From positions 1 through 36,276 of IMG/VR virus record IMGVR_UViG_3300034121_000862: a stretch of 36,276 bases of DNA. The stretch is one strand, 5' to 3'. Position 1 is the stretch's first letter. Every line of letters starts with the position of its first letter. This document shows, in pieces, positions 1-36,276 of this stretch. The translations under genes and the position numbers were made by a program. The DNA comes from a virus. A model generated the notes under the pieces. That model saw only the letters and a program-made list of their open reading frames with translations. It did no database searches and was not told where the DNA came from.

Positions 1-77
1 AATGGCTTACAAAACGAACGCTTTATTCTTATCAAAATCCCTAAAAATCATTAATCATGGAATTTATTTTATTTATT
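1..77. repeat. Terminal direct repeat, left copy (contig circularisation overlap)
   Basis: These 77 bases are identical to 36200-36276. The most likely reading is an assembly overlap of a circular or circularly permuted genome (77 is a common final k-mer size), not a biological long terminal repeat. Joining the two copies makes the gene ending at 36253 run naturally into the gene starting at 57. Confidence 0.95.
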
Positions 78-281
78 TGGCCTTTAATGGCCTTCATTCT
101 TAAAGGTGCCGGCATCTTGTTTTTGCTGTATTGCATTGGTTCGTGGATGGCGAGTGCGGACAATAAGCCCTCTATTCTCCGCAACATTGTACGGTACATT
201 ATCTTCATTATCATTTTCCCTTTCATGCTCGTACTTGGTTACATCATGCGAGCAATCACCCACCCAAGCGATAGACCATGA
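57..281 (+). CDS. Small membrane protein, two predicted TM segments
   Basis: A 74-residue hydrophobic protein. One membrane segment covers roughly residues 3-30 (starting MEFILFIWPLMAFIL) and a second covers residues 44-66 (rich in I, F, L), separated by a short polar loop. The tail ends in a proline-rich polar stretch. The start is preceded by an A-rich AAAAATC leader and no Shine-Dalgarno, as elsewhere in this genome. The gene straddles the circular junction and overlaps the next gene by ATGA. I do not recognise a family. A role in membrane remodelling, superinfection exclusion or lysis accessory function is possible but unsupported. Confidence 0.7.
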   Translation: MEFILFIWPLMAFILKGAGILFLLYCIGSWMASADNKPSILRNIVRYIIFIIIFPFMLVLGYIMRAITHPSDRP

Positions 282-436
282 GCACAATCAGCTTACTAAC
301 CCTCGGCACTGGCATCCTCACAATTGCCACTATCGCCTACGATTACTACACGAACCGAGCGAATAAGCGCAAGGCATTGCGTAAGCGGTCAGGTCATATC
401 CTTCACGTTCCTAAATTGAAGCGGGATGCGCACTAA
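278..436 (+). CDS. 52-residue single-TM protein with basic tail
   Basis: The ATG at 278 lies in an ATGA overlap with the stop of the preceding gene, and the stop at 434-436 overlaps the ATG at 426 of the HNH gene. That chain of overlaps is the main support for a real gene. The protein starts MSTISLLTLGTGILTIATIA, one hydrophobic helix, followed by a strongly basic stretch (NRANKRKALRKR). The topology is probably N-out/C-in by the positive-inside rule. No family is recognised. It is short enough to be missed by length-limited gene callers. Confidence 0.6.
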   Translation: MSTISLLTLGTGILTIATIAYDYYTNRANKRKALRKRSGHILHVPKLKRDAH

Positions 437-1049
437 TTACAACCATTGGACACCCGCCCTTGATGATGTATTGAGGCTATTATACCCTACCTACACCTCG
501 CAACACGTTGCGGACATTATGGGGTTAAGCATTGGCAAGGTCAACTCCCGAGCCATCGTACTGGGGTTGAAAAAAGATGCCGAGTACCTTGCTAAGATTC
601 AAACGTACACTATGCGGTTGCTTAATAACGGCGCACCCCACCGATTCCCGAAAGGCCATATCCCGCAAAACAAGGGCAAGAAGATGCCACCCGAACTACG
701 GGCAAAGGTAGAGCGCACTTTTTTCAAGAAAGGGCAGAAACCCCACAACACGAAGCATGATGGCTACGAGCGTGTAAACGTGTACGGCTACACCGAGGTG
801 CGCATGGCGGATCGTGTGTTCGTTGGTAAGCACCGCCTAATTTGGGAGCAACAAAACGGCACTATACCGCCCGGCATGGCTATAATCTTTGCCGATGGAG
901 ATAAGCAGAACTTTGCTATCGATAACCTATTGTGCGTGAGCCGTGGCGATTTGGCCATATTGAACCGAAATAAAAAATATGGGCGAGAAATTGCGGAAAA
1001 CGTATTACTTTTGTCCAAGTTAAAAAATCAAATTATAAACAAAAAATAG
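426..1049 (+). CDS. HNH homing-type endonuclease with N-terminal HTH
   Basis: A 207-residue protein. Residues 8-50 form a helix-turn-helix-like region (WTPALDDVLRLLY, then VADIMGLSIGKVNSRA). Residues about 60-115 are basic linker. Residues 135-170 carry the HNH core of phage endonucleases: KHRLIWEQQNGTIPPG, then a DGD-KQN stretch and DNLLCVSR. The central His of a canonical HNH is replaced here (IIFADGD), as in many phage members of this family. It could be a free-standing homing endonuclease or a packaging-associated HNH, since the terminase genes follow 1.6 kb downstream. The gene ends in TAG, and a TAnnTTTG box for the next gene lies inside its 3' end. Confidence 0.85.
   Translation: MRTNYNHWTPALDDVLRLLYPTYTSQHVADIMGLSIGKVNSRAIVLGLKKDAEYLAKIQTYTMRLLNNGAPHRFPKGHIPQNKGKKMPPELRAKVERTFFKKGQKPHNTKHDGYERVNVYGYTEVRMADRVFVGKHRLIWEQQNGTIPPGMAIIFADGDKQNFAIDNLLCVSRGDLAILNRNKKYGREIAENVLLLSKLKNQIINKK
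1006..1013 (+). promoter_or_regulatory. Bacteroidota -7 box TACTTTTG
   Basis: Matches TAnnTTTG. It lies in the last codons of the HNH gene, about 43 bases before the ATG at 1057. No convincing -33 TTTG is seen at 19-21 bases upstream, so this is a partial promoter match. Confidence 0.4.
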
Positions 1050-1056
1050 AAAAATC

Positions 1057-1272
1057 ATGAAAAACACGATGGCCGATTTACGCAACCATTTATTCGAAAC
1101 CCTTGAAAACCTACGAGACCCCGAGATGGTGGTCGATAAGGAACGAGCGAAATTAATCGCTCAAGTAAGCCAAACGATTATCAACACCGCCAAGGTCGAG
1201 GTTGATTTTTTAAAGGCAACGGGCGAGCGTCCGGGGAATAAATTCTTTGAACAAAAACAAATTGGAGGGTAA
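1057..1272 (+). CDS. Hypothetical phage protein, 71 aa
   Basis: A small charged, mostly helical protein starting MKNTMADLRNHLFETLENL. Residues 5-55 resemble a recurrent small phage protein family with the pattern ADLRNHLF-ETLE ... II(N)(T/S)AKVEVDF (recognised from memory, function unknown). An AAAAATC leader precedes the first ATG. A second in-frame ATG four codons later, just before ADLRNHLF, is an alternative start. The gene ends at the GGAGG that serves the next gene. Confidence 0.65.
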   Translation: MKNTMADLRNHLFETLENLRDPEMVVDKERAKLIAQVSQTIINTAKVEVDFLKATGERPGNKFFEQKQIGG

Positions 1273-1273
1273 A

Positions 1274-1966
1274 ATGACAAAGCAAGAATTATATGCAATT
1301 TGGACACTCCTTCCCGAACTAAAAGCCGACCTCGAAGCCGTTATCGCCACCGAGATTGAGAAGGCGAAGGTGCAACCGCAACCATCGGACAAAGTTCAAA
1401 TTTCGAAGCATACGCTTGTGGAAGTTAATCGGGCATTTCGTGCCTTGAAACAAGACAGGAATAGTTACATACACAAAGTTTTCTCCGATGATGGCGTGTT
1501 CGATGCTATGGAAGAAATACGCCAAGTGTACGAGGCTTATTTTGGAGGCGAGGAACGGCAAATAAAACCCAAAGATGCCCAACCGCAACCCACACTCAAC
1601 CCGATTTTAGAAGCGTATGAACAAGGGGACCGGATTAGGCATAGAAATTGGGGTATAAATAAATGGATTAAAAAGCATTCAGATATACTTTCAGCAACAA
1701 CCGATAGTTGGTTTGACAAGAAAAGTTTTTGGGATTTTGACACTAACCCCAAAGAATGGGAAATTTGGCACGAAGATGTTGAACCCGAGCAAGTAACCGA
1801 ACCCGCTAAGCCCAAATTCGACCAAGAAAGATTCGAGGCTATGTTTCGGGCGGTGGTGCAAAGTGGAACAAATACGGACATTGATTATAATATTTTAGTT
1901 ACTAAAAATACACTCAAACAACTCGATGCCTACTACGCAACGAAAAAAGGAGGGGAGAATGATTAA
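1274..1966 (+). CDS. Unknown protein with a candidate Tad2/DUF2829-like small domain
   Basis: 230 residues. The ATG at 1274 was chosen because a GGAGGG at about 1264-1269 sits 4-9 bases upstream. Residues 1-95 look helical and polar. Residues about 110-170 carry a pattern common to many short phage beta-barrel proteins including DUF2829/Tad2: a helix ending EAYEQGDRIRHRNW, then INKWI, a variable stretch, then EWEIWHED. The C-terminus is helical and charged. Tad2 proteins sequester the Thoeris defence signal. This match is by pattern only, the domain is embedded in a longer protein, and many proteins with the same pattern have no known role. It overlaps the next gene by 8 bases. Confidence 0.5.
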   Translation: MTKQELYAIWTLLPELKADLEAVIATEIEKAKVQPQPSDKVQISKHTLVEVNRAFRALKQDRNSYIHKVFSDDGVFDAMEEIRQVYEAYFGGEERQIKPKDAQPQPTLNPILEAYEQGDRIRHRNWGINKWIKKHSDILSATTDSWFDKKSFWDFDTNPKEWEIWHEDVEPEQVTEPAKPKFDQERFEAMFRAVVQSGTNTDIDYNILVTKNTLKQLDAYYATKKGGEND

Positions 1967-2333
1967 GGCAAATGAATTAAGGATTGGGAATTTGACTATG
2001 CAAGGTGTAGTTTCCGAAATAGATAAGGGTTCGTTTCGTGTGATTAACGAAAATAACGAAAGTTTAAAAAGCACTTGGTTTGAAATAGAACCCATCCCCC
2101 TCACCGAAGAATGGTTGCTGAAGTTGGGGTTTGAAAAAACAATGACTTGGACTTATACAATTGATTTATTAGGCAGTTTAAAACTTGTTTATTATTTGGG
2201 CGAAAAAGGCTGGAGTTTAGGTTTTAAAAATTATTCTGATTTTTCAAATTTAAAATACCTCCACGAACTCCAAAACCTATACTTTGCCTTAACGGGAAAG
2301 GAACTCGAAATGAAAGGAGGCAACAATGAGTAA
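1959..2333 (+). CDS. Bacteroidota accessory protein (PIPLTEEWL...LQNLYFALTG family), unknown function
   Basis: 124 residues, start chosen at 1959 behind an AGGAGGGG purine run. The protein has the layout of a very common Bacteroidota phage and mobile-element family: MIKANELRIGN at the start, a PIPLTEEWLLKLGF motif near residues 44-58, and HELQNLYFALTGKEL near the C-terminus. No biochemical role is established that I know of. It overlaps the flanking genes at both ends, which points to translational coupling in a short SD-led cluster (1274-2505). Confidence 0.7.
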   Translation: MIKANELRIGNLTMQGVVSEIDKGSFRVINENNESLKSTWFEIEPIPLTEEWLLKLGFEKTMTWTYTIDLLGSLKLVYYLGEKGWSLGFKNYSDFSNLKYLHELQNLYFALTGKELEMKGGNNE

Positions 2334-2505
2334 CGAATTACCACAAGCACCAACCGAAATGTGCGAACCTGTGATAACGGGGAGTAATTATGTAGGGCAA
2401 AAAATGAGCGTAAAAAAACTCAAACTTATATCAAAATTGTATTTCGGGTATTATCGTGTAGGTCGCATCAAGCGGATGAGGAATCCGATACATAAACACC
2501 GATGA
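2326..2505 (+). CDS. 59-residue basic protein, unknown
   Basis: The ATG at 2326 follows AGGAGG with normal Shine-Dalgarno spacing and overlaps the upstream stop. The protein starts MSNELPQAPTEMCEPV and ends in a lysine/arginine-rich segment (VGRIKRMRNPIHKHR), so the C-terminal half may bind nucleic acid. No family is recognised. It is just under common length cut-offs. Confidence 0.5.
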   Translation: MSNELPQAPTEMCEPVITGSNYVGQKMSVKKLKLISKLYFGYYRVGRIKRMRNPIHKHR

Positions 2506-2649
2506 CCGAACATATATAAAAGAATAGGTCGGAAACGATATGTTACAATATTACGCATGGATGACGATGTATTTGAAAAAACAATGTTCACTATCACCCG
2601 TTGGAATCGACACTAACTCCATTAAATTAGGATTGTTTAACTTTGTAAA
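2506..2649. other. Non-coding stretch upstream of the terminase genes
   Basis: 144 bases without a convincing gene. It holds a 7-bp inverted repeat AACATAT (2509-2515) / ATATGTT (2538-2544) with a 22-base loop, and the promoter box at 2638-2645. Being just upstream of the small terminase, it is a reasonable place for a packaging (pac or cos) site, but nothing in the sequence proves that. Confidence 0.4.
2638..2645 (+). promoter_or_regulatory. Bacteroidota -7 box TAACTTTG for the terminase operon
   Basis: Perfect TAnnTTTG, ending 4 bases before the ATG at 2650. A transcript from here would have almost no 5' leader. A clear -33 TTTG is not seen. Confidence 0.6.
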
Positions 2650-3201
2650 ATGACTGTAAAAGCGGAAAAGCTTGTTAAGGACATTCAAGATTTATTGAAC
2701 AAAGGCGTTATTGAGCGCAATAAGATATTTGCGAAAATTTGCGAAAAAACGCAAATCAACAAACGAACGTTCGATACTTATTTAGCACTTGCTCGTAAAA
2801 ACAACACAGAACTCGCTCACAAAGCCGAAACAACCTTAGCCAATACTTACATCAATTCGATAGACGAGGCGCTTAAACAAGGCTTAAAATCGAAATTACA
2901 AAGGGTAATGGAAAAACAAGCCGATGTTGACCGATTACGGAAGTTGGCGAAAGATGGCATGGCCGATGATGTTTATTTTGATTCTAAAGGCAAGCCAAAG
3001 GACTTTAAACGAAAAATGACACCGACCGAGATAGGGCAAGTGCTTAAACATGCTACCGCCATTGAGGCTGAAATATCGAAGATAATGGACGATTATCCGA
3101 TACAGAAGCACCAAATACAGGCTCAAATAATTTATGTAACCGTAGCCAACGACCAAAACGAAACCGAAGATGCCGAGTATTCAATTCCCGAAGTGGAGTG
3201 A
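2650..3201 (+). CDS. Terminase small subunit (putative)
   Basis: 183 residues, directly upstream of and overlapping the large terminase. Residues 5-50 contain a predicted helix-turn-helix (a stretch ending KTQINKRTFDTYLALARK) of the kind that binds packaging DNA. Residues 60-155 are long charged helices suited to oligomerisation. The tail is acidic (NETEDAEY..EVE), as in other small terminases that contact the motor. Identity rests on position and architecture, not on a diagnostic motif. Confidence 0.65.
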   Translation: MTVKAEKLVKDIQDLLNKGVIERNKIFAKICEKTQINKRTFDTYLALARKNNTELAHKAETTLANTYINSIDEALKQGLKSKLQRVMEKQADVDRLRKLAKDGMADDVYFDSKGKPKDFKRKMTPTEIGQVLKHATAIEAEISKIMDDYPIQKHQIQAQIIYVTVANDQNETEDAEYSIPEVE

Positions 3202-4606
3202 TATGATTAATCGGGCGTTTGTGCCGTTAATCCACAACGACGACCGCTACCTCATTTGTTGGGGCGGTCGTGGTTCGTCAAAATCAGACTTCGCAGCTAA
3301 GAAGCTCATATACCGATGCCTCACCGAAAAGTACTTTCGATTTATTCTTTACCGCCGAGTAAAAGACACCATCAAGGATAGCCAATGGCAACAAATTAAG
3401 GACATAGTCGAGGAGTGGGGATTGCAAAGCTTGTTTGTATTTAACCAACAACCGTTGGAAATTCGATGTATAAACGGTAATCGGTTTATTTGCCGAGGCG
3501 GGGACGAGCCAAAGAAACTGAAATCAATCAAGGATCCAACGGGCGTATGGTATGAGGAAGAAATACCCGAAGAAGGGCATTTCATTACTATTACAAGCGG
3601 TATTCGTACCGCCAAAGCTCAATACTTACAGGAAATATTTACCATCAATCCGGAAGTAGAGGGCAATTACGAAGACCATTGGTTTTATAAGCGTTTTTTC
3701 AAGGATAAGCCCGATGGAAGCTTCCGCAGTAAAATCATGGTTACCCTTCCCGATGGAAAGGAGCACGTGTTTCGCTACACCTCGCATCAATCTACCTTTC
3801 ATCATAACCGCTGGATTACCGATGCTTTTAAAGCACAAATGCTCCAACTTAAAGACCAAAACCCGTACTATTACACTATCTACTGCCTCGGCAAATGGGG
3901 TAATCGGTCCACCGGTGGCAACTTTTGGAAGCACTTTAACCGAGCGCACCATGTCGGAAAGTGTGTTTATAACCCCTCAAAGGCTATTCACCTCTCATTC
4001 GATTTCAACGTAAACCCGTATATGACTTGCCTAATTTACCAAGTGGACGGGTTAAACGTTTACCAAATAGGCGAAATCACATCGAGAAGCCCCAATAATA
4101 CTACCAACGGCGTATGTAAAGAATTTTGCGCTCGATTCCCTGGTCATGAGGCGGGCGTATTCGTTTACGGCGATCCTTCGGGGTTCAACGAAGATACCCG
4201 AACGCAAAAGGGACATAATGATTATGTGATTATCATGCAAGAGCTCGCAAAGTACAAGCCTACGATGAGAGTAGAACGCAAACACCCCGCCATCGTAATG
4301 AGTGGAAATTGGGTAAACGCTGTTTACTTCAACAATGCCGGTGGCGTTACCATTTTACACGATGAAAGCTGTACAGCCACCATCAACGACCTGCAATTTG
4401 TAAAAGAGGCAGAGGATGGCACCATGCAGAAGCTCAAAGTAAAGGACAAGGACACGGGCGTATCTTATGAAAAATACGGACACCCTTCCGATGCGCATCG
4501 ATATTTTATGACCGTATGTTTTGCTCAGCAGTACACAAATTGGATGCGCGGCGATGTTGTAAGAAAGCCGATATTAGGCAAGTCGGTAAGCAAATCGGCG
4601 TATTAA
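3170..4606 (+). CDS. terL: Terminase large subunit (packaging ATPase-nuclease)
   Basis: 478 residues. ATPase domain: Walker A GGRGSSKS at residues 32-39 and Walker B ending VWYEEE at about 126-131. RNase H-like nuclease domain: acidic residues in LSFDFNVNP (D278), YGDPSG (D335) and HPSDAHRY (D441), the usual three-part metal site of terminase_3-type proteins. It drives DNA into the prohead and cuts the concatemer. I chose the ATG at 3170 because FPKWSDMINRAFVPL looks like the conserved start of related terminases. The ATG at 3203, 2 bases after the small subunit stop, is a real alternative (467 aa). Confidence 0.93.
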   Translation: MPSIQFPKWSDMINRAFVPLIHNDDRYLICWGGRGSSKSDFAAKKLIYRCLTEKYFRFILYRRVKDTIKDSQWQQIKDIVEEWGLQSLFVFNQQPLEIRCINGNRFICRGGDEPKKLKSIKDPTGVWYEEEIPEEGHFITITSGIRTAKAQYLQEIFTINPEVEGNYEDHWFYKRFFKDKPDGSFRSKIMVTLPDGKEHVFRYTSHQSTFHHNRWITDAFKAQMLQLKDQNPYYYTIYCLGKWGNRSTGGNFWKHFNRAHHVGKCVYNPSKAIHLSFDFNVNPYMTCLIYQVDGLNVYQIGEITSRSPNNTTNGVCKEFCARFPGHEAGVFVYGDPSGFNEDTRTQKGHNDYVIIMQELAKYKPTMRVERKHPAIVMSGNWVNAVYFNNAGGVTILHDESCTATINDLQFVKEAEDGTMQKLKVKDKDTGVSYEKYGHPSDAHRYFMTVCFAQQYTNWMRGDVVRKPILGKSVSKSAY

Positions 4607-4664
4607 CCCCAAGCGGGTATAATACTTGCTAGTACCAATTCTTTTATACCTTTTAGGGTATTTG

Positions 4665-4712
4665 GTAACTCACAACCAATATAATTGAGTTACTTTTGAA
4701 CAATCTTTGTAT
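4665..4712 (+). promoter_or_regulatory. Structural-operon promoter region with paired GTAACTCA sites
   Basis: GTAACTCA at 4665-4672 and its exact reverse complement TGAGTTAC at 4686-4693 form an inverted pair. A TACTTTTG box lies at 4691-4698 and a TTTG at 4706-4709 immediately before TATATG. The same 8-mer recurs upstream of 11686 and 20917 at the same distance from a TTTG. It is probably a regulator site for late transcription. Confidence 0.55.
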
Positions 4713-5591
4713 ATGGGCTACCTAACTTCCGCTGATCTTAAACGAGTAATCCAAACGGCTAATCTAAACGATATTGTCGGAAACGATAATGCCATGATAA
4801 CCTATGCCGAACAGGCGGCGGTAACGGAAGCGGTATCGTACTTGTCGCCTAAGTACATGACAGAGGTAGAGTTCACCGATACAACTGTGTTTGTTCCCCT
4901 CAATAATTACAACTATAAACAGCGTTTTTTAATGGACGCGGCGGCCTTTAGTAATTCCAAGGTATATGCTCAATATGATACTGTTTCACTTACAGGGAAC
5001 GTTTATTGGGCAAAGACACCACTCGCGGCGGGAGTATTTAACGCGGCCGATTGGCAGTTAGCCGGCAAACAGGGCAACCTTTGGTACCTAAAAGCACCAA
5101 CAGGAGCGACTGATTTCACCATGAGCGGATTCTACCGAATTGGCGACAAAGTAATGTGGAACGGCAGCCAATACACTTGCGTAAAAGAAACGGCACAATA
5201 CGACCATGCTACGATGATTCAATTTGGCACCCGTGAAGCAATACCCCAAGTTAACCAATTCCCGGACGCTATCGGACAACAACAATGGGGAGCGGGTACT
5301 GCCTATTATTGGACTGGCACAGGTATTCTTACCAACAAGTTCACCGAGGCTGATAACCGCAATCAGCAGTTAGTGAACTACATCATCGACATCATGCTGT
5401 ACCACCTTCATGCGCGCATCAGCCCTCGCAATATTCCCGAACTACGCCTCGAGCGCTACGATAATGCCATCAATTGGCTAAAACAATGCGCCAAAGGGGA
5501 TGATATCAACGCAGGCTTACCACGCAAAACGCCACAGCAAGGTATGCGAATCCGTTGGGGAGGCAAGGTTCAAAACAACTTTAGCTACTAA
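4713..5591 (+). CDS. Mu gp36/DUF1320-like head-tail connector with carbohydrate-binding-like inserts
   Basis: 292 residues, start ATG at 4713. The outer parts look like a gp36-type connector: N-terminal YLTSADLKRVIQ and AEQAAVTEAVSYLSPKY, and C-terminal NYIIDIMLYHLHARISPRNI followed by a helix and a WGG tail. Residues about 84-165 interrupt this with two short modules resembling CBM5/12 folds: Y-x-D-TV...VYWAKT...AADWQLAG, then FYRIGDKVMWNGSQYTCVK. Connectors sit in the neck at the portal; the inserts may project outward and bind glycans. The position just before the portal supports the assignment. Confidence 0.65.
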   Translation: MGYLTSADLKRVIQTANLNDIVGNDNAMITYAEQAAVTEAVSYLSPKYMTEVEFTDTTVFVPLNNYNYKQRFLMDAAAFSNSKVYAQYDTVSLTGNVYWAKTPLAAGVFNAADWQLAGKQGNLWYLKAPTGATDFTMSGFYRIGDKVMWNGSQYTCVKETAQYDHATMIQFGTREAIPQVNQFPDAIGQQQWGAGTAYYWTGTGILTNKFTEADNRNQQLVNYIIDIMLYHLHARISPRNIPELRLERYDNAINWLKQCAKGDDINAGLPRKTPQQGMRIRWGGKVQNNFSY

Positions 5592-5601
5592 AAATCACTA
5601 T

Positions 5602-5880
5602 ATGAAAATCATCAACACGTTACTTTTGTTCGCTGAAACAATTGCTTTTTCTATTCGCTTGTGGCTATGGAAAAAATTCGGTAATACGGAATATGTGAAA
5701 AAATCACAATCCACAAAGCTATTCTACCATAACGGACGCCCGACACGATACCTACACACTATTATTTTTAGAAAACCCGACTACGTCAACCGCCGTATGG
5801 ATGATGTAGCTTGGCATTATTACCGCCAATTTAAGGACCAGCACTGGGTAACTATCAAATCACAACACAAACTGAACTAA
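5602..5880 (+). CDS. Unknown 92-residue protein between connector and portal
   Basis: Start ATG at 5602 behind an AAAAATCACTAT leader. N-terminal residues 1-25 are hydrophobic (MKIINTLLLFAETIAFSIRL), then the protein is basic and aromatic with several Tyr, Trp and His. Its stop shares a base with the portal start (TAATG). No family is recognised. Its place among head genes suggests a minor virion or assembly role, but an N-terminal membrane anchor is equally possible. Confidence 0.55.
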   Translation: MKIINTLLLFAETIAFSIRLWLWKKFGNTEYVKKSQSTKLFYHNGRPTRYLHTIIFRKPDYVNRRMDDVAWHYYRQFKDQHWVTIKSQHKLN

Positions 5881-7136
5881 TGGCTTTTTTCGATTTTTTG
5901 AAGCGCAACGATAAGAACTTAAACTCGTTCACAAGCCGAACGGCGTTAAATCGCATACGGCAAGATGTAAGCACGTGGAGAGATGCTATGCGCGAAGCAG
6001 AGGCGGGGCAATTTCCCCACCGGGTAAAGATGCAACGCTTGTTCGTTGATACGGTACTTAATGGCCACGTATCGGCCTGTATTGAGAAGCGTAAAAACCT
6101 TACTTTACTTCGTGATTTCGAATTGCGGAACGCCGATGGAAGCGAGAATGAAGAAATGGAGGACTTGTTCGAAACTGAATGGTTTCGCCAATTCATGTCG
6201 CATGCCCTCGATGCTATTTTCTACGGCTACTCCCTTGTAAGCCTCGGCGATATTATTAATGGCCAATACTCAAAGATTGATGTTATTAAGCGGTGGTACA
6301 TCTCGCCGGACCGCTTGAACGTAACCATTCACCAATACAACTTAAGCGGGTATGACTTTCTTAAACCGCCCTATGACCTTTGGCACGTATGGTGCACCAC
6401 GCCGAGCGAAAACGGCATGAGTAATGTCGGTTACGGATTGCTTTACAAAGTAGGGGTGTATGAAATTATCAACCGCGCCATGCTCGGATTCAACGCCGAT
6501 GCTGCCGAGCTGTACGGTCAACCAATTCGAGTAGGCACAACCAACAAAACCGATGAAGGTGAGCGGTCCGAATTTGCTTCCATGCTTTCACAGATGGGGA
6601 GTAGCGGTTGGATTATCAAAGACGAGTTCGACACCATCGAGATTTTACAAAATACGATGGGTTCGACTGGATTCAACATTTACGCCGACCTTGAAAAGCG
6701 TAACGAAGCCAAGATAAGCAAAATCATACTTGGCCATGCTGATGCGCTTGATTCCACACCGGGCAAACTTGGTAGCGATGCCAATGGCGCCGCCGTTACT
6801 GCCATGCGTGAGATTCAAACAAACGACGGCAAGTACATTGAGAACATTATCAACGGGATACTGATTCCAAAGATGCGACAAGTAGGATTCATGATACCCG
6901 AAGGGCTTTATTTTGAGTTTGAAAGCAACGAGGACAAAGACGGCAAAGAATTCGCCGAACTCGACAAGCAAAAGAAGCTCGCTGATATTACTCAGGTGTT
7001 AAAAAATAGCGGGTATGCGGTTGACCCTATTTGGTTGGCCGATGAATTGGAGATTCCTTTAATCAAAGCAGCACCAACAGCATCACCGACATTCACGCAG
7101 GAAGTACAAAACGCCCTTAATAAGTTATATTCGTAA
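5880..7136 (+). CDS. Portal protein, Mu gp29-like (DUF935)
   Basis: 418 residues. It fits the DUF935 portal family: early FTSRTALNRIRQDVSTWRDA helix, HVSACIEKRKNLTLL, a FYGYSLVSLGDI segment in the middle, a YISPDRLNV stretch, and a C-terminal region with ISKIILGHA and SDANGAAVTAMREIQ. The portal ring sits at one capsid vertex, docks the terminase and is the exit for DNA. It is somewhat shorter than the Mu protein. It overlaps its neighbours on both sides by TAATG junctions, next to the Mu F-like gene as in Mu. Confidence 0.88.
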   Translation: MAFFDFLKRNDKNLNSFTSRTALNRIRQDVSTWRDAMREAEAGQFPHRVKMQRLFVDTVLNGHVSACIEKRKNLTLLRDFELRNADGSENEEMEDLFETEWFRQFMSHALDAIFYGYSLVSLGDIINGQYSKIDVIKRWYISPDRLNVTIHQYNLSGYDFLKPPYDLWHVWCTTPSENGMSNVGYGLLYKVGVYEIINRAMLGFNADAAELYGQPIRVGTTNKTDEGERSEFASMLSQMGSSGWIIKDEFDTIEILQNTMGSTGFNIYADLEKRNEAKISKIILGHADALDSTPGKLGSDANGAAVTAMREIQTNDGKYIENIINGILIPKMRQVGFMIPEGLYFEFESNEDKDGKEFAELDKQKKLADITQVLKNSGYAVDPIWLADELEIPLIKAAPTASPTFTQEVQNALNKLYS

Positions 7137-7900
7137 TGACAAACAAAGAGATAGACGCGCTTATTGAGGGTATTTACGAGGGGAGTATAACCGCCTACGT
7201 TATACCCGAAAGCCTATACTATATGATTGCCCGGCGTTTACTCGATGGCCTGTATGATGGCTACGGAGCCACGATGGCAACGGTAGAATTGGTCGACGAA
7301 GCGATGTTGACGGCATTACGAACGAATGTATTTCAGTTCAGCGCGGCGAAGTCCTACCAACAACTCCAAGTAATGAGCGAGAAATTAGCCGAGACGGGCG
7401 TATTTAGTGAGTTCAAGAAGGAAGCCAAACAAGTATTCGAAACCTACAACAAAACATGGCTAAAAACAGAGTACGATACCGCCATTGGACAGGCGCAAAA
7501 CATCGTTAAGTGGCAAGAAATCGAAAAGACTAAGGACATACTACCTTACCTCCGTTACTCGGCTATTATTGACCCGAACACATCGGAAATATGTCGGCCT
7601 CTCGATGGCATAGTGGCTAAAGTAGACGATCCTATTTGGCAAAAGATAGCACCATTGAACCACTTTAACTGCCGGTGCCTATTATTACAGGAGTTCGATG
7701 CCGTAGAATCACCCGAACGTCAAGAGGTGGCCGACATGGTAGAAAAGGACATGCAACCGCTATTTAAGCACAATCCCTACTACACCAAACAAATATTTGA
7801 CAAAGACCACCCATATTTTCAAGTACCAGGAGAGGACAAAGAATTTGCACGGACAAATTTCGGTTTACCTATTCCAAAAAACGATAACTTTGCAGAATGA
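7136..7900 (+). CDS. Minor head protein, Mu gpF-like (SPP1 gp7 type)
   Basis: 254 residues. The hallmark is NHFNCRC at residues 175-181 preceded by WQKIAPL, together with the helical Y-x-T-A-I-G-Q-A-Q region (YDTAIGQAQNIVKWQE) and the AIIDPNTSEICRPLDG segment that define the phage head morphogenesis domain. The protein is thought to be a few-copy internal or portal-associated head component needed for assembly. It follows the portal exactly as in Mu-like heads and lacks the long C-terminal extensions (toxins, peptidases) that some relatives carry. Confidence 0.9.
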   Translation: MTNKEIDALIEGIYEGSITAYVIPESLYYMIARRLLDGLYDGYGATMATVELVDEAMLTALRTNVFQFSAAKSYQQLQVMSEKLAETGVFSEFKKEAKQVFETYNKTWLKTEYDTAIGQAQNIVKWQEIEKTKDILPYLRYSAIIDPNTSEICRPLDGIVAKVDDPIWQKIAPLNHFNCRCLLLQEFDAVESPERQEVADMVEKDMQPLFKHNPYYTKQIFDKDHPYFQVPGEDKEFARTNFGLPIPKNDNFAE

Positions 7901-8172
7901 TGGCATCATTTAGACAGCGACGCGATTCAATAGACGCCCTTATTCGTGGCGCGCTTAAGCACGCTCGTAAAAGCGGACGTAAGATTGATAAAATCGAACT
8001 GCACCCTTCCCGTTGGATGTTTTTTGAAATGGAAATGAAAGAGAAATTTCCTGAAAAGCTTAACGAGAAATTTGAAGCGATTGAGTTTAAACATTACACA
8101 ATCGCTAAGGGAAGTAAGTTTATGACTGATATAATGGCTATTCACTACAAACAACCCGTTGCCAATGGCTAA
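7897..8172 (+). CDS. Unknown small head-region protein, 91 aa
   Basis: Starts in an ATGA overlap with the gpF-like stop. Basic, no TM segment or recognised motif; residues 25-60 (KSGRKIDKIELHPSRWMFF) look like a beta-alpha fold. It overlaps the next gene by 8 bases. Position suggests a head or neck accessory, possibly a coat or head completion protein. Confidence 0.6.
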   Translation: MMASFRQRRDSIDALIRGALKHARKSGRKIDKIELHPSRWMFFEMEMKEKFPEKLNEKFEAIEFKHYTIAKGSKFMTDIMAIHYKQPVANG

Positions 8173-8605
8173 TAAATTCAATTTTGCTGAGGTTAAACGA
8201 AAAATTGAGCTGACTAAAAAACAGCTCCCGGTTATACTTGCAAAAGAAACCGAGAAAGCTTTCGTTGAAAACTTTACGCAAGGTGGATTTTTTGGTAAGC
8301 AGTGGCAAGTGCCCCAGCGACGCGTGCCGGGAACAAGTGCTTATAAGTACCCAAAGAAACGAGGACTTTCACGCAGAACCAAGCCAACTTTAACCATGAC
8401 CGGTAGGCTTCGCCGTGCTGTAAACACATCAACACGGGTTAAAACATTCGAGCTTATTAAATTGGTAGTCAATTTGAAGTACGCAGCACGCCATAACGAT
8501 GGATTAGACGGAATGCCGCAGCGTCAATTTATGGGCGAGCATCCCGAACTCACTAAGAAACAAAAGGCCATCATCACTAAATTCTTTGATAAAGTATGGG
8601 CTTAA
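8165..8605 (+). CDS. Phage virion morphogenesis protein, Mu gpG-like (tail completion)
   Basis: 146 residues from the ATG at 8165. It shows the PF05069-like layout: an N-terminal helix, a FTQGGFFGKQWQVPQRR stretch, a basic segment with LTMTGRLRRAV, and then AARHNDGLDGMPQRQFMG, the typical YA..H..G....PaRpFlG ending. These proteins take part in head-tail joining or tail completion. It sits downstream of the gpF-like gene as in Mu. Confidence 0.8.
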   Translation: MANKFNFAEVKRKIELTKKQLPVILAKETEKAFVENFTQGGFFGKQWQVPQRRVPGTSAYKYPKKRGLSRRTKPTLTMTGRLRRAVNTSTRVKTFELIKLVVNLKYAARHNDGLDGMPQRQFMGEHPELTKKQKAIITKFFDKVWA

Positions 8606-9114
8606 AATTATTTGTAAATAGCATCCTTACACACGCCGAGGCTATGCCGGTGGCAGGTGGTACGTTTCATGTTGACGTATGGAACAACCAAGTGCAGTTC
8701 ATACGAGACCAAAGCCTCGAAGTCGTACCCTTTCCCGCGTTATTCGTGGAGGTATTATTTTCCGATGGCGGTCACGATGCTGAACGAATGACCGCACGAC
8801 AAGTACAAGTTCGCCTACATATTGTAATGGAGAAGATGAATGTGGAGGGCTATTTTGGGCGTAATACGGACATATACGACTACCGCGACTTGGTACTGCA
8901 ATACTTTAGCAAGTGGCACGCATCAACCGTTGGTTATCCCTACGACTTCACTCCCTTCCAATACACAGGCGAGCAACCGCAATATGACCACGATAACCTG
9001 TACGAATATGTACTCGAATTTTCGACCATGTTCAGTCAGATACTTGGGAACTACCAAGATATAAGCCAAACCAACGGTCAAATCACAACAATCACAATCA
9101 ATAAACAACCATAA
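8596..9114 (+). CDS. Putative tail terminator/completion protein
   Basis: 172 residues, overlapping the gpG-like gene by 10 bases. It is a mixed alpha/beta protein with ALFVEVLF, a QVQVRLHIVME strand and repeated aromatic residues in YDYRDLVLQYFSKW, resembling tail terminator proteins that cap the tail tube where it meets the head. Assignment is from size, fold impression and location between gpG-like and baseplate genes. Confidence 0.5.
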   Translation: MGLKLFVNSILTHAEAMPVAGGTFHVDVWNNQVQFIRDQSLEVVPFPALFVEVLFSDGGHDAERMTARQVQVRLHIVMEKMNVEGYFGRNTDIYDYRDLVLQYFSKWHASTVGYPYDFTPFQYTGEQPQYDHDNLYEYVLEFSTMFSQILGNYQDISQTNGQITTITINKQP

Positions 9115-9977
9115 TGGCACGCCCCGTACAAGAAATATACGCCCAAATAACTACTCAATTAACCACCGAACTCGCAACGGCGGGTGTGGCTATTGATGCA
9201 ACCAAATGGAGTAAGCGCAATTTGTTACGCCTCATTTGCTTTACTATCGCTACGGCAATGGCTGTATGGGAGCAAATTAATGACGTAAGTCTTTCGCAAA
9301 TGGAAACGGTTCGAGCAACCTCGGCGGCAGCAAGTAAAAAGTGGATTCAGCAAAAGATGTTTGAATTTCAATATTCAGCCACCGACCCTCAGAGCTTACA
9401 GATTATCAACGGCGTACCGGCATATCCGAATATTAACCCTGCCCTACGACTAATTAACGGTTGTTCGGTAACCACTACGTCCACCAATTTCGTACAAGTT
9501 AAGGTCGCCAAATCTTCGCCATTGGTAGCACTTACCACAACCGAAAAGAACGCTGCACAGGGCTACATCAACCAAATTGGCGCGGCGGGTATTACATACA
9601 ATGTTATATCGTTGTCATCCGATAAAATACTAATCATTGCCGACATTTATTACATCGGAACTTATTCGGGCGTAATCAAAGCCAACGTAATTAGCGCGTT
9701 AACCGCCTTTCTTACCGCACTTGCACAAACAAAATTCGATGGCTACCTTTATGCCTTGGATATTGAGCAAACAATACGTAATGTCGAGGGCGTGAATGAC
9801 GTAGTAATTTCACAATTATCGGTTCGACAAAATACCCAAGCCGTTGGAGCGGGTGTCGATTTAATCATCGGACAGGACTTAATTTTGCGACGCTACCAAG
9901 CGGCGGCGGGTTATATTACCGAGGAAACAACCGCTACTTATACCTTTAATGACACCCTAAATTTCATACCTGAGTAA
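9114..9977 (+). CDS. Baseplate J-like wedge protein
   Basis: 287 residues. Residues 1-100 are helical with WSKRNLLRLICFTIATAMAVWEQ. The C-terminal half shows the gpJ-type arrangement: KANVISALTAFLTALAQTKFDGYLYALDIEQTIRNVEGVNDV followed by strand-rich sequence ending in a fibre-attachment-like tail. Baseplate J proteins form the peripheral wedges of contractile tails and carry fibres. It is found here ahead of the capsid genes, not among the other baseplate genes after the tape measure, which is unusual. TAATG overlap with the next gene. Confidence 0.65.
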   Translation: MARPVQEIYAQITTQLTTELATAGVAIDATKWSKRNLLRLICFTIATAMAVWEQINDVSLSQMETVRATSAAASKKWIQQKMFEFQYSATDPQSLQIINGVPAYPNINPALRLINGCSVTTTSTNFVQVKVAKSSPLVALTTTEKNAAQGYINQIGAAGITYNVISLSSDKILIIADIYYIGTYSGVIKANVISALTAFLTALAQTKFDGYLYALDIEQTIRNVEGVNDVVISQLSVRQNTQAVGAGVDLIIGQDLILRRYQAAAGYITEETTATYTFNDTLNFIPE

Positions 9978-10639
9978 TGGCTTATTACGATATTGATACC
10001 GACAAATTTATAAAGGACAATGCGCCCGCCCGTAAGCGGTTGCAGTTCCCTGTGTTGGATTACTTACTCAAAGGATTGCTAAACGCTTTCACGCGATGGG
10101 TTGCTATTTTCAAGCTATACAAAGAAGGGGGCGGGGTTGTATGGGTAGCAGGTACTTACAATTATGGAGATTTAGCAGGCTATAACGGGCGTTTGTACGA
10201 ATGCACAAAAAACGGCACCACAACCAACCCAAGCGATAGTACCTCGTGGCGTTTGTTGTTTTCTTACATCGGCACCAATACGAGCCAATTATGGAACGGC
10301 ACGGTGATGCAGTTGGAATATGCACTCAATACCTATTGGGGGCTTACTTATTCCCCTACCCCGTTGGCGTCGAGCATTTATATTGTAACGAACGTTATAC
10401 CCGACCCGCAGTTTTTAGTCTCAACAAGCGACACACAAACATCGACCGTTGGTTTAGTAGGCGCGGATAGTTACGTTAGCCCGTCTTATACACTATCAAC
10501 AATTCCCCCGTCTTTTACCGTCTACGTTCCCTTTGTTTGGTACTTTACCAATTTTGGTACTACGGGAGACGGTCCGCTATTTGCATCAATAAACCCCTAC
10601 GTTACCGAGGGTACTACATACACAATTTCAACTTATTAA
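9977..10639 (+). CDS. Baseplate/fibre-base protein with CBM5/12-like module
   Basis: 220 residues, translationally coupled to the J-like gene. Residues 1-45 may bind the wedge (a gpI-like position). Residues 54-95 contain a chitin-binding-like module: WVAGTYNYGDLAGYNGRLYE followed by CTKNG and SDSTSWRLL, with the Y..GD....G..Y.C....W spacing of CBM5/12 domains. The remainder is Ser/Thr-rich beta sequence. It probably links the baseplate to a glycan or fibre. Confidence 0.5.
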   Translation: MAYYDIDTDKFIKDNAPARKRLQFPVLDYLLKGLLNAFTRWVAIFKLYKEGGGVVWVAGTYNYGDLAGYNGRLYECTKNGTTTNPSDSTSWRLLFSYIGTNTSQLWNGTVMQLEYALNTYWGLTYSPTPLASSIYIVTNVIPDPQFLVSTSDTQTSTVGLVGADSYVSPSYTLSTIPPSFTVYVPFVWYFTNFGTTGDGPLFASINPYVTEGTTYTISTY

Positions 10640-10641
10640 TT

Positions 10642-11457
10642 ATGTCTAAAAAACTTATAACAAGCAACATTTCGGTAGGCGCAAAAATGCCTATCATCAA
10701 AACTACGCTCGACCATTTACAGCAAGCCTACAACGAGCAGATACAAGCTATTTGTAGAAATATCGGAACCGATGATGCAGGGGGAACACCCGGAGCACCC
10801 GCCTTTGATATCGTTTACGGGTTGCAATCGACCTTAGTAGGCTCGGCATTTACTGCCAATCGAGGTTATATCTATACCGGTGGCGAGCTGTTTAGTGTAC
10901 CCGCCGCTTCGTTTACTGTTGGTGCGGGTGAATATCCTATTTTTGTTTTATCCGAAACATACGCGGCTGGAGACCCAATCGAGTTTACAGATGGCAATAG
11001 CTACAACATCCACCAAATTCGTACTGCCACTCTCGTAAGCGGAACAACATCAACCGCTAATTATTTAGGTACGTTTTCGGAGTTTACGAACAAGAAACTA
11101 CCCACAACCGTTTCGAGCGGTTCGGGGATTACCAACGGAACGAATATAACAAGCGCATTTAACTTGCTTGCAAAAAAAGACCATTTGGGAGTAGTAGTAT
11201 TGCAAGGGCTTTTACAGATGAATAGTAGTTTTGCGGTCGGTCAAGTTATTGCTACGCTACCAACAACACACCGCCCCGTTATTGTTGGCGGTGGAAATCC
11301 TCGCTTGGGGTTGGTAATTGTAAACGGCGCATCGTATGGCACTTTGCACGTTGAAATTAATCCGAGCGGACAAATCACGGCTGTTAAGGATAACAGCGGT
11401 TTGATTGGAAATAATGCTACTATTTACTTTGAAGGCATATCGTTCTACAATGTGTAA
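10642..11457 (+). CDS. Putative short tail fibre protein
   Basis: 271 residues from the ATG at 10642. An N-terminal helix (MPIIKTTLDHLQQAYNEQIQ) is followed by Gly/Thr/Ser-rich beta sequence typical of trimeric fibres, ending in a compact strand region (TIYFEGISFYNV). Clustered with the J-like and gpI-position proteins, it is likely the fibre attached to that wedge. No catalytic motif is seen. Confidence 0.5.
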   Translation: MSKKLITSNISVGAKMPIIKTTLDHLQQAYNEQIQAICRNIGTDDAGGTPGAPAFDIVYGLQSTLVGSAFTANRGYIYTGGELFSVPAASFTVGAGEYPIFVLSETYAAGDPIEFTDGNSYNIHQIRTATLVSGTTSTANYLGTFSEFTNKKLPTTVSSGSGITNGTNITSAFNLLAKKDHLGVVVLQGLLQMNSSFAVGQVIATLPTTHRPVIVGGGNPRLGLVIVNGASYGTLHVEINPSGQITAVKDNSGLIGNNATIYFEGISFYNV

Positions 11458-11653
11458 CAAATCAAGTTCAATGGAATTTCGAGTGCAGGGGTACGTGCGA
11501 CCCCAGCACAAGGAATTATTAAAAGGCTACAAAGAGCAGTACGACATGAGCGAAAGCAAGGTCGTATCGTTGGCCCTTAAAAACTTCTTTGATTCAATGC
11601 CCCAAAACGAGAAAGTAAAACTACTTGCACGGGCTAAAGTAACTCAAAAGTAA
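11450..11653 (+). CDS. Small ribbon-helix-helix-like DNA-binding protein
   Basis: 67 residues. Start at 11450, inside the last codons of the fibre gene (8-base overlap); an internal ATG at 11471 is an alternative. The core reads MEFRVQGYVRPQH, one strand, then KELLKGYKEQYDMSESKVVS and LALKNFFDSMP, two helices, which is the layout of a ribbon-helix-helix (MetJ/Arc) repressor. It lies immediately before the promoter region of the protease-capsid operon, where a GTAACTCA site overlaps its last codons, so it is a candidate late-gene regulator. That link is inference. Confidence 0.55.
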   Translation: MCNKSSSMEFRVQGYVRPQHKELLKGYKEQYDMSESKVVSLALKNFFDSMPQNEKVKLLARAKVTQK

Positions 11654-11685
11654 AAAGCGTAAGGCAATACGGCACACATTTGTAT
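11639..11685 (+). promoter_or_regulatory. Promoter region of the protease-capsid operon (GTAACTCA ... TTTG)
   Basis: GTAACTCA at 11639-11646 lies 33 bases (counted from the end of GTAACTC) before TTTG at 11679-11682, which is followed by TATATG. The -7 box lacks the TA part (CACATTTG). The arrangement TTTGTATATG is identical to that before 4713. Confidence 0.5.
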
Positions 11686-12723
11686 ATGCGCTATTGCCAA
11701 AATCCAAACGATGCAGTTCCAACGATGAAAATCCTCGCCCCTGTCGGCGGTGATTCGTATGATGCTGTTAGCGGTGAATTATTTTGCATGGAGCTTGACG
11801 AACTTGACCAAATGGGAAAGGAGTCGATTAATATCGTTATCAATTCGCCCGGCGGTTCAGTAATGGACGGAATGAGCATTTTCAATCGCATCCTACAAAC
11901 CAAAACCCCTGTTGATACCGAAAATGCGGGTATTGCAGGCAGTATTGCAGGTGTTATTTTTATGGCAGGGCGTAACCGTGTAATGATGGATTACGCAAAG
12001 CTGATGATGCACCCAGTGCAAGGCACTACCGACCAACAAGTTTATACGGAAATGTGCGATTCAATCGCCACAATGTTAAGCGCAAAAAGCAAGTGCACTA
12101 AAGACGAAGCGGCCGCCATGATGAATGCAACGACATGGCTCGGTGCTGATGAATGTAAGCGTCAAGGCTTCGCCACAAGCATCGCATCAACGCGCAAACT
12201 CAATAACCTAATTGAAGCACCTGAGGCGTTATACGCCGCGGTGAATAACTCTTTTTTTAATCAAACCCCACAAATAAGTATGTTAAAAGTAACAAACTTG
12301 CTTTCGTTGGAATCAAACGCCAACGAAGATGCAATCGTTGAAGCGATTAACCAATTGACGCTCGCTAAAAACGAAGCCGAAACGAAGTTAGCCGAGGCAA
12401 CAACAGCAAAAGAAGAAGCCGAAGCCGCTAAGGTAGAAGCCGAAACCGCTAAAGAAGAAGCAGAAAAAACTGCCGAAACATTAGCAACCGAAGCCGCCGA
12501 ATTGAAGGCCGAAAACTTAATCGGTCAGTATTCAGCTCGTATTGGTGATGCTAAAGACAGCTTCAAAGCTATGGCTGTAAAGAATTACGCCGAGACCGAA
12601 GCAATCTTGAAGCAATTGCCTTTGAATGTAGCCGCTGTGCCTACACCCGAAGCCGCTCCAGTTGTTAAAAAGACTGCCGCAAGCATCATGATGGAAATCC
12701 AAAACAAAACAAACCAAAAATAA
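11686..12723 (+). CDS. ClpP-like head maturation protease with C-terminal scaffold-like coiled coil
   Basis: 345 residues. Residues 15-190 are a ClpP/S14-type serine protease: NSPGGSV (54-59), nucleophile region GIAGS with S86, and LMMHPVQG with H109. The position of the usual catalytic Asp reads GFATSI with T164, so the third residue is missing or placed elsewhere. Residues about 225-290 are an Ala/Glu/Lys coiled coil built of near-repeats (KEEAEAAKVEAETAKEEAEK), typical of a fused scaffolding domain. It should cleave scaffold and the capsid N-terminus during maturation. The capsid gene follows. Confidence 0.88.
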   Translation: MRYCQNPNDAVPTMKILAPVGGDSYDAVSGELFCMELDELDQMGKESINIVINSPGGSVMDGMSIFNRILQTKTPVDTENAGIAGSIAGVIFMAGRNRVMMDYAKLMMHPVQGTTDQQVYTEMCDSIATMLSAKSKCTKDEAAAMMNATTWLGADECKRQGFATSIASTRKLNNLIEAPEALYAAVNNSFFNQTPQISMLKVTNLLSLESNANEDAIVEAINQLTLAKNEAETKLAEATTAKEEAEAAKVEAETAKEEAEKTAETLATEAAELKAENLIGQYSARIGDAKDSFKAMAVKNYAETEAILKQLPLNVAAVPTPEAAPVVKKTAASIMMEIQNKTNQK

Positions 12724-12739
12724 ACCCCCACCCACAAAA

Positions 12740-13843
12740 ATGAAAACCCGTTTTCTCTTTTCGCTCTTGTTGATGGTAGCTTTCGCAGTTGCCCTCAACT
12801 TCGCCGCCGACATTCCTGTGTTGGCCACCCCCGCCGTATTGTTTGCAATTGGATTTGTTAAAGGCTTAGTTGCTCCCGGTAACTTACCCGCTAACATGGC
12901 GTATGATTTTGTAATTTCGGACACCAACTACGCTGGTGAGGCCGCTTCTCAGTTTATCGTAAAAGCCATCACTGGTAACGAGACTGTACAAGGTGGACAC
13001 ATATACGTTAAAGATGGTATCAAAAAGAAGTTTACCATTCCGCGTTTCGATTCTGACTACGAGGATTTGATTCAAGACCGCGCGGCCACTCCGACAAGTA
13101 AAGGAGACATGACCGTTACCGGTAAGGAATTGAACCCAGCTGATTACATGATTTACGTTGAGTTTAACCCACGTGATTATGAAACCCATTGGTATGCTAC
13201 ACAATTGAACCCTACTTTAATCGACCGCAGTTTACCTGCAACCGTTGAAAGTACCGTTATTCAAGAGGTGTTGAAGCGTCATGACCGCTACATGAACAAA
13301 GCAATCTGGAATAGTAACACTACCAACGCCGCCCCTTCAATTTATCGTTATTACGATGGTTTAATCCGTAAGGCTAAATTGGCTACCGGTGGTACTGATA
13401 ACACTAACTTTGTTGTATCGCCTACTACATTGAGTGCTGGTAACATCGTTGGTGAATTGCAGAAAGGTTACGATTTAATCCCTGCCGCGTTGAAGTACGA
13501 TCCGAACATGAAGATTTTTGTTAACTACAAAACCTTCGACTTGTATATGCAAGCTCAACAAGCTCAATCGTTCAAGGGCGTAGATTTCACTCAAATGGGT
13601 GTTGCTCGCTTCCAAGGCTTACAAGTTGTACGTATCAACGATATGCCGAACGATACTTACTTAATCGCAAAAGGTACTGCCGGCATGGATAGTAACGTGT
13701 GGTTAGGTATGAATAGCGTTGATGATGCTACATTGGAATTATCAAAATTACAAGCCAATAGTGAGCTTTACTTTATCAAGATGTTGATGAAGGTAGACGT
13801 TCAATTTGGTTGGAACTCTGAAACTGTTTACTATGGTTCATAG
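12740..13843 (+). CDS. Major capsid protein
   Basis: 367 residues immediately after the protease-scaffold gene. The body (FTIPRFDSDYEDLIQDRAAT, then a region with YMIYVEFNPRDYE, VIQEVLKRHDRYMN, and a C-terminal YFIKMLMKVDVQFGW) fits an HK97-fold coat protein. The first 45 residues are strongly hydrophobic (MKTRFLFSLLLMVAFAVAL, then more) and look like a signal peptide or membrane helix, unusual for a coat protein. It may be a delta-like segment removed by the protease. A1 codon-usage note: favoured AAC, GGT and CGT codons suggest high expression. Confidence 0.85.
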   Translation: MKTRFLFSLLLMVAFAVALNFAADIPVLATPAVLFAIGFVKGLVAPGNLPANMAYDFVISDTNYAGEAASQFIVKAITGNETVQGGHIYVKDGIKKKFTIPRFDSDYEDLIQDRAATPTSKGDMTVTGKELNPADYMIYVEFNPRDYETHWYATQLNPTLIDRSLPATVESTVIQEVLKRHDRYMNKAIWNSNTTNAAPSIYRYYDGLIRKAKLATGGTDNTNFVVSPTTLSAGNIVGELQKGYDLIPAALKYDPNMKIFVNYKTFDLYMQAQQAQSFKGVDFTQMGVARFQGLQVVRINDMPNDTYLIAKGTAGMDSNVWLGMNSVDDATLELSKLQANSELYFIKMLMKVDVQFGWNSETVYYGS

Positions 13844-14027
13844 TGAATTAAAAGCCTACGTTGAAAGCAAGCCACATATTACCGATGTGTGGCTTGCCGA
13901 AGACGGCGGTTGGTATTTCGTGGAAATGCCGAACACAAAAAAAGTAAGTCGTGAAGATTTGCTTGGTGCAGAAGAAACGAGCGAAGGCGCACCCGCTCCA
14001 AAACCCAAAAAACAACCCAACAAGTAA
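13833..14027 (+). CDS. Small protein between capsid and decoration-like genes, 64 aa
   Basis: Starts at the ATG at 13833, overlapping the capsid stop. Residues 1-40 form a small beta-rich domain (SKPHITDVWLAEDGGWYFVE), and the tail is Pro/Lys-rich. No family is recognised. Position suggests a minor head component or assembly factor. Confidence 0.6.
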   Translation: MVHSELKAYVESKPHITDVWLAEDGGWYFVEMPNTKKVSREDLLGAEETSEGAPAPKPKKQPNK

Positions 14028-14028
14028 A

Positions 14029-14454
14029 ATGAAAAAGTTTTTATTCGCCGTAGCGTTGATGTTATCCGCTACTTTCGTTAACGCACAAAGTGCAACCCCT
14101 CGTTTCGGTACAAATGCCGAAAGTGATAATACCTACCGTGGTTTGTCATTGAATTGGCAGTCGGTTACTGATGCTGCCGGTATGGACACATTGACCGTTC
14201 GCACAAACAAATTTACCAACTATGTTCGTATCGCTTTAACCGATACCATCTCGATTTTACCTGTGGTAACTTCGTGCAAAGCTGGTGATCAATTAATTGT
14301 TGTTGCTACGGGTGCAAGTGGCCGTCGTGTACGTTTCGTTGGTGCAGGTTTTCAATCAGCAGGTTCAGCCACTACCTCTACCGGTGGCACTGTTGTAGTT
14401 ACCTTCATTTTTACAGGTACCGTATGGGCTGAGAAAAGCCGTATCGTTCAATAA
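14029..14454 (+). CDS. Virion-region protein with an N-terminal Sec signal peptide
   Basis: 141 residues from ATG 14029, one base after the previous stop. It begins MKKFLFAVALMLSATFVNAQ, a textbook type I signal peptide (basic n-region, hydrophobic core, VNA-Q cleavage site). The mature part is a small all-beta domain (Ser/Thr/Gly/Val-rich, VRIALTDTISIL, GDQLIVVATGA). A capsid-decoration role is suggested by position, but a real signal peptide would send it to the periplasm. Either the leader is used in capsid maturation or the product acts outside the cytoplasm. Confidence 0.6.
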   Translation: MKKFLFAVALMLSATFVNAQSATPRFGTNAESDNTYRGLSLNWQSVTDAAGMDTLTVRTNKFTNYVRIALTDTISILPVVTSCKAGDQLIVVATGASGRRVRFVGAGFQSAGSATTSTGGTVVVTFIFTGTVWAEKSRIVQ

Positions 14455-14475
14455 TTAAACCCCACACAAAGCAAA

Positions 14476-16008
14476 ATGGCTTTACCTAATATAACATTCA
14501 TCAAAGGACAGGGCGGCTTAGGCCGTGCCCTTCCCGGTCAAGACCACATAAGCGGGATGCTGTTTTATACAGCCAACCTGCCAAGCGGCTTTACCACAAC
14601 AAGCCGTGTAAAGGCATTGTATTCGGTATCGGATGCCGTTAATGCGGGTATATTGAACGATTACTCCGATGCTACCGCTTCAACAGGAACTGTAACCATT
14701 ACGGCCGCAGGATCGGCGGGCGATACCATTCGCGTTCGTTGTTCAAGCGTGTCGCTTAGTGGTGCGCTTTCTACAATTACATTAGGCGAATATACACGCG
14801 TGGGTACTGAGACTGCCGCGCAAGTAGCCACCGCAGTAGCCGCTTCGATTAATGCCAATACGCAAAATACAGGCTTTAGCGCAATCGCTTCGGGTGCAAT
14901 CATTACGATTACCGCTCCGAAGTTTTTCGGCACGTTTCTTAACAGCGGAACGCCTTATACTGTACAAGTAACAGGCGGTATAACAACCACCATTGTACAA
15001 AACGTAATACCCGGCGTTGCCTCAGCTCAAGCAGTATGGCACTACCACGTCAGCGAGTTTTTCCGTATGAACCCGAAAGGCATCTTGTACGTAGGATTTT
15101 ACGCCGTGCCTGGTACTTATGCCTTCACCGAAATTACGCTCATGCAGAATTTTGCACAAGGTGCTATTCGTCAAATTGGTGTATTCAAAACTGCCGCTTA
15201 TGCTGATAGCGACATCGCTTTAATCGATGCTGTATGCAAGGCAAACGATGCCATTAAGCGCCCGATTAGTGCGGTTTATTGCGCTAACTTAGTTGGTACT
15301 GCCGATATTACTACATTGGCTACATTGGCAACAAAAAGCAACAACAAGGTATCGGTTTGTGTTTCGCAAAGCGGTAGCGGTCAAGGCTTGTTATTGGTGC
15401 AAACCAACAGCACATCGATTACTCATTTAGGCACCATTATGGGCACCATTTCACGTGCAAACGTGAGCGAGTCAATCGCTTGGGTTAACCAGTTCAATTT
15501 GAGCGACGGAGTACAAAACGAAGTGGCTATGTTCGCAAATGGTCAGTACTACGAAACCTTTGCTTCGCTCGATTCTACCTTAGAAGGATTGACCGACAAG
15601 CGATACATCTTTGTGCGCAAGTTCAACGGCATTTCCGGTACATACTTTAACGATAGCCACACGGCTATTGCACAAAGTAGCGACTATGCCTACATCGAAA
15701 ACAACCGCGTTATCGACAAGGCCATCCGCGTATTAAACGCCGCTTATTTACCATTCTTGAACTCGCCTATTTCCTTGAACGCCGATGGCACATTAACCGA
15801 TGTTGCAGTGGGTACGTTTGAAGGTGTTGGTGAAACAGCTCTCGATGAAATGGTTCGCTTGTCGAACTTGAACGCCTACGATGTTGTTGTTGATCCATCG
15901 CAAGATGTGTTAAGCACTTCGGAGTTGGTAGTCGCTGTATCGTTGCTCATGCCCGGTGTTGCCCGTCAAATTATCATCCCTATTACCTTCACTCAATCAA
16001 TCGCTTAA
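14476..16008 (+). CDS. Contractile tail sheath protein (DUF2586-like)
   Basis: 510 residues. The N-terminus (MALPNITFIKGQGGLGRALP, GMLFYTANLP) and C-terminus (VGTFEGVGETALDEM, then VVVDPSQDVLSTSELVV and a final beta strand IIIPITFTQ) match the Bacteroidota DUF2586 sheath family. Residues about 70-170 are a Thr/Ala-rich insertion domain, likely the outward-facing decoration. The following 138-residue tube gene confirms a contractile tail. Confidence 0.85.
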   Translation: MALPNITFIKGQGGLGRALPGQDHISGMLFYTANLPSGFTTTSRVKALYSVSDAVNAGILNDYSDATASTGTVTITAAGSAGDTIRVRCSSVSLSGALSTITLGEYTRVGTETAAQVATAVAASINANTQNTGFSAIASGAIITITAPKFFGTFLNSGTPYTVQVTGGITTTIVQNVIPGVASAQAVWHYHVSEFFRMNPKGILYVGFYAVPGTYAFTEITLMQNFAQGAIRQIGVFKTAAYADSDIALIDAVCKANDAIKRPISAVYCANLVGTADITTLATLATKSNNKVSVCVSQSGSGQGLLLVQTNSTSITHLGTIMGTISRANVSESIAWVNQFNLSDGVQNEVAMFANGQYYETFASLDSTLEGLTDKRYIFVRKFNGISGTYFNDSHTAIAQSSDYAYIENNRVIDKAIRVLNAAYLPFLNSPISLNADGTLTDVAVGTFEGVGETALDEMVRLSNLNAYDVVVDPSQDVLSTSELVVAVSLLMPGVARQIIIPITFTQSIA

Positions 16009-16011
16009 TCT

Positions 16012-16428
16012 ATGGTACCTTTAATAAACGGCGTTGCCTATTCGTGGAGCACAATTAACGTGGTAATCTTTGGCAGTCAATTACGTGGCATTACTTCGGT
16101 TGAATACAACAAGAAGCAGAATATCGTTGATAACTACGGAGCTGGGCAATACGCCGTAAGCCGTGGTTATGGTAATTTCGAGTGCGATGGTTCAATTGAA
16201 ATGTATGCTGATGAGTTAAATAAGCTCATTGCTATTTCGCCGAATCGTAATCCTCTCGAATTGCCTTTCTTTGATATTGTAATCATGTTTGCCGGTGTTG
16301 GTGTTGCCCCTGTACGTGTAACTTTGAAAGCCTGTAACTTCATGGAGTTGCCAGTAGCTGTTGCGCAGGGAGACACATCAATCAAAGTAAAAATTCCTTT
16401 GAAGATTGCAGATGTCGTAAATAACTAA
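16012..16428 (+). CDS. Tail tube protein
   Basis: 138 residues, 3 bases after the sheath gene. Beta-rich, with a YAVSRGYGNFECDGSIEM core and a final VKIPLKIADV strand that would complete the tube subunit barrel. Size and position (sheath, tube, chaperone, tape measure) are diagnostic for contractile-tailed phages. Confidence 0.8.
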   Translation: MVPLINGVAYSWSTINVVIFGSQLRGITSVEYNKKQNIVDNYGAGQYAVSRGYGNFECDGSIEMYADELNKLIAISPNRNPLELPFFDIVIMFAGVGVAPVRVTLKACNFMELPVAVAQGDTSIKVKIPLKIADVVNN

Positions 16429-16429
16429 C

Positions 16430-16437
16430 TATCTTTG
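16430..16437 (+). promoter_or_regulatory. Bacteroidota -7 box TATCTTTG before the tail chaperone
   Basis: Perfect TAnnTTTG, ending 5 bases before the ATG at 16443. An ATTG at 16405-16408 lies 21 bases upstream and could serve as a weak -33 element. Confidence 0.5.
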
Positions 16438-16442
16438 TGGGT

Positions 16443-16799
16443 ATGGAAAATCAAAATACTCTTACCCCCTCAGAAATTAGCGCATACGAAGCGAAGGCAG
16501 TTGAAATTGCAAAAGAACGGGGAGTGCCTAAGGTGCTTCCCGTTGTTTTTATTCAGCCCGAAACGTTTAAACGCATCGTTGCTTATTTGCGCCAACCGAC
16601 CTTTGCTGAGAAACTTCACGCAATGGACCAAGCGTTAACAGCAGGCGTGTATATGTCAGCTTATAACTTATCGGAATTGCTTTTAATCAAAGACAAATCC
16701 GATGCGATTATCGAAACCAACGATGATGCACGCATGGGAGTTGTTGATTACTGTATGGGGCTTGTTTCTCGCTATCAAAATCAATTCGCAAAAAAGTAG
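16443..16799 (+). CDS. Tail assembly chaperone, unshifted product (gpG-like)
   Basis: 118 residues from ATG 16443. A helical, mostly polar protein (SEISAYEAKAVEIAKERGV, then PEVLPVVFIQ-type region and YMSAYNLSELLLIKD) placed between tube and tape measure, the standard place of the tail assembly chaperone that coats the tape measure during assembly. The last codons are GCA AAA AAG TAG, which contain a -1 slippery heptamer (16790-16796), so a fraction of ribosomes should make the longer product. Confidence 0.8.
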   Translation: MENQNTLTPSEISAYEAKAVEIAKERGVPKVLPVVFIQPETFKRIVAYLRQPTFAEKLHAMDQALTAGVYMSAYNLSELLLIKDKSDAIIETNDDARMGVVDYCMGLVSRYQNQFAKK

Positions 16800-16966
16800 A
16801 ATCGGTGGCGATTCACCCAACAGACGAACGCCACCATTACCGCCGAATGAGCGCAATGATAAGAGGGTGTTTAGGGCACGTACCAACCGACGAAGATGAC
16901 TACGCAAAAGCATGGGCCGACGTTAAATATTACCTTTCAATTGTATCACAAGTAAAGTATGAGTAA
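16443..16966 (+). CDS. Tail assembly chaperone, -1 frameshift fusion product (gpGT-like)
   Basis: Predicted programmed -1 frameshift at A AAA AAG (16790-16796). After the slip, reading resumes at 16796 with GTA GAA and continues through 56 codons to TAA 16964-16966, giving about 174 residues. The extension begins VESVAIHPTDERHHYRRMSA and ends VSQVKYE. It is fully open, rich in charged residues, and overlaps the tape measure ATG by 8 bases. A 56-codon extension between the chaperone and the tape measure is just what the lambda G/GT arrangement predicts. Confidence 0.8.
16790..16835 (+). promoter_or_regulatory. Programmed -1 ribosomal frameshift signal (slippery site and stem-loop)
   Basis: Slippery heptamer AAAAAAG at 16790-16796, read A AAA AAG in the zero frame, the same heptamer used in E. 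coli dnaX. After a 7-base spacer comes a perfect 7-bp stem GGTGGCG (16804-16810) / CGCCACC (16829-16835) with an 18-base loop. The zero-frame TAG directly follows the slippery site. Confidence 0.8.
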
Positions 16967-18491
16967 TCAACAAGTTCAATATACGCTGTCGCTTAAAGAC
17001 GAGCTTACAAAAGGCTTAGATAAAGCCGATGCTTCCGCTAAGAAATTAGAGGGAACAATGGGCGGTTTAAGTATTGGCATGAAAAGTATTGCCGGGCTTG
17101 TTGCAGGCTTAGGCATAACGGCTTTCCTTGGCGAATCGGTAAAAGCATTCGACGAAAGCGAAAAGGCTATTGCACAACTTCGGACCGGACTACAAAGCAC
17201 TGGGAATGTTGCGGGCATGACTGCTGATGATTTTTTAAAACAAGCAGCAGCACTACAAAAGATTACCACTTATGGCGACGAAGCTATTGTAGGCGTTCAA
17301 TCGTTACTCGTAACGTTTACAAATATCCGTGGCGAGATTATGCAGAACGCCACTCCCGCGATTTTGGACATGGCTACGCGCATGGGAGGCGATTTACAAG
17401 GTGCAGCGGTACAATTGGGCAAGGCGTTAAACGATCCAATTCAAGGCGTTAACGCGCTTCGACGTGTAGGCGTATCGTTCAGCGATCAACAACAAAAAAT
17501 GATGAAAAACTTTGTTGAGACAAACCAATTGGCGAAGGCTCAACAAATGATTCTATCGGAGTTGAATAAAGAGTTCGGCGGTTCAGCAGAAGCGGCCGCA
17601 CTTGCTGGGCTTGGTCCGTGGGAACAACTTAAAAACACATTTGGAGACGTACAAGAAGAAATAGGACGGTTAACGCTTGACTTTGGCACCATGCTACTGC
17701 CTGTTATTCGTGGCGTTGTTTCGGGTATATCCAATATGGTTACTTTCATACAACAAAATAAGAAGCTACTTAAAGAACTTGCTATTGTAGTAGGCATTGC
17801 CGCTACTGCATGGGGTGTTTATACCCTTGCCGTAAACGCCTCGGCTATTGCTACCAAAATATATACAATGGTTCAATTAGGGCTTAATGCCGCCATGACC
17901 GCTAACCCAATTGGATTGCTTATTGTTGGCCTTGCCGCTTTAACGGCCGCCATCGTAGTAGCCTATGAAAAATCAGCGGTATTTCGTGCAGGTTTATGGG
18001 GTTTATGGGGCGGTATTAAAGCCGTAGGCGAATCAATAAAGATGTACTTTGTCGGACTAAAAGATGTGCTTGTTGGTACATTTACTTTAGATCCTGGACA
18101 AATCGAAAAAGGCTTAGGCGGTATGGCTTCGGCTGTGTTCGGTGCCGGTGGGCGTATTGCCAAAGGTGCACAAGAAGGTTACGCGGCAGGCATGGCCGAC
18201 TTCGCTAAGGACCAACAAGCCAAAAAAGAAGCAGAAGCAGTGGGCGGTACAGCTACTCCAACGGCAGGGCTATCATCGGCAGGCGCAAATGCTGCCAACC
18301 CTACACCAAGCAAATCAAAATCAGTTGCACAAGGCACTAAAGTAACCACCATCAACGTATCAATAAAAGACCTTATCGGAGAGTATAACATGAATGTAAG
18401 TAACGTCCGCGAAGGCTCTGAAAAGGTCAAACAAATGGTTGTTGATGCCCTTGTTGGTGCTGTAAATGACTTCCAATTAATCGTACAATAA
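16959..18491 (+). CDS. Tail tape measure protein
   Basis: 510 residues, following the frameshifted chaperone. The N-terminal half is helical/coiled coil with typical tape-measure sequence (ESVKAFDESEKAIAQL, LGPWEQLKNTFGDVQEEIG). Two hydrophobic segments lie at about residues 272-292 (LAIVVGIAATAWGVYTLAV) and 314-336 (PIGLLIVGLAALTAAIVV), and may insert in the host membrane on ejection. At roughly 1.5 angstrom per residue the length predicts a short tail, around 75 nm. Confidence 0.88.
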   Translation: MSNQQVQYTLSLKDELTKGLDKADASAKKLEGTMGGLSIGMKSIAGLVAGLGITAFLGESVKAFDESEKAIAQLRTGLQSTGNVAGMTADDFLKQAAALQKITTYGDEAIVGVQSLLVTFTNIRGEIMQNATPAILDMATRMGGDLQGAAVQLGKALNDPIQGVNALRRVGVSFSDQQQKMMKNFVETNQLAKAQQMILSELNKEFGGSAEAAALAGLGPWEQLKNTFGDVQEEIGRLTLDFGTMLLPVIRGVVSGISNMVTFIQQNKKLLKELAIVVGIAATAWGVYTLAVNASAIATKIYTMVQLGLNAAMTANPIGLLIVGLAALTAAIVVAYEKSAVFRAGLWGLWGGIKAVGESIKMYFVGLKDVLVGTFTLDPGQIEKGLGGMASAVFGAGGRIAKGAQEGYAAGMADFAKDQQAKKEAEAVGGTATPTAGLSSAGANAANPTPSKSKSVAQGTKVTTINVSIKDLIGEYNMNVSNVREGSEKVKQMVVDALVGAVNDFQLIVQ

Positions 18492-18492
18492 T

Positions 18493-19002
18493 ATGCCCGA
18501 CTATATACCATCATCAGCACTTGGCACCATTTCGGAAATAGCAGGGCGTTCAGCTCTCGGTACTCCCGTGCAATCGAACATTATTATTCAGGGCGGTAGC
18601 TATACCACTTTTGAAGGCGTTGTACAAACATGGCAAACGATGCGCTTCGATGCTGTTTTAATCGCTGTATCACAAGCTAAAAAGATAGTAAAAACTGAAA
18701 TAACAGGGCGCAATGGCACGGTAAAAGAATACATCGGAATGGATGATTACGCCATACAAATTACGGGCGTAATTACGGGCGCAAATGGGGCACACCCTGC
18801 CGAGGAAATTGCCGAGCTAAAGCGAATACTTGATGCACCTATTTCAATCGCTATATCAAGCCCCTACCTTCAAAACATGGGTATCTTTTCTATCGATGTA
18901 GAAAGCTACGAACTTGGCCAACAGCCGGGCGGTTACTCCTACCAAAATTTCACCATCAACGCCACTTCATCGAACCCCGCTGAACTTATTATAAATGCTT
19001 AG
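18493..19002 (+). CDS. Baseplate-region protein, DUF6046-like
   Basis: 169 residues, one base after the tape measure. Strands and turns such as NGTVKEYIGMDDYAIQITG and ISSPYLQNMGIFSIDVESY resemble a family found next to the tape measure in Bacteroidota myoviruses (DUF6046, recalled by pattern). It probably occupies the place of the LysM/gp53-type protein that joins tube and hub. It overlaps the hub gene by 8 bases. Confidence 0.6.
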   Translation: MPDYIPSSALGTISEIAGRSALGTPVQSNIIIQGGSYTTFEGVVQTWQTMRFDAVLIAVSQAKKIVKTEITGRNGTVKEYIGMDDYAIQITGVITGANGAHPAEEIAELKRILDAPISIAISSPYLQNMGIFSIDVESYELGQQPGGYSYQNFTINATSSNPAELIINA

Positions 19003-20113
19003 AGTATTCGTAAATATCAAAGTGGGCACTATCGAGCTTCCGTTCGTTACCGATTATTCAATCGAAACGAGCGCGGACAAACAAACGATGGGCGGTACTG
19101 TTACCTTCCCGAAAAACCTATACTACCGAGATACCTTTGGCAAATTAAAGCCATTGGGAGGTACAAATGTGAAGATAGGCGACTTGATTAAGCGAGGCGA
19201 TAAGGTAGTTATAACAAGCGGGTACTTTGGGTATTCCCCTATTTCAACCGTGTTTGAGGGCTACGTTTCGCAAGTAGGCAGTAAAACGCCCGTCGAATTG
19301 AAAGTAGAGGACAATATGTGGGTGCTAAAGCAAACACCCGCCAAGGCAGGGGCATACACCACCTTGGAAGGATTATTGAGCGCATTACTCCAAGGAACAG
19401 GCTTCACGTTCAAAACAATGGCCGAGGTAACTACTATCGGCCAATTCATTGTAGGAAATGAAACCGTTTCGCAAGTGCTACAACGCCTCGAAAAAGACTA
19501 CAAATTTACATCTTACTTTGTCGGCTCATTACTTCGCTGTGGTATCATTCAATTCGATACATCGGTATCGACCGAGGGCGTTTTCAACTTCCAAAAGAAC
19601 ATCATTGAGGACGATTTGAATTACACGAACAAGGACGATGTAAAATTGTCGTGTATTGCTTCCAATACAATTGACGAATCGACGGGGAGCACTACGCAAG
19701 ATGGCGCGCCGAAAACCAAAAAGAAAACTCTACGAGCTTTAATTGAATTTACGCCAACGGGCAACAAGGTAGCTAGTGATGGTACCCGGTATAATGTAAA
19801 AGATGTATCGAGCGGATCAGTTCCCGAAGCTACCGAGGGCGAGCGGTACGATTACTTCTTTTTAGGTGCTACAACCATCGACGAACTCGGAAGGCTTGGA
19901 GCTGAACAATTACTCCGCGTTTATTATACCGGCTTCCGCGGCACATTCACCACTTTTGGAGCACCCTTTATGCGCATTGGCGACATAGCAAACCTTCAAG
20001 ATAGCGTATTACCTGAGCGGAATGGACGTTACCAAATTAAAGCCGTTTCTTATTCGTGCTCTTCCGATGGTGGATTACGACAAGTTATTGACCTTGAAAA
20101 TAAACTATCATGA
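18995..20113 (+). CDS. Baseplate hub protein (Mu gp44 / P2 gpD-like)
   Basis: 372 residues. Starts MLRVFVNIKVGTIELPFVTD, then strand-rich sequence, a middle domain with GTGFTFKTMAEVTTIGQF, QVLQRLEKDYKFTSYFVG (a typical hub helix), and a C-terminal GDIANLQDSVLPERNGRYQI followed by VIDLENKL. This succession is that of T4 gp27/P2 gpD-type hubs on which the spike sits. The ATGA overlap with the spike gene supports the pairing. Confidence 0.75.
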   Translation: MLRVFVNIKVGTIELPFVTDYSIETSADKQTMGGTVTFPKNLYYRDTFGKLKPLGGTNVKIGDLIKRGDKVVITSGYFGYSPISTVFEGYVSQVGSKTPVELKVEDNMWVLKQTPAKAGAYTTLEGLLSALLQGTGFTFKTMAEVTTIGQFIVGNETVSQVLQRLEKDYKFTSYFVGSLLRCGIIQFDTSVSTEGVFNFQKNIIEDDLNYTNKDDVKLSCIASNTIDESTGSTTQDGAPKTKKKTLRALIEFTPTGNKVASDGTRYNVKDVSSGSVPEATEGERYDYFFLGATTIDELGRLGAEQLLRVYYTGFRGTFTTFGAPFMRIGDIANLQDSVLPERNGRYQIKAVSYSCSSDGGLRQVIDLENKLS

Positions 20114-20571
20114 GCGACGAAAAAATAAGAACGGCGATACGAAAAATTGCGGGTAACGGATCAACACAGGCTCATGTTGCCGAGGTGGTTAGTATTGATA
20201 CCAATAACCGAACAGCAACCGTACAAGCAAACGGCATCGATTATATAGTACAAATGGCACCGGCAACGGGCGACCAATTATTGCAGATACCCGAAATTGG
20301 CAGTACCGTGTTTATTGTTGATGGCATTATTGTAGGCTATTCCGACCTTTCCGAGCTGTGGCTTCGTGGAAATCAGTTCGGTGGATTGGTAAAAGTATCG
20401 GACTTGGTTACCAAATTGAATAATTTAGAGGATAAAGTAAACAGCTTACTTGCCGCCTACAATGCCCACACGCACGCTTCAAGTGGCGCGCCTCCAGTGC
20501 CAACCGTAACAGGCTCACTAACTCCTACAACACAAAACGACATTGAAAACCCCCTTGTAAAACATGGTTAG
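20110..20571 (+). CDS. Baseplate spike protein (Mu gp45 / P2 gpV-like)
   Basis: 153 residues. Residues 20-100 are a small OB-fold-like beta domain (HVAEVVSIDTNNRTATVQAN, IPEIGSTVFIVDG). Residues 104-117 form a short coiled coil (LNNLEDKVNSLLAAYN) leading to AHTHASSGAPP with H120 and H122, the HxH motif that binds metal at the tip of membrane-piercing spikes. It follows the hub and precedes the wedge gene, as in other contractile phages. Confidence 0.8.
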   Translation: MSDEKIRTAIRKIAGNGSTQAHVAEVVSIDTNNRTATVQANGIDYIVQMAPATGDQLLQIPEIGSTVFIVDGIIVGYSDLSELWLRGNQFGGLVKVSDLVTKLNNLEDKVNSLLAAYNAHTHASSGAPPVPTVTGSLTPTTQNDIENPLVKHG

Positions 20572-20869
20572 ATACGATATAAATTTAAACCCCGCAGCAA
20601 TTACCGCCGCTAATGACTTGCCCGTTTACGAATCGGACATTGACCACATCGAGGACACCATAGCAACGCCAAAGGGAGCATATAAAGAGTTCCCGAATGA
20701 TGGCGTTCAGATTGATAGTTACCTCAATTCAAGTGGGCAAGAATCGACAATACAGCGTGAAATAATCCTCCAACTAAAAAGCGACAACTACCGCTCGCAA
20801 AACCCGATTATTTCGCTCGATACTAATGGTGAAATGCAAGTTCAACCAAACGCCGTACTTGACCTTTAG
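20564..20869 (+). CDS. Baseplate wedge protein (gp25/gpW-like, putative)
   Basis: 101 residues, overlapping the spike stop by 8 bases. The pattern YDINLNPAAITAANDLPVYE, then GAYKEFPNDGVQIDSYLNSS and a final strand pair fits a small gp25/Mu gp46-type wedge subunit. It is shorter than T4 gp25 and the E-P-R-core signature is not obvious, so the call is from position and length. Confidence 0.5.
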   Translation: MVRYDINLNPAAITAANDLPVYESDIDHIEDTIATPKGAYKEFPNDGVQIDSYLNSSGQESTIQREIILQLKSDNYRSQNPIISLDTNGEMQVQPNAVLDL

Positions 20870-20916
20870 TAACTCACAAACCTTTGTAACTCATTCTTAA
20901 AAATACCTTTGTTATT
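20869..20916 (+). promoter_or_regulatory. Promoter of the fibre-lysis operon with two GTAACTCA sites
   Basis: GTAACTCA at 20869-20876 and 20886-20893 (direct repeats 17 bases apart), then TACCTTTG at 20904-20911 (perfect TAnnTTTG) 5 bases before the ATG at 20917. TTTG at 20883-20886 is a possible -33 element with a 17-base spacer. Confidence 0.65.
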
Positions 20917-21168
20917 ATGGCAAACATTGTTACGATTACTCACTCCATCTCGCAAATCGCACCTGCATTGCACGTGGCTGATGCAAGCGGAAATTATACC
21001 TTAGTAGGCAACTTTAGTTATTACTCTATTGGTAGATCATTGTACATCACGGGTTCATCGTCCATTTTAAAGTACGATTTAACGACCGACACTGCAACCG
21101 TTAACGGAGTAACCGGACTTACAGCAAAGTTAGCCGTTGATGAACTTAACAAGCAATTTGTAAAGTAA
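20917..21168 (+). CDS. Unknown 83-residue protein preceding the Ig-repeat fibre
   Basis: Small beta-rich protein (VTITHSISQIAPALHVADAS, then a YYSIGRSLYITGSS region). No motif is recognised. It is the first gene after the fibre promoter and may be a fibre base or adaptor. Confidence 0.6.
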   Translation: MANIVTITHSISQIAPALHVADASGNYTLVGNFSYYSIGRSLYITGSSSILKYDLTTDTATVNGVTGLTAKLAVDELNKQFVK

Positions 21169-21172
21169 TGAT

Positions 21173-23596
21173 ATGGCTCAAAAAACATTTGTTGCCGTTG
21201 AAAATTCGAGCTTATTCGATATTGCCTTAAATACTTATGGCTCTTTAGACTACATCGGCAAATTAATTGAGGATAATCCCGATAACGGGCTGAACTTTTA
21301 CCCTGCCGCCGGTACTCAATTCGTATGGGACGACTCGTTACAAATTAGCCAAACGAATGCAATACTCGGCGGTTCGGGTATGTTCGTAGGGCAAAAATTC
21401 GCCACACGTCCAACCGATGAACCTTTAGCCGACTTCGCACCAATAAATATTTTGCCTCCGACAATCAACGGAGCTGTATCGGTAGGCTCTACGCTTACCG
21501 CTATTTCAGGCGCATGGTCCGGTCTTCCAACGCCTACGCTTTCCTATCAATGGCAATCGTCTACAAACGGCGGTTTGACATGGGGTAATATCGTAGGGCA
21601 AACAAATACGACCTATGTACTCGCTCCTGGCGATGAATTGAAATTAATTCGTGTAAATCAAATTGCACTTAATACACTCGGCACTGCAAACCGAGCATCG
21701 TCATTTGTACAACCGTATGCAAGCGGTGGCGGTTCGTCAATCCCTCCATCGGTATCGGTGGCGGCTACTTCATTCGTGGCAGGTGGTGGTGCTCCTGTAA
21801 TTGGCGCCTACTTAGTGTTATCCCCCGGTGCATGGGTTGGTGATGGTCCGATTACTTTTACCTACGAATGGAAAATAGGGGCAACCGTTGTAGGCATTGC
21901 ACAAGTGTATGCAATACAGGCTGCCGACTACGGGCAAACCATTGTGGGCAAAGTAATTGCCACTAATTCGTATGGCGTAGCCGATAGTACCACAACAGGC
22001 ATAACAGCAGTTCAAAAACCGATTAATACCGTTGCTCCTGTAATTAGTGGCACCGATATTGTCGGCAGTGTTTTAACCACCACAAACGGAACGTGGACAG
22101 GTAACGCTACGATTACCTTCGGGTATCAATGGCTCCGTAATGGTAGCGTAATTTCGGGCGCAATAAGCAGTACTTACACGCAAGTACTCGCCGACATGGG
22201 GCAAACGATTACGTGCCGTATAATTGGAACTAATTTGTACGGTACAGGCGAGGCAGTAAGCAACGCCATAACGCCACGATATGCCCCCGTTAACGTCGAT
22301 GTGCCACTTATTTACGGACTATCATCAACAGGTTCGGTATTATCAGTATTTACAGGAAATTGGACTGAATTTCCATCGAGTTCAAAGGCTTACAATTGGC
22401 AATTTTCGACCAATAACGGTAGTACATGGAATAACTACTCGCCCGTTCAAATTGGGAGCACTTATACCATCGTTTCGGGTGATGCAGGTCGATTAATTCG
22501 TGTACAAATAACCGCTACCAATTCAGCGGGTAACAGCTCGGCTAACTCGGCATCGTTTAGTATTCCCGCCGCTGCCGTACAACGCCCTGAAAATACCGTA
22601 GCCCCTGTCGTAAGTGGTGGCGATTATGTAGGTGGTGTATTGACCGTTACTAACGGAACTTGGCTTAATTCGCCATCATCTTTCAACTACCAATGGAAGC
22701 GAGGGGCAACAAATGTAGGCACTAATTCAACCACTTATACGCAAGTAACTGCCGATGCAGGCTTTGATATATCATGTGTAGTAACGGGCATCAATGCAGG
22801 CGGTAATCAACCCGCTACAAGTAACTCTATTTATTGCTATGATAGCAATTTTAAAAACGGCACAAACGGGGTAATTGATTTTGCAACGGCGCAAGGCTAT
22901 GCACTGCCATCAACCGCTCAATTGCGCAAATTTAACGCGCATCTAATTGCGCTAAAAGCACTTGGAGTTTTCTCTATTTACGACCGATTATGGGGCGGTG
23001 TTGCCAATGATGGCAGTGAGAATTTTGGTAGAATCAATTGGAAAAGCCCAAGCACGGGTACATTACTTATTCCCGTAAATTCGCCTACTTGGATAGCTAA
23101 TTTAGGGTATGTATGCAATGCGGCAAACAGTTATGTACGAACCAACTACAACCCCGCCGTTGATGGCGTGAATTATACACTAAACAATGCAGGTCGATAC
23201 TTTTTTACAAAAGAAAGAACATCAACAGCCGCTTCGCAAACGATTGATGGAAATGCAGCGGCCAATAGCGATAATACTATGAGGGTGGCTAATAGTGCAA
23301 CACAAAACAACATCAACTCAGGCACTAACTTAGGTTCGGCGGCCAATGCAGGTGGTTATGGTTTTCATTGTATTACTCGCACAGCGTCGAATGTCGTAAA
23401 CAGAATGTACGACTTAAACACAGCCATGACAACAGCAAGTACCGCTATCACAAACAGCGAGCAATTTATATGCCGAAGCGGTACAACTTACCAATCTGGG
23501 CTCCCCATTTGTATGTATGCGATTGGCGGTGCTTTTGGCATTGTAGACCTTCCCGACCTTAGAAAACTTTGCGAACAATTATACCTTAATTTGTAA
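21173..23596 (+). CDS. Long tail fibre/adhesin with five Ig-like repeats
   Basis: 807 residues. Residues 1-90 resemble a tail-X/LysM-like attachment domain (SSLFDIALNTYGSLDYIGKL, ending PAAGTQFVW). Residues about 92-560 are five tandem Ig-like modules of 85-100 residues, each with a PxNxxxPxIxG...VGSxL start, a YQWxxx strand and a TYxxxxxDxGxxI stretch; modules 3 and 5 are closest to each other. Residues 560-807 form a unique C-terminal domain (AQGYALPSTAQLRKFNAHL and Asn/Gly-rich sequence), the likely receptor-binding head. Ig domains on phage fibres are thought to bind cell-surface glycans or mucus. Confidence 0.8.
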   Translation: MAQKTFVAVENSSLFDIALNTYGSLDYIGKLIEDNPDNGLNFYPAAGTQFVWDDSLQISQTNAILGGSGMFVGQKFATRPTDEPLADFAPINILPPTINGAVSVGSTLTAISGAWSGLPTPTLSYQWQSSTNGGLTWGNIVGQTNTTYVLAPGDELKLIRVNQIALNTLGTANRASSFVQPYASGGGSSIPPSVSVAATSFVAGGGAPVIGAYLVLSPGAWVGDGPITFTYEWKIGATVVGIAQVYAIQAADYGQTIVGKVIATNSYGVADSTTTGITAVQKPINTVAPVISGTDIVGSVLTTTNGTWTGNATITFGYQWLRNGSVISGAISSTYTQVLADMGQTITCRIIGTNLYGTGEAVSNAITPRYAPVNVDVPLIYGLSSTGSVLSVFTGNWTEFPSSSKAYNWQFSTNNGSTWNNYSPVQIGSTYTIVSGDAGRLIRVQITATNSAGNSSANSASFSIPAAAVQRPENTVAPVVSGGDYVGGVLTVTNGTWLNSPSSFNYQWKRGATNVGTNSTTYTQVTADAGFDISCVVTGINAGGNQPATSNSIYCYDSNFKNGTNGVIDFATAQGYALPSTAQLRKFNAHLIALKALGVFSIYDRLWGGVANDGSENFGRINWKSPSTGTLLIPVNSPTWIANLGYVCNAANSYVRTNYNPAVDGVNYTLNNAGRYFFTKERTSTAASQTIDGNAAANSDNTMRVANSATQNNINSGTNLGSAANAGGYGFHCITRTASNVVNRMYDLNTAMTTASTAITNSEQFICRSGTTYQSGLPICMYAIGGAFGIVDLPDLRKLCEQLYLNL

Positions 23597-23811
23597 TGCA
23601 GGCATTAACAGGAACTATCGAGCAAATTAGCGAGCTGAACGGGTACATTTACAATGGCCACATGATTGAGTTCGATTACGACGATAACGGCGTATTGTGT
23701 ACCGCTATCGAAAACATAGAAAACCCTAATTTTGTGCAAGTAAAAACCAAGTTGGAAAAATTAACAGCGGTTAATTACACGCCTATTTTAATTCAAAACA
23801 GAACTTTATAA
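23596..23811 (+). CDS. Unknown 71-residue protein following the fibre
   Basis: TAATG overlap with the fibre stop. Small beta-rich protein (MIEFDYDDNGVLCTAIENIE). It may be a fibre assembly partner by position. No motif is recognised. Confidence 0.55.
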   Translation: MQALTGTIEQISELNGYIYNGHMIEFDYDDNGVLCTAIENIENPNFVQVKTKLEKLTAVNYTPILIQNRTL

Positions 23812-23822
23812 AATTGAATACA

Positions 23823-24080
23823 ATGAGCAAGACGATTGATGAAGTAAAAGCATGGATGACGCAAGGGCTTCTTGTTGTTGTTGGTTGGTTCGTTGTTGAC
23901 ATGAAAAACGATGTTAAGGTTCTATTAGACCGAACGGCACGACTTGAAACTAAAGCCGAATTTCAAACGAAATTAAAGGGTGAAAAAACATCTTTACTTG
24001 TTGAATTTAAGGGCATGGATTTTATCTTTGATAGGCACAAAAAACTAATTAAAACAATTCACGGATATGAGTACCTCTAA
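23823..24080 (+). CDS. Single-TM membrane protein next to the holin
   Basis: 85 residues from ATG 23823. One TM at about residues 11-27 (WMTQGLLVVVGWFVV) followed by a charged helical tail that could be cytoplasmic or periplasmic. It overlaps the holin gene by 14 bases, so it is probably co-expressed with it. A role as antiholin, or as an accessory to the holin, is possible. Confidence 0.6.
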   Translation: MSKTIDEVKAWMTQGLLVVVGWFVVDMKNDVKVLLDRTARLETKAEFQTKLKGEKTSLLVEFKGMDFIFDRHKKLIKTIHGYEYL

Positions 24081-24327
24081 ACCACTCCACAAATCACGCA
24101 CTATTTGGGTAAACGCCCTTACAATGGCTACTGCCGTGCTTATTTTAATACCCGATTTTCTTAAAGATGTTGGCGTTAATCCGGAATTAGCGGTTAAGAT
24201 TTCTGCTTGTATTATGCTCGTAAATAATATCATCACAATTTATTTGCGGACCTTAAATGTTACAATTCAAGATGAACCTAAGTTAACAAATTACAGCACC
24301 GAGGAAATACCAACATCGACTACCTAA
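24067..24327 (+). CDS. Holin (putative, two TM segments)
   Basis: 86 residues. KSRTIWVNALTMATAVLIL then a second hydrophobic stretch (VKISACIMLVNNIITIYL) followed by a short polar tail. The W-x-N-A start and length are those of a Bacteroidota phage holin family. It lies 1.4 kb upstream of the endolysin, in the same operon, so it should form the membrane lesion that lets endolysin reach the wall. Confidence 0.7.
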   Translation: MSTSKPLHKSRTIWVNALTMATAVLILIPDFLKDVGVNPELAVKISACIMLVNNIITIYLRTLNVTIQDEPKLTNYSTEEIPTSTT

Positions 24328-24332
24328 TTTTG
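24325..24332 (+). promoter_or_regulatory. Bacteroidota -7 box TAATTTTG before the phosphoesterase
   Basis: Perfect TAnnTTTG overlapping the end of the holin gene and ending 5 bases before ATG 24338. Confidence 0.5.
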
Positions 24333-24337
24333 CGTAC

Positions 24338-25306
24338 ATGACAAAAGCAAGCATCGCACGCCAGTATAGAGATAAATTCGGCATGGAGATGCCGACTTTA
24401 AAACTTGCTCGTATCATGTACGAGAAAGAGAAACTAACCTTTAATGACGTTGAAGATGCCCGCTCGGTGCTTCGTCTTATCGAAGGCAAGCACGGCAAGA
24501 GCAGAGGAGTAGCCGTTACTCACAAAGCAAAGGAACGCCCAAAGAACCCGTACAATTTACCGACATCGGATGAGACGATTTACGAGCCGTTTCGGATTGA
24601 TGCGAAGCGATTAGCGGTACTTTCCGACATACACATACCTTACCATAGCATCGAGGCATTGACCGCCACATTTGATTATTTAAAGCACTACAAACCCGAT
24701 GCGATATTACTCAATGGTGATACCTTGGATTTTCATGGGTTAAGCCGTTTTGTGCGCGATCCTAAAAAGCGACACTTTGCCGAGGAGTTAACCGCCTTCG
24801 AGCAATTTATGGAAACGCTAAACAATTTGTTCAAGTGCAAAGTTTATTTTAAGATAGGCAACCATGAAGAACGCTACGAACATTTTCTTTGGCAGAAAGC
24901 GGGCGAACTTGTAGGCGTTGAGGAGTTTGAATTGAACGCAATAATAAAGAAAAGAGCCGATGTTGAAATAATTGGCGAAAAGCGCATTATGAAAGCGGGT
25001 GATTTGAACATTATTCACGGGCATGAATTTAGTTCCGGATTCTTTTCGCCTGTGAACGTGGCAAGGGGATTATTCCTACGGGCGAAGGTGAGCGCAATGC
25101 AAGGCCATAACCATCAAACCTCGGAGCATACCGAACCCAATTTGAACGGTCAAATTATCACTACATGGTCGCTCGGTTGCCTGTGCGAATTACACCCGGC
25201 TTACTTGCCCATCAACAAATGGAACCACGGATTTTCATGTATTGATATTGATGGTAGCAACTTCGAGGTTAAAAATATGCGTATTTTTAAAGGGAAAATA
25301 CTTTAA
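24338..25306 (+). CDS. Calcineurin-like metallophosphoesterase
   Basis: 322 residues. All five metallophosphoesterase motifs are visible: SDIHIPYH (D97, H99), LLNGDTLD (D128), IGNHEE (N175, H176), IIHGHEF (H227, H229) and QGHNHQ (H257, H259). Residues 1-85 precede the enzyme domain and look helix-rich and basic, perhaps nucleic-acid binding. Enzymes of this fold hydrolyse phosphodiesters, including DNA ends (SbcD/Mre11) or cyclic nucleotides. It sits in the lysis operon under its own promoter, but a Rad50-like ATPase is encoded 2 kb downstream, so a nuclease role is worth considering. Substrate not deducible. Confidence 0.88.
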   Translation: MTKASIARQYRDKFGMEMPTLKLARIMYEKEKLTFNDVEDARSVLRLIEGKHGKSRGVAVTHKAKERPKNPYNLPTSDETIYEPFRIDAKRLAVLSDIHIPYHSIEALTATFDYLKHYKPDAILLNGDTLDFHGLSRFVRDPKKRHFAEELTAFEQFMETLNNLFKCKVYFKIGNHEERYEHFLWQKAGELVGVEEFELNAIIKKRADVEIIGEKRIMKAGDLNIIHGHEFSSGFFSPVNVARGLFLRAKVSAMQGHNHQTSEHTEPNLNGQIITTWSLGCLCELHPAYLPINKWNHGFSCIDIDGSNFEVKNMRIFKGKIL

Positions 25307-25311
25307 TTTTG
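25304..25311 (+). promoter_or_regulatory. Bacteroidota -7 box TAATTTTG before the u-spanin
   Basis: Perfect TAnnTTTG overlapping the phosphoesterase stop and ending 6 bases before ATG 25318. Confidence 0.5.
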
Positions 25312-25317
25312 TGCGGA

Positions 25318-25776
25318 ATGAAAAACATTATATGGATATTATTGTTGGCTAGCCTGTCGGCTTGCATGACTGAAAATAAAGCGAGGCGTAGGGTGGCTAC
25401 TTTGAAGAGTGAGTACCCTCACGTCCTCGCCTCTTTTTGCGATGTAAAGGAGAAGGAAACGAATACAATTCAATACATTAAAGGTGAACGTGATACTTTG
25501 TGGCAAGCGGAGTACGTCGATTGCGACACGGTTATTGGCGAAAATAGAATTGTCAAAGTGCCTTACCCGGTATATGTTCCATCGGTTGATAGCGTTATTA
25601 TTGTCAATGAAAAAGTAATTGATAATAAAGAGCAAATAAACGCGCTTAACGCCAAGCTGACAGAAACAACCTATAAGTTGTATAAAGCAGAAACTCATTT
25701 GCGTATAGTATTATGGGCATTGGCTATTATTGTGGCCATAAACGCCGTAATCATCATTATTAAACGCTTTTTTTAA
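25318..25776 (+). CDS. u-spanin-like lipoprotein with C-terminal TM
   Basis: 152 residues from ATG 25318. It begins MKNIIWILLLASLSAC, a lipoprotein signal with lipobox L-S-A-C (Cys16). Residues 17-125 are a periplasmic-type region with charged and beta-prone sequence, including two more Cys residues (about 41 and 69), then a helix. Residues about 128-148 are a TM segment (IVLWALAIIVAINAVIIII) followed by KRFF. An outer-membrane lipid anchor plus an inner-membrane TM in one chain is the architecture of unimolecular spanins, which fuse the two membranes in the last lysis step. It directly precedes the endolysin. Confidence 0.72.
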   Translation: MKNIIWILLLASLSACMTENKARRRVATLKSEYPHVLASFCDVKEKETNTIQYIKGERDTLWQAEYVDCDTVIGENRIVKVPYPVYVPSVDSVIIVNEKVIDNKEQINALNAKLTETTYKLYKAETHLRIVLWALAIIVAINAVIIIIKRFF

Positions 25777-26307
25777 ATGACACTATCAGAAGTAGCCAAA
25801 CAATACATCGGTAAGACCGAAAAGCCCAATAATTCAGGGTTTAACGATGTAACATTTGAAAAGAAAATGCGTGATGTAGGTTTTGTTACCGGCCATGCGT
25901 GGTGTGCCTATTTTGCTGAACTTTGCGTTATTGAATGGGCAAAGGCAATCAAGCGTCCGGACATTGTAAAGGCGGCCACTCAAATATTTTCGGGTAGTTC
26001 AACCGCCACATACAAAAATGCTGACCTTTACGCCCAAGCCAACTCAAATGGATGTATTCGTGTTGGCAAAAAACATACCCCCAATTCTATTGCTATTTAT
26101 CGCTACGGGAATGGTTGGCAAGGGCATACGGTTATTGTAGAAAGTACAAAAAGTGTACCGCCTCGATTAATAGCAAGAAACATCGAAGGCAATACGAACG
26201 ATGTCGGAGGTCGTGAAGGGTATATTGTAGCGGTTAAAAACCGTAATAACTTAGCGCCTTTTTCCGCAAAAGGATTGAATTTTGTCGGATATATAAATTT
26301 TATATAA
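25777..26307 (+). CDS. Endolysin, CHAP/NlpC-like cysteine peptidase-amidase
   Basis: 176 residues, adjacent to the u-spanin. The N-terminus GKTEKPNNSGFND is typical of this endolysin family. The catalytic Cys lies in HAWCAYF (C43) and the His in WQGHTVIV (H117), with IEGNTN (about residues 133-138) supplying a polar third residue. No signal peptide is seen, so release should depend on the holin. It hydrolyses peptidoglycan cross-links. It ends 25 bases before the terminator. Confidence 0.82.
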   Translation: MTLSEVAKQYIGKTEKPNNSGFNDVTFEKKMRDVGFVTGHAWCAYFAELCVIEWAKAIKRPDIVKAATQIFSGSSTATYKNADLYAQANSNGCIRVGKKHTPNSIAIYRYGNGWQGHTVIVESTKSVPPRLIARNIEGNTNDVGGREGYIVAVKNRNNLAPFSAKGLNFVGYINFI

Positions 26308-26332
26308 ATATTTGTGTTTTTTCATGTGTACG

Positions 26333-26362
26333 GCTGGGGGATGTCTATCCCCCGGCTTTTTT
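26333..26362 (+). terminator. Strong intrinsic terminator of the late operon
   Basis: GCTGGGGGAT (26333-26342) pairs with ATCCCCCGGC (26347-26356), 10 bp with one G-U, around a GTCT loop, followed by six Ts (26357-26362). It is placed after the endolysin. The last T is also the first base of the TATATTTG box for the next operon. Confidence 0.92.
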
Positions 26363-26369
26363 ATATTTG
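26362..26369 (+). promoter_or_regulatory. Bacteroidota -7 box TATATTTG starting the replication region
   Basis: Perfect TAnnTTTG, beginning at the terminator's last T and ending 4 bases before ATG 26374. Any -33 element would lie inside the terminator stem. Confidence 0.6.
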
Positions 26370-26373
26370 CAAA

Positions 26374-26709
26374 ATGAATATCCAAATAATTACCGAAGAA
26401 CAGTACTTATCCCAAAACGGGGCGTGCCGGCAAGATATTGGCGATCCTGCACTGCACAAAAATAGGGGCGCAATGTCGGATAAAGTATGGTCGAGTATAG
26501 TCGATGCTCAAGCAGATAAGGACTATCAGCTAATCGAACGCCGTAGGAAATTACGCCAAGAATACAACTTTAAAGTTGCAAAAGGCGAACTACGACCGCC
26601 AACACGAACCGAGCAACTTATCGAAATAGCAAAGGGCAATCCTGAGCACGAATCAGTACAAGCAGCACGCCGATTATTGGAAAAAAGAAAAATTAATTTG
26701 GAATTATAA
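26374..26709 (+). CDS. Unknown charged helical protein, 111 aa
   Basis: First gene of the replication region. Starts MNIQIITEEQYLSQNGACRQ, then KNRGAMSDKVW and a long basic helical region (LIERRRKLRQEYNFK). Ends in a charged helix (AARRLLEKRK). No family is recognised; the basic helices suggest nucleic acid or protein binding. Confidence 0.65.
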   Translation: MNIQIITEEQYLSQNGACRQDIGDPALHKNRGAMSDKVWSSIVDAQADKDYQLIERRRKLRQEYNFKVAKGELRPPTRTEQLIEIAKGNPEHESVQAARRLLEKRKINLEL

Positions 26710-26729
26710 TTACATTATTATTATATTTG
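26697..26729 (+). promoter_or_regulatory. Full Bacteroidota promoter TTTG-N21-TATATTTG
   Basis: -33 TTTG at 26697-26700, 21-base spacer, -7 TATATTTG at 26722-26729. It drives the 26747 gene. The same N21 layout occurs at 35648-35680. Confidence 0.75.
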
Positions 26730-26746
26730 CCTAAAATATATAAATC

Positions 26747-26917
26747 ATGGCAAAAAGTAAAAAAGTAGGTCGTCCTTCAGTATGGCCAAAGGGAACGCAA
26801 AAACCCCTTAATTTAGGTCCTGTACCTAAGAAATTGCACGAAGAAATCAAGGCTTTCACGCGCGAGAAGAAAGCATCATTGTTGGCTGAAATTGAAAAGG
26901 AGGCTACCAATGGATAA
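26747..26917 (+). CDS. 56-residue basic protein with AT-hook-like motif
   Basis: ATG 26747 behind an AAATC leader, downstream of a full promoter. It begins MAKSKKVGRPSVWPKGTQKP; KKVGRP is an AT-hook-like core. The remainder is a charged helix (LHEEIKAFTREKKASLLAEI). It overlaps the next gene by 8 bases, whose GGAGG lies inside this gene. It probably binds DNA. Too short for common cut-offs. Confidence 0.65.
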   Translation: MAKSKKVGRPSVWPKGTQKPLNLGPVPKKLHEEIKAFTREKKASLLAEIEKEATNG

Positions 26918-27182
26918 GATTTTAGAAATCATCGACAGCTGCAAAACAGCCGAGCAGTTAAAAACGTTTTGGGCGCACTACATAATGAAAGCGGCCAACG
27001 ACCAAGAAACAATCTTGAAGCTTAAAGGCGCGTACCAATTAAAGGTACATCAGCTCAATAAGTACTACCAAGCGCAAATCAGCAACTTGAAGCGCGAACG
27101 CTTTCCGGTTGACGATGAACAACCGCTACCGTCAATTACCGACGATGCAGCAAAGCCAATGAGTAGCGACGGACCTTATTAA
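26910..27182 (+). CDS. Unknown 90-residue helical protein
   Basis: Start ATG 26910 with AAGGAGG upstream. Helical, beginning MDKILEIIDSCKTAEQLKTF, with YYQAQISNLKRERF and an acidic, proline-containing tail. No recognised motif. By position it belongs to the recombination module that follows. Confidence 0.6.
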   Translation: MDKILEIIDSCKTAEQLKTFWAHYIMKAANDQETILKLKGAYQLKVHQLNKYYQAQISNLKRERFPVDDEQPLPSITDDAAKPMSSDGPY

Positions 27183-27212
27183 TCACATTCTAAAATTATA
27201 AAATTCAAACAC

Positions 27213-29174
27213 ATGAAAAACGTAAAAATCACGCGAGTGCGCCTCGCAAATTTTAAAGGCATCAAAAAATTATACTTTGCCTTCGGACAAGAAACCAATA
27301 TTTCGGGCGACAATGGTACCGGTAAGACATCGTTATTCGATGCAGTATTGTGGCTGCTTTTTGGCCGCGATAGCGAAGGAAAAACCGATTTCGCCATAAA
27401 GTCGCTCGATAAGGATGGTAAGCCTGTACATCAGTTGGAGCATGAAGCAGAGGTACATTTCGATGTTAACGGCGAGGCTATTGTCCTTCGCAAAGTGTAC
27501 CGCGAAAAGTGGACTAAGAAGCGTAACACCAATATACCCGAATTGACCGGGCATGAGAACCTCTATTTTTGGAACGAAGTACCACAAAAAGAAGGCGAAT
27601 TTAAGGTGGCAGTCGCGCAAATAATGGACGAAAAGCTGTTTAAGTTGCTCACCAATCCTTTGTACTTCAATACTCAATTAGATTGGAAGGAACGCCGTAA
27701 AGCCTTATTAGAAATGGCCACACCCGTAACAATCGAGCAAGTAATGGGCGCAATGGTAGGGCATAGTGCTGAAACGATCCAATGGTTAAGCGGTGAACTT
27801 GCTAAGAAAAAAACCATCGAGAATTTACGCGACGAACTGCGCTACAAAACCAAAGCCATCAAAGACGAATTGGACGTGATACCGGTTCGAATTGACGAGG
27901 CGTATAAGACGATACCAATGATTGACGATTACTCGGTATTCCGTAAGACAATCGCTGAGCAACAAGCCATCATTGCGCAATTGGATGCAAGTAAGGAAAA
28001 CGTACTGAAAGCCAACCAAGAGGCGAACAAGGCCGTAATGGAGCAACAGCAAGTAAAGAATAATCTTGAACGCGAATTGCAGGCTAAACGGCACGAATTG
28101 CGCTACGCTTACGAATCCGAGTTAAATAACCTCCGTGGCAAGCTAAGCATGATGAAACAAGCCAATGACGCGGTTAACACGTACAACGCGCAAGCATTGA
28201 AGCAGATTGATTTTTACAATTCGCAAATCGAAACAAATAACCAAAAGTTGCAATCCCTTCGCGCGGAGTGGCAAGCCGAAAACGCAAAGACGTTTCAGTT
28301 AAACGAAAACGACATTATATGCCCATCATGCCAACGCCAATTGGATGAAGTGGCGAGCTTGGATATTATCAATAAAAATAAGAATAAGTTCAATGCCGAA
28401 AAGCAATCGCGCTTGGATTCAATCGCGAAACAAGCCGAGCAAGTTAAAAGCGCCATCGCATCGCTCCAAAAGAATATTGAGGAGGTAAAAGCGAAAATCG
28501 AGGACGTGTTACCACATGAGGAAGCCGCCATCATCGATACTCAAAACCAAATCGAGGCACTACAATCCACCCCGCCTACCGATACCCCGTTAATTTACAG
28601 CATGGTAGCTCAAATCAATGCCATTGTAATTACACCCGTAGAAAACGCCAATTTCAGCGACATCAATACGAAGATTGCCGAGTGCAATAACGTAATTCGC
28701 GAAGCCGAAAAGCAGTTAGCATTGGAAGGTATGAAATCGCAAATTGAAGCGCGTGTTGACGAGCTGAGCAAGCGCGAATCAGCATTGAGCCAAGAGCTTA
28801 CCGCCATTGAGGAACGCCTGTTCGCTTGTGAGGAGTATAACCGTGCCCGTATTGATATGCTCGTTCAATCAGTAAACCACCGCTTCACCTTTACGCGTTT
28901 CCGTTTATTCGAGGAGCAAGTGAACGGAGCACTGGCCGAGTGTTGTGAGGCCCTTATCAATACCAACGGAAGTTGGGTGCCATTCGATTCGGCTAACAAT
29001 GCCGGGCGTATCAATGCCGGTGTAGACATCATTAATGCCTTGGCGAATTATTACTCCATTACCGCGCCGATTTTCATTGATAATCGCGAGGGAGTGAATA
29101 ATTTAATCCTCACAAATTCTCAGGTAATAAATTTGCGTGTTTCTAACGAAAAGGTATTATCTTTACATTCTTAA
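27213..29174 (+). CDS. Rad50/SbcC-like SMC-type ATPase
   Basis: 653 residues. N-terminal ATPase half: MKNVKITRVRLANFKGIKKL with Walker A GDNGTGKTS (32-40). Residues 190-580 are long coiled coil, with a CPSC at about residues 370-373 near the middle, positioned like the Rad50 zinc hook. C-terminal half: APIFIDNREGVNNL with D623 in the Walker B position. The canonical LSGGQ signature is not evident (the region reads SANNAGRINAGVD), as in other small phage members of this group. Such ATPases assist end resection. It lies directly upstream of RecT; no SbcD/Mre11 gene is adjacent. Confidence 0.82.
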   Translation: MKNVKITRVRLANFKGIKKLYFAFGQETNISGDNGTGKTSLFDAVLWLLFGRDSEGKTDFAIKSLDKDGKPVHQLEHEAEVHFDVNGEAIVLRKVYREKWTKKRNTNIPELTGHENLYFWNEVPQKEGEFKVAVAQIMDEKLFKLLTNPLYFNTQLDWKERRKALLEMATPVTIEQVMGAMVGHSAETIQWLSGELAKKKTIENLRDELRYKTKAIKDELDVIPVRIDEAYKTIPMIDDYSVFRKTIAEQQAIIAQLDASKENVLKANQEANKAVMEQQQVKNNLERELQAKRHELRYAYESELNNLRGKLSMMKQANDAVNTYNAQALKQIDFYNSQIETNNQKLQSLRAEWQAENAKTFQLNENDIICPSCQRQLDEVASLDIINKNKNKFNAEKQSRLDSIAKQAEQVKSAIASLQKNIEEVKAKIEDVLPHEEAAIIDTQNQIEALQSTPPTDTPLIYSMVAQINAIVITPVENANFSDINTKIAECNNVIREAEKQLALEGMKSQIEARVDELSKRESALSQELTAIEERLFACEEYNRARIDMLVQSVNHRFTFTRFRLFEEQVNGALAECCEALINTNGSWVPFDSANNAGRINAGVDIINALANYYSITAPIFIDNREGVNNLILTNSQVINLRVSNEKVLSLHS

Positions 29175-29202
29175 TAAAATTCATTTTAAAACTCTAAAAA
29201 TC

Positions 29203-30252
29203 ATGAGTGAAACACAACAAGCTGTTAGTCAGCAGGCATCCACAGCGGTAGCCACAGCACCGACTCCGACACCAGCGGAGCGATTTGTCAACCAATTAGC
29301 GAAGGAACTTACAGCACTTGCCCCCGGCGAGGCTGTAAGCGATTTTCAACGAAGATTGGGTATGAATTACTTTGCGAAAATTGACCAAACCTTGAAGGAC
29401 TTGGAAAAGAAGCGCATGGCAAAAAATGAGCAATACCGCGAGGCCATTGCGTACACATGGGCGAACATCAACATGAGCAAGCTCGCGTTGGATGTGGTGG
29501 CCTTTACAAAGATTGGATTGGATCCGTTACAACCAAACCACATCAATTTGATACCATACGCCAACAATGCACAAGGGCGTTACGACATTGGTTTCATTCC
29601 TGGTTATCGTGGTATGGAGATTAAGGCAAAAAAGTACGGTTACGATGTGCCCGATGAAGTAATCGTTGAATTGGTGTACAGCACCGACAAATTCAAGCAG
29701 CACAAGCGCGACAAAGATAACCACATAGAGGGTTACGAATTTGAGGTAGTAAATGACTTCCAACGTGGCGAAATCATCGGAGGCTTTTATTATTTTTCCT
29801 ACAATGATAACCCAACGAAAAACCGCATCAAGGTAATGACGATGGCCGACATCATGAAGCGTCAACCAAAAAAGGCATCAGCTGAATTTTGGGGCGGTAC
29901 CAAGGATGTATGGGAAAACGGCAAGAAAACTACCGTACAAATTGATGGATGGAAGGAAGAAATGTGTTGGAAAACTATTTTCCGCGCGGCTTACAATTCA
30001 ATCACAATCGATAGCGAGAAAATCGACGATGCTTTCCGCAGAATGATTGAAATCGAAAACGATGGCTCAATTCAAGCTATCGAAGCTGAAATCGAACAGC
30101 ATGCCAATAAAGGCGAGGCATTGACCATCGAAGCCGAACCGGTACGTACAATCGACGTACAGGCAACAAGCGAGCAACAACCACAAACACAGGCTCGTGT
30201 TGAAGCGCATGAATCATCTACTGAAGACAATAACGGGCAAATTCCTTTTTAA
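29203..30252 (+). CDS. recT: RecT-family single-strand annealing protein
   Basis: 349 residues from ATG 29203, which follows CTAAAAATC. The body fits RecT: LDVVAFTKIGLDPLQPNHI, a region with IGFIPGYRGMEIKAKKYGY, and EMCWKTIFRAAYNSITIDSE near the C-terminal half. The first 60 residues and last 70 are low-complexity (Gln, Thr, Glu). It anneals complementary strands during phage recombination and recombination-dependent replication. No RecE/YqaJ exonuclease is seen beside it, so the partner nuclease may be the downstream MBL-fold protein. Confidence 0.9.
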   Translation: MSETQQAVSQQASTAVATAPTPTPAERFVNQLAKELTALAPGEAVSDFQRRLGMNYFAKIDQTLKDLEKKRMAKNEQYREAIAYTWANINMSKLALDVVAFTKIGLDPLQPNHINLIPYANNAQGRYDIGFIPGYRGMEIKAKKYGYDVPDEVIVELVYSTDKFKQHKRDKDNHIEGYEFEVVNDFQRGEIIGGFYYFSYNDNPTKNRIKVMTMADIMKRQPKKASAEFWGGTKDVWENGKKTTVQIDGWKEEMCWKTIFRAAYNSITIDSEKIDDAFRRMIEIENDGSIQAIEAEIEQHANKGEALTIEAEPVRTIDVQATSEQQPQTQARVEAHESSTEDNNGQIPF

Positions 30253-30989
30253 TGCGACTAAACGTAATTGGAAGCAACTCGCAAGGTAATTGCTACATCT
30301 TGCAAAATGACAGCGAGGCCTTGATTATCGAGGCCGGCTGTCATGAGCAAGCGGTAAAAAAGGCACTCGGCTTTAACCTCACCAAGGTGGCCGGGTGCCT
30401 AATTACCCACGAGCACGGCGATCATGCCAAATTTGCGCATAAGATTGCACAGGCGGGTATCAATTGCTACGCCTCGGCCGGTACGCTTGGTGCCATTGAA
30501 TTGCCTCGCCATCGAGCTAAAACCATCAAGGCGAAGGAATCGTTTAAGATTGGCAATTTTACCATCTTACCATTCGATGTAAAACACGATGCTGCCGAAC
30601 CGCTCGGTTTTCTTATTCACCATCCCGAAACAGGCTTAACGCTATTTTTAACTGATACAATGTACTCACCTTACACGTTCGAAGGGTTAAACAACATCAT
30701 CGTAGAGGCTAATTATAGCACCGAGCTGATTAAACAAAGGTGTGAGGATGAGATGCTACCGATGTTTTTACGTAATCGCATCATCAAAAGCCACATGAGT
30801 TTTGAGAATACGATGAAGCTTTTAATGGCAAACGATTTAACCAAGGTGAATAACATCGTGCTGATCCATTTAAGCGATGGCAATTCCGATGAAGCATACT
30901 TTAAAACCGAAGCGAGTAAATTTCTAAAAAACGTAACAGTTGCTAGTGCTGACATGGTACTTTCTAATTTCAACAAAACCCCTTTTTAA
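30252..30989 (+). CDS. Metallo-beta-lactamase-fold hydrolase (YycJ-like)
   Basis: 245 residues. The start MRLNVIGSNSQGNCYIL is the strand-turn signature of this family, and HEHGDH at residues 53-58 is the two-metal motif. FDVKHDAAEPLGFLI, FLTDTMY and VLIHLSDGN supply the later ligands. TAATG overlap with recT. MBL-fold proteins of this group are DNA or RNA hydrolases, so it is a good candidate for the exonuclease that feeds RecT. That is inference. Confidence 0.85.
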   Translation: MRLNVIGSNSQGNCYILQNDSEALIIEAGCHEQAVKKALGFNLTKVAGCLITHEHGDHAKFAHKIAQAGINCYASAGTLGAIELPRHRAKTIKAKESFKIGNFTILPFDVKHDAAEPLGFLIHHPETGLTLFLTDTMYSPYTFEGLNNIIVEANYSTELIKQRCEDEMLPMFLRNRIIKSHMSFENTMKLLMANDLTKVNNIVLIHLSDGNSDEAYFKTEASKFLKNVTVASADMVLSNFNKTPF

Positions 30990-30991
30990 GC

Positions 30992-32047
30992 ATGAGCCAC
31001 GAATTAGACCTCATTGTAATGGTAGAAAATTACTTAGCACAAGTAAGTTACTACAACGAATTAAAGTTTAAGTACGGCACCACTACACAGCAAACAAAAC
31101 TGTGTTTAAGAATTGCACACCGAAAGGAGCACGTGATTTTGCTTACAGGTACTCCCGTAGTGAACAAGCCTACCGACTTGTGGCCACAAATTTGCATCAT
31201 GGGGCAAAACGGTCCAATTGCCAAAACCTTCAAGGAGTTCAAAGATAATTATTGCGATGGCGCCAACGGTGCACGTAATCAAAAAGCACTGCAATCGCTA
31301 TTACTGAACCATTGTTATTTTCGGAGGGAGAAAAAAGAAGTGGCTAAAGATTTGCCGGCAAAGGATCGCCAAAAGATGCTATGCGAAATCACCACCCGAA
31401 CCGACTACCAAGTGGCTCAAAACAACTTTCGTTCGTGGATGCAACAGCACAACATGGACGATGAAGCCATTCAGCGCAAATTGCGGGCCGAAATTTTAAC
31501 CCAAATGAATGCGCTCAGGCAAATATCAGCGAGGGGTAAAATACCCGCCGCAAAGGAGTTTATAGATGAGGTGATGGAAAGCGGTGAAAAGTTGATAGTT
31601 TTTTGCATCTTAACCGAAATTGTACAGGAACTTAAACGGTTATACCCCCAAGCGGTTACCATCGTTGGGAGTGATTCAATGGAGCAACGGCAACGCCACA
31701 TCGACGCATTTCAAAAAGACCAGGACTGCAAATTGATTATTTGCAATATTAAAGCAGCCGGTGTGGGTATTACCCTCACAGCGTCGTCAAGGGTGCTGTT
31801 CCTTGAATATCCGTGGACATACGCCGATTGCGTTCAATGCGAGGACAGGGCGCACCGTATAGGGCAAGTATGGCCAGTGATGTGCACCTACCTACTCGGC
31901 CAAAATACCATTGACGAGAAGCTATTGGATATTATCTTGACAAAAAAGCAATTAGCGCAAGATATAACCGGGGCAACGGACGAAATGGAGATGAAGACCG
32001 TTGATTACTTACTAACAAGCCTTGAAGATGGTAGTTTGTTTGAGTAA
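30992..32047 (+). CDS. SNF2-family helicase lacking the first RecA lobe
   Basis: 351 residues. Motif III ILLTGTPVVNKPTDLW (50-64), motif IV-type LIVFCI, motif V AAGVGITLTASSRVLFLEYPW and motif VI EDRAHRIGQ (284-292) are all intact. The lobe that carries Walker A (GxGKT) and the DEAD/DEAH-type motif II is absent: only about 48 residues precede motif III, where 150-200 are normal. The gene upstream is a complete MBL protein, so the lobe is not hidden there. It may be a remnant, or a real RecA2-only protein that works with a partner. A truncated SNF2 would not be expected to hydrolyse ATP. Confidence 0.85.
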   Translation: MSHELDLIVMVENYLAQVSYYNELKFKYGTTTQQTKLCLRIAHRKEHVILLTGTPVVNKPTDLWPQICIMGQNGPIAKTFKEFKDNYCDGANGARNQKALQSLLLNHCYFRREKKEVAKDLPAKDRQKMLCEITTRTDYQVAQNNFRSWMQQHNMDDEAIQRKLRAEILTQMNALRQISARGKIPAAKEFIDEVMESGEKLIVFCILTEIVQELKRLYPQAVTIVGSDSMEQRQRHIDAFQKDQDCKLIICNIKAAGVGITLTASSRVLFLEYPWTYADCVQCEDRAHRIGQVWPVMCTYLLGQNTIDEKLLDIILTKKQLAQDITGATDEMEMKTVDYLLTSLEDGSLFE

Positions 32048-32053
32048 AAAATG

Positions 32054-32061
32054 TATTTTTG
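32054..32061 (+). promoter_or_regulatory. Bacteroidota -7 box TATTTTTG before the initiator leader
   Basis: Perfect TAnnTTTG, 14 bases before the leader ATG at 32076. A TTTG at 32035-32038 lies 15 bases upstream, short for a -33 element. It would start a leader transcript that carries the attenuator-like hairpin. Confidence 0.5.
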
Positions 32062-32075
32062 TAAAAATTGAAAGT

Positions 32076-32165
32076 ATGAACGAGATACTTACATTAACTT
32101 ATTGTGCCCCTTACCAATCGCGTTGCTCGTTCCCTCGTGTGCGGTTTGGGGCATTTTTTTTATGA
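32076..32165 (+). CDS. Leader ORF (29 codons) overlapping the terminator and the initiator start
   Basis: Reads MNEILTLTYCAPYQSRCSFP and then RVRFGAFFL before TGA. Its last codons lie in the hairpin's 3' arm and T-run, and its TGA (32163-32165) overlaps the initiator ATG (32162) as ATGA. The peptide itself shows no run of regulatory codons. Translation of this ORF would disrupt the hairpin and could be coupled to the initiator. Whether it is translated is unknown. Confidence 0.4.
   Translation: MNEILTLTYCAPYQSRCSFPRVRFGAFFL
32105..32161 (+). terminator. Intrinsic terminator / attenuator-like hairpin in the initiator leader
   Basis: TGCCCC (32105-32110) pairs with GGGGCA (32148-32153); ACC (32113-32115) pairs with GGT (32143-32145) across a 2x2 internal loop. 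Eight Ts (32154-32161) follow and run straight into the ATG at 32162. The loop of 27 bases is long, with a possible short inner helix. Confidence 0.7.
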
Positions 32166-33004
32166 ATCACTACGAACTTTCCCGATCGTTTTTTGATTGG
32201 ACTTTTGAGAACCCGAGCAAGGTATCGCCGAACCATATCGCCTTGTATTTTTTCTGTATTGAGCATTGCAACCGGTTAGGGTGGAAACGTGAATTTGGGC
32301 TACCTACGACAATGGCAAAGGAAGCAATTGGCATACGCTCCTACAATACCTACATCACTACTTTAAATGAATTAGTCGAATGGGGGTTTATTATACTTAT
32401 CGAAAAAAGCAAAAATCAATACTCCAGCAATATAATTGCCCTATCAAAATTTGATAAAGCACTTGATAAAGCACTTGATAAAGCATTGATAAAGCACACG
32501 ACAAAGCAAAGCGAAAGCACACGACAAAGCATTGATAGTATAGATAAACAATATAACAATATAACAAATAACAATGAACCACATACAGGCGACAAGTCGC
32601 CGAGGAAGTCGGATAGAGATATTTTTGAAGGTAAAGAAAAATATACAAAAGAGCAAGTAGGGGAGTTCGAGCGTTTTAATGCCCACATCGATACCAATTA
32701 CCCGGATGTTCGTAAAATCAAAAAGCAAATAGGTATTGTGAATTATTTCGACTTAAAAGCAAAGTACGGAATACACCTAATACTTGAAAAATTGGAGGTA
32801 ATCCAAAACACCCCAAAATATCATACAGGCAAAGACAAAAAAGCCGATGTATATTTGACCGTCAATAACTGGGCTAAAAATTACCCGGTAGCACAAAAAT
32901 CAAACCAAAAAAATCAAACCAATGAATCAGCACCAATCCGAATGGGGAAAAGAGAAGCGGAAGCCCTCGGACTTATCCCAAAACAAGACGATCCAAATGC
33001 TTAA
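32162..33004 (+). CDS. Replication initiator / DnaB-loader-like protein (O/DnaD-like)
   Basis: 280 residues from ATG 32162 (TTG at 32102 is a shadow extension). Residues 1-95 are a winged-helix domain typical of Bacteroidota phage replication proteins (FFDWTFENPSKVSPNHIALY, MAKEAIGIRSYNTYITTLNE). Residues 97-140 are low complexity and encoded by the iteron array (KALDKALDKALIKH). Residues 160-270 form the second domain (KKQIGIVNYFDLKAKYGIHL). It lies directly upstream of dnaB, the lambda O-P arrangement. The last residues overlap dnaB. Confidence 0.65.
   Translation: MNHYELSRSFFDWTFENPSKVSPNHIALYFFCIEHCNRLGWKREFGLPTTMAKEAIGIRSYNTYITTLNELVEWGFIILIEKSKNQYSSNIIALSKFDKALDKALDKALIKHTTKQSESTRQSIDSIDKQYNNITNNNEPHTGDKSPRKSDRDIFEGKEKYTKEQVGEFERFNAHIDTNYPDVRKIKKQIGIVNYFDLKAKYGIHLILEKLEVIQNTPKYHTGKDKKADVYLTVNNWAKNYPVAQKSNQKNQTNESAPIRMGKREAEALGLIPKQDDPNA
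32451..32531 (+). repeat. Iteron array inside the initiator gene, candidate replication origin
   Basis: Four tandem TTGATAAAGCAC copies: 32451-32462, 32463-32474, 32475-32485 (one base short) and 32486-32497. Then a 15-mer GCACACGACAAAGCA occurs at 32494-32508 and again at 32517-32531. The array is followed by an A/T-rich tract (32532-32575). Confidence 0.7.
32532..32575 (+). other. A/T-rich tract next to iterons (candidate DNA unwinding element)
   Basis: Almost entirely A and T with repeated AATATAACAATATAACAA. Its position next to the iterons is what an origin unwinding element would look like. Confidence 0.5.
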
Positions 33005-34475
33005 CGGAGGCAAATTACCCCCACAGGCTACCGAGCTTGAAGCGTCGATACTTGGCGCGTGTATAATCGAACCTTACGCCCTGGTGCAAGTCGTGGAGGT
33101 AATCCAATCGGCTGAGGTATTCTACACAGAATCGCATCAGCTAATTTACACCGCCATTACCCTCATGTTCGAACGCGGTACCACTATCGACATGATGACC
33201 GTAGGCGAGGAGCTAAAGAAGCGCGGTACGCTTGACTTGGTGGGCGGTACCTATGCCATTGCCAAGCTACTTGAAAACGTGGCCGATACAGCTCACTTGG
33301 AGGAGCACTGCCGTATAATCGTCGAGAAGTACATACGCCGGGAGGCAATTAAATTTGGGTACGAAGCGGCAAGTAATGCGTATGATGATGGGCACGATGT
33401 TTTCGATATGCTCGATTCTATTAGCAATTTCGCCAACAGCATCAACGAGCAAGTAGTAAAGAAGCAATACATACAAGTGGGCACATCGGTTGATGAAGTA
33501 TTACAAGAAACAGCTTTACTTATGCAAAAAGAAGTAAAGCTGAGCGGTGTACCAACAGGCTTCCGAGAGCTAACCAACATAACAGGCGGTTGGCAGCCGG
33601 GCGACTTGATTATTGTGGCCGCTCGTCCATCGGTTGGTAAAACGGCATTTTTGCTGAATATTGCAAAGAATGCTGCTGCCGATCCTATGAAGCCGACCGC
33701 GGTAGGTATCTTTTCGCTTGAAATGGGGCATGACCAATTAACCCGCCGATTATTAGCCAATCATGCCGATATTTCGCTTGGCGACATTAAAAACGGGCAA
33801 TTGTCGCATAGTCAATTTGAGCATTTAAGCAGAAAAGCCAGTGAGGTGCATCAACTGCCAATTTACATCGACGATGCAGCCGCCATGACCACGATAGAGC
33901 TACGGGCGAAGGTCCGGCGCATGATTAACGTGCACAATGTCGGCTTGGTGATTATTGATTACTTGCAACTGATGAAGGGAACCGACAACAAAGGCAACCG
34001 TGAACAGGAAATATCAAAGATTAGCCGAGAATTGAAACAGATGGCTAAAACGATGGGTATACCGGTAATTGCACTATCGCAACTTAGCCGAGCTGTTGAA
34101 GGGCGGTCCGATCCTTCGCCTAAACTTTCCGACCTTCGAGAGTCCGGCGCCATTGAGCAAGACGCAGATATGGTTATGTTCCTTTACGGGCATACTAAAA
34201 CCGATACCGACCGAAACCCCGACAAGAAAAACGAACGTATGGTGGATATTGCTAAGCACCGAGACGGCCAACTTGCCAATTTCGTGTACCGGTTCGATGG
34301 TAGCCGTCAACGATTCTACGGTGAAGACTTGTGCATGAGCTACGAACCGAACCCGACTACCTTTACAACTATGCCCGAACCTGAGCCATTTTTGATAAAA
34401 AGGCCCGAATTTATACCGAACTTACTACCGCTACAACAACCAAGCGAAACCCCTAACGAAGATTTTCCATTTTAA
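32997..34475 (+). CDS. dnaB: Replicative DNA helicase DnaB
   Basis: 492 residues from ATG 32997, which overlaps the initiator's last codons; this start gives MLNGGKLPPQATELEASILG, the usual DnaB N-terminus. An upstream in-frame ATG (32922) would add 25 residues but lies deep in the initiator gene. Walker A ARPSVGKTA (209-217), Walker B LVIIDYLQL (about 317-325), DnaB4-type IPVIALSQLSRAVE and SDLRESGAIEQDAD. No intein. Hexameric 5'-3' helicase for phage replication, loaded by the initiator. Confidence 0.93.
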   Translation: MLNGGKLPPQATELEASILGACIIEPYALVQVVEVIQSAEVFYTESHQLIYTAITLMFERGTTIDMMTVGEELKKRGTLDLVGGTYAIAKLLENVADTAHLEEHCRIIVEKYIRREAIKFGYEAASNAYDDGHDVFDMLDSISNFANSINEQVVKKQYIQVGTSVDEVLQETALLMQKEVKLSGVPTGFRELTNITGGWQPGDLIIVAARPSVGKTAFLLNIAKNAAADPMKPTAVGIFSLEMGHDQLTRRLLANHADISLGDIKNGQLSHSQFEHLSRKASEVHQLPIYIDDAAAMTTIELRAKVRRMINVHNVGLVIIDYLQLMKGTDNKGNREQEISKISRELKQMAKTMGIPVIALSQLSRAVEGRSDPSPKLSDLRESGAIEQDADMVMFLYGHTKTDTDRNPDKKNERMVDIAKHRDGQLANFVYRFDGSRQRFYGEDLCMSYEPNPTTFTTMPEPEPFLIKRPEFIPNLLPLQQPSETPNEDFPF

Positions 34476-34505
34476 ACCAAAATTCACAATTAAAAAATCA
34501 AAACC

Positions 34506-35003
34506 ATGCCTAAACTAAAAGACAGAACAAAAAAAATAGCTAAAACAACATCGCTTGACCAGTTGCCATTGGAGGCAAAAGACGTGTTTGTTCGCGCATC
34601 AACTATGCTTAGATGCTCGCCTGAAGATTTATGGACTAAAAGCCGTAAACGAGAGGTGGTAGACGCTCGGCACATATCCATGATGCTGATATGGGAATTT
34701 TACGGAAGTTACGGAAGCGCAAAAGGACTAACCCTTAAAACGGTTGCTTCTTTTTACAATCGGCACCATGCCAGTTTGATTCACGCAATTGAGAAAACAC
34801 AAAATTTATTAAAAACCAACCCCAATTACAGCGAAAAATATTACCGCGTAAAATCCTCAATAAAATTGCGCCCAAATATTGGCAAGATTATTGGCCTAAT
34901 GGAGCTGTTGACGGTAGAAAATGCGATTGAGGCCGAGGAGTACATAATAGACCTGATGAACCAACAAACAATCAAAGCAAACGAACAACTAAAAACAACC
35001 TAA
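34506..35003 (+). CDS. DnaA domain IV-like DNA-binding protein (no AAA+ domain)
   Basis: 165 residues. Residues 24-100 align in layout to the C-terminal domain IV of DnaA: a SPEDLWTKSRKREVVDARHI stretch (equivalent to the basic helix-loop) and NRHHASLIHAIEK (residues 85-97) at the GRDHTTVLHA signature. The AAA+ ATPase domain is missing, so it binds DNA but cannot act as a full DnaA. It follows dnaB and could bind the phage iterons or compete with host DnaA. An A-rich leader precedes the ATG. Confidence 0.8.
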   Translation: MPKLKDRTKKIAKTTSLDQLPLEAKDVFVRASTMLRCSPEDLWTKSRKREVVDARHISMMLIWEFYGSYGSAKGLTLKTVASFYNRHHASLIHAIEKTQNLLKTNPNYSEKYYRVKSSIKLRPNIGKIIGLMELLTVENAIEAEEYIIDLMNQQTIKANEQLKTT

Positions 35004-35008
35004 CTTTG
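35001..35008 (+). promoter_or_regulatory. Bacteroidota -7 box TAACTTTG
   Basis: Perfect TAnnTTTG overlapping the stop of the DnaA-like gene and ending 5 bases before ATG 35014. No -33 TTTG is seen at 19-21 bases. Confidence 0.45.
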
Positions 35009-35013
35009 TACCT

Positions 35014-35253
35014 ATGCCAAACGACTACATTTTACAAATTGACCTTAACCGAGCTGACCAAGAGCGATTTATCGAAAAGATTCGCGCCAATGGTATGGAA
35101 GCTACTTTTTACAATATGCACCTAAAAATCTATGACCAAGAAAACGAGAAGGGCAATATTGGCGAAGCATACGAAAAACTCACTAAGGCCGAGTATGATG
35201 CAGGCAAACGTGGCACTAAAATAGGGTACATTCAGGCATTAAAAAAACACTAA
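35014..35253 (+). CDS. Unknown 79-residue protein
   Basis: A small alpha/beta protein (MPNDYILQIDLNRADQERFI, then a charged helical tail with YEKLTKAEYD). No family is recognised. Its own -7 box and position between replication genes suggest an accessory replication or regulatory role. Confidence 0.6.
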   Translation: MPNDYILQIDLNRADQERFIEKIRANGMEATFYNMHLKIYDQENEKGNIGEAYEKLTKAEYDAGKRGTKIGYIQALKKH

Positions 35254-35258
35254 AAATC

Positions 35259-35597
35259 ATGAATAAAATTAGCATTGCCCAATTTCGGGAACTTAAAAAA
35301 GGGGCAGTAAACAAGTACCGCAATAAAAAAGTTATTATTGACGGTATAAAATTCGATTCAATTAAAGAAGGTACCCGCTACGGTCAACTAAAAATGATGG
35401 AGAAAGCCGGAATGATTACCGACCTTAAATTACAGGTAGTATTTCAGCTGTCGGTATGCAAGTACAAGGCTGATTTTACATACTACCAAAACGATCACCT
35501 AGTAATCGAGGACGCAAAAGGGGTGAAAACACCCGCTTACAGACTTAAAAAAAAGATGATGTTAGCGGAATTGGGCATCGAAATTAAAGAAACATAA
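35259..35597 (+). CDS. DUF1064 nuclease-like protein
   Basis: 112 residues after a TAAAAATCATG start. It reads NKYRNKKVIIDGIKFDSIKE, then LKLQVVFQL, KYKADFTYY and VIEDAKGVKTPAYRLKKK, matching DUF1064 (PF06356). The acidic residues of FDSIKE, ADF and EDAKG have PD-(D/E)XK spacing, so this is likely a small phage nuclease of the resolvase type. Function is inferred from fold. Confidence 0.85.
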   Translation: MNKISIAQFRELKKGAVNKYRNKKVIIDGIKFDSIKEGTRYGQLKMMEKAGMITDLKLQVVFQLSVCKYKADFTYYQNDHLVIEDAKGVKTPAYRLKKKMMLAELGIEIKET

Positions 35598-35647
35598 AAA
35601 TTTCTTTCTTAGAGCCATGCGAGTTTCAGCGAAATTTCAAAAAAATA

Positions 35648-35680
35648 TTTGGTAATTTAATTATATTGTAAATATATTTG
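35648..35680 (+). promoter_or_regulatory. Full Bacteroidota promoter TTTG-N21-TATATTTG
   Basis: -33 TTTG at 35648-35651, -7 TATATTTG at 35673-35680. It lies in a 125-base non-coding stretch (35598-35722) and should drive 35723 onward, then across the circular junction into the gene at 57. Confidence 0.75.
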
Positions 35681-35722
35681 CTTTAGAAATCAAAACAATT
35701 CATTCTTAAAAATCAAAAAATC

Positions 35723-35953
35723 ATGAGCACAGCAAAATTTATTGTCGGAAACACGTACAGTGTATTTCATTACGACATGACACCAAACACGAACAAGCCT
35801 GAGTATTTAGTTACGAAGCGAACCAAGCGCGTGGTAGTCCTGCAAAACATTGCAATAGGCAGTAAAATAGCCTACAAAATTACCGTTAGCAAGGTTACCG
35901 GGCATGAAATGGTACAATTTATTGGAGGTCCAACAGTATTCGCAAATCAATAA
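35723..35953 (+). CDS. Unknown 76-residue protein
   Basis: A small beta-rich basic protein (MSTAKFIVGNTYSVFHYDMT, KRTKRVVVLQNIAIGSKIAY) that looks like a compact SH3- or OB-like fold. The start follows AAAAAATC, 42 bases downstream of a full promoter. No family is recognised. Confidence 0.6.
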   Translation: MSTAKFIVGNTYSVFHYDMTPNTNKPEYLVTKRTKRVVVLQNIAIGSKIAYKITVSKVTGHEMVQFIGGPTVFANQ

Positions 35954-35956
35954 GCC

Positions 35957-36253
35957 ATGAATAATTTCCGCATCACCTTGGAACCCGCAGCCGAAGCACG
36001 CCCCGAACTTATCAAATTATTTGAGGAGTTGAGCATATACAGCAATTACCTCACCCATTATCCTGAAGAAAAACGGGAGCAGATGATGTTTGACCGTATT
36101 CGCGACTTGCTGATAATCAACAACAAGTTAGCGGTAGTGCCTGCCGACTTCCTAAACTACGGACGGGGCCAGTACCACTTTTGGATTGCTGGGCTTTGGA
36201 ATGGCTTACAAAACGAACGCTTTATTCTTATCAAAATCCCTAAAAATCATTAA
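35957..36253 (+). CDS. Unknown 98-residue protein spanning the circular junction
   Basis: Starts MNNFRITLEPAAEARPELIK, with YPEEKREQMMFDRIRDLLII and a C-terminal aromatic segment (YHFWIAGLWNGLQNERF). The last 54 bases lie in the terminal repeat, so its true end is shared with the left end of the contig. No family is recognised. Confidence 0.6.
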   Translation: MNNFRITLEPAAEARPELIKLFEELSIYSNYLTHYPEEKREQMMFDRIRDLLIINNKLAVVPADFLNYGRGQYHFWIAGLWNGLQNERFILIKIPKNH

Positions 36254-36276
36254 TCATGGAATTTATTTTATTTATT
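36200..36276. repeat. Terminal direct repeat, right copy (contig circularisation overlap)
   Basis: Exact copy of 1-77. The gene ending at 36253 and the gene beginning at 57 overlap this segment, and both copies encode the same bases, as expected for one circular molecule. Confidence 0.95.

Follow-up and report, generated by a model that had tools for sequence, protein, structure and literature searches.

The tail assembly chaperone gene of a virus record with a contractile-tail module very probably encodes two proteins, the chaperone itself (G) and, as a minority product, a G-T fusion made by a -1 ribosomal frameshift of the lambda G/GT type. Here, the window is the whole 36,276-base stretch that was analysed. 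Comparison of the window with its relatives supports the frameshift proposed in an earlier note: the heptamer near the chaperone stop is conserved, and the extension that follows it is conserved and is coding in the -1 frame only.

The tail locus and the proposed frameshift

The genes of the locus lie on the plus strand in the order sheath, tube, G, (T) and tape measure. The first encodes a tail sheath protein (DUF2586; 14476..16008; PHROG 907, PF10758), the presence of which identifies a contractile-tailed phage, and is followed by the tail tube gene (16012..16428; PHROG 4579, E 1e-18). The gene for the putative G-type chaperone (16443..16799) begins with ATG at 16443, comprises 118 codons and ends ...TTC GCA AAA AAG TAG, with the stop at 16797-16799. 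The slippery heptamer A AAA AAG occupies 16790..16796, where the zero-frame codons are AAA AAG, and is separated by a 7-nt spacer (16797..16803), the first bases of which are the zero-frame stop, from a stem. The 5' arm of this stem is GGTGGCG (16804..16810) and the 3' arm is CGCCACC (16829..16835), and three more inner pairs join 16812-16814 with 16826-16828. The -1 frame extension (T-type; 16790..16966) reads KK and then VESVAIHPTDERHHYRRMSAMIRGCLGHVPTDEDDYAKAWADVKYYLSIVSQVKYE, with its stop at 16964-16966. Past the heptamer it contains 56 open codons, and its end at 16966 overlaps by 8 bases the ATG (16959) of the tape measure gene (16959..18491; 510 aa; PHROG 27166, E 6e-49; Pfam TMP_2). 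When re-read from the sequence and its open reading frames, all coordinates in the earlier note (chaperone gene, heptamer, stem, extension and overlap) were correct, and the 7-bp stem 7 nt past the heptamer was fully complementary, as it had been described.

In the proposed mechanism, the majority of ribosomes would terminate at the TAG at 16797 to yield the 118-aa chaperone. In a minority, delayed by the stem (16804-16835) while tRNA-Lys occupies AAA and AAG, pairing would shift back by one base to AAA AAA, and these ribosomes would translate 56 more codons. The product would be a G-T fusion of 174 aa, with K-VESVAIHPTDER as the predicted junction-spanning peptide. By analogy to lambda, G would form a coat on the tape measure, with the T part bringing in tube subunits, so that the G:GT ratio would be set by the slip rate. 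The slippage itself, its rate and the G/GT chaperone function are what we infer from this arrangement; the lambda model and the shiftiness of A AAA AAG have been described (PMC5009743).

Frameshifts of the G/GT type are known in lambda, P2 (E/E+E'), HK97 and other long-tailed phages (Xu, Hendrix and Duda 2004, as cited in PMC3711429 and PMC5009743). The window resembles lambda in that the site lies between the tube and tape measure genes, the shift is in the -1 direction, the slip is positioned near the 3' end of G, and a short T extension overlaps or abuts the tape measure gene. In contrast, the slippery site of lambda is G GGA AAG while that of the window is A AAA AAG, the host group here is Bacteroidota, and the proteins share no recognisable sequence homology.

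The chaperone label is assigned mainly from the position of G, its size and the frameshift. Searches of G against the curated chaperone families in Pfam, PHROGs and NCBIfam gave no match, a sequence search of the PDB found nothing, and a Foldseek search of the PDB with an AlphaFold2 model of G (built from 23 relatives; pLDDT 91) gave no significant match. With VIA-align, the model scored Z 6.7 against 3fgx, an uncharacterised Bacillus stearothermophilus protein, Z 3.6 against YqbN (3klu) and Z 3.1 against the tail assembly chaperone of HK97 (2ob9). These resemblances of a predicted fold to prophage chaperone-like structures are weak, though compatible with a chaperone.

Elsewhere in the window, the ORF at 35014-35253 has GCA TTA AAA AAA CAC TAA as its last codons, which place A AAA AAA in frame at 35241, and the -1 frame stays open across the following ORF (35259-35597). 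This stretch (35014-35597) may be a second frameshift or simply a pair of adjacent genes.

Conservation of the slippery heptamer and the -1 extension

When the chaperone protein was used as a direct query, no relatives were found among viral contigs or phages. As this protein evolves too fast for a direct search, related loci were gathered through similarity of the tube and tape measure proteins, a procedure that is independent of the heptamer. Among the relatives are three isolates of the Winoviridae (FPSV-S1, pippi8-1 and lotta8-2) and 72 loci from viral contigs. Once truncated contigs and duplicates had been discarded, the set comprised 53 distinct sequences, the window included. The chaperone ORFs of eight loci (L003, L007, L078, L025, L029, L031, L033 and L037) were assigned by inspection. 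One pass of ORF picking demanded a -1 extension of 40-90 codons and an earlier pass did not; the extension is present at every locus with complete sequence, once extra inserted genes are recognised. Such genes were seen between tube and chaperone, as an additional small gene in L025, L029, L031, L033 and L034 and as a different one at the same place in L037. The heptamer and extension are retained in L025, L029, L031, L033 and L037, and the L034 contig stops short of that region.

The earlier note had named beforehand what would speak against a frameshift, namely relatives that lack the heptamer or carry stops in the extension. An in-frame A AAA AAR is found near the end of the chaperone gene in 53/53 distinct sequences, as A AAA AAG in 16 and A AAA AAA in 37, and stops interrupt the -1 extension in 0/53. 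By comparison, frame 0 is interrupted in 49/53 and frame +1 in 53/53. When chaperone genes are codon-shuffled, the last 12 codons contain an in-frame A AAA AAR in only 2.2% of cases, and outside this site the real genes have it at 8 of 5718 codon positions. In addition, the -1 frame is closed in 18/53 by a stop that ends 1 nt upstream of the heptamer, and entry into this frame must therefore take place within the A-run.

The extension can be aligned across all relatives, with a consensus of about ALIR-x2-FKIDP-x-LTDE-x-FA-x2-WG-x-LKY. Further support for its coding nature came from 58 gapless pairs of sequences, which are not independent of one another: differences at -1 codon positions 1, 2 and 3 numbered 524, 387 and 1229, and 71% of codons with a single change were synonymous in the -1 frame, versus 14% and 13% in the other two. 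By these comparisons, it is solely in the -1 frame that the extension forms a conserved protein domain, which is under purifying selection. Sequence evidence establishes that the signal is present, that it is conserved and that the extension is coding. Lysine-rich 3' ends and short open frames do arise by chance in single genomes, and the open frame behind the lysine-rich C-terminus could in principle be unused, whether fortuitous or a remnant. The retention of both heptamer and -1 frame throughout the 53 sequences, together with the purifying selection, already contradicts that reading and leaves it almost no probability.

It was also considered that the extension could be a separate small protein, produced by reinitiation or internal initiation past the chaperone stop. 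The window has a GTG in the -1 frame at 16805, where, judged by sequence, internal initiation may occur in this phage alone; an ATG overlaps the stop (ATGA) in L002, L039, L040, L044 and L076; and the pippi8-1 and lotta8-2 records annotate a distinct 42-aa ORF. However, the extension of 20/53 sequences offers either no ATG, GTG or TTG at all or none ahead of residue 20, so that much of the conserved domain would be lost, and a separate protein leaves both the phase of the A-run and its conservation unexplained. We regard this origin of the extension as very improbable. In the five ATGA loci, an A9 run is followed by TGA, so that slip site and -1 frame start codon coincide, and frameshifting and reinitiation could act together there.

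Slippage by RNA polymerase provides another route to the extension, in which A residues are added or dropped in the A-run and a fraction of the mRNAs carries G and T in one frame. Runs of 9 or 10 A residues are present in 30/53 relatives, and slippage of this kind is used by the dnaX gene of Thermus, a host with two lysine tRNAs (PMC5009743). In contrast, 16 of the sequences, among them the window, have a run no longer than A6 before a G. Polymerase slippage generally needs runs of about nine, and these sites are below that length. Moreover, A AAA AAG is the phase best suited to ribosomal slippage, and polymerase slippage would need no RNA structure downstream. There is accordingly only a slim chance that it accounts for the extension, and a ribosomal -1 frameshift is by far the preferred explanation.

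The Winoviridae Flavobacterium phages FPSV-S1, pippi8-1 and lotta8-2 share with the window the gene order, A AAA AAG at the gene end and a homologous extension. They differ in having a longer gene in the zero frame (175-180 aa) and a heptamer placed one codon ahead of the stop, and their records annotate no fusion. A search of the literature, which covered open-access papers, found no report of a frameshift for these phages. The earlier claim that known Bacteroidota examples are few holds for the literature searched; in sequence it does not, since the arrangement is standard among these phages. The arrangement itself is textbook, and what sequence comparison adds is its conservation across a whole group of Bacteroidota phages.

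Downstream structure and the upstream element

The 44 nt past the heptamer of the window fold with -14.8 kcal/mol, compared to a shuffle mean of -5.1 (z -4.9), and none of 200 dinucleotide shuffles was as stable. Across the loci, the mean folding z of 70-base stretches, taken from 4 bases past the first base of the zero-frame stop, is -2.66, with 38% below -3, versus a mean of -0.25 and 2% below -3 in background stretches of the same loci. Among the positions tested, this enrichment is confined to the region just after the stop, and most neighbouring offsets are near background. The nearest relative, L007, the chaperone of which is 78% identical to that of the window, has a stem with the same 7-nt spacing that is built from different base pairs (z -4.1). 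Folding of L003, the third member of the window clade, gave no stable stem, and other subgroups have two elements, a small hairpin near +5 and a longer stem near +27.

Fixed-column covariation of the stem in the best-sampled subgroup was not above shuffles, and a consensus fold of the stem across relatives failed. Because the stems shift register between relatives, the structure rests on the enrichment in folding energy and on the pair formed by the window and L007. The stem is, in short, supported by energy and position and not by compensatory change.

The heptamer had been called dnaX-type, and the signal as a whole fits this description in part. The heptamer is identical to that of Escherichia coli dnaX, and the stem begins a few nt downstream (7 nt here, within the 5-8 nt expected). 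The upstream Shine-Dalgarno-like stimulator of dnaX is, however, missing, and the gene and its purpose are unrelated. No Shine-Dalgarno-like element was found 5-22 nt upstream of the heptamer in the window or, overall, in 44/53 sequences, and even a 4-base motif precedes only 9/53 sites. This scarcity fits the ribosomes of Bacteroidia, in which the anti-Shine-Dalgarno is sequestered (Flavobacterium johnsoniae, PMC8710568).

Slip motifs in prophages and host lysine tRNAs

Searches of Bacteroidota genomes revealed prophages that keep the -1 extension while the slip motif varies. Their motifs include 15 A AAA AAG and also A AAA AAA, A AAA AAC, A AAA AAT, T TTT TTG, A AAT TTT and G GGA AAC, as well as the imperfect G GAA AAG and G GTA AAG. 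One prophage (L120, in genome G278) has the same -1 extension behind a chaperone gene that ends CTG GGG GAA GTT TAG, where a G GGG GAA slip site replaces the A-run. Five further tube loci from Bacteroidota genomes (L110-L114) have a small chaperone-like gene after the tube that lacks both heptamer and -1 extension. The next gene at these loci is unlike a tape measure, and they may belong to a non-phage contractile system.

A gene for tRNA-Lys(CUU) was detected in 0/13 hosts of A AAA AAG prophages versus 8/27 hosts with other motifs (Fisher p 0.037, with host kinship ignored), by a pattern that allows 3 mismatches and can miss divergent genes. One of the A AAA AAG hosts, G773, also has an A AAA AAA prophage. 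Slippage on A AAA AAG is known to need a single lysine tRNA (PMC5009743), and the split between hosts fits this need; the association is a lead only. It suggests a speculative and rather unlikely generalisation, in which the chaperone slip of Bacteroidota tailed phages is tuned to the lysine tRNAs of the host. Where tRNA-Lys(UUU) is the only one, a short A AAA AAG with a stem would be used. Where tRNA-Lys(CUU) is also present, there would be A9-A10 runs (acting through ribosomal slippage on A AAA AAA, or through RNA polymerase slippage as in Thermus dnaX) or other motifs. In neither case would occluded Shine-Dalgarno pairing assist.

With these results, a well-tested rule of tailed-phage gene expression is extended to a large Bacteroidota phage group that lacks annotation of the fusion. 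In addition, the compact natural set of sites (A AAA AAG, A AAA AAA, A AAA AAC and further motifs, some with a stem and some without) is a test bed for frameshifting, both on ribosomes with a sequestered anti-Shine-Dalgarno, as in F. johnsoniae (PMC8710568), and in hosts with one versus two lysine tRNAs.
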